Shown piece by piece: positions 1-42,568 of a stretch of DNA of 42,568 nt; within the stretch, counting starts at the first letter, position 1; the number at the start of each line of letters is the position of its first letter. The notes below the pieces were generated by a model. It saw nothing but the letters and a program-made list of their open reading frames with translations, did not search any database and was not told where the DNA came from. Source of the DNA: Candidatus Methylomirabilota bacterium (GTDB lineage Bacteria > Methylomirabilota > Methylomirabilia > Methylomirabilales > 2-02-FULL-66-22); the NCBI GenBank assembly GCA_016209735.1, contig JACQVN010000024.1, positions 1-42,568 of the forward strand, read 5' to 3'. The position numbers were made by a program, and so were the translations under genes.

Positions 1-111
1 CCGAGCACGCCAGGGAGCCGCAGGAACTCAACGCTGATGAATCAGGCACTCCAGGCTTCGACCACCAGAGTCTCGGCTGTACTCAAGGTACTCGGCTGAA
101 TCCGATGGATA

Positions 112-131
112 CCCCGCGGCTTGCCGCGGGG
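112..131. repeat. REP-like GC hairpin
   Basis: A perfect 9-bp stem, CCCCGCGGC and its complement, closes on a TT loop. This compact GC-only hairpin resembles REP elements or IS200/IS605-type end hairpins. No transposase is nearby. No T-tract follows on either strand, so it is a poor intrinsic terminator. Confidence 0.45.
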
Positions 132-147
132 AGGCTTCATTTCATTC

Positions 148-182
148 GCGGCCGGAGTCCTCATCGCGGGGGCTCCGGCCGC
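148..182. repeat. Perfect 10-bp inverted repeat
   Basis: Arms GCGGCCGGAG (148-157) and CTCCGGCCGC (173-182) flank a 15-nt loop. It lies about 90 nt beyond the stop of the toxin gene on the minus strand, so it could protect or end that transcript. It lacks a U-tract, so termination is not demonstrated. Confidence 0.45.
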
Positions 183-273
183 GGTCTTCCTGGGTCCCTG
201 GAGATCTTTTCTTGGGTGAACTTCGCCGCCGTTCGAGGAGGTGCACACCACCGCTATATGGCTGCTCGGGTGC

Positions 274-597
274 CTACGGAAGCCCCAGTTGCACCCGAAT
301 CGCGGTTTCGATCCGAGCGAGATCCTCGGGGGCGAGCTGGCCGATCGGTGCGGTGAGTCGGAGCTTGCTTGCGGTGGTGAGTTGGTTCGCCATGGCTTTC
401 CGGAGTTCCCCCTGGAGCGTGATAGCCGCTTCACCCGGATAGACCCTTTCGCCATTGCTGGTCAGGGGTATCACCTGCACCCGGTTGAGATGTCGGTTGG
501 AGAAGTCATTGCTGACGATGACAGCAGGCCGCCGCTTCCGAATCTCCCCGCCGACGGACGGGTCGAAGGTGACCCACCACACCTCACCGCGCTTCAT
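274..597 (-). CDS. MazF/PemK-family endoribonuclease toxin
   Basis: This is a 107-aa protein of the MazF/PemK family, in which toxins cleave mRNA at short sequences and arrest growth until the antitoxin binds. The N-terminus MKRGEVWWVTFDPSVGGEI followed by RKRRPAVIVSNDFSN is the classical family start. NRVQVIPLTS and a late KLRL segment followed by GQL match the conserved core. The ATG at 597 is preferred because a GGAG lies 9 nt upstream and the family begins at this MKRGE; an in-frame ATG at 606 is possible. The frame stays open further upstream, but that part is antisense-like sequence over the antitoxin. The gene overlaps the antitoxin 3' end by 14 nt, the usual coupled toxin-antitoxin order. 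Which base triplet it cuts cannot be read from sequence. Confidence 0.9.
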   Translation of the reverse strand: MKRGEVWWVTFDPSVGGEIRKRRPAVIVSNDFSNRHLNRVQVIPLTSNGERVYPGEAAITLQGELRKAMANQLTTASKLRLTAPIGQLAPEDLARIETAIRVQLGLP

Positions 598-814
598 GGG
601 CAACATCTCCAATGGTTCCCTCTGCCCATTCAAGCGCCTCAGCCTCTTGGGCTTCGTCTGCTGCCATCTGGCGGTAGGCAGCGTCGAGATCCGGTTGGGC
701 GACATGGGGGCGGACGAGGGACTCGATGAAGCGGCTGATGCGGCGCCGGCCAATGATGCGGTGAAGACCGTCATAAACCTCTGCATCTATGGTAATTGTG
801 AGCTTCTTCTGCAT
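584..814 (-). CDS. MazE-like / ribbon-helix-helix antitoxin
   Basis: A 76-aa protein encoded directly upstream of, and overlapping, the MazF-family toxin. It opens with KKLTITIDAEVYDGLHRIIG, the short beta-strand plus helix of a ribbon-helix-helix DNA-binding domain. It then has an Arg-rich turn and a C-terminal half rich in Glu, Asp and Ala that would wrap the toxin. A strong Shine-Dalgarno (AGGAGG) sits 7 nt before the ATG. Upstream lies a pair of identical palindromic half sites expected for autorepression. The DNA-binding assignment rests on the N-terminal pattern only; the partner assignment rests on gene order. Confidence 0.8.
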   Translation of the reverse strand: MQKKLTITIDAEVYDGLHRIIGRRRISRFIESLVRPHVAQPDLDAAYRQMAADEAQEAEALEWAEGTIGDVAHEAR

Positions 815-825
815 GGCAATCCTCC

Positions 826-868
826 TATACGTACACTATACGTATACTCGCAGATCCCGAGGATACAA
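826..868 (-). promoter_or_regulatory. Promoter and twin operators of the toxin-antitoxin operon
   Basis: On the minus strand a -35-like TTGTAT (868-863) and a -10-like TATACG (846-841) are 16 nt apart. Overlapping the -10 and running towards the ribosome site are two copies of TATACGTA, at 826-833 and within 837-846, offset by exactly 11 bp, about one helical turn. This fits cooperative binding of a dimeric ribbon-helix-helix antitoxin and autoregulation. Confidence 0.6.
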
Positions 869-900
869 GCAATGGAGAAATTGGAGTGTCCTCTATCCCT

Positions 901-1012
901 TAACGCGTAAGACGGGAAACGTAACGCGTAAAACGTGAAACGTGAAACGTAAGAAGCAACGACGGGGACCGGGCCTGTTCCTTACGTTTTATGTGTTACG
1001 TTTTACGTGTTC
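901..1012. repeat. Inverted heptad array, GTTACGC word
   Basis: On the minus strand a first arm of 7-mers (GTAAAAC, GTAACAC, ATAAAAC, about 978-1012) is followed by a spacer holding GAACAGGCCCGG. A second arm of complementary 7-mers follows (TTCACGT, TTCACGT, TTTACGC, GTTACGT, about 901-952). The first arm overlaps the 3' end of the creatininase-family gene and supplies its last codons and TAA stop. The same word and a related spacer recur at 6304-6391. Confidence 0.75.
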
Positions 1013-1762
1013 ACCCCACTCCGAGCCGTGCGACTCGATATTCCGCAGGAGCCGCACGATCTCCGAGATGGTGTGATCGAGCGCCCGCTCGCCGAGCGTG
1101 CTGGACACCTTGGAGGTATCCCCCCGGACGCCCGTTGGATACTCCTGTTCGGGATGGGCCGCGATCAGGAAGCGGGAGAGGGGAGGGCGCGTGACCCGGG
1201 GAATGCGGTCGGAATGGACCAGGTCGGGGGCGATGGCCAGCATTTCCGAAGTCTCGATGGAGCCGGCGTGCCCATCGGTTCCCACCAGGTCCGCCTCCCG
1301 TCGGATGGGGTCCAGGAAGGCGTACGGGCCGATGGCCAGGACGGCGAGGGAGGGGTCGGCGTTGACCAGCGGGAGGACCGCCTCCCGCACCGCGGCGTCC
1401 TGGGCCTCTTCCGCGTGTCCGGCGATCAGGGCCACCTTGCGGGCGCCGTGCCGGACGTACTCGGACAGGATCTCGCGCAGCAAGGGGACGAAGCTCTCCA
1501 CGGAGAGGGAGACGGTTCCCGCGAAGTTGCGCATGGTGTGGCAGATTCCGTACGGAAGACCCGGCGCGACCAGGGCATTCACCCGCTCCGCCACCCGCCG
1601 GCAGACGTGTTCCGCGTAATAGAAGTCGGTGCCCAGCGGCAGGTGGGGACCGTGCTGCTCGGTGGACCCCAGAGGCAGGAGGAGCCACCGGCCGTCCCGC
1701 ATAGCGGCGGCGAACTCGTCCCTGGTGAGGTCGGCAACGCGAAATGGTTGTGGAACAGACAT
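989..1762 (-). CDS. Creatininase-family amidohydrolase
   Basis: A 257-aa member of the creatininase family, metal-dependent amidohydrolases that also include IolN, the 3-dehydro-scyllo-inosose hydrolase. Residues 28-50 carry the signature LPLGSTEQHGPHLPLGTDFYYAE, with the metal-binding Glu, His and Asp. A later DGHAGSIETSEML matches the second conserved block. The usual GHGGN motif is altered to GHAEE. It lies downstream of an ABC importer and sugar-type dehydrogenases on the same strand, separated by an octad repeat. The last seven residues, EHVKRNT, and the stop are encoded by the heptad repeat. The true substrate is unknown; lactone or keto-cyclitol hydrolysis is an inference from context. 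Confidence 0.85.
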   Translation of the reverse strand: MSVPQPFRVADLTRDEFAAAMRDGRWLLLPLGSTEQHGPHLPLGTDFYYAEHVCRRVAERVNALVAPGLPYGICHTMRNFAGTVSLSVESFVPLLREILSEYVRHGARKVALIAGHAEEAQDAAVREAVLPLVNADPSLAVLAIGPYAFLDPIRREADLVGTDGHAGSIETSEMLAIAPDLVHSDRIPRVTRPPLSRFLIAAHPEQEYPTGVRGDTSKVSSTLGERALDHTISEIVRLLRNIESHGSEWGEHVKRNT

Positions 1763-1787
1763 GCGGTTTCTCCCAAGAGATGTTCGA

Positions 1788-1942
1788 CAGTACGACGGTA
1801 CGGCTGTACGGCAGTACTAGCCCCTTCCGATCCACGTTCTTTCGTCACGCCGTTCGCGTTGAACGGTGAGCCCAACTCCGGGGCGGGAAGAAGAGTGCGA
1901 TGCGAAACCTGTACCGTCGTACTGCCGTACCGCCGTACGCTC
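1788..1942. repeat. Inverted octad array, GTACGGC word
   Basis: Arm one (1788-1819) reads as 8-mers CAGTACGA, CGGTACGG, CTGTACGG, CAGTACTA. Arm two (1909-1942) reads CTGTACCG, TCGTACTG, CCGTACCG, CCGTACGC, the reverse-complement word. About 90 nt of other sequence lies between. The second arm ends against the TAG stop of the ATPase gene. The same 8-nt word is used at 8326-8428. Confidence 0.75.
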
Positions 1943-3015
1943 TACTCTTCGTTTGCCCGCCATGACCGCACGCGGGGCCAGCGCAGGCGGACGGACTCGC
2001 CCGCGCCGTAGCGATGGCGGGCGTCGGCCTGCACCCGCAGCTCCACTCCCTCCCCCAGCATCAGCCGGTAATCCATGGTGTCCCCCAGGTAGGTCGTCTT
2101 CTCGACGCGGGCGGGGAAGACATTGGTGTCGGCGGGGGTGGCGGCCGGCAGGATCTCGATCTCGTTGGGGCGGACGAAGAGCAGGACCTTGTGGCCGGGC
2201 GCAACCTCGGGCAGCGACGGGGTGTGAATCGAGAGGCCGCTGGCGGTCACGGTCATCGTCGCTCCCCGGACCGATGCCACGCGGCCCTCCAGGAAGTTGG
2301 AAAGGCCGATGAACTCGGCGACGAAGCGAGAGTTGGGGGTCTCGTAGATCTCCTCGGGCGTGCCGAGCTGCTGCAGGCGGCCCCGGTTCATGATGGCCAC
2401 GCGGTCCGACAGGGCCAGGGCCTCGGCCTGGTCGTGGGTCACGTACATGGCGGTGATGCCCAGCCGGGTCACCACCTCCTTGATCTCGAAGCGCATCTCC
2501 TCGCGCAGCTTGGCGTCCAGGTTGGACAGGGGCTCGTCGAGGAGGAGGACCTTGGGCCGGTAGACCAAGGCGCGGGCCAGGCCCACCCGCTGCTGCTGCC
2601 CGCCGGAGAGCTGGCGGGGGTAGTGCTCGGCGTACCCCTCCAGGCGAACCAGGCGCAGCGCCTCCTGGACGCGGGTCGCCCGCGCTTCCTTGCGGAGGTT
2701 GCGGATCATCAGGGGAAACCCCACGTTGTCCCGGACCGTCATGTGCGGGAAGAGGGCGAAGTTCTGAAAGACCATCCCCAGCTCCCGCTGGTGGGTGGCG
2801 ACCTCGGTGACGTCCCTGCCGTCGAGGAGAATGCGTCCCGCGTCGGGCCGGATGGTACCGGTGAGGCAGCGCAGGGCGGTGGTCTTGCCGCAGCCCGAGG
2901 GACCGAGGAGCGTCATCAACTCGCCCCGCCGGATCGTCAGGCTGAGCCGGTCGTTGGCGACGAGGCCGGCGTACCGCTTCGTCACCTCGCGAAACTCGAT
3001 CATGGCATCGGACAT
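1942..3015 (-). CDS. ABC transporter ATP-binding protein (PotA/FbpC type)
   Basis: A 357-aa ATPase energising import through the two permeases encoded just upstream. It shows a Walker A (LLGPSGCGKTTALRC, near residue 35), a Q-loop FQNFALFPHM, an ABC signature LSGGQQQRVGLARAL with Walker B VLLLDEPLSNLDAKLR, and an H-loop MYVTHDQAEA. A C-terminal TOBE-like region (about 240-350) is typical of the spermidine/putrescine/iron/sugar group. The ATG at 3015 follows a GGGAG that overlaps the end of the permease gene, which stops 3 nt earlier. The substrate class cannot be fixed from the ATPase alone. Its stop abuts an octad repeat arm. Confidence 0.95.
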   Translation of the reverse strand: MSDAMIEFREVTKRYAGLVANDRLSLTIRRGELMTLLGPSGCGKTTALRCLTGTIRPDAGRILLDGRDVTEVATHQRELGMVFQNFALFPHMTVRDNVGFPLMIRNLRKEARATRVQEALRLVRLEGYAEHYPRQLSGGQQQRVGLARALVYRPKVLLLDEPLSNLDAKLREEMRFEIKEVVTRLGITAMYVTHDQAEALALSDRVAIMNRGRLQQLGTPEEIYETPNSRFVAEFIGLSNFLEGRVASVRGATMTVTASGLSIHTPSLPEVAPGHKVLLFVRPNEIEILPAATPADTNVFPARVEKTTYLGDTMDYRLMLGEGVELRVQADARHRYGAGESVRLRWPRVRSWRANEE

Positions 3016-3018
3016 GCG

Positions 3019-3855
3019 TCAGACTCCCTTGAAGCCGCCGACCAGCTTCTCCGGCTTGGCCCGGCGCTGGATCATGGCCAGGATCGCCAGGGACGGCACC
3101 ACCATGATCACCGCCATGGCGCTCGTAATTTCCCAGTAGCCGTCGCCCACGGCGAGGTACGTCCGCACCGGCAGGGTCACGGTGTTGGGGCCGTAGGTGA
3201 GGAGCGTCAGCGTGAACTCGTTGTAGGAATGGGTGAAGGAGAAGAGCATGGAGGCCAGGATGCCCGGCATGATGAGGGGCAGCACGACATAGAAGAACCG
3301 CTTGACGGTGTTGGCGCCGCAGACGCTGGCCGCCTCCAGCACGCGCTCGTCCAACCCCTCGAAGGTGGCCGAGAGGACCAGGATGGCAAAGGGGGCGCAG
3401 ACCGATACGTGGGCTAGGGCCACGCCCAGGTGGGTGTCCACCAATTCCAGCGTGTAGAAGATCTTGGCCACGCCCAGGGCGTAGGTGATGGGGGGGATCA
3501 TCCGCGGGAGCAGGACGATGGCCATGAGGAGCTCTTTGCCGGGGAGCTGCCGCCGGCCGAAGGCCCAGCCGGCGAAGATGCCGATCACGGTGCTCACCGC
3601 CACGGCGATGACCCCGATGATCAGGGTGTTCTTCATCACCTCGGGGATGTTCCCCACCTCGATGGCCCAGCGGTACCAGTCCCAGGTGAGCTGTGGTGGC
3701 AGCCAGAGCTTGCCGAACCAGCCCTTCCCCACCGAGCGGAGGGCGATCATGAGGAAGGGGGCCAAGATGAAGACGCTGAGGCAGACGCAGAGGGTGTAGC
3801 CGAGGACGAACCAGCCCTCGCGCAGCCCCCGCAGGTAGGCCTTGAGGAGCGTCAT
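3019..3855 (-). CDS. ABC transporter permease, second subunit (PotC-like)
   Basis: A 278-aa integral membrane protein with about six hydrophobic segments. The start is a long TM helix (LGYTLCVCLSVFILAPFLMI). The cytoplasmic EAA loop, EAASVCGANTVKRFFYVVLP followed by LIMPGI, contacts the ATPase. This matches the binding-protein-dependent transport permease family. Its ATG overlaps the stop of the preceding permease gene by four bases (ATGA), so the two are translationally coupled, and the ATPase gene follows after 3 nt. Confidence 0.93.
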   Translation of the reverse strand: MTLLKAYLRGLREGWFVLGYTLCVCLSVFILAPFLMIALRSVGKGWFGKLWLPPQLTWDWYRWAIEVGNIPEVMKNTLIIGVIAVAVSTVIGIFAGWAFGRRQLPGKELLMAIVLLPRMIPPITYALGVAKIFYTLELVDTHLGVALAHVSVCAPFAILVLSATFEGLDERVLEAASVCGANTVKRFFYVVLPLIMPGILASMLFSFTHSYNEFTLTLLTYGPNTVTLPVRTYLAVGDGYWEITSAMAVIMVVPSLAILAMIQRRAKPEKLVGGFKGV

Positions 3856-4724
3856 CGGACGGCCCCGGCATTGCCGCCCGCGCGGCGGACGATCCGCATG
3901 TACATCGCCAGGAAGGCGACCTGCAGGATTCCCATGACGATGGCAATGGCCGATGCCGCGGACCAGCGGGCCGGGATCGGGATGGAGATTTCCTTGTAGA
4001 TTTCCACCGCGAGGGGACGGTAATCCCCGCCGGCGATCAGGGGCACGCTGAAGGCGCCGAAGGCCGCCATGAAGGTGAGGACCGACCCGGCCAGGATGCC
4101 GGGCGTGATCAGGGGCAAGACGATGTAGCGCAGGACCTGCCAGCGATTGGCCCCGACCACGGCGCCCGCCTCCTCGATGCTCTGATCCAGGGACTCCAGG
4201 GCCGACATGGTGGTGACGCAGGTGTAGGGGAAGTAGAGCCAGACGTAGAAGAGGATGAGGCCGTGGATGGTGTAGTTCACGCGCAGGGGGCTCGGGAGGA
4301 AGGGCACGAACTGGGTCAGGAACAGGTTGAACCAGCCGCGGGTGCCCCAGAAGAGCAGGAGTCCGAGGGCCCCGATCAGGCCCGGCACCACCAGCGGGAC
4401 GATGACCATGAGCCTGTAGAAGCGGTGACCGCGGATCTTCTCACGCAGCGTGAGGGCCAGGGGGACGCTCAGGAGGACCGAGAGGGCCGTGGAGCCCACC
4501 GCCAGGATGAAGGTGAGCAGGATGACCCAGCGGCCATCCGGGCTGGCGAGGAACCTCGTGTAGTTCTCCAGCGTCCAGCCCACCGCCTGGCCTTCGGGGC
4601 GGAAGCTGAGGACGATGGTGAGGAGCATGGGGTAGAAGAACAGGCCGAAGAAGCAGAGGATCGCCGGGAGGAGGAGGAGGCCGGTGATGCCGTGGATCGA
4701 GTGGCGGCGCCAGAATCCGGTCAT
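3852..4724 (-). CDS. ABC transporter permease, first subunit (PotB-like)
   Basis: A 290-aa membrane permease with an N-terminal helix (GITGLLLLPAILCFFGLFFY), further helices, and an EAA loop EEAGAVVGANRWQVLRYIVL followed by PLITPG. It forms the channel with the second permease. A GGAG Shine-Dalgarno precedes the ATG at 4724. The gap to the upstream binding-protein gene is 318 nt, filled by a hairpin and palindromic repeats. That layout commonly accompanies higher expression of the binding protein than of the permeases. Confidence 0.93.
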   Translation of the reverse strand: MTGFWRRHSIHGITGLLLLPAILCFFGLFFYPMLLTIVLSFRPEGQAVGWTLENYTRFLASPDGRWVILLTFILAVGSTALSVLLSVPLALTLREKIRGHRFYRLMVIVPLVVPGLIGALGLLLFWGTRGWFNLFLTQFVPFLPSPLRVNYTIHGLILFYVWLYFPYTCVTTMSALESLDQSIEEAGAVVGANRWQVLRYIVLPLITPGILAGSVLTFMAAFGAFSVPLIAGGDYRPLAVEIYKEISIPIPARWSAASAIAIVMGILQVAFLAMYMRIVRRAGGNAGAVR

Positions 4725-4781
4725 GCGGTCTCCTCGAAATGCCGGCTATCCGGGGTTGTCCTCACAGCCCCCTCACCTCCA

Positions 4782-4955
4782 CCCTCTCCCCCGAGGGGGA
4801 GAGGGGAAGAGTGAGCGCATTGGACCAGCAGGCTGCTGAAACTCCCTCCGCTCACCCTTCGACAAGCTCAGGGTGAGCGGTGCAACGGGTAGAATCGTTG
4901 ATATCTTACCGCTCATGCTGAGTCCTGAGCCTGTCGAAGGGTCGAAGCATGAGCG
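4782..4955. repeat. Palindromic repeat cluster between binding protein and permeases
   Basis: Three nested palindromes lie in the 4725-5042 gap. One is CCCTCTCCCCC paired with its complement (4782-4805). The second is an element with outer arms CGCTCACCCT/AGGGTGAGCG around a GACAAGCTC core (4848-4880). The third has outer arms CGCTCATGCT/AGCATGAGCG around the inverted core (4909-4955). The CGCTCA family recurs at 9597, 10694, 13562 and 33290. Apart from the hairpin at 5000-5042, nothing else is seen in this gap. Confidence 0.7.
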
Positions 4956-4999
4956 TGCACCTTTCACCATCCTGCCAGGGTTCAACGCCGGTCAGTTAG

Positions 5000-5042
5000 C
5001 CCAAATTCGCCACGAACGCTCTCTGTTCGTGACGAAGTTGGG
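5000..5042 (-). terminator. Stop-linked hairpin after the binding-protein gene
   Basis: Two 18-nt arms (5000-5017 and 5025-5042) pair at 16 of 18 positions around a 7-nt loop. The hairpin starts immediately after the TAA stop (5045-5043). No clear U-tract follows, so mRNA stabilisation or partial attenuation ahead of the permease genes is as likely as full termination. It belongs to the TAACCC/TAGCCC hairpin family also seen at 18143 and 34669. Confidence 0.6.
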
Positions 5043-6164
5043 TTAGGGCACTAGCTCTTTGACGTTGCCCTTGATGTAGTCGATCATGTCCTTCCGGATG
5101 CGGTCGCGCGGGATCGCCGTCTTCTTCAGCACGTCCAGTTTCGGGATCATCTCCCAGACGATTCCCGGGATCTGATCGGTGACCTCGGTCCCGGGATACT
5201 GCCACATGGTGGAAACCAGGCGAACCTGCTGGTCATCGGAGAGGAGGTAGTTGACGACCCTGAAGGCCGCCTCCTTGTACGCCGGCGGAATCCCCGCGGG
5301 GACGGCGAAGTAGCTTGTGGCGAGCTCGTCCGCGCCCTCCTCGGGATAGGTGGCCTTGATGGTCGGCGGCATGGTCCCCTGGCGCGCCGACCAGAGCGCG
5401 TAGTCCTGGGCATAGAGGGCGATCCAGGTCTCCCCGGCGTTGAAGTTTTCGAACAGGTTCACCGGCTCCGAGGCCAGGGGGGCCGTGGCATACTTGGTGA
5501 AGTCCTTGAGCTTGTTCCAGGCGTCCTGGAAGGCCGGATCCTTCTGGAGCTGCGCCAGGGGCCTGCTCATCTTCTCCTTCAGGAAGGCGTGCAGGAAGAC
5601 CACCCGCTGGCGCCAGGCGGAGCTGGACTTGGCGTCCGGCCGGATCAGGCCGATGTGGCCTTTGAACTCCGCGCGCCGATCGTAGAACTCCTTCCAGGAC
5701 TTGGGCGGGTTCTTGATGTTCTGGCTGTTGTGGATCATGGCGTACGAGGTTCGCCAGTAGAGGACGGCCTTGCTTTGCAGCTCCACCCCCTCGTCCTGCT
5801 TCAGGTACTGGGGATCGATCTTGGCGGAGTTCGGGATGTTGGTGGTGTTCAGGGTTTCGAGAGGAACGCCCGATTTCACCCAGGTCGCGATAGACTTGGG
5901 GAAGAGGATGTGGAAGTCGCCCTGGCCCGGCTTCCAGGCCCTGGTCTTCTGGATCTGCTCGGCGTCGCTGGTGACGAGATACTTGATGTTGATCCCGAGG
6001 CTTTGCTTGATGGAGGGGATCACGAACTTCTGGAAGTAGGTCTGGAAGTTCGCGCCCGACATGCTGTCGGCCATGACCAGGTCGGTGGGGACGCCGGCCG
6101 CGGCCGGCGTCGGGAGTGCCAGGATGGCGAACAGGGCTAGCAGTGTCCACGTTCGGGTTCTCAT
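5043..6164 (-). CDS. ABC transporter periplasmic substrate-binding protein
   Basis: A 373-aa extracellular solute-binding protein of the PotD/iron-type family 1 class, with a signal peptide ([20 protein letters not shown], cleaved near AAAG). The mature part begins [20 protein letters not shown] and contains the typical [10 protein letters not shown] hinge segment and [11 protein letters not shown]. The ATG at 6164 was chosen because AGGAGGAG lies 6 nt upstream and it gives a clean signal peptide; an in-frame ATG at 6191 is less likely. It delivers substrate to the permeases and ATPase encoded downstream. A stop-linked hairpin follows. The ligand is unknown; the neighbouring dehydrogenases and phosphatase suggest a sugar- or cyclitol-like compound. 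Confidence 0.9.
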
Positions 6165-6303
6165 GGTTTCTCCTCCTGCGCGAGAACGCACGGTGGAACT
6201 CGTGGGGAAAACCGCCCGGTTTTCTGTCGGCTTCCACCTCCCTTCGTGTGTGGCAAGAGCCTCTCACATCTCTCGATGGCGGTCAAGGTGCAGGGCGTAG
6301 AGG

Positions 6304-6391
6304 GCAACGCGTAACGCGTAACCCGTAACGCGTAAAGAACAGGGCCCGGAACGTGTCGGTTCCCATTACGTGTTACGAGTTACGTGTTGGA
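6304..6391. repeat. Inverted heptad array, GTTACGC word (second copy)
   Basis: On the minus strand arm one reads GTAACTC, GTAACAC, GTAATGG (6391-6364). Arm two reads TTTACGC, GTTACGG, GTTACGC, GTTACGC (6337-6304). The spacer holds a GAACAGGGCCCGG-like core (in inverse orientation), as in the copy at 901-1012. Arm one encodes the last residues and the stop of the upstream Gfo/Idh/MocA gene. Confidence 0.75.
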
Positions 6392-7538
6392 CGCGAACCC
6401 GCCGGCCGGTCCTCGCGGCCTCCAGGAGCGCGTCGCACAGGACGGCGTTGCGATAGCCGTCCTGGAAATCGGCGGCCAGGGGCGGCACCGGGACCTCGCC
6501 GGCGATGGCCCGGGCGAGGTGGTGGAGCTGATGGACGAAGGGGTGCTCCCAGCCAAGGATGTGCCCCGGCGGCCACCAGGTCCCGCCGTACGGGTGATCC
6601 CGCTCCGTCACCAGGACCGTGACGAAGCCCCGGTCCCGCCGGGATCGCGGCGCCGGTCGGTAGACCTCCAGCTCGTTCAAGCGCTCCAGGTTGAAGAGGA
6701 GGGTCCCGCGGGTGCCGTTGACTTCGAAGGTCAGGAAGTTCTTTCGCCCCGGAGCGCAGCCTGAGGCCTCCAGTGTTCCCATGGCGCCGTTGGCGAATTC
6801 CAGGGCTCCCACGAAGAGGTCCTCGACGTCCACCCGCCGCGTCTGGCGGGCCCCGGGGGAGACGGGGCGGCGGGGGTGGACGATGCGGCTCATGCCGACG
6901 ACCCCCGCGGGCTCACCGACCAGGAAGCGGGCCAGGTCCAGGGCGTGCGAGGCCAGGTCCCCCACCACGCCGCTCCCCGCGGCTCGCTTGGACTGCCGCC
7001 AGGTGTGGGGGGTGGAAGGATCCACCAGGGAGTCGTCGGTGTAGCGGGCGCGAAACTGCAGCACGTTCCCGAGATCCCCGGCCTGGACCATTTCCCGGGC
7101 CAGGCGGACGGCCGGAATGAACCGGTAGTTGAAGCCGACCTGGTGGAGGACGCCGGCCTCTTGCGATCCCTGCCAGATCCGCTTGGCCTCTCCGGCATCG
7201 CGGCCCAGCGGCTTCTCGCAGAGCAAATGTTTTCCCGCCCCGGCCGCGGCGAGGCAGGGCGCGGCATGCCCGTCGTTGGGGGCGCAGTTGATCAGCAGGC
7301 CGATGTTCCGATCGTCCACCAGCCGGCGCCAGTCGGTGGCGGCGTAGGCGAAGCCGTAGCGGCGGGCGGCAGCCCCGACGGATTCTGCCAAGCGACCGGC
7401 AATCCCCACCAGCCGGAAGTCGACCGGGCTGGGCCAGAAGATGTAGGGCAGCTTTTTCAGGGCGTTGAGGTGGGCCCTGGCGACGCCAGCGTACCCCAGC
7501 ACCCCGACGCCGATGGTGAGCGGCGATCGGGCGGCCAT
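6366..7538 (-). CDS. Gfo/Idh/MocA-family oxidoreductase 2
   Basis: A 390-aa NAD(P)-dependent dehydrogenase of the glucose-fructose oxidoreductase / inositol dehydrogenase family. The N-terminus has a Rossmann fold (TIGVGVLGYAGVARAHLNAL) and HLLCEKPLG, the conserved EKP motif near residue 105. The C-terminal substrate domain contains SGVVGDLASHALDLARFLVG, with the conserved D and H, and a WPPGHILGWEHPFVHQ segment. The ATG at 7538 overlaps the stop of the phosphatase gene (TGATG), so a longer upstream extension of the frame is spurious. The last residues, QHVTRNT, and the TAA are encoded by the heptad repeat, almost as in the creatininase gene. The substrate is unknown. Confidence 0.9.
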   Translation of the reverse strand: MAARSPLTIGVGVLGYAGVARAHLNALKKLPYIFWPSPVDFRLVGIAGRLAESVGAAARRYGFAYAATDWRRLVDDRNIGLLINCAPNDGHAAPCLAAAGAGKHLLCEKPLGRDAGEAKRIWQGSQEAGVLHQVGFNYRFIPAVRLAREMVQAGDLGNVLQFRARYTDDSLVDPSTPHTWRQSKRAAGSGVVGDLASHALDLARFLVGEPAGVVGMSRIVHPRRPVSPGARQTRRVDVEDLFVGALEFANGAMGTLEASGCAPGRKNFLTFEVNGTRGTLLFNLERLNELEVYRPAPRSRRDRGFVTVLVTERDHPYGGTWWPPGHILGWEHPFVHQLHHLARAIAGEVPVPPLAADFQDGYRNAVLCDALLEAARTGRRVRVQHVTRNT

Positions 7539-8446
7539 CAAGGCCTCCCGGGGGAGCCCCGGCCGGTCGGCGTGAGCGCGGCCACCAGCCGGCCGTGTAT
7601 GTGACCGTTGGACGCCAGGATGGTCGGGTCGTCGAGATCGAAGGGGCGTCCGGCCCCCGTGGTGACGCGCCCCCCCGCCTCCCTCACGAGGAGCGCACCT
7701 GCCGCGAGGTCCCAGGGATGTGCGCTCTGCTCCCAGTAGGCATCCAGCCGCCCCGCGGCGACATAGGCGAGGGCGAACCCGGCCCCGAAAATGCGGACGT
7801 TCCGCACCCGAAGGGCCAAGGCGGCGATGCGCTCGCGCAGCGGCCGATTTCCCCACACCGTGTCGTCGTGCCAGAGGGAGAGGACGCACTCGTGAAGGGC
7901 CCGCCGCCCCGACACGCGGATCCGCCGGCCATTCAGCCAGGCGCCCCGCCCGCGCTCCGCCACGAACAGCTCGCCGAGGCCGGGGAAGTACGCGACGCCG
8001 GCCTCCAGGGTCCCCCGCCGCTCCAGGGCGATCAGGACGGCATAGAGGGGGAGGCCCGTGACGAAAGCGAGGGTTCCGTCCAGCGGGTCCACGATCCAGC
8101 GGCCGTCCGGGCCGTTCCGGGCGCCGCCTTCCTCGCCCAGGAAGCCGATGCGGGGGAAGCGTCTGCGGAGCATCGTTTGAATCCGCCGCTCGGCGGCGGC
8201 GTCCACCTCCGTCACCGGATCCTTGGCCGACTTGAGGCGTACCTGCCGCGGCCGGCCGGCGCGACGCAGGAGGAGGCCTCCGGCGGCCAGCGCCGCCTCG
8301 ATGGCGGCCTGAGTCTCGGACAAGAACCGTACGGCAGTACGGCGGTTCGATAGTACGGCAGTACGGGAATACGGCAGCTCGCCTGCTTTCGTACCGTCGT
8401 ACTGCCGTACCGCCGTACTGTCGTACGTCTTTAGCTGTGCGCTCAT
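7538..8446 (-). CDS. Inositol monophosphatase-family phosphatase
   Basis: A 302-aa member of the IMPase/SuhB/CysQ family, Mg-dependent phosphatases for inositol phosphate, PAP or sugar phosphates. Metal-site motifs are present: GEEGG (about 104), WIVDPLDGTLAF (about 117-128) and HPWDLAAGALLVREAGG (about 225). The ATG at 8446 overlaps the preceding stop as ATGA. With that start the first 40 or so residues (KTYDSTAVRQYDGT to RRTAVRF) are encoded by the octad repeat, and only from about residue 42 (FLSETQAAIEAAL) does family-like sequence begin. A TTG at that point is an alternative start. The neighbouring Idh-type enzymes make a cyclitol phosphate a plausible substrate, but this is inference. 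Confidence 0.88.
   Translation of the reverse strand: MSAQLKTYDSTAVRQYDGTKAGELPYSRTAVLSNRRTAVRFLSETQAAIEAALAAGGLLLRRAGRPRQVRLKSAKDPVTEVDAAAERRIQTMLRRRFPRIGFLGEEGGARNGPDGRWIVDPLDGTLAFVTGLPLYAVLIALERRGTLEAGVAYFPGLGELFVAERGRGAWLNGRRIRVSGRRALHECVLSLWHDDTVWGNRPLRERIAALALRVRNVRIFGAGFALAYVAAGRLDAYWEQSAHPWDLAAGALLVREAGGRVTTGAGRPFDLDDPTILASNGHIHGRLVAALTPTGRGSPGRP
8326..8428. repeat. Inverted octad array inside a coding frame
   Basis: Arm one (8326-8382) reads as 8-mers CCGTACGG, CAGTACGG, then further copies including TAGTACGG, CAGTACGG and GAATACGG. Arm two (8388-8428) reads TTCGTACC, GTCGTACT, GCCGTACC, GCCGTACT, GTCGTACG. It uses the same word as 1788-1942. Here the element lies between the ATGA-coupled start at 8446 and the conserved part of the phosphatase, without a stop in that frame. 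Confidence 0.75.
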
Positions 8447-9522
8447 GCTACTGGTCGCTTCAGCGCCTGGAAGATCTTGTGGAGCAACGCCACGTCCCCC
8501 TTGGCCTCCTCCGGGGTGGTGAGGGGGGTCTTGCCCAGATTCACGCACTCCGCGAAGTGGAGCAACTCTTCCTTGAAGGCCTCCTTCAGGGAGGCGGTGA
8601 TCTTCTTCTCGAAGGGTTTTCCGTCCTCCATGCCCTCCACGAACACCGGCGTGGGCATGTTGCGGAAGAAGGGGGACGGGAAGGCCAGGCGCACCCGACT
8701 GGCCTTGCCGTAGTACACAACCGTCTCCTCGTAGTGGGCGAGGTCCGGCAGGTATTGCAGGCTGAGGACGGCCCGGACACCCGAGGCGTAGCGGAGACTG
8801 GTGAGGGTTCCCTCGCCGCCGTGCCAGACGTCGGTGAAGAGCACCTCCTCCGGGTCGCCCGACAGCCCCCTGAGCAGGTTGATGTCGTGGACCAGGGTCG
8901 AGAGGAGGTTCCCGGCAAAGACCCGCCGCTCCAGGGGCGTGAAGTCCCCGATGGCCTCGCGGATCAGCGCGTCCTGGTCGGCCCGCAGCTTGGCCTGCAC
9001 GTTCGGCGGGACGTCCGTGAACCGCCGGATGTCGTGGTGGCCGGCCTGGTTGGCCTCGTTGGGGTGCAGCACGGTGATCTGGATGGTCTGGAGGTCCGTC
9101 ATGCCCTGGATGAGCGGCCGCGCGTGGCGGAAGCCGGGGTCGTAGCGTTTCATATAGGTGACCATGCAGACGGTCCCCGCCTTCCGGTGGGCCGCCAGGA
9201 TGCCGTCGGCCTCCCGCAGGGTGTAGCACATCGGCTTCTCGGTGCAGACGTGCTTCCCGGCGTGCAGGGCATCGATGATCACCTGTCCGTGAGAGTCGGC
9301 GGAGAGGACTACCACCGCATCCATGGGCTCCCGCAAGAGATCCCGATACTCCAGGTATCGCTTGCCGATCCCGTAGTACTCTCCCACGTGCCTCAGCGTC
9401 CCGGGGGAGACGTCGCACAGGGCGACGACCTCGTACACCTCGTGCAGCTCCTTCAGGTGGGGGAGGTGCATCATCTGGCCGATGAGGCCGCATCCGATGA
9501 CCCCGACGCGTATCCGGCTCAT
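8443..9522 (-). CDS. Gfo/Idh/MocA-family oxidoreductase 1
   Basis: A 359-aa dehydrogenase. It starts MSRIRVGVIGCGLIGQMMHL, a Rossmann GxGxxG motif, and has CDVSPG at the end of the second strand and HVCTEKPMCY (EKP motif near residue 96). The C-terminal domain carries STLVHDINLLRGL, with the conserved catalytic-region His and Asp. AAGGAG precedes the ATG. It is coupled to the phosphatase gene by a 4-nt overlap. It differs clearly from the second family member in this locus, so the two probably act on different intermediates or positions. The presence of two Idh-type enzymes is typical of inositol and keto-sugar catabolic loci. Confidence 0.92.
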   Translation of the reverse strand: MSRIRVGVIGCGLIGQMMHLPHLKELHEVYEVVALCDVSPGTLRHVGEYYGIGKRYLEYRDLLREPMDAVVVLSADSHGQVIIDALHAGKHVCTEKPMCYTLREADGILAAHRKAGTVCMVTYMKRYDPGFRHARPLIQGMTDLQTIQITVLHPNEANQAGHHDIRRFTDVPPNVQAKLRADQDALIREAIGDFTPLERRVFAGNLLSTLVHDINLLRGLSGDPEEVLFTDVWHGGEGTLTSLRYASGVRAVLSLQYLPDLAHYEETVVYYGKASRVRLAFPSPFFRNMPTPVFVEGMEDGKPFEKKITASLKEAFKEELLHFAECVNLGKTPLTTPEEAKGDVALLHKIFQALKRPVA

Positions 9523-9596
9523 CCTTCGCTCCTTGTCCCTTTCGGACGGCTAGCGGAGTGTGCCGCGGAGCAGGCTGCCGAAAAGGAATGTCCATA

Positions 9597-9698
9597 CTTC
9601 GACAGGCTCATGCTTCGACAGCATGAGCGGGAATACATCGTGGTTTTCTGGATCTCCTCCGCTCCGCTCACCCTGAGCCCGTCGAAGGGTGAGCGGAG
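9597..9698. repeat. CGCTCA-type palindrome pair
   Basis: This lies between the TIM-barrel gene and oxidoreductase 1. A CTTCGACAGGCTC core with CATGCT/AGCATG arms (about 9598-9630) is followed by CCGCTCACCCT...AGGGTGAGCGG (9664-9697). It is the same family as 4848-4955 and 10694-10796. No gene is seen in the 9523-9763 gap. Confidence 0.65.
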
Positions 9699-9763
9699 GA
9701 TAATCCTTCGGCGGCGTGCCCGAATCTTGAGTCTTGTTGCCTCCATCTATACAGCGCCTGGAG

Positions 9764-10606
9764 CTATCCCCAGTGCGCCCGCAGCCGCACCAGCGATTCC
9801 CGGAGGTAGGCGTCGAGGATCGCCGGGGAGCGCTCGTCCTTGATGGATCGGAACGGATCGGGGCCGGGGGGCATGACCTCAAGGACGATTGCCCCGGCGT
9901 ACCCGATCTCCCGCAGGGCCTCCCGCGGCGGGGCCAGATCGAGATGGCCTCGGCCGAGTCCCTGCCGGTTGCTGTCCGCCACGTGGACGTGGAAAAGGCG
10001 GTGTCCCGCGGCCCGAATCGACGCCGGAATGTCCGGCTCCTCCAGATTGGCGTGAAACAGGTCGAGGGTCGTGCCGACCCAGGTCGAGCCGACGGCCTTC
10101 ACATAGGCGATGGCCTGCTCCGTGGTGTTCACCAGATAGGCCTCGTAGCGGTTCAGGGGCTCGATGCAGATGCGCACCCCGAGCCGTTCCGCCTCGCGCG
10201 CGGCCCGCTGCATGCCCGCGACCGACCAGGCCCACTCCTCGGCGTAACTGGCGATGGGCGCGAGCCGCGTTTCGCCGGACGGCAGCATCTGGACCAGAGG
10301 CGCCCCGATGTCGGCGGCGAAGCGCAGGCAATCGACGAGGTAGCGCACGGCTTCGTCCCGTACGGCCGGGTCGGGATGGGCCAGGTCGCGCCGCGTCGCC
10401 GGAACCATGCAAGACGCCGTGAGGCCGAGAGGGCGAAGTCCGGAGTCGGCCAGCGCGCGCCGCACGTCCGCGAACGCCCAGCGATCCGGCTCGCCTGGGA
10501 TCTCCACGCCGTCATAGCCCGCGAAGGCGATGCGGCCGAGGATCGCGGGGAGCGGCGCGTCCCCGTAGATCCAGGCACACACGCCCAAGGGGAGCCGGGG
10601 GGGCAT
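9764..10606 (-). CDS. Sugar phosphate isomerase/epimerase-like TIM barrel
   Basis: A 280-aa protein of the xylose-isomerase-like TIM barrel family (AP-endonuclease-2 fold), which includes IolE, IolO, hydroxypyruvate isomerase and ketose 3-epimerases. Candidate metal ligands are the Glu in RICIEPLNRYEA, the Asp in TTLDLFHAN, the His in LFHVHVADSNRQ and the Glu in IVLEVMPPG. The ATG at 10606 is chosen because a strong GGGAGGAAG lies 5 nt upstream; the in-frame ATG 90 nt further upstream would add sequence encoded by a hairpin repeat. The enzyme probably isomerises or epimerises a keto-sugar or keto-cyclitol produced by the neighbouring dehydrogenases. Confidence 0.88.
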   Translation of the reverse strand: MPPRLPLGVCAWIYGDAPLPAILGRIAFAGYDGVEIPGEPDRWAFADVRRALADSGLRPLGLTASCMVPATRRDLAHPDPAVRDEAVRYLVDCLRFAADIGAPLVQMLPSGETRLAPIASYAEEWAWSVAGMQRAAREAERLGVRICIEPLNRYEAYLVNTTEQAIAYVKAVGSTWVGTTLDLFHANLEEPDIPASIRAAGHRLFHVHVADSNRQGLGRGHLDLAPPREALREIGYAGAIVLEVMPPGPDPFRSIKDERSPAILDAYLRESLVRLRAHWG

Positions 10607-10618
10607 GACACTTCCTCC

Positions 10619-10648
10619 CTGGTTTTTGCGCTGAGCGCACAAAACCAG
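10619..10648. repeat. CTGGTTTTTGCGC hairpin, copy 1
   Basis: An inverted repeat with arms CTGGTTTTTGCGC and GCGCACAAAACCAG around a short loop, just upstream of the TIM-barrel ribosome site. A near-identical hairpin sits at 21053-21081 directly after the second ychF-like gene, so this is a dispersed element. Confidence 0.6.
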
Positions 10649-10693
10649 AACGGGCGGACCGTTCCATGCTTCTGTTGCTGTGCATAACAGGCG

Positions 10694-10796
10694 CACCCTT
10701 CGACGGGCTCAGGGTGAGCGGAGAATCGCCCGGCACCCGTGGGGGGATCCCGCTCATGCTGAGTCCTGAGCTTGTCGAAGGGTCGAAGCATGAGCG
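10694..10796. repeat. CGCTCA-type palindrome pair
   Basis: CACCCTTCGACGGGCTCAGG and TGAGCG (10694-10720) face CGCTCATGCT...AGCATGAGCG (10751-10796) with a core of the opposite orientation. The pair fills the gap between the aminotransferase and TIM-barrel genes. Its layout is the same as at 4848-4955. Confidence 0.65.
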
Positions 10797-10847
10797 CTTC
10801 GAAACAGGAGCGCCTCGACGCATGAACGTTCCCCTTCCAGCCTCACA

Positions 10848-12158
10848 CTACGCCAGCGCCTGGTCCAGGTTGGCGAAGACACGCTGGACGGCTTCCACAT
10901 ACTTCTCCATCAATGCCAGGGGCTGCGGAAAGAGCGGAAACGAATGGGACCCGATGACCAGGGAGTCCAGGAGGAGCTTGCGGGTCTCGGGATACTCCGC
11001 CAGGTCGTACTTCACCTCCTCGCCGAGCGGGCACTTCCAGGGACAGGCGAGGCCATACCCGCTGCGCTCCTGGAAGAGACTCTGCCCCGGGACGGGCACG
11101 GTCTGCCAGAGGCTCACCTCCACCCCCTCCGCCGTCAGCGCGGCCAGGATCTTCTGGCGGAAGTCCCGGGGCGGGAGGTTCGAGCCCGCGGCGGCCGGGT
11201 CGAGCCGGATGCGGTATTGATAGTAGCCGGACGTGCAGCCGGGGGGGACGTAAGGGGGGACGATCCCCGGGACCTTGGCCAGGTGGTCGGTGAGAAACGC
11301 CGCATTCCGCCGGGTCTGCTGGAGGGAGGCGTCCAGCCGGCGAAGTTGGCTGCGGCAGAGGGCCGCCGTCAGCTCCGTGGTGCGGTACATCCAGCCCATC
11401 ATCAGCGAGTTGTACTCGCGGGCCCCGTCCAGCGGCCGGGTGGGATCGAAGGCCTTCCGGTCGCTCTCCCGGATGTCCTCGCCGAACTCGCGGAACCGGT
11501 GGGCGCGCTCGCGCAGGTCATCGCGGTCGGTCAGCAGAATCCCCCCCTCGCCGGCGGGCAGGTTCTTGCTGGACTGGAAGGAGAAGCAGCCCACGTCCCC
11601 CATGCTCCCGACCCTCTTGCCCTTGTAGGTGGAGCCGTGGGCCTGGGCGGCGTCCTCGATGACCAGGAGGCCGTGCTTCTTGGCGATGGCGAGGATGGGG
11701 TCCATGTCCGCCGGCAGCCCGTGGATGTGGACCGGGATGATGGCCCTGGTGCGGCCGGTGATTCGTTCTTCGATCCTGGCCGGATCGATGTTGTAGGTCC
11801 GCGGGTCGATATCCGCGAAGATGGGGACGGCGTTCTGCTGGAGGACCGCCAGGGCGGTGGCCAGGAACGTGAAGGCCGTGGTGATTACCTGGTCGCCGGT
11901 CCCGATCTTCCCCGCGGCCACGGCGGTGTGCAGCGCGGCGGTCCCGCTGTTGGTGGCCAGCGCGTATCGCACGCCGCAGTAACGGGCCCATTCTTCCTCC
12001 AGGCTCCGGACCTGGACGGCGAAGGGGCCGGAAAGCACCCCGGCATCCAGGACGGCCGTCACCGCCGCCTTGTCCTCGGCCGTGATGATGGGCCAGCGGA
12101 CGTGGAGGTCCCTGGGCACCATGGGGGTTCCGCCGCGGATGGCCAGCGTGTCGCTCAT
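10848..12158 (-). CDS. DegT/DnrJ/EryC1/StrS-family PLP aminotransferase
   Basis: A 436-aa PLP-dependent enzyme of the family that transaminates keto-sugars and keto-cyclitols (ArnB, StsC, AHBA synthase). The PLP site Lys lies in CFSFQSSKNLPAGEGG. ATNSGTAALHTAV binds the cofactor phosphate, and VIEDAAQAHGSTYKG carries the cofactor-ring Asp. The N-terminus LAIRGGTPMVPR resembles the StsC / AHBA-synthase-like branch. The ATG at 12158 follows GGAG and overlaps the regulator stop (ATGA). In a locus with Idh-type dehydrogenases it could aminate or deaminate a keto-cyclitol; a purely biosynthetic role is the alternative. Confidence 0.9.
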   Translation of the reverse strand: MSDTLAIRGGTPMVPRDLHVRWPIITAEDKAAVTAVLDAGVLSGPFAVQVRSLEEEWARYCGVRYALATNSGTAALHTAVAAGKIGTGDQVITTAFTFLATALAVLQQNAVPIFADIDPRTYNIDPARIEERITGRTRAIIPVHIHGLPADMDPILAIAKKHGLLVIEDAAQAHGSTYKGKRVGSMGDVGCFSFQSSKNLPAGEGGILLTDRDDLRERAHRFREFGEDIRESDRKAFDPTRPLDGAREYNSLMMGWMYRTTELTAALCRSQLRRLDASLQQTRRNAAFLTDHLAKVPGIVPPYVPPGCTSGYYQYRIRLDPAAAGSNLPPRDFRQKILAALTAEGVEVSLWQTVPVPGQSLFQERSGYGLACPWKCPLGEEVKYDLAEYPETRKLLLDSLVIGSHSFPLFPQPLALMEKYVEAVQRVFANLDQALA

Positions 12159-13240
12159 GACCTGCTCCTTCGCCCGGCGGCGTTCCTGGGCGCCACCGGG
12201 CCGCCGACCCCGCACGAGGCCCGCACGACCAGCGTGTGGGACACGACCGTGGTCGAATAGACGTGCCGCTCCCCTTCGGTCAACTGGGCCAGCGCCTTCC
12301 GGACGGCCAGGCGCCCCATCTCCTCCTTGGGGACAGCCACGGTGGTGAGCGGGGGGGTGATGTGCGCCGCGTACTCGATGTCGTCGTAGCCCACCACGGC
12401 CATCTCCCCAGGGACCGAAAGGCGCCGATCCCGAAGCGCGCGCAGGACGCCGATGGCCCGGTCGTCATTGGTGAAGATTGCCGTCGGGCGCAGGTCGCCC
12501 TTCAGGAGGAGTTCCGCGGCCTCGTAGCCTGCGGCCGGCCCGAAGGGGGCGGCCAGGACGAGGCTGTCCCGCCAGGGGATGTCGCTCTCCCGGAGGGCGC
12601 GCCGGTAGCCTGCGGTCAGGGCCTGGGAGAAGGGGTGGCGGGCCGGGCCGGGGATGATGGCAATCTTGCGGTGCCCCAGCTTGATGAGGTGTCGGATGGC
12701 GTCATAGGCCCCCAGGGCGTCGTCGCAGACGATGGCGTCCGCCTCCCGCAGCGGGGGACGCATGTCCACCAGAACCAGCGAGAAGCCGTTGGCCCGAAGC
12801 TGCCGGACGAAGCGGGGGGGCGCCTTTCCCACCAGGATGAGGCGGCGCGTCATGGCTTCGCGGATCATGCGGGGAATGGCGGGGGGAGGCTGCGAATCTT
12901 CCAGACCGGAGCCGAAGAGGAGGTGAACGTCGAGCTGCCGAGCCTCGTCGGCAATGCCCTGGATGATGCCGGCGAAGTAGCTGTGAGAGGTCAGCACGTC
13001 GCGGCTGAAGAGGGTGCCGATGATGCGTTCCTGGGACGCGGTGGGGGTGCGGGTCACCAGCGAGCGCGCGGCCGGGTTGGGGAGGTAGCCCAGGCGCCGG
13101 ACTGCCGCCAGCACCTTGCGGCGGCTGGCCTGGCTGACGTCCGGCCGGCCGCGGACCACCCGGGACACCGTCATGATTGACAGGCCCGTGTGATTCGCGA
13201 TATGTTTCAAGGTGACCGGAGATCGCGGCGGTTTCGGCAT
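12155..13240 (-). CDS. LacI-family transcriptional regulator
   Basis: A 361-aa LacI/GalR regulator. Residues 9-55 form the HTH and hinge (VTLKHIANHTGLSIMTVSRV, then YLPNPAARSLV). The rest is a periplasmic-binding-like effector domain ending around TTVAVPKEEMGRLAVRKALA. It is the first gene of the minus-strand catabolic locus and is coupled to the aminotransferase gene by ATGA. A LacI-type operator lies 15 nt upstream of its ATG, suggesting autorepression and control of the locus. The effector is unknown, likely the imported sugar or cyclitol. The last 20 or so residues (VGGPVAPRNAAGRRSRS) are not family-like. Confidence 0.93.
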   Translation of the reverse strand: MPKPPRSPVTLKHIANHTGLSIMTVSRVVRGRPDVSQASRRKVLAAVRRLGYLPNPAARSLVTRTPTASQERIIGTLFSRDVLTSHSYFAGIIQGIADEARQLDVHLLFGSGLEDSQPPPAIPRMIREAMTRRLILVGKAPPRFVRQLRANGFSLVLVDMRPPLREADAIVCDDALGAYDAIRHLIKLGHRKIAIIPGPARHPFSQALTAGYRRALRESDIPWRDSLVLAAPFGPAAGYEAAELLLKGDLRPTAIFTNDDRAIGVLRALRDRRLSVPGEMAVVGYDDIEYAAHITPPLTTVAVPKEEMGRLAVRKALAQLTEGERHVYSTTVVSHTLVVRASCGVGGPVAPRNAAGRRSRS

Positions 13241-13254
13241 AGGTCGTCGCTTCT

Positions 13255-13266
13255 GTTAGCGTTAAC
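13255..13266 (-). promoter_or_regulatory. LacI-type operator upstream of the regulator gene
   Basis: GTTAGCGTTAAC is a near-perfect palindrome (10 of 12 positions symmetric) with the central CG typical of LacI/GalR sites. It sits 15-26 nt before the regulator ATG, where bound repressor would block the start of the whole minus-strand locus. This is inferred from pattern and position. Confidence 0.55.
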
Positions 13267-13412
13267 GGTAGTATCTCTATCGCGGCCCGCCCGTCCTGTC
13301 AAGGGCTTTCCGCCGGGCCGGACTCGGGACGAGCGCTGAGAAGCTGTGAAGGAATCGGCAATCGGTGGTGCGACGGTTCGCGTTCGCTCGGATGTGCTCC
13401 CGCCGCATGACA

Positions 13413-13692
13413 AAATCCGCCCAACCCCCCTTTGGTAAAGGGGGGCGAGGGGGGATTTCCGGCGGGCGAGGCGGACTGAACGACGAGCCTGCTGGTCCCG
13501 CGGCTTCGGCACATGGAATAGCTTTACAAACTCCGAGAGAAGTGCGCATGCTCCGGCAGGCCCATGCTTCGATCCTGCCTGGGCGGGACTCAGCATGAGG
13601 CTTCGACGGGCTCAGCATGAGCGGCAATGGGTCATTGCCGTCAAGCGGACCTCCGCCTCCGCTCACTCTCAGCCTGTCGAGGGATGAGCGGA
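13413..13692. repeat. Repeat cluster upstream of the regulator
   Basis: The 13241-13947 gap has no convincing gene. It holds a G/C-block palindrome (AAATCC...CCCCCCTTT / AAAGGGGGG...GGATTT, 13413-13458), like one at 17928-18093. It also holds a degenerate pair of CGCTCA/CTTCGAC-type palindromes (13562-13624 and 13656-13692) around a GGCAATG/CATTGCC hairpin. The remaining sequence to 13947 shows nothing recognisable. Confidence 0.6.
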
Positions 13693-13947
13693 GGATGTCT
13701 CAACCGCCTGCTCGGAGACAGCGGTGATGGCTCAGGCGACATTCCGGCTGGCAGAGCCGCGCCTCCGGCGCGCCTTCCCGAAACGCTGAGTCCCCCGCCT
13801 CGTCGCGGCTAAGCGGACTGCCGGCCCCCGGGGTCCGATCCCTGACGTACGGTGGTGTCCCGTTCGCGGTCCATCCCGGGTGGGCCGAACTCGAACCGCG
13901 GGATTATTCCAGCTTCTCCCGCTCAATAGTTCGTCCGGGGTGCGGCC

Positions 13948-14184
13948 GTGGCAGAGTATGAATTCCGACCCGAGGATATCGAATGGTGGTCGCTGACGCC
14001 GGCGCAGCGCCTCTCGGAGAGCGAGAAGCTGTGGGCGACGTACCTGGCACTGGGAGGGAGCCTTGACCCCGAGCCCGATACGCAAAGTCCTTTCCATTTT
14101 TCGGAAGCACCGGGTCCGGGCGCTGCTCATGGGCGGGCAGGCGTGCATCGCTTACGGGGCCGCCGAGTTCAGTCGGGACGTTGA
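13948..14184 (+). CDS. Small protein preceding a nucleotidyltransferase
   Basis: A 78-aa product starting at a GTG. The first 50 or so residues (MAEYEFRPEDIEWWSLTPAQ, then RLSESEKLWATYLALGGSLD and PEPDTQSPF) look like a genuine soluble domain. The end is Gly/Arg-rich and read from the overlap with the next gene. The two genes overlap by about 120 nt in different frames, which suggests coupled expression. I do not recognise a defined domain. By position it could be the antitoxin-like partner of the nucleotidyltransferase. The start is uncertain because the Shine-Dalgarno is weak. Confidence 0.55.
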   Translation: MAEYEFRPEDIEWWSLTPAQRLSESEKLWATYLALGGSLDPEPDTQSPFHFSEAPGPGAAHGRAGVHRLRGRRVQSGR

Positions 14185-14812
14185 TCTGGCAGTGCTCTGC
14201 TCGGCGAACAACCTCGCCCGACTACGGCAGGCGTTGGGAGAGTTGGCGGCAGTGCCGGTGTTCGTTCCTCCGTTGGACGAGTCGTACCTCCGCCGCGGTC
14301 ATGCCTGCCATTTCCGCTGCCAGGCCCCTGAAGTGGCAGGACTCCGAGTCGATATCATGTCGGTGCTCCGCGGTTGCGAGGATTTTGCCGAGCTCTGGCA
14401 AAGGCGGGAAACCATCTCCAGCAGAGAGTTGGGGCGTATCAATCTCCTGGCGCTGCCCGACCTGGTCGCCGCCAAGAAGACCCAGCGGGACAAGGATTGG
14501 CCGATGATTCGGCGACTCCTCGAGGCGGACTATTTCCGCCATAGGCGAAATCCAAGACCGGGGCAGGTGGACTTTTGGCTGCGCGAGTTGCGGACGCCAG
14601 AACTCCTGGTGGAGCTGGTGCGGCGTCGGCCGGCCCGCGCCCGACGCCTGGAGACTGCACGCCCACTTCTCCGCAGGGCAGCCACCGGCGATCTTGATCG
14701 CCTGGGCAACGCCTTGGAGCGGGAACAGGAGGTGGAGCGGGCCGCCGATCGAACCTACTGGGCCCCGCTGCGCAGGGAGCTGGGACTGCTGCGTCGCAGT
14801 CGGCACGCCTGA
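14063..14812 (+). CDS. Nucleotidyltransferase-fold protein (AbiEii/DUF6036-like)
   Basis: A 249-aa protein with a minimal nucleotidyltransferase core: RALLMGGQACIAYGAAEFSR, then the Asp-x-Asp pair of DVDLAVL (residues about 18-45), and a third acidic strand RVDIMSVL near residue 95. This is the pattern of AbiEii-type and DUF6036 nucleotidyltransferases, some of which are toxins that modify tRNA or proteins. The start is a TTG behind GGGAGGGAG, inside the small upstream gene. The C-terminal third is Arg-rich and helical. A two-gene toxin-antitoxin-like module is a reasonable inference; a housekeeping nucleotidyltransferase is the alternative. Confidence 0.75.
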   Translation: MTPSPIRKVLSIFRKHRVRALLMGGQACIAYGAAEFSRDVDLAVLCSANNLARLRQALGELAAVPVFVPPLDESYLRRGHACHFRCQAPEVAGLRVDIMSVLRGCEDFAELWQRRETISSRELGRINLLALPDLVAAKKTQRDKDWPMIRRLLEADYFRHRRNPRPGQVDFWLRELRTPELLVELVRRRPARARRLETARPLLRRAATGDLDRLGNALEREQEVERAADRTYWAPLRRELGLLRRSRHA

Positions 14813-15038
14813 GCAGGACCTCGGCTGCGCACCCGACATGGCGTGTGCGTTTGTGTGGGCCGCGTCGGCGTGGGCATCCGTATTCGCACCGGCGCTAGGG
14901 GGACTGAAGGCGCTCGAGGGAAGGACAGACGACGCGCGATGCCGGACACTGAGGCCATAAACAAGTTGTATTTTGCAGACATGGTCGCGAGGAGCCGGTC
15001 GGAGAGTATCGGGCAAAGGAGGAGACCGGAAGGGACTC

Positions 15039-16451
15039 ATGAAACGCATCTCGGTGGTTTGGCGCTTGGCGTTCTCCTTCGTGATCGGGCTCGTGGTCCT
15101 GTCGCTTCTTTCTGGCTGCGCCTCCACGGGGGGCGGGGAGCTGTCCGGCGCCTCGCCGGCGAAGGCCAAGAACATCATTCTGCTCATCGGGGACGGCATG
15201 GGGCCGAGCCACTTCGGCGCGGCCTGGCTCTACAGCACCCGGGTGCTGGGGAAGGAACTGCGGATGGTCGAGCTGATGAGGCGGGGGCGGACGGCCTACA
15301 TGGTCAACGACACGGCGGACGCCATCGTCCCCGAGTCCGCCGCCGCTGCCAGCCAGATGGCCACCGGAGAGAAGATGACCGCCCGGGCCGTCAGCGTGGC
15401 GGCTGACCGCAAGACCCCGGTCAAGACTATCCTGGAGATCGCGAAAGAGAAGGGACTGGCCGCCGGCCTGGTGACCACCTCCAGAATCACGGATGCCACC
15501 CCTGCGGCCTTTGCGGCGCACGTTGCGTACCGCAGCGACGAGGAGGCCGTGGCGGTCCAGGAGCTTCAGGCGGGCGTGGACGTCCTCCTGGGGGGACGCA
15601 AACAGTTCTTCCTGCCGGCTTCGGCGGGGGGGAAGCGCCAGGACGGCCGGGACCTCGTGGAGGAGGCCCGCCAGGCCGGCTACGCCGTGGTGGGAGACGC
15701 CGCAGGGCTGAAGGCGGCGTCCGGCAGCAAGATCCTCGGCCTGTTCAACATGGGGAACCTGGCCTACGAGATCGACCGGACCAAGACGGCCGAGCCCAGC
15801 CTGGCCGAGATGGCCGCCAAGACCCTGGAGATTCTCTCGAGGAACCCCAAGGGCTTCTTCGCCATGATCGAGGGCGGCCGCATCGACCACGCCGCGCACC
15901 GGAACGACGCGGCAGGCACGATCCACGAGGTCCTGGCATTCGACGCGGCGGTGGGGGTGGCCCTGGACTTCCAGCGCCAGGACCCCAACACGCTGCTCAT
16001 CGTGACGGCAGACCATGACACGGGGGCGATGGCCCTTGTCGGCGGCGGCAGAACTTCCAAGGGGTACGGGGGGAACGAGCTAGCCGCCATTCAGAAGGTG
16101 CAGACCTCCTTTGAGGTCATGGCCGGCGAACTGGGAAAGAACCCCGCCCCGGAGCAGATCCGGGAGGTGGTCAAAAAGCACATGGCCATCGATCTCACGG
16201 AGGACGAGGCCAGGACGGCGGCCGGCGAGACCGTCTGCAAGCTCGGTCCGGCCCCGGCCCATCACGAGGTCCCGGCGCTGCACGGCCTGGCGTTCGTTCT
16301 GCGGTCGTACCTGGGCGTCGGCTGGGGCAGCCAAACGCACACGGCCTCTCCGCTGATGCTGTTCGGCTCGGGGCCGGGATCCGAAGAACTGGTCGGGTTC
16401 CGCCACAATACCGAGGTGTTCCGGCTGATGCGGGCTGCCCTGGGGGGTTAA
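15039..16451 (+). CDS. Alkaline phosphatase, lipoprotein-type
   Basis: A 470-aa alkaline phosphatase of the PhoA superfamily, releasing phosphate from monoesters outside the cytoplasm. The ATG at 15039 gives MKRISVVWRLAFSFVIGLVV and then a lipobox LLSGCAS, so the mature enzyme is probably a lipoprotein. Metal and catalytic motifs follow in order: LLIGDGMGPSH, PESAAAASQMATGE (nucleophile Ser region), FAMIEGGRIDHAAHRND, TADHDTG, and a late His in GSQTHTASPLMLFGSG. An in-frame ATG 66 nt upstream would hide the signal. The stop TAA is the first codon of a TAACGCGGATTATTCAC repeat arm, as in other genes here. Confidence 0.93.
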   Translation: MKRISVVWRLAFSFVIGLVVLSLLSGCASTGGGELSGASPAKAKNIILLIGDGMGPSHFGAAWLYSTRVLGKELRMVELMRRGRTAYMVNDTADAIVPESAAAASQMATGEKMTARAVSVAADRKTPVKTILEIAKEKGLAAGLVTTSRITDATPAAFAAHVAYRSDEEAVAVQELQAGVDVLLGGRKQFFLPASAGGKRQDGRDLVEEARQAGYAVVGDAAGLKAASGSKILGLFNMGNLAYEIDRTKTAEPSLAEMAAKTLEILSRNPKGFFAMIEGGRIDHAAHRNDAAGTIHEVLAFDAAVGVALDFQRQDPNTLLIVTADHDTGAMALVGGGRTSKGYGGNELAAIQKVQTSFEVMAGELGKNPAPEQIREVVKKHMAIDLTEDEARTAAGETVCKLGPAPAHHEVPALHGLAFVLRSYLGVGWGSQTHTASPLMLFGSGPGSEELVGFRHNTEVFRLMRAALGG

Positions 16452-16790
16452 CGCGGATTATTCACCAGCCGGCATTTTCTTGGCAGGACACGAAAAAGAA
16501 ACTTGGATGGGCCCTTCGCACAGCACACGCTCTTCCTGAAGCGGGAGGGGATAAACCTCTCCACCTCCGGGAGGGGATAAACCCCTCCCCTACGAGGGAC
16601 CGTGTTCGCGTCAATTGTGGTTGCGTAGGGGCGGGCCTCATGCCCGCCCGCTTCCCGGTGGAGAGGGTCAAGATCGGTTCTCCGTGCCCCGCCGCTTCGT
16701 GATCTTCGTGCCTGCCTGTCCCGCTCCGGAGCGGGATGCAGGCAAGTCCTTCGTGGTAAAATGGGCGGCTTGTGAATAACTCAGGATAGT
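16449..16790. repeat. Repeat-filled gap between alkaline phosphatase and FAH genes
   Basis: This stretch has no gene but several repeat types. A stop-linked arm TTAACGCGGATTATTCAC is at 16449-16466, with a possible partner GTGAATAA near 16772. A 16-bp direct repeat CGGGAGGGGATAAACC occurs at 16542 and 16568. A GTAGGGGCGGGCC/GCCCGCCC hairpin (16625-16650) also occurs at 36371 and 40627. A long GCCTGC...GCAGGC hairpin is at 16711-16744. TTCGTG-word repeats run through 16697-16755. Confidence 0.65.
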
Positions 16791-16956
16791 CGATCGGTTG
16801 AGTCATCGATTTGGCAATCCGCCGGCCGGGCCAGGCGAACGCCGCAGGAAATTGACCGGGGTTTCGGCGGGCGATGTCGGTTCGGAGAAGACGCAGCCGG
16901 GGATTCCTCCGTGCCTCCGTGGTGCGAGCGCAGGTTTCGGGCGGAAAGGGAGAGAG

Positions 16957-17841
16957 ATGAAGCTCGTCCAGTTTTTCCTGCCCGGTAGAGGCCGGCGGGT
17001 TGGGGTGGTCCAGGGGGAGCGAGTTCTGGACATCACGGCGGCCGGGGAGGGGATCCGGTCCACGCTGGACCTGATCGTGCAGGGCAAGACGCCGGCCGGC
17101 CTGCTGGCGCGCGCCACCTGGCTCGCCCGTCGCGCGCGCGCGAGGCCGCTGGACTGGTCGGGGCTCCAGCGGGCCGCCTCGAGACGCGTGCCGCATCTCC
17201 TGCTGCCCTTGGAGCCCCCCGAGGTATGGGGGGTGGATGGAACCTACGGGCCGGGGGTGTTTCCGCCTCCGGCCGTTTTTTTTAAGGCGACCGGGGAGCG
17301 CTGCGTCGGTCCCGGCTTCCCGTTGATCGTCCGGACGGACAGCGGGCGGATCGTGCCGGAGGCGGAGCTGGCAGTGGTGATCGGTGCCGACGGGCACCCT
17401 CTGGCATTCGCGGCGTGCAACGATCTCACCGATGCGGTCGCCCTGCATGACGGACCGTCGGGGATGGCGGCGGCCAAGGTGCTGCGAGGGGGGTGCGCTC
17501 TCGGCCCGTGCTTGGTTACGCCCGACGAGATCGGCGACCCGGACCGGCTCCAGGTCCGATGCGCCATCCGGCGGGGCGGCGTGGAGCTCTTTGCGGCTGT
17601 TGCGAACACCGCGCAGATCGCGTCGGGTGTCGCCGGCCTCGTCACGCGCCTGCTGGCGGACGGGTGGGTGCCGCCCGGCACCGTCCTGGCGACCGGCAGC
17701 GGCATCTGGATTCCGGAGTCGGTGCGGATTTCGGACGGCGATCATGTGGACGTGGAGATCGAGGGGATCGGTCGGCTGAGCAATCCCGTGAAGGTATCCC
17801 CGAGGGGCACGAGGGCCACGGAGGGGGGTCCGAGTCGTTGA
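16957..17841 (+). CDS. Fumarylacetoacetate hydrolase-fold protein
   Basis: A 294-aa member of the FAH / 2-keto-4-pentenoate hydratase superfamily, which breaks C-C bonds or hydrates or decarboxylates beta-diketo acids. The N-terminal small domain (MKLVQFFLPGRGRRVGVVQG) is followed by VWGVDGTYGPGVF and the metal ligands in VPEAELAVVIG (Glu-x-Glu) and CNDLTDAVALHDG (Asp). KVLRGGCALGPCLV matches the later core. The ATG at 16957 follows AAAGGGAG; an upstream extension of the frame covers repeats. The last residues, SPRGTRATEGGPSR, are encoded by a GGGCACGAGGGCCACGGAGG repeat, inverted relative to a CCTCCGTG repeat ahead of the gene. The substrate is unknown. Confidence 0.85.
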   Translation: MKLVQFFLPGRGRRVGVVQGERVLDITAAGEGIRSTLDLIVQGKTPAGLLARATWLARRARARPLDWSGLQRAASRRVPHLLLPLEPPEVWGVDGTYGPGVFPPPAVFFKATGERCVGPGFPLIVRTDSGRIVPEAELAVVIGADGHPLAFAACNDLTDAVALHDGPSGMAAAKVLRGGCALGPCLVTPDEIGDPDRLQVRCAIRRGGVELFAAVANTAQIASGVAGLVTRLLADGWVPPGTVLATGSGIWIPESVRISDGDHVDVEIEGIGRLSNPVKVSPRGTRATEGGPSR

Positions 17842-17927
17842 GCGGTAATGCTTGGCTTTCGACGCGCTGCCCGGCAGTTGTCTCGAGACGAGCCCCAATG
17901 CTGCTTACTTAACACGTCAGCCGGATG

Positions 17928-18093
17928 AAATCCCCCCTCCCTGCCGCCTGTCTGCGCCTGCCTGTCGCGTTCGCGACGCAGAGAGGTGCGCCGCACAGGC
18001 GGGCGCGTCGCTTGGCGCAGGCAGGCCTCGCCCCCCTTTGACCTGCCCGCCGCTCCGCTTTGGCAGGCGGGCAAAGGGGGGGACGGGGGGATT
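17928..18093. repeat. G/C-block palindrome with nested hairpins
   Basis: Outer arms AAATCCCCCCTCC (17928-17940) and GGGGGGATTT (to 18093) enclose nested GCCTGCCTGTG / CACAGGCGGG-type hairpins and a CCCCCCTTT / AAAGGGGGG pair. It is related to 13413-13458. It occupies most of the 342-nt gap 17842-18183, where no gene is evident. Confidence 0.6.
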
Positions 18094-18142
18094 TGCTTGA
18101 ATGCAGGCGCCAGTGTCCGAGGCTATGCGACCAGTATTGAGA

Positions 18143-18187
18143 CTAACCCGGGCTATTCACGGTCTGTTGGTGAAGAGCCCGGGTTAG
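18143..18187 (-). terminator. Stop-linked hairpin after the exported protein gene
   Basis: Arms 18143-18160 and 18170-18187 pair at 17 of 18 positions around a 9-nt loop. On the minus strand the hairpin begins with CTAACCCGGG, whose TAA is the stop codon of the gene ending at 18184. The sequence is related to the hairpin at 5000-5045, including a shared AACAGA loop segment. No U-tract is seen. Confidence 0.6.
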
Positions 18188-18642
18188 CGGCCGGGATAGA
18201 AGCGGTGCACGGCCTGCCACTTGCCGGTCTGGGCGCTGAAGCCGAGCGCCCGCTGACGCGTCAGGATCGTGGCCAGGTTTCCCTCGACCTTGAACTGTTC
18301 GACGGTTTCGTCCTGGGGAAGGCGGAGCTCATCTGCCACGTTGAGCATGCCGCTGAATCCGATGGCCCGGGACGAGGTGACCACTGCCACGACGTTCCCG
18401 TCCGCCCCGCGGTGGAGGACTCGCTCTCCGGACTCCAGGCGAACGGAGGTCCACGTGCCGAAGGGGGCGCTGAAGAGGAGGAGTTCCCGGGCCACCACGT
18501 GCAGGGCGACGTTGGTGAGACTCTCCCCGGCCCGGGCCGGGAGCGGGAGGATGAGGGAGGCGATGGCGAGTCCCAGGCCTATGACGCCGTGGCCCCGGGC
18601 GGACGAACGGATGGAGCGGAATCGGGAGGGAGGGAGAATCAA
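18184..18642 (-). CDS. Exported protein of unknown function, coupled to PilZ
   Basis: I do not recognise this family. A TTG start at 18642 overlaps the TGA of the upstream PilZ gene (TTGA) and gives 152 aa with an Arg-containing n-region, a hydrophobic stretch (VIGLGLAIASLILPLP) and a likely cleavage after ARA. The mature part has two similar units, VVAVVTSSRAIGFSG and LATILTRQRALGFSA, about 45 residues apart, suggesting a small repeated beta structure. The alternative ATG at 18732 would bury the signal sequence. The stop is provided by a hairpin repeat. Coupling to PilZ hints at a cell-envelope role, but this is inference. Confidence 0.65.
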   Translation of the reverse strand: MILPPSRFRSIRSSARGHGVIGLGLAIASLILPLPARAGESLTNVALHVVARELLLFSAPFGTWTSVRLESGERVLHRGADGNVVAVVTSSRAIGFSGMLNVADELRLPQDETVEQFKVEGNLATILTRQRALGFSAQTGKWQAVHRFYPGR

Positions 18643-19115
18643 CGGGAAGCATCCCGACCGGGTGGGCGGCGCGATCGGGGACGCGCGTCCCGGTCCACTT
18701 TGCCTTCCTCCCGGGCGAGCTTTCGCAGCCATTCTCCCAGGAGGACGCTGACGGGCAGGTCGAGGACCTCGCTGCCCTCGGCGAGGCGGAAGCCGTAGTG
18801 GAACACCTCCTTCCTCCCGGCGACCTTGCGGGCCCAGAGGACCTCGGCCTCGAGCCGCAACGGCCCGATGCCCGTCCGCACTTCGATTTTCAACTTCTTC
18901 CCCGGGTCAAGCTTGGCAGGCAGTTCAATGGCGAAGCCGCCGCCGCTCACGTCGGCGGTCCGACCACGCCAGCAGCCCGGTTCCTCTCCCATGCGCTCCG
19001 TGATCTTCACCGCCAGGGCGACGGGAAACCGTGGGTGCCGGCGGGCGTCGCCGCGAGCAGGAATCCGGCGCGGTTTTTTCGAGGTGGCAGGATGGGTCAA
19101 GGTGGTGCGTGCCAT
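18639..19115 (-). CDS. PilZ-domain protein
   Basis: A 158-aa single-domain PilZ protein, a family that binds cyclic di-GMP and passes the signal to motility, exopolysaccharide or secretion machinery. DARRHPRFPVALAV provides the RxxxR motif near residue 25, and TADVSGGGFAIELP gives the D/NxSxxG motif near residue 55. WARKVAGRKEVFHYGFRLAE closes the beta barrel. The C-terminal 25 residues are basic and low-complexity. It is followed directly by the gene for an exported protein with a 4-nt overlap. Confidence 0.88.
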   Translation of the reverse strand: MARTTLTHPATSKKPRRIPARGDARRHPRFPVALAVKITERMGEEPGCWRGRTADVSGGGFAIELPAKLDPGKKLKIEVRTGIGPLRLEAEVLWARKVAGRKEVFHYGFRLAEGSEVLDLPVSVLLGEWLRKLAREEGKVDRDARPRSRRPPGRDASR

Positions 19116-19211
19116 GGATTCTCGCCCTGCGGGCCGGGTGCTGTCGCCCCCCCATGCGCTGATCTCTAGCCCTTTTTCGCGGAAAAGTCAACGGGAGAGG
19201 AGGGAAAGCCC

Positions 19212-19240
19212 TTGACTCCCACCGGCCTGGCCACTAAAGT
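19212..19240 (+). promoter_or_regulatory. Sigma-70-like promoter
   Basis: TTGACT (19212-19217) and TAAAGT (19235-19240) are separated by 17 nt. The site reads towards the exported Pro-rich protein gene at 19367, with a roughly 120-nt leader. The minus-strand PilZ gene starts just to the left, so this is a divergent intergenic region. Confidence 0.5.
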
Positions 19241-19366
19241 TCATGACGAACGGCGAGGGCGTTCCGAACACTTGTTGACCTCGCCGCTGGCCTTTTCCCT
19301 TTCAAGGTGCGCTGGGGGCACCAGCGGTGCGGGGTGGGGCGGCAAGCATCAGAAGGGGGATCGCTC

Positions 19367-19786
19367 ATGCGCTGGGTACGGGGTCTGGGGGTTCTGCTGG
19401 GGGCAATCTTGGTATCTGTCGCGCACGCGGACACGGTGTACTTGAAGGATGGGCAGGCGATCTGGGGGACGGAAGCCTTTGTGGAAGGGAACGAGGTTGT
19501 CCTCCTCCGCCCCAGCGGCACGGTTCGCTTCCCGAAGGCTCAGGTGGAACGGGTCGAGCCGTCCAGGATTTCTCTCCCGCGCTTCTATTCGCCCCCCGAG
19601 GAGGCTCCAGCCGCAACGACCACGGGCAGGCCGCTGACGCCAGGCGCCCCCGGCGCCGCGCCGGCTCCGGGGCCCGGCGCCGCGACCGCGCCCGGAACCC
19701 CCCGCCCGCCGTCGGAAGGAGCGGCCCCCTCTCCGGCCCCCACGGCGCTGCCGCCGCCCCCTCCGCCGCCGGCGCCCCCCAGGTGA
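19367..19786 (+). CDS. Exported protein with Pro/Ala-rich tail
   Basis: A 139-aa protein of unknown function. Residues 1-21 are a signal peptide (RGLGVLLGAILVSVAHA). The mature N-terminal part, DTVYLKDGQAIWGTEAF to FPKAQVERVEP, follows the YLKDG / GNEVVL / GTVRFPKAQVERV pattern common in short periplasmic beta domains. From about residue 75 it is almost only Pro, Ala, Gly and Thr, ending in a run of seven prolines. The ATG at 19367 follows AGGGGGA; an in-frame upstream ATG is rejected because it hides the signal. A periplasm-spanning or envelope-linked role is plausible but not shown. Confidence 0.75.
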   Translation: MRWVRGLGVLLGAILVSVAHADTVYLKDGQAIWGTEAFVEGNEVVLLRPSGTVRFPKAQVERVEPSRISLPRFYSPPEEAPAATTTGRPLTPGAPGAAPAPGPGAATAPGTPRPPSEGAAPSPAPTALPPPPPPPAPPR

Positions 19787-19849
19787 ACCCGTCGAGGGGC
19801 AGGGGGGCTGGGGGGAGAATTTTAGATTTGCGATTTGGGATTCAAGAAG

Positions 19850-20944
19850 TCAGACGTTGAAGCGCACCAGGACGATGTCGCCGTCGGCGACCGTATACTC
19901 CTTGCCTTCGACCCGGTGGAGGCCCTTTTTCCGCACCGCGGCCATGGAACCATGGGCCTGTAGGTCGGCGAAGTTCACGACCTCCGCTCGAATGAAGCCC
20001 CGCTCCAATTCGCTATGGACGGTTCCCGCGGCCTTGAGGGCCGTGGAGCCGGCGGGAATCGTCCAGGCTCGGGTCTCGTCCTTGCCTTCTCCAGTGTAGA
20101 AAGTGATGAGGCCGAGGAGGTCAAAGCAGGCCCGGAGCACGGCGGCAAATCCGCTCGTCTGGAGGCCCAGATCCTTGCGAAACGCTTCCGCATCTTGCGG
20201 AGACAATTGCGCCAACTCCCGCTCTGTCTTGGCACAGAGCTGCATCACCGCCACGCCCTTCCCTCCCAGGGCGCGTCGGAGGCGGTCCTGGGTCGGATTC
20301 GGCTTACCCAGCTCCCTCTCTCCCACGTTGAGGAGGAGGAGCGTGGGTTTGGCGGTGAGGAGGGTGAATCCGCGGAGGGCTTTCCGGTCGTCCTCGCTCT
20401 GCGGGAGATCGTGGATCGGTTTCTCCTCTACCAGCCAGGCCCGGCAGCGCTTCAGGATCTCCAGCTCCCTGACGGCCTCGTCCTTCTTGATTTTCTTGAG
20501 ATCCGCCTCGACTCGCCCGATGCGTTTTTCCACGGTGTCGAGATCTGCCAGCAGGAGCTCGGTATTGGCCAGGAAGGCATCCCGCGCGGCATCCAGCCTT
20601 CCCTCGACATGGGCGATGCCCGGATCGTCGAAATCGCGCAGCACCTGCAGCAGAGCGTCGACTTGGCGCATCTGCGCCAGATAGTGGCTGCCGAGCCCCT
20701 CCCCCTTTCCCACGCCCCGGGTGAGGCCAACAAAATCAACGAACTCCATGGTGGCATGGGTAATCTTCTTCGGCTTGAAGATCGTGGACGCCAACCACTC
20801 TAGACGCGGGTCGGGGACCTTGACCACGGCCACCGTCGGCTCGTTGGCGCCGTGGTGGCTCACATGGGCGCCCCCTGCCACACAGAGCAGATTGAATAGG
20901 GTGGTCTTACCGGTTTGGGGAAGGCCAATGATGCCGATGCGCAT
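19850..20944 (-). CDS. YchF/OLA1-like P-loop ATPase, paralog A
   Basis: A 364-aa protein of the YchF branch of Obg-like TRAFAC NTPases, ribosome-associated enzymes that hydrolyse ATP. P-loop GLPQTGKTTLF at residue 7, DFVGLTRGVGKGEGLG (switch II), and LLNVGE, which carries the N-x-x-E pattern replacing NKxD, support ATP preference. A coiled-coil segment is near 135-195. The C-terminal TGS-like domain ends LHRVEGKEYTVADGDIVLVR. The P-loop differs from the usual NVGKST, and the switch I segment (HHGANEP) differs from the FPFCTIEP of canonical YchF. AGGAGG precedes the ATG. A second paralog is encoded directly upstream. Confidence 0.88.
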   Translation of the reverse strand: MRIGIIGLPQTGKTTLFNLLCVAGGAHVSHHGANEPTVAVVKVPDPRLEWLASTIFKPKKITHATMEFVDFVGLTRGVGKGEGLGSHYLAQMRQVDALLQVLRDFDDPGIAHVEGRLDAARDAFLANTELLLADLDTVEKRIGRVEADLKKIKKDEAVRELEILKRCRAWLVEEKPIHDLPQSEDDRKALRGFTLLTAKPTLLLLNVGERELGKPNPTQDRLRRALGGKGVAVMQLCAKTERELAQLSPQDAEAFRKDLGLQTSGFAAVLRACFDLLGLITFYTGEGKDETRAWTIPAGSTALKAAGTVHSELERGFIRAEVVNFADLQAHGSMAAVRKKGLHRVEGKEYTVADGDIVLVRFNV

Positions 20945-21052
20945 GGAGGAGCCTCCTTGCGCGTTGGTGAAGCGGCGTCCAGGTTACGTAGAGGATCGCA
21001 GGTATCATCCGGAGGCGGAGCCGGCCTGCGCTGATGCGGGAAGATACCATTT

Positions 21053-21081
21053 TGGTTTTTGCGCGCCAAGCGCAAAAACCA
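21053..21081 (-). terminator. CTGGTTTTTGCGC hairpin, copy 2
   Basis: A perfect 12-bp stem (TGGTTTTTGCGC, 21053-21064, with 21070-21081) around GCCAA lies 2 nt after the TGA of paralog B on the minus strand. The T-run is inside the stem rather than after it. It may stabilise or end the paralog B transcript before paralog A. A sister copy lies at 10619-10648. Confidence 0.55.
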
Positions 21082-21083
21082 GG

Positions 21084-22175
21084 TCACACGTTGAACCGAA
21101 TGAGGACGAGGTCCCCGTCCTGCATCTGGTATTCCTTCCCCTCGACCCGATGCAACCCTTTCTTGCGGAGCGCCGCCATGGACCCGTGGGCTTCGAGATC
21201 GGCAAAATGGGCCACCTCGGCGCGAATGAATCCCCGCTCCAGGTCACTGTGAATGGCGCCCGCTGCCTTGAGTGCCGTCGCGTTGGCCGGGATCGTCCAG
21301 GCCCGGGTTTCCTCTCCGCCTTCCCCGGTGTAAAAGGTGATGAGGCCGAGGAGATCGAAACAGGCGCGGATCACGGCGCCGAATCCCCCTTCGGTGAGCC
21401 CGAGGTCCTGGCGGAAGAGCCCGGCGTCCTCCGGGGAGAGCTGGGCGATCTCCGCCTCGACCTTGACGGAGAGCTGGCAAATCGCCGTTCCCATGGCCGC
21501 GAACGACTCGCGCAGGCGGTCCAGGGTCGGATTCGCGCGGCCGATCTTCTCTTCTCCGATATTCAAGAGGAGTAGGACGGGGCGCGCTGTCAGGAGGCCG
21601 AAACCCCGCAGGAGCTTCTCCTCCTCCGGGGTCGGGGAGAGCCGTCGGATCGGCATTTCCTCAAGGAGGAACGCATGGCAGCGCTTGAGGAGATCCATTT
21701 CCCGGACGAGAGCCTCCCTGGCCCCCTTTTTCAGATCCAACTCCAGGCGGGCGAGACGCTTTTCGACGATCTCGAGATCGGCCAGGAGCAGCTCGGTGTT
21801 CACCAGTGTGGTGTCCCGGACGGCATCCACGCCTCCCTCGGCGTGGGCCACGTTCGGGTCGGAGAAGTCCCGGAGGACGTGCACCAGGGCATCCACCTGG
21901 CGCATCTGGCTCAAGAAGCGGCTCCCCAGCCCTTCCCCCTTTCCGGCGCCCCGCGTGAGCGCGACGAAGTCGATGAATTCGATCGTCGCGGGCGTGAGCT
22001 TCTTGGGCGCAAAGAGGGAGCTGAGGAAATCCAGGCGGCGGTCCGGGACCTTCACCACGGCCATGTTCGGCTCGACGGCGGAATGGTGAGCGACTGCGGA
22101 GCCCCCGGTGTGGCAGAGCAGGTCGAAGAGCGTTGTCTTGCCCGTCGCGGGCAGACCAATAATGCCGATGCGCAT
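21084..22175 (-). CDS. YchF/OLA1-like P-loop ATPase, paralog B
   Basis: A 363-aa protein collinear with paralog A from end to end. It has P-loop GLPATGKTTLF, DFVALTRGAGKGEGLG, LLNIGE, a coiled-coil (about 130-190) and a C-terminal domain ending LHRVEGKEYQMQDGDLVLIRFNV. The ATG at 22175 follows AAGGGAAGGAA; an 83-residue upstream extension of the frame is low-complexity and rejected. By eye the two proteins share well over half of their residues but differ throughout, so the duplication is old rather than an assembly artefact. Their shared departure from canonical YchF at the P-loop and switch I sets them apart as a subfamily. Confidence 0.88.
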   Translation of the reverse strand: MRIGIIGLPATGKTTLFDLLCHTGGSAVAHHSAVEPNMAVVKVPDRRLDFLSSLFAPKKLTPATIEFIDFVALTRGAGKGEGLGSRFLSQMRQVDALVHVLRDFSDPNVAHAEGGVDAVRDTTLVNTELLLADLEIVEKRLARLELDLKKGAREALVREMDLLKRCHAFLLEEMPIRRLSPTPEEEKLLRGFGLLTARPVLLLLNIGEEKIGRANPTLDRLRESFAAMGTAICQLSVKVEAEIAQLSPEDAGLFRQDLGLTEGGFGAVIRACFDLLGLITFYTGEGGEETRAWTIPANATALKAAGAIHSDLERGFIRAEVAHFADLEAHGSMAALRKKGLHRVEGKEYQMQDGDLVLIRFNV

Positions 22176-22417
22176 CTTTCCTTCCCTTGCAGTTGAGGTG
22201 GAACCTGGACGTCGGACGGGTGGCGCAATAACGCGAACCGCGGGGACAGCCAGGCAGACTCGGGGGCCGCCCTGCCGGGTGGACGCTCCGAGGCCCGATA
22301 CCTTACCACGCCACCCAGGTCGGCGCAACGCATTCGATCGGAAGGACTTACCGCAAGGCCGCGCAGGGGGCGTTCGTCCGCTGCGTTGCCGGGAAATGGG
22401 GGGCGTGTGCGGCCCGG

Positions 22418-22446
22418 TTGACAACCAGGGAGGCGTAGGATAGCGT
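22418..22446 (+). promoter_or_regulatory. Sigma-70-like promoter for the TAXI operon
   Basis: TTGACA (22418-22423) and TAGCGT (22441-22446) are 17 nt apart, about 80 nt upstream of the TAXI receptor ATG. The rest of the 22176-22527 gap shows no gene and no clear repeat. Confidence 0.5.
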
Positions 22447-22527
22447 CAAAGGCGTTCGGCGGTTCCTCGATCCCGCGACCTGTACGCCCAACCCGAACGA
22501 ACCGAATCTCGCGAGCGGGGGTCAGGG

Positions 22528-23883
22528 ATGACGCATAGCACCGATCGGAAGGTTCCCCCTCTTCGCCCGCTGGCTCGCCTCGTCTGGGTTTCCTTCCGCG
22601 ATCTGGCCGTGGCAGCCGGCCCGCTGCTTCTGGCTACCGTAATCGCGATCGGCGCGGCGTACTGGCTTGTGCGTCCGGCCCCTCCCGAGACCGTCACCCT
22701 GAGCGCCGGGCCGAACGGGAGCATTTTTCGGCTCGTGGCGGAGAAGTATGCCAAAATACTGGCGCGCAGCGGCGTGACCCTCCGGGTCCTTCCGTCGGAG
22801 GGGTCGCTGGATAACCTCAAGCGGTTGATCGACCCGACGCAACGCGTGGACGTCGGGTTTGTCCAGGGTGGCGTATCTCGCGGGGGACCGGTGGAGGGGC
22901 TGGTTTCGCTGGGGAGCATGTTCCATGAGCCGCTCGCCCTCTTCTATCGGCGAGGTAGAGCAGCGAATCGGGTTTCCGACCTGCGCGGGAAACGGATCGC
23001 GATCGGACGGGAAGGCAGCGGAGCGCACGCCCTGGCCTTGACACTCCTCAAGGCCAACGGCATCGAACCCGGCGGGAAGACGGTCCTGGTGGCTTTGGAC
23101 GGACAGGAGGCGGCCAAGGCCCTGATCTCTGGGAAAGTCGCCGCGGCCTTCTTGATGGGAGACTCCGCCACCCCGCCGACCATGCGGGCGCTCATGCGGA
23201 CACCCGGGATCCGGCTGTTCACCTTCGCGCAGGCCGATGCCTATGTGCGTCGCTTTCCGTATCTGAACAGATTCGACCTTCCCATGGGGGCCTTCGATCT
23301 CGGCAGGAATCTCCCACCCCGGGACATCCACCTCATCGGCCCGACGGTCGAATTGGTCGCGCGGGAACACCTGCATCCTGCGCTGTCCGACTTGTTGATC
23401 GAAGCGGCGCGCGAGGTGCATGGGGGCTCCGGCCTCCTGCAGCGCGCAGGCGAGTTCCCTGCTCCCCGCGAGCACGAGTACCGGCTCAGCGATGACGCCA
23501 AGCGCTACTACACTTCGGGGAAGCGCATCTTCTATCGGTACCTGCCGTTCTGGCTGGCCACCCTGACCGACCGCCTGCTGGTCGCCGCCCTGCCGATCGT
23601 CGTCCTGCTGATCCCGGGACTGAAGCTGGTGCCAACGCTCTATCGCTGGCGCATCAGGTCGCGCATCTACCGGTGGTACGGCATACTGATCTCACTGGAA
23701 CGCAAGATGCTCGCGGAGCCGTCGCCCGAGGAGCGGCGTGGCATGCTCCGGCGCCTCGACGACATCGAGGTCGAGGTCAACAAGATGAGAATGCCGCTGG
23801 CCTTCGCCGATCAGTTTTACGTGCTCCGCGATCACATCCGCTTCGTGCGCGAGCGGTACACCACGGCCGCGGAAGCGGCCTGA
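22528..23883 (+). CDS. TAXI-family TRAP-type solute receptor, membrane-anchored
   Basis: A 451-aa protein of the TAXI group of TRAP solute receptors. An N-terminal TM helix (AGPLLLATVIAIGAAYWLV) is followed by a periplasmic-binding fold: TLSAGPNGSIFRLVAEKYAK, DVGFVQGG, RVSDLRGKRIAIG, and AFLMGDSATPPTM. Near residue 350 a second hydrophobic segment (LLVAALPIVVLLIPGLKLVP) leads to a basic, helical tail. No TRAP permease (DctQ/DctM) is adjacent, so it is either an orphan receptor working with a distant permease or a sensor-like protein. The exonuclease gene follows after 4 nt. Confidence 0.88.
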   Translation: MTHSTDRKVPPLRPLARLVWVSFRDLAVAAGPLLLATVIAIGAAYWLVRPAPPETVTLSAGPNGSIFRLVAEKYAKILARSGVTLRVLPSEGSLDNLKRLIDPTQRVDVGFVQGGVSRGGPVEGLVSLGSMFHEPLALFYRRGRAANRVSDLRGKRIAIGREGSGAHALALTLLKANGIEPGGKTVLVALDGQEAAKALISGKVAAAFLMGDSATPPTMRALMRTPGIRLFTFAQADAYVRRFPYLNRFDLPMGAFDLGRNLPPRDIHLIGPTVELVAREHLHPALSDLLIEAAREVHGGSGLLQRAGEFPAPREHEYRLSDDAKRYYTSGKRIFYRYLPFWLATLTDRLLVAALPIVVLLIPGLKLVPTLYRWRIRSRIYRWYGILISLERKMLAEPSPEERRGMLRRLDDIEVEVNKMRMPLAFADQFYVLRDHIRFVRERYTTAAEAA

Positions 23884-23887
23884 AGCC

Positions 23888-24373
23888 ATGAAAGCCTACC
23901 TGGACATCGAGACGTGTGCCGGCGGGGATGTCACCGTCGTCGGGATCTACCGCGAGGACCGGGGCCTCCGGCAGCTCGTGGGCGGCGAGATCAGCGACGT
24001 CGCCGTCTGGGAGGCGCTGGAGGGGGTGGAGACGATCTGCACCTTCAACGGGGACCGGTTCGACCTCCCCCTCCTGGAGCGGCAGACGCGGCTCGACCTC
24101 CGCGGAAGGTTCCGGTCCCTGGATCTCCTGCGGGAGTGCCGGCGCGCCGGCATCAAGGGAGGCCTCAAGGCGCTGGAGGAGCGGTTCGGGATCGCCCGGG
24201 AGAGCCGGGGGATGAGCGGGTGGGACGCCCTTCGCCTCTGGGTCCGCTACGAGCGGACGGGAGACGAGGACGCCCTTCGGGCCTTGCTGGAGTATAACCG
24301 GGAGGACGTCATGAATCTCGTCCAGCTCGAGCGGATCGTCGTGGGTGTTGGGCTGGAGCAGGAGAGTTCCTAG
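23888..24373 (+). CDS. Predicted RNase H-fold 3'-5' exonuclease (YprB-like)
   Basis: A 161-aa protein with the DEDD exonuclease pattern. It shows AYLDIET (residues 3-9), CTFNGDRFDLPLLERQ (about 50-65), an SLDLLRECRRAGIKGGLKAL segment, and YNREDVMNLVQLE with the last acidic residue. This corresponds to the ribonuclease H-like YprB/COG3359 group, probably acting on single-stranded nucleic acid. It lies 4 nt downstream of the TAXI receptor gene and is likely co-transcribed. The G of its TAG stop is the first base of a GCTCATG heptad array. Confidence 0.85.
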   Translation: MKAYLDIETCAGGDVTVVGIYREDRGLRQLVGGEISDVAVWEALEGVETICTFNGDRFDLPLLERQTRLDLRGRFRSLDLLRECRRAGIKGGLKALEERFGIARESRGMSGWDALRLWVRYERTGDEDALRALLEYNREDVMNLVQLERIVVGVGLEQESS

Positions 24374-24428
24374 CTCATGGCTCTTGGCTCATGGGGGACC
24401 GTCCTCACCATGAGCCATCAGAGCATGT
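24373..24428. repeat. Inverted heptad array, GCTCATG word
   Basis: GCTCATG, GCTCTTG and GCTCATG (24373-24393) are consecutive 7-mers starting inside the stop codon of the exonuclease gene. After a 15-nt spacer come CATGAGC, CATCAGA and GCATGTG (24409-24429), the reverse-complement word. Confidence 0.7.
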
Positions 24429-24437
24429 GGATCGCAA

Positions 24438-24546
24438 TTCACAGTGCTGCGGTTCACAGTGCTGCGGTTCAAGGTGCGGCGATTGAAACCCCGAACCTCG
24501 AACCGGGAACCTTGAACCTAGAACCCGGAACCCGGAACCCGGAATC
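24438..24546. repeat. Heptad array NNGAACC running into the mtaB start codon
   Basis: Arm one is a 15-bp unit TTCACAGTGCTGCGG repeated twice (24438-24467), plus a partial copy. Arm two is a run of 7-mers in exact register, CCGAACC, TCGAACC, GGGAACC, TTGAACC, TAGAACC, CGGAACC, CGGAACC, CGGAATC, from 24491 to 24546. The mtaB ATG is the next base. The array therefore supplies the entire ribosome-binding region of mtaB. Confidence 0.8.
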
Positions 24547-25863
24547 ATGCGCATCGCATTCGCCACTGTCGGCTGCCGGCTGAATCAATTCGAGACCGAC
24601 GCCCTGCGGGGGAAGGCCGAGGCGGGAGGGTTCACGGTCGTCCCGTTCGCGGAGGAGGCCGACGTCTACGTGGTGAACACCTGCACCATCACCGGTGAGG
24701 CGGACGCGGACTCCCGCCAGCTCGTCCGCCGGGCGGTGCGCCGGAATCCGGCGGCGGTCGTGGCGGTCACGGGCTGCTATGCGCAGGCGTCCCCCGAGCG
24801 GGTGGCCGCCATTCCCGGCGTGGACCTGGTCCTCGGCAACATCGAGAAGGCTGCGCTCTTCCGGCATCTTGCGGCCGCACGGCCGGTCGGCTCGCCTCGC
24901 GTCCAGGTTGCCGACATCTCCGGCCGGCGCCGCGTGGACGCGGATGAGTACGGACCCGGCATCGACCCGGATCGCACGCGGGCCTTCCTCAAGGTCCAGG
25001 ACGGCTGCAGCTACACCTGCAGCTTCTGTATCGTGCCCACCGTCCGGGGTCCGAATCGGAGCCTGCCGGCCGAGCAGATCCTGGCCGAGGTCCGGCGTCT
25101 CTCCGCGGCGGGATTCCCGGAGGTGGTGCTGACCGGCATCCACCTGGGGACCTACGGGCGGGACCTCCATCCCCGCGCCTCGCTCACCACCCTCTGCGCC
25201 CGGATCGCCGAGTTGCCCGAGGCCCCCCGCGTGCGGCTCAGCTCCCTGGATCCCCACGAGGTCGGGCCCGGCCTGATCCGCCTGCTGGCGGCCTCGCCCC
25301 GGTTCTGTCGACACCTCCACCTCCCGATCCAGAGCGGCGACGAGGCGGTCCTCAAGCGGATGCGCCGGGCACACTCGGCCGCGGAGTTCCGAGCGCTCCT
25401 GGAGCGCCTCACCGTGGCGGTCCCGGGCATTGCCGTGACCGGAGACGTGATCGTGGGGTTTCCGGGCGAGGACGAAGCAGCGTTTGGCCGCACCTACGAT
25501 CTCTTGAAGGCCCTGCCCATCGCGGGGCTGCACGTGTTCCGCTTCTCACCCCGCGCGGGAACCGAGGCGGCGAACTATCCGGGGCAGGTGCCTCGGGCGG
25601 TCAAGGCGGCGCGGAGCCGGGCGCTGCGCGCCCTGGCGGCGGAGAAGGCTCGGGTCTTCCGGCGAGAATTCCTCGGCGAGGTCCTTGAGGTTGTCGTCCT
25701 GCACCGCGCGCGACCGGACGGGATGCTGGAAGGGCTCTCCGACAACTACCTCAAGATCTGGTTCCCGGGCGACGCGGCCCTCATGGGGCGCCTCCTCCGC
25801 GTCCAGATCCAGGATCTCGCCGCGGAGGGGCTGCGCGGGCAGTGCTGCGGCATTGTCGATTGA
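24547..25863 (+). CDS. mtaB: tRNA t6A37 methylthiotransferase MtaB
   Basis: A 438-aa radical-SAM methylthiotransferase that converts t6A37 of tRNA to ms2t6A. The N-terminal UPF0004 domain has Cys in TVGCRLNQFE, VVNTCTIT and VTGCYAQ, binding the auxiliary cluster. The radical SAM motif CSYTCSFCIVP is at about residue 157, followed by RGPNRS and LTGIHLGTYGRD. A C-terminal TRAM-like domain covers about 375-438. Length and the GCRLNQ start match MtaB rather than MiaB or RimO. No conventional leader is present; the ATG sits directly against a heptad array. Confidence 0.93.
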   Translation: MRIAFATVGCRLNQFETDALRGKAEAGGFTVVPFAEEADVYVVNTCTITGEADADSRQLVRRAVRRNPAAVVAVTGCYAQASPERVAAIPGVDLVLGNIEKAALFRHLAAARPVGSPRVQVADISGRRRVDADEYGPGIDPDRTRAFLKVQDGCSYTCSFCIVPTVRGPNRSLPAEQILAEVRRLSAAGFPEVVLTGIHLGTYGRDLHPRASLTTLCARIAELPEAPRVRLSSLDPHEVGPGLIRLLAASPRFCRHLHLPIQSGDEAVLKRMRRAHSAAEFRALLERLTVAVPGIAVTGDVIVGFPGEDEAAFGRTYDLLKALPIAGLHVFRFSPRAGTEAANYPGQVPRAVKAARSRALRALAAEKARVFRREFLGEVLEVVVLHRARPDGMLEGLSDNYLKIWFPGDAALMGRLLRVQIQDLAAEGLRGQCCGIVD

Positions 25864-25932
25864 CAGTACCCCAGACCTGAAGTACTTTCAGCCAACAATA
25901 GTTCGAAGAGTGGCAGGCTGAGGTGTTCGGAA

Positions 25933-27771
25933 TTGCAGCCCTCGCGTGGCCTCAGGGGAAAGGAAAGCCCGTCGTCTTATACCGAGGCGGTGGAGTCCGT
26001 CCAGCCCTACGTGCGCGTGGAGGAGGATGGCCTTGTGCTGCCATATGGCGGCGGGGCGAAGCCGCGCGGAGAGGCATGGACCCCCCGGCACGTGGCTGCC
26101 CTGCTCTGCAAGTGGGCCATTCGATCGGCCGAGGATATGGTGCTCGACCCAGGCTCTGGTCGCGGCATTTTCCTGTTCGAGGCGTATCGCCGTATGCTCG
26201 AATTGGGAGCCACCCCCTCGACAGCCCGCATGAATCTGTTCGGGATTGAAAAGGATCCGGGCTCCTATCGAGCCATGTGCGAGAACCTCACCCCCCTCTT
26301 TGGCGGGCGAATGCCGAACATTCGCCATGGCGATCTCTTCGAAGCGACGTTTCCATCGATGGACGCCGTCATCGGAAATCCTCCCTATGTGCGGCGCTGG
26401 TGGCTGAAGGATGTTGGGGTCCTGCAAGAGCGCATTCGGGAGCGCATCGGAGAAATCGAGCTCACCCGGCTGACCGACCTCGCCTGCTACTTCATCATCT
26501 ACGCTGCAGATTTCCTGAAGCCTGGGGGGCGTCTCGCGCTGGTCGTGACCGATGGCTGGATGGATGCGGAGTACGGGAAGGCATTCAAGCGGTATCTCCT
26601 GTCGAATTTCCGCCTACATGCCTTGGTGGCGTTTGAGTCAAGGGTCTTCGAGAACCTTCTCGTTCGCCCCGTCCTTCTGCTGGCGGAGAAACGAGACGGC
26701 TCGGCGAAGGGAGCATCGCGGGGACGGACCCTGTTTGCGCTTCTGAGTCGGACCGGCCTGGAACTGAAAGGCCGGAAACAGATCACCCTTCGACAGTTTG
26801 AGCAGGCGGCCGTTCGCTCCACCGTTCGTGACGAGACGGAATTGCGGCCCGAAGAGGCATGGACGCCGTATTTCACGGCGCCACAGGTCTATTTTCACCT
26901 TTCAGCACAGACGATCAGTGTTCCCCTGGGCGAACTTGCTGCTTCGCGGATCGGTCTTCAAACCTTTGCCAAGCCGTTTTTCATTCTCAAACCAGACCAG
27001 CTTCGAGCGCTCGGTTTGGATGAACACCACTTTCGGCCGATTGCAGTCTCTTCTCGCGATATTCGACGACCGATCCTCGTGGCGACGGATGGACCTCAAA
27101 ACTTTCTCCTCTGCTGCGACAGCACAACGAATGAGCTCAAGGGCACATCGCTCCTGCATTACATCCAAGATTGGGAGAAGCGGGAACTGACACCACGCGG
27201 GAGTGCGGATAAGGTGATCGGGGTTCAAAATCTCCCACGCCTTCGACGAGCTGGCCGGGTCCCCTGGTACAACCTCTGGGACGAGGTCCGACGAAGAGGA
27301 TCGTGGCCCATCCTCCTTCCTCGTCGCATTTTTCGGAGATACCTCGCAGCATGGAATGTCGCGGGATGGGTGGCCAATGAGAATTTCATCGAGCTGTCGC
27401 CGAGAGAGGATGTGCTGCTGGAACCGTTTCTAGCGGTCTTGAATTCAAGCTTTGCCGAGCTGAGCTTACGGGTGAACGCCCATCTTTATGGGGGAGGTGT
27501 TTACAACCTCAATCCGGGCAATGTGGGAGCTGTGCCTTTGTTGGACCTGAGGGGTCTTGACATCCAGGGAATCAAGGCACTCCGAGCCGCCTACGAGGAG
27601 TTCCGCCGTGACGGCATGCGCAGAGCCAAGCTGGATGCGGCCGTGTTTCGTGCATTTCGGGTGTCTCCCGATCTCAGGGCCGAGGTTGTGGCAGCGCTGG
27701 CGGAACTACAGGAAGCCAGTCTCAGCATCAAGAGCGCGGGGGGCGCGAGGCATCTCCCGAGTCTCGTCTGA
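25933..27771 (+). CDS. N6-adenine DNA methyltransferase (type II restriction-modification)
   Basis: A 612-aa DNA methyltransferase of the Eco57I/N6-MTase type. SAM-binding motif I is DMVLDPGSGRGIFLFEAYRR (about residue 68), and catalytic motif IV is DAVIGNPPYVRRW (about 147). FLKPGGRLALVVTDGW is the motif following the catalytic strand. The C-terminal half (about 290-560), with FLLCC, SLLHYIQ and HLYGGGVYNLNPGNVGAVPL, looks like a target-recognition domain. The TTG at 25933 has GAGGTG 7 nt upstream; a GTG at 25990 is an alternative. Base composition is visibly less GC-rich than the flanking genes, consistent with transfer. The partner endonuclease gene follows 38 nt downstream. Confidence 0.88.
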   Translation: MQPSRGLRGKESPSSYTEAVESVQPYVRVEEDGLVLPYGGGAKPRGEAWTPRHVAALLCKWAIRSAEDMVLDPGSGRGIFLFEAYRRMLELGATPSTARMNLFGIEKDPGSYRAMCENLTPLFGGRMPNIRHGDLFEATFPSMDAVIGNPPYVRRWWLKDVGVLQERIRERIGEIELTRLTDLACYFIIYAADFLKPGGRLALVVTDGWMDAEYGKAFKRYLLSNFRLHALVAFESRVFENLLVRPVLLLAEKRDGSAKGASRGRTLFALLSRTGLELKGRKQITLRQFEQAAVRSTVRDETELRPEEAWTPYFTAPQVYFHLSAQTISVPLGELAASRIGLQTFAKPFFILKPDQLRALGLDEHHFRPIAVSSRDIRRPILVATDGPQNFLLCCDSTTNELKGTSLLHYIQDWEKRELTPRGSADKVIGVQNLPRLRRAGRVPWYNLWDEVRRRGSWPILLPRRIFRRYLAAWNVAGWVANENFIELSPREDVLLEPFLAVLNSSFAELSLRVNAHLYGGGVYNLNPGNVGAVPLLDLRGLDIQGIKALRAAYEEFRRDGMRRAKLDAAVFRAFRVSPDLRAEVVAALAELQEASLSIKSAGGARHLPSLV

Positions 27772-27808
27772 TATTCCGGGGTGTCGGGGATCATTGGAAG
27801 GTACTCCG

Positions 27809-28441
27809 ATGCAGACGCCGGTTGCCAGGAAGCTCGAAAAGCTCAAACCGGTGATGTTGCGACTGGGGTTATCGAAAAGATACGCAAGCCGACAAACCGC
27901 CATATGCCTCCTTGCGCTGAGCGACGCCAGGGAGCGGCCAGGTCTTCTTTCTGGCAAGGTCGCACTACGAGATGGGGCCCGTATCCACGATATCCTGGAA
28001 TTTGCACGACACGATCTGGGTATTCGTGTGGCAGAGAACACCCGCGAATCGTATCGAAAGGGCTCATTGCGACCATTGTATGAGGTGGGTTTCGTGACAC
28101 GGCACCAGTTGAGCGTCAATGATCCCAACCCATTCTATCGCCTCCACCCCGATCTGCTTGCCCTGGTCGAAGGGTCGAAACCAAGACATGAGCTATTGGA
28201 GCGGCTTACGCGGAGAAGGGGACTCCTCTCGAAACGAACGCCCGGTGGCCGGACCGCACGGCTTCGTGTTCGCATAGCTGCCGACACGTACTTCACCCTC
28301 AGCGGCAGCGAGCATAATCGGCTGGAGAAAGAGATTGTCGAGGAGTTTGGTCCCGCCTTTATCCCGGATCCTCTGCTGATATTCCTTGGGGGATGGAGAA
28401 AACGATGGCCCGAGAGATTCGCGGCATCATCCCGGCGGTGA
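27809..28441 (+). pseudogene. Truncated BsuBI/PstI-family restriction endonuclease
   Basis: The ORF encodes 210 aa. The N-terminal part (KLEKLKPVMLRLGLSKRYAS onward) and AENTRESYRKGSLRPLYEVG resemble the BsuBI/PstI helical domain. TYFTLSGSEHNRLEKEIVEE and FGPAFIPDPLLIFLG match the start of the catalytic domain. In the family this is followed by a GDT and the PD-(D/E)XK core. Here it changes abruptly to GWRKRWPERFAASSRR, which is simply the dapA-family gene region read in another frame. About the last third of the enzyme, with the active site, is therefore missing. A GGAAGG precedes the ATG. I infer loss of function; a shortened specificity protein is the less likely alternative. Confidence 0.7.
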
Positions 28442-29295
28442 TCACGCCGTTCACGCCGGACGAGCAGGTGGATGAGGCAGCCTTCCGAAAAGTCCTGAAC
28501 CTGATGATCGATCAGGGGGTGCACGGGCTCTTCCCGGGAGGCACCGGCGGGGAGTTCTCAGCGCTTCGCATGGAGGAGAAGCGGCGCCTCATGCGCCTTG
28601 CCGTGGAGGAGACGGCGGGGCGCGCCTTCGTCATGCCGAACGTCGGAGCCGTCACCACGGCCGAGTCGGTGGAGCTGGCCCGGCACGCCGAGGCGGTCGG
28701 CAGCGACGCCGTCTCCGTGGTGACCCCCTATTTCCTGAAGCCATCCCAGGACGAGCTGGTCGAGCATTACCGGGCCATTTGCGCCTCGGTGAAGATTCCC
28801 GTCCTGGCTTACAACATCCCGGAGCGGACCGGCGTCACCCTGACCGTTCCCACGCTGGTCCGCTTGGCCGGGGAGGTGCCCAACTTCGCAGGGATCAAGG
28901 ACAGCTCGGGGGATCTCGCAAACGCCGCCGAGATCGTGCAAGCCTGCCCCAAGGGGTTCCGGGTCTTCATGGGCCGGGACACCCTCATCTTCGGGGCGCT
29001 CATGTACGGGCTTGCGGGGGGCGTGGCGGCCACCGCGAACGTGGCGCCGGCGCTGGCAGTCGGGATCTACACGGCCTGGGAGGCGAACGACCTGGCCAAG
29101 GCGCGGGCGTTTCAGGCGAGGCTGGCTCCGGTCCGGAAGCTTTTCGGGGTGGGGTCGCATCCGGCCGGGCTCAAGGAGGCCATGGTCCAGCTCGGCATGA
29201 TCGACTGCGGCAAGTGCCGGCGGCCGACGCTGGACCTCACCCCGGCCCAGAAGCACCAGGTGACGGGGATCCTGAAGGAGGCCGGATTGCTCTAG
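28405..29295 (+). CDS. DapA-family aldolase/lyase
   Basis: A 296-aa (beta/alpha)8 protein of the dihydrodipicolinate synthase / N-acetylneuraminate lyase family, which forms a Schiff base with pyruvate or a keto acid. LFPGGTGGEFSAL corresponds to the G-T-T-G-E loop, with the second Thr replaced. Catalytic Tyr is in VLAYNIPERTG and the Schiff-base Lys is in FAGIKDSSGD. The changed loop and the lack of lysine genes nearby argue against calling it DapA itself. The ATG at 28405 has GGAG 6 nt upstream; an ATG at 28393 is possible. Its upstream region is the deletion junction with the restriction gene. Confidence 0.85.
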   Translation: MAREIRGIIPAVITPFTPDEQVDEAAFRKVLNLMIDQGVHGLFPGGTGGEFSALRMEEKRRLMRLAVEETAGRAFVMPNVGAVTTAESVELARHAEAVGSDAVSVVTPYFLKPSQDELVEHYRAICASVKIPVLAYNIPERTGVTLTVPTLVRLAGEVPNFAGIKDSSGDLANAAEIVQACPKGFRVFMGRDTLIFGALMYGLAGGVAATANVAPALAVGIYTAWEANDLAKARAFQARLAPVRKLFGVGSHPAGLKEAMVQLGMIDCGKCRRPTLDLTPAQKHQVTGILKEAGLL

Positions 29296-29312
29296 CGGTG
29301 GGGCGGTTGCCA

Positions 29313-29454
29313 GTTCAAGGTCCGAGGTTTCCGGTTCGGGGTTCAGGTTTCAGGTGTCAGGTTCGGGCGTCTCGGTTCGAGATTCGATGTTCCCAGTTCG
29401 CGGTTCAACCGCCGCACCCTGAACGCTGACACTTGACACCTGAAACCCTGAACC
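29313..29454. repeat. Inverted heptad array, GTTCNNG word
   Basis: Arm one (29313-29410) reads GTTCAAG, GTCCGAG, GTTTCCG, GTTCGGG, then one 6-mer, then GTTTCAG, GTGTCAG, GTTCGGG and six more 7-mers. Arm two (29417-29454) reads CCTGAAC, GCTGACA, CTTGACA, CCTGAAA. It lies between two convergent genes. The word belongs to the same GAACC family as the array at 24484-24546. Confidence 0.8.
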
Positions 29455-29461
29455 GCCGCTG

Positions 29462-31087
29462 CTACAGCATCCGGCCGTATTCCGACGGGTCGATGGGTAT
29501 CTCGATGACGGTGGGACGGTCGGTGGCGAGACCGTCCCGCACGGCGTCCTCCATGACAGACCAGGCCCTGACCCGGACCCCGCGGGCGCCGAAACCTGGG
29601 GCGATGCCCGCAAAGTCGATGGGGCCGAAATCGACCCCGTTCGGCTCGACACCTTTCCGCTCCTGGTGGAGGCGGATGAGGTGGAGTCCCCGGTCCACGA
29701 AGACGACCACCACAACCGGCAGCTTGAGGCGCGCGGCGGTCTCCAGTTCGCCCAGGACCATGGCCAACCCGCCGTCCCCGGTGAGTGCGATAACCGGCGC
29801 CTCCGGGCGTTCGAGCTTGACGGCGATGGCGGCGGGCAGCGCAAAGCCCATCGTGGACAGGCCGTGGGAGACAAAGTACGTCTGCGGTTCGTAGGACGGC
29901 CACACCTGTCCGGCGAGGAGTTTGTGCGCCCCGGTGTCCACTGTTAGGATGGTCTGGCGGGGGGCGATCTCCCGCAGGCGGAGGAGCGCGCGGGTGGGCG
30001 AGAATCCAGGATGGGCGTCCTCCGCTTGCGGTGTCAGGTGCGCCGCCAGGCGGCGGCGGAAGCCGGCCAGCTCCTCCGGCCGCCAAGAGTTCCGTGGGGT
30101 GCCAAGAGCCTGGAGCGCGGGCAGCGTGGTCTGGACCTCTCCCACCACCTCCAAAGTCGGACGGAAGTCCCGGTCGGCCAGGCTGTAACGGGCCAGGGAG
30201 AGGAAGGGCCGCTGAGTATAGAAAACGCGGATGGCTTCCACCGGGTCGAAGCCGATGCCGATCAGGAGGTCCGCCCCGCCCAGGAAGTCCATGAAAAGGC
30301 CGTCCCCGGCCATGCCTGTGCAGGTGGCCAGGAACTGTGGGTGATCCTCCGGCACGAGGCCCTTGGCCTTGGGGGTCGTGGCGACGGGAATGCGGGTCGC
30401 CTCCAGGAAGCGGAGGAGGAACGGGCGGCTGGCGACCGGATCCAGGCCGATCCCCGCGACGGCCAGCGGGCGATTGGCCGCGGCGATCAGGCGCGAGGCA
30501 CGATCGAGGAGCGCCGGATCGGTCGCCCTCCGGGGTGTGGAGCCCTCCGGGGGCTCCTCGGCGGCATCAGCGCCCGCGGAGACAGGGCGATCGTCCTGGC
30601 GCGCGACGTCGCTCGGCAGAGCCAGGTAGACTGGTCCCGGCCGGCCTTGCGCGGCGAGGTCGAGGGCCCGCTGAACTCGACGGGAGGTGTCGGTCCCGTC
30701 GCATTCCTCGCTCCACTTGGTGATGGGGCGAAAGAGGTCCCGGAGGTCCACCCGCTGGTGCGGAAGGACAGGGGCGACGGCGGTCGGGACCTGGGCGGAG
30801 AGGGCGAGGAGGGGGGCCCGCTCCAGGAAGGCGTTGGCCACCCCGTTCACCAGGTTGGTGGCCCCGGGGCCCATGGTGGCCATGACGACGCCGGGCCGGC
30901 GCGTGATCTCGCCGGTCACGCCGGCCATGATGCAAGCAGCGTTCTCGTGGCGGGTCAGCACGAATTCGATGCCGACCTGGCGGCAGGCGCCCATCAGCTC
31001 GGCGATCTCCCCGCCGGGGAGGCCGAAGATCCGGCGAATGCCGTTGGTCCGCAGGGTGGCGGCGATCGTCTCGGCAACGCTTGGCAC
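29462..31087 (-). CDS. Thiamine pyrophosphate-dependent enzyme (acetolactate-synthase-like)
   Basis: A 541-aa three-domain ThDP enzyme. The PYR domain has RIFGLPGGEIAELM and the cofactor-activating Glu in LTRHENAACIMAG (about residue 47). A central domain covers about 190-325. The PP domain carries ALTGDGGLAMVLGELETAAR, followed by VVVFVDRGLHLIRLHQER; the usual Asn of this motif is Asp here. The overall similarity is to IlvB-like and benzoylformate-decarboxylase-like proteins. No small regulatory subunit is nearby, so a biosynthetic acetolactate synthase is not claimed. It starts at a GTG with AAGGAG upstream. The precise reaction is unknown. Confidence 0.85.
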   Translation of the reverse strand: MPSVAETIAATLRTNGIRRIFGLPGGEIAELMGACRQVGIEFVLTRHENAACIMAGVTGEITRRPGVVMATMGPGATNLVNGVANAFLERAPLLALSAQVPTAVAPVLPHQRVDLRDLFRPITKWSEECDGTDTSRRVQRALDLAAQGRPGPVYLALPSDVARQDDRPVSAGADAAEEPPEGSTPRRATDPALLDRASRLIAAANRPLAVAGIGLDPVASRPFLLRFLEATRIPVATTPKAKGLVPEDHPQFLATCTGMAGDGLFMDFLGGADLLIGIGFDPVEAIRVFYTQRPFLSLARYSLADRDFRPTLEVVGEVQTTLPALQALGTPRNSWRPEELAGFRRRLAAHLTPQAEDAHPGFSPTRALLRLREIAPRQTILTVDTGAHKLLAGQVWPSYEPQTYFVSHGLSTMGFALPAAIAVKLERPEAPVIALTGDGGLAMVLGELETAARLKLPVVVVVFVDRGLHLIRLHQERKGVEPNGVDFGPIDFAGIAPGFGARGVRVRAWSVMEDAVRDGLATDRPTVIEIPIDPSEYGRML

Positions 31088-31160
31088 GCGGTGCGCTCCT
31101 TCTTGCGGGGAGTTCGATAAAAGGGATTTCTTCTAGCATCCGAGCGCGGAGGTGTCAATC

Positions 31161-31246
31161 GATTGCGGATTGCAGATTTCACATTGCAGATTGAAGAAAC
31201 CCGGAGTCCCCAAATCTGAAATCTGCAATCGAAAATCTGAAATCGC
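31161..31246. repeat. Inverted heptad array, GATTGCA word
   Basis: GATTGCG, GATTGCA, GATTTCA, CATTGCA, GATTGAA (31161-31195) are followed by a 15-nt spacer and then CAAATCT, GAAATCT, GCAATCG, AAAATCT, GAAATCG (31211-31245). The second arm ends just before the mtnP ribosome site (AAGAGGTGG). The element sits in the divergent region between the ThDP gene and mtnP. The same word is used at 33259, 41873 and 42276. Confidence 0.8.
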
Positions 31247-31260
31247 CAAGAGGTGGCTCC

Positions 31261-32133
31261 ATGGCAGAACGACTGATCGGGATCATCGGCGGAAGCGGGC
31301 TGTACGAGATGGACGGCCTGGAGGCACTGCGGGAGGAGCGCGTGTCCACGCCGTTCGGCGAACCGTCGGATCGGTACGTGCTCGGACGGCTCCGGGGCCG
31401 CCCGGTGGCCTTCCTGGCGCGTCACGGCCGTGGACATCGCCTGATGCCTTCCGAACTCAATTTCCGTGCCAATATCTACGGCTTCAAGGTCCTCGGGGCC
31501 GAGTGGATCCTCTCCGCCTCGGCGGTCGGCAGCATGCGCGAGGACGTCAAGCCGCTGGATATTCTCATCCCGGACCAGTTTTTCGACCGCACCTGCGGGC
31601 GCCCCAGCACATTCTTCGGCCGGGGTCTCGTCTCCCACATCAGCATGGCCGACCCGACCTGCCCGGCGCTGGGGGGGATTCTCTTCCAGGCGGGCAAGAA
31701 GGTCGGGGCCACGGTCCATCGCGGCGGGACCTACCTGTGCATCGAGGGACCCCAGTTCTCGACCCGCGCCGAATCCCGGATCTATCGCGGCTGGGGAGTG
31801 GATGTCATCGGCATGACCAACCTCCAGGAAGCAAAGCTGGCCCGGGAGGCCGAGATTTGCTACTCTACGATGGCCTTGGTCACCGATTACGACGTCTGGC
31901 ACGAGAGCGAAGAAGATGTGAGCGTCGAGGCGGTGGTGGCGGTCCTCAAACAGAACGCGGAGACCGCCCGGGCCATCCTGCGGGAGGCCGTCACCATGCT
32001 GCCGGAGCGGCGAAGCTGCCCGTGCCGCCACGCGCTGAAAGACGCCATCATCACGGCGCCTCAGGCGATCCCCGAGGCGGTCAGGCGGGATCTGGCCCCC
32101 ATCGTGGGAAAATACCTGGGGAGCAATGACTAA
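31261..32133 (+). CDS. mtnP: S-methyl-5'-thioadenosine phosphorylase
   Basis: A 290-aa purine nucleoside phosphorylase-fold enzyme that splits 5'-methylthioadenosine with phosphate into adenine and methylthioribose-1-phosphate. IGIIGGSGLYEMDGL binds phosphate; FLARHGRGHRLMPSELNFRA and GGTYLCIEGPQFSTRAESRI are conserved. IGMTNLQEAKLAREAEICYS then MALVTDYDVWHE carries the Asp pair that selects adenine in MTAP. AAGAGGTGG precedes the ATG. The last residues, SND, and the TAA stop are formed by the first two CAATGAC/TAATGAC heptads of the following array. A PfkB kinase gene lies downstream and may act in the same nucleoside or sugar salvage. Confidence 0.93.
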   Translation: MAERLIGIIGGSGLYEMDGLEALREERVSTPFGEPSDRYVLGRLRGRPVAFLARHGRGHRLMPSELNFRANIYGFKVLGAEWILSASAVGSMREDVKPLDILIPDQFFDRTCGRPSTFFGRGLVSHISMADPTCPALGGILFQAGKKVGATVHRGGTYLCIEGPQFSTRAESRIYRGWGVDVIGMTNLQEAKLAREAEICYSTMALVTDYDVWHESEEDVSVEAVVAVLKQNAETARAILREAVTMLPERRSCPCRHALKDAIITAPQAIPEAVRRDLAPIVGKYLGSND

Positions 32134-32242
32134 TGACTCAATGGAAACAATGACCAAGGACCAATGACCAAATTCCAATGGGTACCAATGCAGTGCATCC
32201 CCCCTCCCTTGGTCATTGAGAATTGGTCATTGGTCATTCTTG
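32124..32242. repeat. Inverted heptad array, CAATGAC word
   Basis: CAATGAC (32124), TAATGAC (32131), TCAATGG, then further copies including CAAGGAC, CAATGAC, CAAATTC and CAATGGG to about 32187. After a spacer, TTGGTCA, TTGAGAA, TTGGTCA, TTGGTCA, TTCTTGC (32209-32243). The first arm begins inside mtnP and contains its stop. Confidence 0.8.
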
Positions 32243-32300
32243 CGAGCGGTAGGTCGGGGCACTCACAATCCGGCACGAGCACTTACGAGGGAAACAGGCA

Positions 32301-33218
32301 GTGAGCGTTCTGGTTGTCGGCTCGGTGGCTTTCGACACGGTCACGACCCCCTTCGGGCAAGCGACGGAGGTGGTGGGGGGATCGGCCAATTATTTCTCCG
32401 TCGCCGCCAGCTTTTTTACCCCGGTCCGCCTGGTGGCGGTGGTGGGAGAGGACTTCCCCGAGTCGCATCTGGAGTTCCTGCGCAGCCGGGGGGTGGATCT
32501 GCAGGGCCTCCAGCGGGTGGGCGGGAAGACCTTTCGCTGGGTGGGGCGGTACGGCCACGATTTCAACGAGGCGCGCACAGTGGAGACGCAGCTCAACGTC
32601 TTCGCGGCATTCGCGCCGAAGATCCCGGAAGCCTATCGCGATTCGGATGTTGTCTTCCTCGCCAATATCGATCCAGACCTGCAGCAGGACGTCCTCGGTC
32701 AGGTGAAACGGCCGGCCCTGGTTGCCCTGGACACCATGAACTACTGGATCGCCGGGAAGCCCGCCTCCCTCCGGAAGACATTGAGCCAGGTGGATCTCCT
32801 GGTGATCAACGATGCCGAGACGCGGCAACTGGCGGGTGAGTCCAACCTGGCCCGGGCCGCCCGCACGATTCAGGGCTGGGGGCCGCGGATCCTGATCATC
32901 AAGCGCGGAGAGTACGGCGCGCTGATGCGGAACGGCCAGGACTGGTTCGCCCTGCCGGCCCTGCCCCTGGAGGGGGTGCAGGATCCGACGGGGGCCGGCG
33001 ACAGCTTCGCCGGTGGGACCATCGGCTACCTGGCCAGCGTCATGCGCTTCGACGACGCCACCATCCGACGCGCCATGGTCTACGGCTCGGTGATGGCATC
33101 CTTCAGCGTGGAGGCGTTTTCGCTGGAGCGCCTGTGCACCCTGACCGCCCCGGAAATCCGGGTGCGCTATCGGCAATTCCAGCGACTAGCACAGTTCGAC
33201 GGGCCGCCCGAGGCGTAG
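32301..33218 (+). CDS. PfkB-family carbohydrate kinase
   Basis: A 305-aa ribokinase-like sugar or nucleoside kinase. SVLVVGSVAFDTVTTPFG is the family N-terminus, VVGGSANYFSVAASFF the substrate lid region, and GVQDPTGAGDSFAGGTIGYL the C-terminal signature with the catalytic Asp. The GTG at 32301 follows GAGGGAAAC. It lies 167 nt downstream of mtnP, separated by a heptad array, and could phosphorylate a nucleoside or a ribose derivative in salvage. The exact substrate is not visible from sequence. Confidence 0.9.
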   Translation: MSVLVVGSVAFDTVTTPFGQATEVVGGSANYFSVAASFFTPVRLVAVVGEDFPESHLEFLRSRGVDLQGLQRVGGKTFRWVGRYGHDFNEARTVETQLNVFAAFAPKIPEAYRDSDVVFLANIDPDLQQDVLGQVKRPALVALDTMNYWIAGKPASLRKTLSQVDLLVINDAETRQLAGESNLARAARTIQGWGPRILIIKRGEYGALMRNGQDWFALPALPLEGVQDPTGAGDSFAGGTIGYLASVMRFDDATIRRAMVYGSVMASFSVEAFSLERLCTLTAPEIRVRYRQFQRLAQFDGPPEA

Positions 33219-33231
33219 GGGGGAGCCGGTG

Positions 33232-33366
33232 GGCAGGAGGCAGGAAGCAGTCAGGGCATTTCAGATTGCAGATTTCGGATTGCAGATTGCCCTTCGACGG
33301 GCTCAGGGTGAGCGGGGGACGGGACCCTGAATCTGAAATCCGCAATCTCAAATCTGAAATCGAAAA
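33232..33366. repeat. Composite heptad array with nested palindrome
   Basis: It opens with GGCAGGA, GGCAGGA (33232-33245), then CATTTCA, GATTGCA, GATTTCG, GATTGCA, GATTGCC (33258-33292). The spacer contains one CCCTTCGACGGGCTCAGGG palindrome (33290-33308) of the CGCTCA family. The second arm reads GAATCT, GAAATCC, GCAATCT, CAAATCT, GAAATCG (about 33329-33363). Two repeat families are thus nested at one junction. Confidence 0.78.
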
Positions 33367-33378
33367 TGGGGCTGAGCC

Positions 33379-34671
33379 ATGGCGGATTGGCGAATCCTGG
33401 TGACGGATGACGAGCCCTATGTGGTCATGGCGATTCGTGAGGTGTTGGAGACGCTGCCCGCCACGGTGATGGAGGCGAATAGCGGCGAGGAAGCGCTCCG
33501 GATCGCTCGGGCGGATCGACCCGATCTCGTCCTCCTGGATGTGAGGATGCCCGGACTCGACGGCTTCCAGGTGGCGGAGAGTCTCAAGAAGGATCCGGCC
33601 ACGGCATCCATTCCCCTGGTGTTTCTGAGCGCCCTGGGCTCGTCTCGGGAAAAGGTCCGCGGCCTGGAGCTCGGGGCGGAGGATTACCTGGCCAAGCCCA
33701 TCGATTCCGATGAGCTGAAGGCGCGCGTTCGCCGCGTGCTGCAGCGCTTCCGGCCCGTGACGCAGGAGCCTCCCGCGCGCCTCAGCGGGGGACGGCTGGA
33801 GTCGATGAACTTGGCGACCCTCATCCGACTGTTCGAGAAGGACCGGCGATCCGGGACCCTGGCGCTGACCTGCGGGGAGAATCGGGGGGAGCTGCTCCTG
33901 GTGGACGGTCACGTGATGCAGGCGGCCCAAGGCCCGCGACAGGCCGAGGCGGCCGTCTACCACATGCTCCAGTGGCGGCAGGGAGAGTTCGAAATGGGGT
34001 CGCACGACCTGGACCGGCGCATCGGCGCCGAGGTGACGGCCCCCAACCAGGCCCTGCTGATGGAGGGCCAGCGCCGCGAAGAGGAGAGCCGCGTCTTGCG
34101 GCAGCAATTGGGCGCCTCCCAGGGGCCGATGCGGGTGCCCACGGCCGTGCGGGCGGCAGTGGAGCGGCAGGCCCCCCGCCCCATGGTGAATTTGATGGAG
34201 CTCCTGGACGGCTCGCGGGATCTTGACCAGGTTATTTCCGAGAGCCCCTTCGACACCTGGGTGACGCTCAAGGTCCTGGTGCACTTGCAGCAGGTCGGGG
34301 CCATCGAGGTGGGCGGGCCCGATGCCGAGCGGCGGGGCGGGCTGCGGCTGAGGGTCGGACTGCCCATCCAGTACCAAAGCATCGACCGATGGCTGCAGAG
34401 CTCCAGCTTCAATCTCTCGGCCTGGGGAGTGTTCGTCCGGACATCGGTGCCCTTCGATGTCGGCACCCAGGTGGTCCTGCAATTTGCGATGCCGGGCGGG
34501 TCGGTGCCCATCACGGTCACGGGTAGGGTGATCTGGAGCAACCCGGATGCCAGCAAGTGGTCCGGCATGGGTATGGGGATCGAGTTTCTCGACCTGCCCG
34601 CGGTGCACCGGGAGGCCATCGAGGCCCACCTGGCGCAACTGATTGCATCGCGGATCTCGGAGGAGGCCTAG
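33379..34671 (+). CDS. Response regulator REC-DUF4388(PATAN)-PilZ-like, copy 1
   Basis: A 430-aa regulator. Residues 1-125 form a receiver domain with acidic D10-D11, phospho-acceptor D54 in LVLLDVRMPG, S84 and K106 in YLAKP. From about 133, LSGGRLESMNLATLIRLFEK is the start of a DUF4388/PATAN domain. The C-terminal 110 residues are a PilZ-like barrel with NLSAWGVFVRTSVPFDVG; the D/NxSxxG motif is present but the RxxxR motif is not clear, as in the Myxococcus-type PilZ variants. It has no DNA-binding output, so it likely acts through protein contacts. A paralog of the same architecture follows. Its TAG stop is part of a hairpin repeat. Confidence 0.88.
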   Translation: MADWRILVTDDEPYVVMAIREVLETLPATVMEANSGEEALRIARADRPDLVLLDVRMPGLDGFQVAESLKKDPATASIPLVFLSALGSSREKVRGLELGAEDYLAKPIDSDELKARVRRVLQRFRPVTQEPPARLSGGRLESMNLATLIRLFEKDRRSGTLALTCGENRGELLLVDGHVMQAAQGPRQAEAAVYHMLQWRQGEFEMGSHDLDRRIGAEVTAPNQALLMEGQRREEESRVLRQQLGASQGPMRVPTAVRAAVERQAPRPMVNLMELLDGSRDLDQVISESPFDTWVTLKVLVHLQQVGAIEVGGPDAERRGGLRLRVGLPIQYQSIDRWLQSSSFNLSAWGVFVRTSVPFDVGTQVVLQFAMPGGSVPITVTGRVIWSNPDASKWSGMGMGIEFLDLPAVHREAIEAHLAQLIASRISEEA

Positions 34672-34714
34672 CCCGCATTATTCGCGAACGCGGCTCGCGA
34701 ACAATGCGGGCTTA
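34669..34714 (+). terminator. Stop-linked hairpin after regulator copy 1
   Basis: TAGCCCGCATTATTCGCGAA and its inverted partner CGCGAACAATGCGGGCTTA form a long hairpin that begins with the TAG stop codon of the regulator gene. No T-tract follows. A relative of the same family, with no gene end attached, lies at 34881-34925. Confidence 0.6.
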
Positions 34715-34880
34715 GCAGACACCCTCGTGGTCAGCGACCAAGGACGGATCAGGCGGCGCTGTTGCATCTCGGCGGCGCACCCATCCTGGTGGACGGGTAC
34801 CCGGTGCGCCCACCACCATGCGTCATCCCGCCGTCCCGGTCCGGGATCTTGCGGACAGGCGGGATTAATCCTTGGTCATG

Positions 34881-34925
34881 TAAGCCCGGATTCTTCGCGA
34901 ATCCTTCGTGAATAATCCGGGCTAA
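34881..34925. repeat. TAGCCCGGATTATTC-type hairpin
   Basis: TAAGCCCGGATTCTTCGCGA pairs with TTCGTGAATAATCCGGGCTA. Together with 34669-34714 it brackets a 166-nt segment that also carries GACCAAGGA and TCCTTGGTC inverted words, so the whole 34672-34970 gap appears to be repeat-derived. The element ends 45 nt before the ATG of regulator copy 2. Confidence 0.6.
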
Positions 34926-34970
34926 AGGGTCCGCCGGAGACGGCGGGAAGAAGGAAACGGGGGGCGCGGC

Positions 34971-36284
34971 ATGATTTCGTGGAGAATCCTGCTGGCGGAA
35001 GACGAAGCGCTCATGGCCCAGATGATGGTGGATATGCTGGCCGAGCTGCCGGTCGAGGTCACCGTCGCCCGGAACGGGCGCGAGGCCTTGGAGAAGGTGC
35101 AGCAGGCAGTGCCGGATCTCATCCTGCTGGATGCCATGATGCCGGAGCTGGACGGGTTTGAAGTGGCCGCCGCCCTCAAGAGCAACCCGGCCACGCAGGA
35201 CATCCCCATTATCTTCCTGACCGCCCGTGTCCGCGTGGAAGACAAGGTGCGCGGACTGGAGCTGGGGGCCGAGGACTACCTCATCAAGCCGGTTCGCCGG
35301 GAGGAGATCATCGCCCGGGTACGGAATGTCCTGCGCCGCTCGGAGGCGCGACGCGCGGCCGCGCCACCCCACTCCTCCCTGATGCAGGGGCGGTTGGAGG
35401 TGATGGGCCTGCCGAATCTGATCCAGGTTCTCGAGACGGAGCGGCGCAGCGGGACCTTGCGACTGACCGCGGGGGGCCGCCGCGGCGAGATCCTCTTCCT
35501 GGAGGGCCGCATCGCTTACGCCGTGCAAGGGCCGCGCCAGGGGGAGGCGGCCGTGTACATCATGCTGGCGTGGGAGAAGGGGGATTTCGAGCTGGAGCTG
35601 ACCACGGGCAAGGGGCCGGAAGGAGCGCAAATCGTCCGGCCCAACCAGTCGCTGCTCATGGAGGGCGTCCGCCGGCTGGACGAGCTGCCCGGCCTGCGCG
35701 AGGCCATGGCGATCCTGGACGGCCCCGTCAAGCTCTTTCCGATCTTCCGGGACGGCCTCCTTCGCCGGACCCTGCCCGGCGGGTTCAACCAACTGGTGCA
35801 CATGTGCGACGGGTCCAGGACGCTGTCCAAGCTGGTGGAGGTCAGCTCGCTGGACGAATGGAGCATTCTCACATTCCTGGACCGCTTCCTGAGGATGAAC
35901 ATGCTCGAGCACGGCGCGGTGGCGAAGCGGACCACGCCCCGGCTGGGGACCCAGGTCGCCCTGGAGTTCCACAGCCTGAAGGCCTTCCGCCAGGCCCGCA
36001 GCCTGGATGTCTCGGCCCGGGGCATGTTCCTGCGAACGACTCAGGTGTACCCGGTCGGAGAAGATATTCTGATTCGCTTCAACCTGCCCGGAATCGCCCA
36101 TCCCTTCAAGGCGATCGGCCGGGTGGTCTGGAGCAGCGCCACCGACACGCCCCAGGGCCTCCCGGCCGGCATGGGGGTCCAGTTCACCGACCTGGAAGCC
36201 TCAGAGCAGGTCACCATCGAGGAGTTCGTGGTCGAGCTCTTGCTGGATAAGGTCATGACGGAAGAGACTGAAAAGAAGGAGTAG
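34971..36284 (+). CDS. Response regulator REC-DUF4388(PATAN)-PilZ-like, copy 2
   Basis: A 437-aa paralog of the preceding regulator with the same domain order. The receiver has E10-D11, D54 in [14 protein letters not shown]84 and K106 in YLIKP. The DUF4388/PATAN part starts at [20 protein letters not shown]. The PilZ-like end carries [20 protein letters not shown]. The two copies are clearly diverged, especially between residues 220 and 310. A GGGGGGCG lies upstream of the ATG. Tandem copies with identical layout suggest either a phosphorelay with two outputs or a pair acting on one partner; no histidine kinase gene is adjacent. Confidence 0.88.
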
Positions 36285-36289
36285 AGGGG

Positions 36290-36566
36290 GCAGGAGGCAG
36301 AAGGCAGCGGGCAAATGGCAAGTGGCAAATTGAAAATTGCAGATGGGAAAACAGCGGACGCGGGCCAGGTGTAGGGGCGGCCCCATGTGGCCGCCCGGCC
36401 GCAGGCAGCTGGGAGGGATTATCGAGAATCCCGAGAAATTGTTGCCCAGTCCCAGTCAGTCGAATACGTCCCCTCGGCCCTTCTAACCCCCTCGTCCTTG
36501 CTGCGTCTATCTGTCTGATGTTCTTGCTGCCTTCTGCATTCTGCCTCCTGCATGCCGGTCTGCAAT
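36290..36566. repeat. Inverted heptad array, GGCAGGA word, with nested hairpin
   Basis: GGCAGGA, GGCAGAA, GGCAGCG, GGCAAAT, GGCAAGT, GGCAAAT and two looser 7-mers (36290-36345) start 6 nt after the stop of regulator copy 2. The complementary arm TTGCTGC, CTTCTGC, ATTCTGC, CTCCTGC, ATGCCGG is at 36525-36559. Between them lies a GTAGGGGCGG/CCGCCC hairpin (36371-36397). No gene is seen in the 36285-36643 gap. Confidence 0.78.
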
Positions 36567-36585
36567 CGTCCCATCCCCTTCCACA

Positions 36586-36613
36586 TTGCAGGTTGCTCCT
36601 GTCGAAGTATAAT
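36586..36613 (+). promoter_or_regulatory. uvrA promoter
   Basis: TTGCAG (36586-36591) and a consensus TATAAT (36608-36613) are 16 nt apart, about 30 nt before the uvrA ATG. No clear LexA box was recognised around it. Confidence 0.6.
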
Positions 36614-36643
36614 AGGCGGTCCGAGCCACAACTCAACAGGAGC

Positions 36644-39322
36644 ATGCCCGTGTCCAGCGAGCTTATCCATATTCGCGGCGCCCGCGAACACAATTTGAAG
36701 TCCATCGACCTCGACATCCCCCGCAACAGGCTGGTGGTCATCACCGGGGTCTCCGGGTCGGGGAAGTCCTCCCTGGCCTTCGACACCATTTACGCGGAGG
36801 GCCAGCGCCGGTACGTGGAGTCCCTGTCCGCCTACGCCCGGCAGTTCCTGGAGCAGATGGACAAGCCGGACGTGGACCTGATCGAGGGCCTGTCGCCGGC
36901 CATCTCCATCGAGCAGAAGACCACCAGCAAGAACCCGCGCTCCACGGTGGCGACCGTCACCGAGATCTACGATTACCTCCGCCTGCTCTACGCCCGGATC
37001 GGCCGCCCCCACTGCTTCCAGTGCGGCAAGCCGATCACGTCGCAGACGGTGAGCCAGATCGTGGATCAGATCCTGGCCCTGCCGCCGGGGACCCGCCTCC
37101 AGGTGCTGGCCCCCGTGGTGCGCGGGCGCAAGGGGGAGTATCGCCAGATCTTCCAGCAGATGCGCAAGGAGGGGTTCGTGCGGGCACGGGTGAACGGGAG
37201 CCTGCGCGACCTCGACGAGCCCATCGAGCTGGACAAGAACAAGAAGCACACCATCGAGGTGGTGGTGGATCGGCTGGTGGTGAGCGAGGCGGTGGCGCGG
37301 CGGCTGGCGGACTCCCTGGAGACGGCGCTGAAGCTGGCCGAGGGGATCGTGGGGATCAATCTCCCCGACGAGAAGCGGGACCTTACCTTCTCCGAACGGA
37401 CGGCGTGCATCGACTGCGGCGTCAGCTATCCGGAGATCAGCCCACGGATCTTCTCCTTCAATAATCCCCACGGCGCCTGCCCGGCCTGCGACGGGCTGGG
37501 GACCAAGGTGGACTTGCGGGGGGCGGGCGCCGATCCGGCCTTGCGGGAGCTGGGCGAGGCCTTCTTCGGCGCCAGCCTCGGCAGCCTGGACCGCCGCTAC
37601 AAGGAGACCTCCTCCTCCAAGGTGCGGGAGGAGATCGAGAGCTACGTGGAGCGGCTGGCCAGCGTCCGCCCCTGCCCCCAGTGCAACGGGGACCGCCTGC
37701 GCAAGGAGTCGCTGGCCATCCGTGTCGGCGGCATCAACATCGCCCAGGCCACCCGGAAATCGGTCAAGGAGGCCATGGCCTTCTTCGCCGCGCTCGCCAA
37801 CGGGAGTGAGAATGGCGATCCGCTCAGCCTCACCGACAAGGAGCGCGAGATCGCCCGACGGATCCTCAAGGAGATCCGCGAGCGGCTGGGGTTTCTCATC
37901 AACGTCGGGCTGGACTACCTCACCCTGGACCGGACCTCGGCGACGCTGGCGGGGGGGGAGGGGCAGCGTATCCGTCTGGCGACCCAGATCGGCAGCTCGC
38001 TGGTGGGGGTCCTCTACATCCTGGACGAGCCCAGCATCGGATTGCACCAGCGGGACAACGTCCGGCTGCTCAGCACGCTGAAGCGGCTCCGCGACCTGGG
38101 GAATACCGTTCTGGTGGTGGAGCATGACGAGGAGACCATCCGGTCGGCCGACCACGTGATTGACCTGGGCCCGGGCGCCGGGGTGACCGGCGGGCGGGTC
38201 GTCGCTACCGGAACTCCGGACGAGATCATGGGGAATCCCGCCTCCCTCACCGGGAAGTACCTGGCCCGAGAGCTCCAGATCCCCATTCCCCGCACCCGCC
38301 GCCCGCATACGGGCCAGAGCCTCACCATTGTGGGAGCGCGGGAGCACAATCTCAAGAACATCGAGGTGGAGATTCCTCTCGGCCTCTTCACCTGTGTGAC
38401 CGGCGTTTCCGGCTCGGGGAAAAGCACACTGGTGACGGACATCCTCCGCAAGGCGCTGGATGTTTCTCTCTACGGCGGGCGGGAGCGGCCCGGCCAGCAC
38501 GAGAAGATGCTGGGGGTGGAACACATCGACAAGGTGATCGACATCGACCAGTCTCCCATTGGCCGGACGCCGCGAAGCAACCCCGCCACCTACACCGGCC
38601 TGTTCAGCTTCATTCGGGAACTGTTTGCCATGGTGCCCGAGGCGCGGATGCGGGGCTACCAGCCTGGCCGCTTCAGCTTCAATGTCAAGGGGGGGCGCTG
38701 CGAGGCCTGCCAGGGGGACGGCCTGATTCAGATCGAGATGCACTTCCTCCCCGACGTGTACGTGACCTGCGACGTCTGCAAGGGCCACCGTTATAATCGG
38801 GAGACACTGGAAATCACGTACAAGGGCGCCAGCATCGCCGGCGTGCTCGAGATGACGGTTCAAGAGGCTCTGCGCTTTTTCGAGAATGTGCCGCGGATCC
38901 GGGAGAAGCTGCAAACCCTCCACGACGTGGGCCTGGGCTACATCAAGCTGGGCCAGTCGGCCACGACCCTGTCCGGCGGCGAGGCCCAGCGGGTGAAGCT
39001 GAGCCGGGAGCTGTCGAAGCGGGGCACCGGCTGCACCCTGTACATCCTGGACGAGCCAACCACCGGACTCCACTTTGCGGACATCCAACAACTCCTGGAC
39101 GTGCTCCACCGGCTGCGGGACGCCGGGAACACGGTCCTGGTGATCGAACACAACCTCGACGTGATCAAGACGGCGGATCACATCATCGACCTCGGGCCGG
39201 AGGGCGGCGACGAGGGGGGCCGGATCGTGGCGACCGGCACGCCGGAAGAGGTGGCCAGGGTCAAGGCTTCGTTCACCGGCCAGTTCCTCAAGAGACTCAT
39301 GCGCAACGGCAAGGGGCGGTAG
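36644..39322 (+). CDS. uvrA: Excinuclease ABC subunit A
   Basis: A 892-aa damage-recognition ATPase of nucleotide excision repair, which loads UvrB. The first Walker A is [11 protein letters not shown], followed by [20 protein letters not shown] and a CFQCGKPI zinc site. The UvrB-binding region includes [33 protein letters not shown] precedes the insertion domain. The first signature is [19 protein letters not shown]. The second half has [32 protein letters not shown], the [10 protein letters not shown] zinc site and [20 protein letters not shown]. The ATG at 36644 has AGGAG 3 nt upstream. It is shorter than the roughly 940 aa of E. coli UvrA, because the segment between [10 protein letters not shown] and RRYKET is about 50-60 residues short. 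Confidence 0.95.
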
Positions 39323-39587
39323 CCATTTCCGATTTTCAATCTGTCACACTCTTGACACAGGTAAGCGACAGAGTGCCTCATGAGGGATTGTGTTGAGAAG
39401 TTCTACAATAGGAGACCGAACCACAAACGTTCGGATTCATCGGAACTTATGAGAAGCCTAGGGACCTCCGGTCGATCGGAAGAGGCCGCAGAACCTGGCA
39501 TAGCTCTTGCCTCTCTCCCTTGCCGAGTTCTTCGGCCATGCTGACGCCGCGGAGCCGATTCCCCCCCTCCCCGGTTCCGCGACCAGA

Positions 39588-39620
39588 CCCCCGGCCCGAA
39601 AGGGCCGGGGGTACTTTTTT
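39588..39620 (+). terminator. Strong intrinsic terminator
   Basis: A perfect 10-bp GC stem (CCCCCGGCCC / GGGCCGGGGG) on a GAAA tetraloop is followed by TACTTTTTT. This is the clearest rho-independent terminator in the window. It lies 265 nt past uvrA with no ORF between, so it either ends a long uvrA 3' UTR or a separate small RNA. Confidence 0.8.
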
Positions 39621-39812
39621 CGCTGCAACCCAAACATTGCGGCTGAACCGCAAAGCGCGCCTGTCTGCGTGCGGAACGCACAGGCAGGCAAAGAACGCAA
39701 AGAAAAACCCGCGAATTCCAGAGGGTTCCGGAATCAGCCCGCCTGAGCGGGCCGAACCATTTCCACCCTTCGCCCGAGGCTAGGTCCGTAGGTTCTGGCT
39801 CTCTTTGCGGCC

Positions 39813-39924
39813 TGTGCGAGCTCTCTCCGGTGAAAAGTTCGGGTGCAACCGCTCGCCGTACACGCCCACGCTGGGGGCACTCTCGTGTGCGAGCTCTCTC
39901 CGGTGAAAAGTTCGGGTGCAACCG
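39813..39924. repeat. Two identical 39-bp direct repeats
   Basis: A 39-bp sequence starting TGTGCGAGCTCTCTCCGG occurs at 39813-39851 and again at 39886-39924 without a mismatch, separated by 34 nt. Identity against a background of decaying sequence suggests a recent duplication or a conserved element. Only two copies exist. Confidence 0.75.
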
Positions 39925-40009
39925 AGGTTCCTTTCGTGGGGGGCGATTCCGACACCCCGCACTCCGCAATACTGGTTGGTTGTCATCAGCCTGATCGTCG
40001 GCGGGAAGG

Positions 40010-40240
40010 CTACGGTGCGAACACCTTCAGGCGGAGTTCCCGGATCCCTTTGTAGTGTCTTGCGTTCTTGGTCAGCAGGGGGAGATTGTTCTCCGTGGCT
40101 GTCGCCGCAATGATGGCATCGCCGGCGCGCAGCCCGGTGGCCAGACCGTACTCCTCGATGTAGACAACTGCCCGATGGCCGATGCTCTCCGTGAGGGGAA
40201 GCAGGGTGAAACCGAAATCGGCGAGGAAGTATTTCGATCG
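40010..40240 (-). pseudogene. VapC/PIN-domain toxin remnant (C-terminal part)
   Basis: The frame encodes FGFTLLPLTESIGHRAVVYI, EEYGLATGLRAGDAIIAATA, and NNLPLLTKNARHYKGI. This is the C-terminal half of a PIN-domain RNase toxin, with the conserved Asp in GDAIIAATA and the late TKN motif. The N-terminal half, with the first catalytic Asp (DTNVL-type motif), is absent. Upstream in the frame (to 40294) the sequence is unrelated and antisense to a PilZ gene. I infer a truncated, inactive toxin. A DUF104-type antitoxin gene lies about 1 kb upstream on the same strand. Confidence 0.7.
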
Positions 40241-40249
40241 GTGCACGCC

Positions 40250-40594
40250 ATGACAAGCACCGCCATTCCATGGAATCGCCGTAGGCCTGACCACCCCCGA
40301 TTCCCGCTAAAGGCCCCTGCGCTGGCAACCAGAGCCATGCCCATCGAGCACACTGCCGAAGGGGAGTGTCTGGATCTCAGTCGAGGAGGAGTGGGGCTCC
40401 GGCTCGGACGGGACGTGGCCGTCGGGGCGCCGGTTCGACTGACGCTCCGCCTGAAACGGCAGCCCCCTCTGACTGTCCAGGGCAGGATTGCCTGGATCCG
40501 TCCGCACCCGGATCTTCCGGGATGGGCGGTGGGCGTTCAATTTCACGAAGAGCTTGACGGCGAGCTGGTTGCGGAGATCGCCAACGGGGAATAG
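40250..40594 (+). CDS. PilZ-domain protein
   Basis: A 114-aa PilZ domain: RRRPDHPRFPLKAPAL gives the N-terminal Arg motif, CLDLSRGGVGLRLG the D/NxSxxG motif, and IAWIRPHPDLPGWAVGVQFH the final strands. The ATG at 40250 gives a protein consisting of the domain alone; its Shine-Dalgarno is weak. An in-frame extension upstream runs antisense over the vapC remnant and is rejected. The start lies at the truncation point of vapC, so the gene may have arrived with the event that broke that toxin. Confidence 0.72.
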   Translation: MTSTAIPWNRRRPDHPRFPLKAPALATRAMPIEHTAEGECLDLSRGGVGLRLGRDVAVGAPVRLTLRLKRQPPLTVQGRIAWIRPHPDLPGWAVGVQFHEELDGELVAEIANGE

Positions 40595-40626
40595 CCGCCG
40601 TGGGAACGGAAGGGCGATTGCAGCGC

Positions 40627-40648
40627 GTAGGGCGGGCTCTGCCCGCCG
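40627..40648. repeat. GTAGGGCGGGC hairpin
   Basis: GTAGGGCGGGCTCTGCCCGCC is a short GC hairpin of the same family as 16625-16650 and 36371-36397. It lies just after the PilZ gene. Confidence 0.6.
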
Positions 40649-40805
40649 CTGACCGCCGGCGCCGCCCCTGGTAGTATGCCCTCTTGACCACTTTCTTCGA
40701 AAGAAGCGATCCAGAGCGACAATCCCAAGTAGGATCGAAAGGCCAACGCTTGACAGGGCTTCGGATGGGTGTTAAGAGAGGGCTTGGGAAGGAGCGGGGT
40801 AGGAC

Positions 40806-41378
40806 ATGCCAATTCAAACGGGCGAGCGTCCGCCGGCCGGAAAGATTATCCTCACCTACGACGACTACGCGGCGATTCCAAGCGACCGGAATCGGTACGA
40901 GATCTTAGAGGGGGACCTCTTCGTGACGCACGCGCCGACCTCCCAGCATCAGCGCGTGTCCCGCAACCTGCAATTCGCGATTCACCAATTCACCAAACAG
41001 CACGCGCTCGGCGAGGTCTTCGCCGCGCCCATTGACCTGATCCTCGAAGCCACCACGGTTGCCCAGCCCGACCTTGTCTTTGTTTCGTGCGCCCGCTGGT
41101 CCATCGTGACTCCCCGGGGAATCGAGGGGCAGCCGGATTTGGTCGTGGAGATTTTATCGCCTGCGACCGTGCCGACCGACCGGACGACCAAGGCGCGAGT
41201 GTACGCCCGATACCGCATCCCGCACTACTGGATTGCGGACCCCGCGGAGCGCGTTCTGGAGGCCTACGAATTGTCAGGCGATGTCTACCGCCTCGCCGCG
41301 CGGGCGATCGGCGCGTCCGACTTTTCCCCGGCCCTGTTCCCCGGTCTCACCATCCCGCTTGCCGACATCTGGGTGTAG
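40806..41378 (+). CDS. Uma2-family (DUF820) putative endonuclease
   Basis: A 190-aa Uma2/DUF820 protein, a PD-(D/E)XK-fold family common in accessory DNA of uncertain function. It shows LTYDDYAAIPSDRNRYEILE at the N-terminus, VAQPDLVFVS, and the catalytic-type GQPDLVVEILSPAT followed by TTKARVYARYRIPHYWIADP. A GGAG lies upstream of the ATG, with a long leader. The 3' end overlaps, in antisense, the DUF104 gene. A nuclease role is inferred from the fold only. Confidence 0.88.
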   Translation: MPIQTGERPPAGKIILTYDDYAAIPSDRNRYEILEGDLFVTHAPTSQHQRVSRNLQFAIHQFTKQHALGEVFAAPIDLILEATTVAQPDLVFVSCARWSIVTPRGIEGQPDLVVEILSPATVPTDRTTKARVYARYRIPHYWIADPAERVLEAYELSGDVYRLAARAIGASDFSPALFPGLTIPLADIWV

Positions 41379-41599
41379 CCCCCTGCTTCGAGAGACGGGA
41401 CGCCCTCGATTTCTCTGAGACTTGTCTTGATTCGCGGCTGCGCAAATCCTTCGGCCGCCTCGGCGAGCAGTTCGGGGGCCAGATCATCCAGCGCAGTGAC
41501 GACGATGGATACTTGCCGGTCCTCGGGAAGATCGACTTCAACCAAGGGTCTGAAGACGCCGTCTTCAAAAACGGCCTCGATGGCTCGATGCGCTGTCAT
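41285..41599 (-). CDS. DUF104 / AF2212-like antitoxin, orphan
   Basis: The ATG at 41599 (AAGGA upstream) opens MTAHRAIEAVFEDGVFRPLV, then EVDLPEDRQVSIVVTALDDL, the signature of the small DUF104/AF2212-like antitoxins usually paired with VapC. The frame gives 104 aa, longer than the usual 60-75; the last 30 or so residues are antisense to the Uma2 gene and unlike the family. No toxin gene follows directly; a VapC C-terminal remnant lies about 1.0 kb further on the same strand. It is probably the surviving half of a broken toxin-antitoxin pair. Confidence 0.68.
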   Translation of the reverse strand: MTAHRAIEAVFEDGVFRPLVEVDLPEDRQVSIVVTALDDLAPELLAEAAEGFAQPRIKTSLREIEGVPSLEAGGYTQMSASGMVRPGNRAGEKSDAPIARAARR

Positions 41600-41751
41600 T
41601 CTGGCGGTCCTTTTTCGACAAAGCTTCGGGAGTCGAGGAGACAATCAACTCATAGCCGGATGCCCGAGCAGGGTCAAGACCGAAGAGCGACGGGCCGAAG
41701 ACCAAATGAGAAAGGGCAGAGGAGGCGCAGCGAGATTCCGCCCAAAGGCGG

Positions 41752-41903
41752 GACAGAAGGCAGGAGGCGGAGTGCGACCCGTTCGGGCGCTTCTTGCTGC
41801 CTACCCCATTCTGCGTACCGCTTATTCGTCGTTCCGGCTGCATACTGCGTTCTGCCTACTGCCTACTAATGCAACAATCTGAAATCTACCATCTGAAATC
41901 CCC
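41752..41903. repeat. Heptad arrays, GGCAGGA and GAAATCT words
   Basis: GACAGAA, GGCAGGA, GGCGGAG (41752-41772) face CTGC-ended 7-mers on the other side (CTACCCC, ATTCTGC, GTACCGC, then ATACTGC, GTTCTGC, CTACTGC, CTACTAA, about 41801-41870). A short run CAATCT, GAAATCT, ACCATCT, GAAATCC (41875-41901) of a second word family leads up to the next gene. No other gene is seen in 41600-41921. Confidence 0.7.
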
Positions 41904-41921
41904 AAGGGGCAAGGGCGAGTG

Positions 41922-42167
41922 ATGCACCGGGCGGACAGGGCGTGGGCGGCTTGGCGGGGCGGCTGCCGGGTTCTCGATCCGATGCGGATGGCCGCCCTCG
42001 GCGCGTTGCTAGCCTTGAGCACCCAGGTCGGGGTTGCGGGGGAGCGGCCTGCCGCCCCGAAAACGGGCTGGCCGCAGCGGCTGACGGTCGCCATCGTGCC
42101 GTACCAGGTGCCTCCCCAGAGCTTCGACGTCTGGACCCCGGTGGCGGACTTCCTTCAGGATCCATGA
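41922..42167 (+). pseudogene. Truncated PhnD-like phosphate/phosphonate-binding protein
   Basis: The 81-aa frame has an N-terminal signal-like stretch (MRMAALGALLALSTQVGVAG) followed by RLTVAIVPYQVPPQSFDVWT, then PVADFLQDP and a TGA. The VAIVPYQ...F..W.PVADFL pattern is the start of PhnD-type periplasmic binding proteins of about 280-300 aa. The remaining roughly 230 residues are missing; the following 250 nt are non-coding and repeat-rich. I infer a gene remnant; a short exported protein is possible but less likely. Confidence 0.6.
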
Positions 42168-42275
42168 CAGGAGCAGCGTCCTGGCCGTGCCAATTGACAA
42201 CCCGCATAGGACAGGATAAAAAGGCAGCAGTTTGGGATTCTTCCTGACGGCGGGGGTGAGGTTCCATGACGACCC

Positions 42276-42409
42276 GATTGAAAATTGCAGAGTGCGGATT
42301 GAAGAACCATTTGCGATTTGCAAATTGCGATTGGAAGAACCACCGGCGCTTACTTCCCAAATCGCAAATCGGCAATCGAAAATCGCAAATGGGGTGAATC
42401 TGAAATCGT
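42276..42409. repeat. Inverted heptad array, GATTGCA / CAAATCG words
   Basis: GATTGAA, AATTGCA, GAGTGCG, GATTGAA, then TTGCGAT, TTGCAAA, TTGCGAT (42276-42332) are followed by CAAATCG, CAAATCG, GCAATCG, AAAATCG, CAAATGG (42358-42392). A GAATCT, GAAATCG pair follows, just before the GGGGGAG ribosome site of the next gene. Confidence 0.78.
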
Positions 42410-42422
42410 CAAAGGGGGAGTC

Positions 42423-42568
42423 ATGCCAGCCGGAAAACGGATTCTCGTGGCGGACGACGATTCTCCCGTCAGGCGTCTCATTGCCGATGCTCTGCGCGAC
42501 GCGGGCTATCACGTCTCGGAGGCCTCGGACGGCCTGGAGGTCCTGAGGTGCCTTCAGGCAGAGCCGCC
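42423..42568 (+). CDS. Response regulator receiver, partial (runs off the window)
   Basis: The first 48 residues are visible: MPAGKRILVADDDSPVRRLI, then ADALRDAGYHVSEASDGLEV and further. The acidic triplet D11-D13 and the DG.EVL segment are typical of a CheY-like receiver domain. A strong GGGGGAG lies 3 nt before the ATG. The phospho-acceptor Asp and any output domain are beyond the edge. Its start differs from the two REC-PATAN regulators, so it is a third type of regulator in this neighbourhood. Confidence 0.85.
   Translation, partial: MPAGKRILVADDDSPVRRLIADALRDAGYHVSEASDGLEVLRCLQAEP

Follow-up and report, generated by a model that had tools for sequence, protein, structure and literature searches.

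That a repeat can supply the stop codon of a host gene is already known in kind, as the termini of REPs often supply TAG stops (2013 survey, PMC3733652). The GTAG-tagged REPs of that survey resemble the elements described here in being short palindromes at the 3' ends of genes; however, REPs measure 20–40 bp, carry a one-sided GTAG tag, and are linked to RAYTs, whereas our elements have a two-hairpin layout, reach ~260 bp, show TA at both ends, and have no GTAG. The RUP of Streptococcus pneumoniae is a short non-autonomous repeat inserted at TA, for which mobilization in trans by IS630-Spn1 has been proposed (PMC2229807). The elements here are likewise short, non-autonomous, and located at TA, but we found no IS630 partner for them, and stop-codon positioning of RUP is not reported in PMC2229807. 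IS630 itself prefers the TA in CTAG, according to the title of Tenzen and Ohtsubo (1991) as cited in PMC2170065, and ISY100 duplicates TA (PMC2170065); TA target and CTAG preference are common to IS630 and our elements, whereas a transposase is encoded by IS630 only. The Correia/NEMIS elements of Neisseria are MITE-like, are transcribed with genes, can form stem-loops, and have been proposed to be processed by RNase III (PMC2229807); MITE-like stem-loops are found in both systems, whereas RNase III processing is proposed for NEMIS alone. What is new here is a two-hairpin element with a TA target and two-thirds of its copies at stops, together with a reading-frame test and an empty site.

Stop-Codon Hairpins in the Window

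The window, a stretch of 42,568 nucleotides from a Candidatus Methylomirabilota genome (contig JACQVN010000024.1), contains hairpins at 4998–5044, 18145–18185, and 34670–34712, and the first codon of each of them is the stop of the gene running into it, as the initial annotation had claimed. These stops are the minus-strand TAA at 5043–5045 of a solute-binding-protein gene (SBP_bac_8), the TAA at 18184–18186 of a minus-strand gene without a Pfam match (18184–18732), and the plus-strand TAG at 34669–34671 of a gene with response regulator, DUF4388, and PilZ domains (33379–34671). The outer bases of each palindrome had also been read as TAA or TAG; the stops are indeed exact, but the true ends are T-AGCCC...GGGCT-A, so that the T comes from the flank and the AG from the element end.

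The hairpin at 34670–34712 (plus strand, A type, 67.9 bits with our covariance model) forms the left terminus of an element of 254 bp, whose right hairpin (34883–34923, minus strand, B type, 61.8 bits) has its outer end towards the next gene at 34971. Counting both TA copies (34669–34670 and 34923–34924), this complete two-hairpin element spans 34669–34924 on the plus strand and reads TA-GCCCGC...CCGGGC-TA; its flanks, joined through one TA, read ...GCC TAA..., which is a stop. The remaining two are solo hairpins on the minus strand, namely one of AACCC type at 18145–18185 (35.9 bits; palindrome 18143–18187; TA at 18144–18145 and 18185–18186) and one at 4998–5044 (TA at 4997–4998 and 5044–5045), which, scoring 17.5 bits (E 0.01), has diverged furthest among the hairpins of the window. 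A fourth site, at 16449, had been described as a half element supplying the TAA of the alkaline phosphatase gene. The first codon there is that stop, but it belongs to the left end of a longer plus-strand repeat (16449–16788) of a second family with the same terminus (TAACGCGGATTATTCAC ... GTGAATAACTCAGGATA).

The window contains several further repeats. Copies of a palindromic CCCTTCGACAAGCTCAGGG-type repeat (4849–4945) adjoin the 4998 hairpin, and imperfect palindromes in or beside intergenic gaps at 923–1011, 8337–8426, 31163–31249, and 32148–32238 are made of the short repeated words ACGTGAAACGT, GTACGGCAGTACGG, GATTGCAGATT, and AATGACCAA, with similar word-repeats found 3' of the rplU and secD stops in relatives. 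We also observe that the gene at 33379–34671 and the consecutive gene at 34971–36284 have three domains in common (response regulator, DUF4388, and PilZ), with nothing but the 254-bp element and a short leader between them.

A Family of Short Non-Autonomous Elements

The layout of hairpin A, a core with recognizable sequence, and hairpin B is repeated across the genome in elements of typically 115–260 bp, and solo hairpins occur as well. Element ends read TA-GCCCG...CGGGC-TA, and every end forms, on its own, a palindrome of ~41–50 bp that is perfect or nearly so. The family has the features of a MITE, being short and non-autonomous, with dozens of copies, a terminal AGCCCG[C/G]ATTATTC[G/A]CGAA in inverse orientation, and no transposase ORF. 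Many copies have TA on both sides, but about one third of two-ended copies have TG in place of the second TA, so a duplicated TA is not visible in all of them. Our covariance model (R1), built on the terminal hairpin, yields at least 147 matches, both strands counted, in the 1.69-Mb source genome, which is a fragmented and incomplete assembly (69% complete); this copy number is a lower bound given a ceiling of 150 scored candidates per genome. A full element at positions 1214–1427 of MEKI01000042.1 (L047), an 8.4-kb contig filed under an Acidobacteria MAG, and a likely second copy at ~6575–6744 were considered as an independent occurrence and rejected, as the model matches that contig only within a 3.6-Mb genome and the contig is probably mis-binned.

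Several element families have one terminus in common. The repeat at 16449–16788 shares its terminal ~17 bp with the hairpin elements and has TA at both ends; the repeat, of which eight related copies were aligned, starts with TARCCCGGATTATTCAC and finishes with ...GTGAATAACTCAGG(N)TA. Scanning the 702 kb for isolated ends gave a further 26, compared with 8 for 20 shuffled motifs together, and around half of these 26 coincide exactly with a gene stop. Relatives in the genus have hairpins whose outer ends read TA(A/G)-CCCG and whose core differs (GAATGACCAAATCCC); one of them (L170) has the two-hairpin layout, and all four of its ends with a detected coding ORF abut the stop of that ORF. Separately, a palindrome GGTTTTTGCGCGC..GCGCAAAAACC that recurs in or beside elements at L007, L016, L028, and L117 looks like a further repeat family.

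Elements Supply In-Frame Stop Codons

Elements were counted in 41 stretches (702 kb, including the window) picked around hits, and genes were called with a home-made codon-usage caller that reaches ~74–78% coverage and misses some genes. In this sample, 39 of the 58 elements have an end that is exactly the in-frame stop of a coding ORF (41 such ends in all), formed as T-AG or rarely T-AA, and 36 of these elements remain without the three weakest gene calls. The claim of the initial annotation that four genes in 42 kb exceed coincidence hinged on enrichment of copies at stop codons, which these counts bear out: stops account for 7.8% of tolerated non-coding TA sites, 19.3% of YTAR sites, and 30.4% of CTAG sites, and the observed share departs from these three null models with binomial P values of about 1e-29, 2e-15, and 8e-9, respectively. 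As a control, we took 34 strong hairpins from these stretches that are unrelated to the elements: three begin at most 4 nt from a stop, and 20 have no stop nearby; chance palindromes are ruled out by the binomial tests and these control hairpins.

Scoring of the three frames entering every outer end gave a ratio of 41:5:0 for coding frames 0, 1, and 2, plus one weak late frame-0 case. The exact ends comprise 26 of A type and 15 of B type, in agreement with the earlier proposal that a stop is given in either orientation, and in two elements both ends are exact stops (L083 4616; L110 2112–2365, between convergent genes). By gene arrangement, 31 exact elements lie between co-directional genes, seven between convergent genes, and none between divergent genes. 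The far end is often 7–26 nt from the next gene, which indicates that the elements fill the space between a stop and the following Shine–Dalgarno sequence. In three frame-1 cases (L099 17232, L115 1577, and L084 18728), the gene reads into the element and gains ~15–18 element-encoded residues.

Target Site and Orthologous Loci

The base preceding the T at the 41 exact ends is C in 27, G in nine, T in three, and A in two. The share of C exceeds that at other TAA/TAG stops (56 of 195, 29%; P 2e-5) and fits the published preference of IS630 for TA in CTAG. Outer ends read TA or decayed TA, and a TA target with CTAG preference is consistent with IS630 but not unique to it. A 4-bp YTAR duplication of the IS5-like kind was rejected given that the inner G/C hardly varies, whereas the two ends of a single copy have different outer bases.

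Deleting an element together with one TA in silico restores a stop at the original position in 20 of 30 tests; among the ten failures, six give TGG. Comparison with relatives, which are at species distance, provides one clean empty site. In a genome of the same genus that lacks the element (G005), the orthologue of an hflK-like cation-efflux/Band_7 gene ends ...PEGNKP-TAA-GCGTGGGAGGGAACT-ATG, and in the source genome the gene has the same C-terminus and ends ...LEGKKP-TAG-[element]-...AGGCAGGAGGCACCC-ATG. The spacer from stop to ATG, which includes the ribosome-binding site, is 15 nt in G005; in the source genome, 13 nt separate the TAG restored on the far side of the element from the corresponding ATG. 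SecD ends ...LSI both in the source genome, where the element is present, and in five genus relatives, but the relatives use TGA, so the ancestral TA is not seen at that stop; the end of rplU is retained as well. The phosphofructokinase gene differs, in that its protein is terminated by the element ~3 codons earlier than in relatives and the adjacent DNA, with the old spacer, has been lost, which shows that insertion exactly at the old stop is not universal.

Proposed Mechanism of Insertion

We hypothesize, with a probability of about 0.72, that the elements are copies of a MITE that has a TA target with a CTAG-like preference, falls into stop codons, and rebuilds them. Insertion would occur at TA, preferably in CTAG or CTAR, with duplication of the TA. 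Such sites are scarce within the genes of this GC-rich genome, and a sizeable part of the tolerated ones are TAA or TAG stops, often overlapping the Shine–Dalgarno sequence of the next gene (CTAGGAGG). Because the element contributes G (or, in the AACCC subtype, A) as its first base after the TA, the stop would be rewritten in place as TAG or TAA, whichever way round the element lies, and a single copy could do this for both members of a convergent gene pair. The upstream protein would then keep its length and the downstream gene its ribosome-binding site, and from that point the stop would come from the element. We posit that a TA-specific transposase, perhaps IS630/Tc1-mariner-like, acts in trans, that insertions elsewhere are purged, and that the hairpins have no essential RNA role.

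The CTAG preference alone predicts that ~30% of elements lie at stops, compared with the 67% observed. This difference is the basis of a more elaborate and, in our judgment, doubtful proposal, in which transposition recognizes stop-codon contexts as safe havens, with a site choice that goes beyond CTAG, and the termini have become adapted to recreating the stop in either orientation.

Symmetry of the Hairpin Arms

Placement behind stop codons would also be expected if the host used the hairpins, such that RNA behind the stop protects, processes, or terminates the transcript and selection rather than insertion chemistry sets the location. The arms do covary strongly: in 81 hairpins, 91% of arm cells are paired compared with 83% after shuffling, and clean two-sided changes are seen, for example at position 11 (A-T in 40, C-G in 13, and G-C in 10). 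Other palindromic repeats are also found directly behind the secD and rplU stops in many relatives. However, ~1,460 arm cells contain ~15 G-U pairs against ~126 non-pairs, although selection on RNA should tolerate G-U; the symmetry therefore appears to be maintained in DNA, and the covariation is no evidence for RNA function here. The pattern would fit palindrome correction at the DNA level or recognition of the ends by a transposase. Furthermore, the hairpins are not followed by the U run of an intrinsic terminator (the inner flank is TTAAC or TTAC and the outer flank A/G-rich), many lie in compact operons where termination would be costly (rplU-rpmA, secD, and the hflK-hflC-like pair), and the B hairpin beside the following gene is equally well kept. 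An Rfam search of the window gave no match at the gathering score. We therefore consider use by the host unlikely and an RNA role of the hairpins hypothetical, and the role in 3'-end termination or processing hinted at by the initial annotation is not supported.

Purging alone could in principle place the elements, if insertion occurred at random TA sites with no further target preference and only copies that happened to sit at stops survived. Near absence of interior insertions and dominance of frame 0 are what purging predicts, but non-stop non-coding TA sites outnumber stop TAs by ~12 to 1 (2,595 vs 221) and should be equally tolerated, and the excess of C ahead of the T suggests a preference for certain sites, which makes purging without such a preference quite improbable.

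Candidate Transposases

We did not identify a transposase gene with these ends, and the type of transposase in our preferred model, a MITE mobilized in trans into TA sites, is thus deduced from the TA target only; we do not claim membership of the elements in IS630/Tc1-mariner. The 69% complete genome has no DDE_3 match that could represent an autonomous IS630 with matching ends, and the DDE_3 loci of genus relatives lack matching ends. Among pairs of inward-facing ends up to 3.5 kb apart, Pfam scans of four cases revealed ordinary genes between the ends and no transposase. Three Y1 transposases are encoded in the genome, and their flanks lack the element palindromes; unrelated inverted repeats flank two of them. 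Y1 (HUH) genes at L183 866–1923 and L181 829–1926 have 24-bp terminal inverted repeats, one perfect (TAGGGGACGTTGTTGCCTTCGTTA) and one near-perfect (TAAYAGGGGACG.CCATGAAAT.A), and resemble what PMC3733652 calls 'TIRYT' (TIR-associated tyrosine transposase). Identity with GTAG-type REPs, which a RAYT tyrosine (HUH) transposase mobilizes and whose TAG would derive from the GTAG tag at the foot of the hairpin, is very unlikely and was rejected despite the three Y1 genes and the TAG stops often supplied by REP termini (PMC3733652), given that the GTAG tag is absent (G precedes TAG at only nine of 41 ends and C at 27), the hairpins are flanked by TA on both sides rather than tagged on one, and the Y1 genes are unlinked to them.

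Biological Implications

The two-thirds share of copies at stops, the empty site, and the frame statistics make the mechanism directly testable. The mechanism itself offers a simple route by which parasitic DNA could become hard to remove: a harmless landing followed by takeover of a codon that the host needs. If the termini have in fact evolved to rebuild stops, insertion would cost the host nothing, and deletion would be harmful given that the element owns the stop codon. Hairpins that covary and follow a stop codon are not necessarily functional RNAs, and part of what is annotated as stops and 3' UTRs in such genomes is mobile-element DNA.
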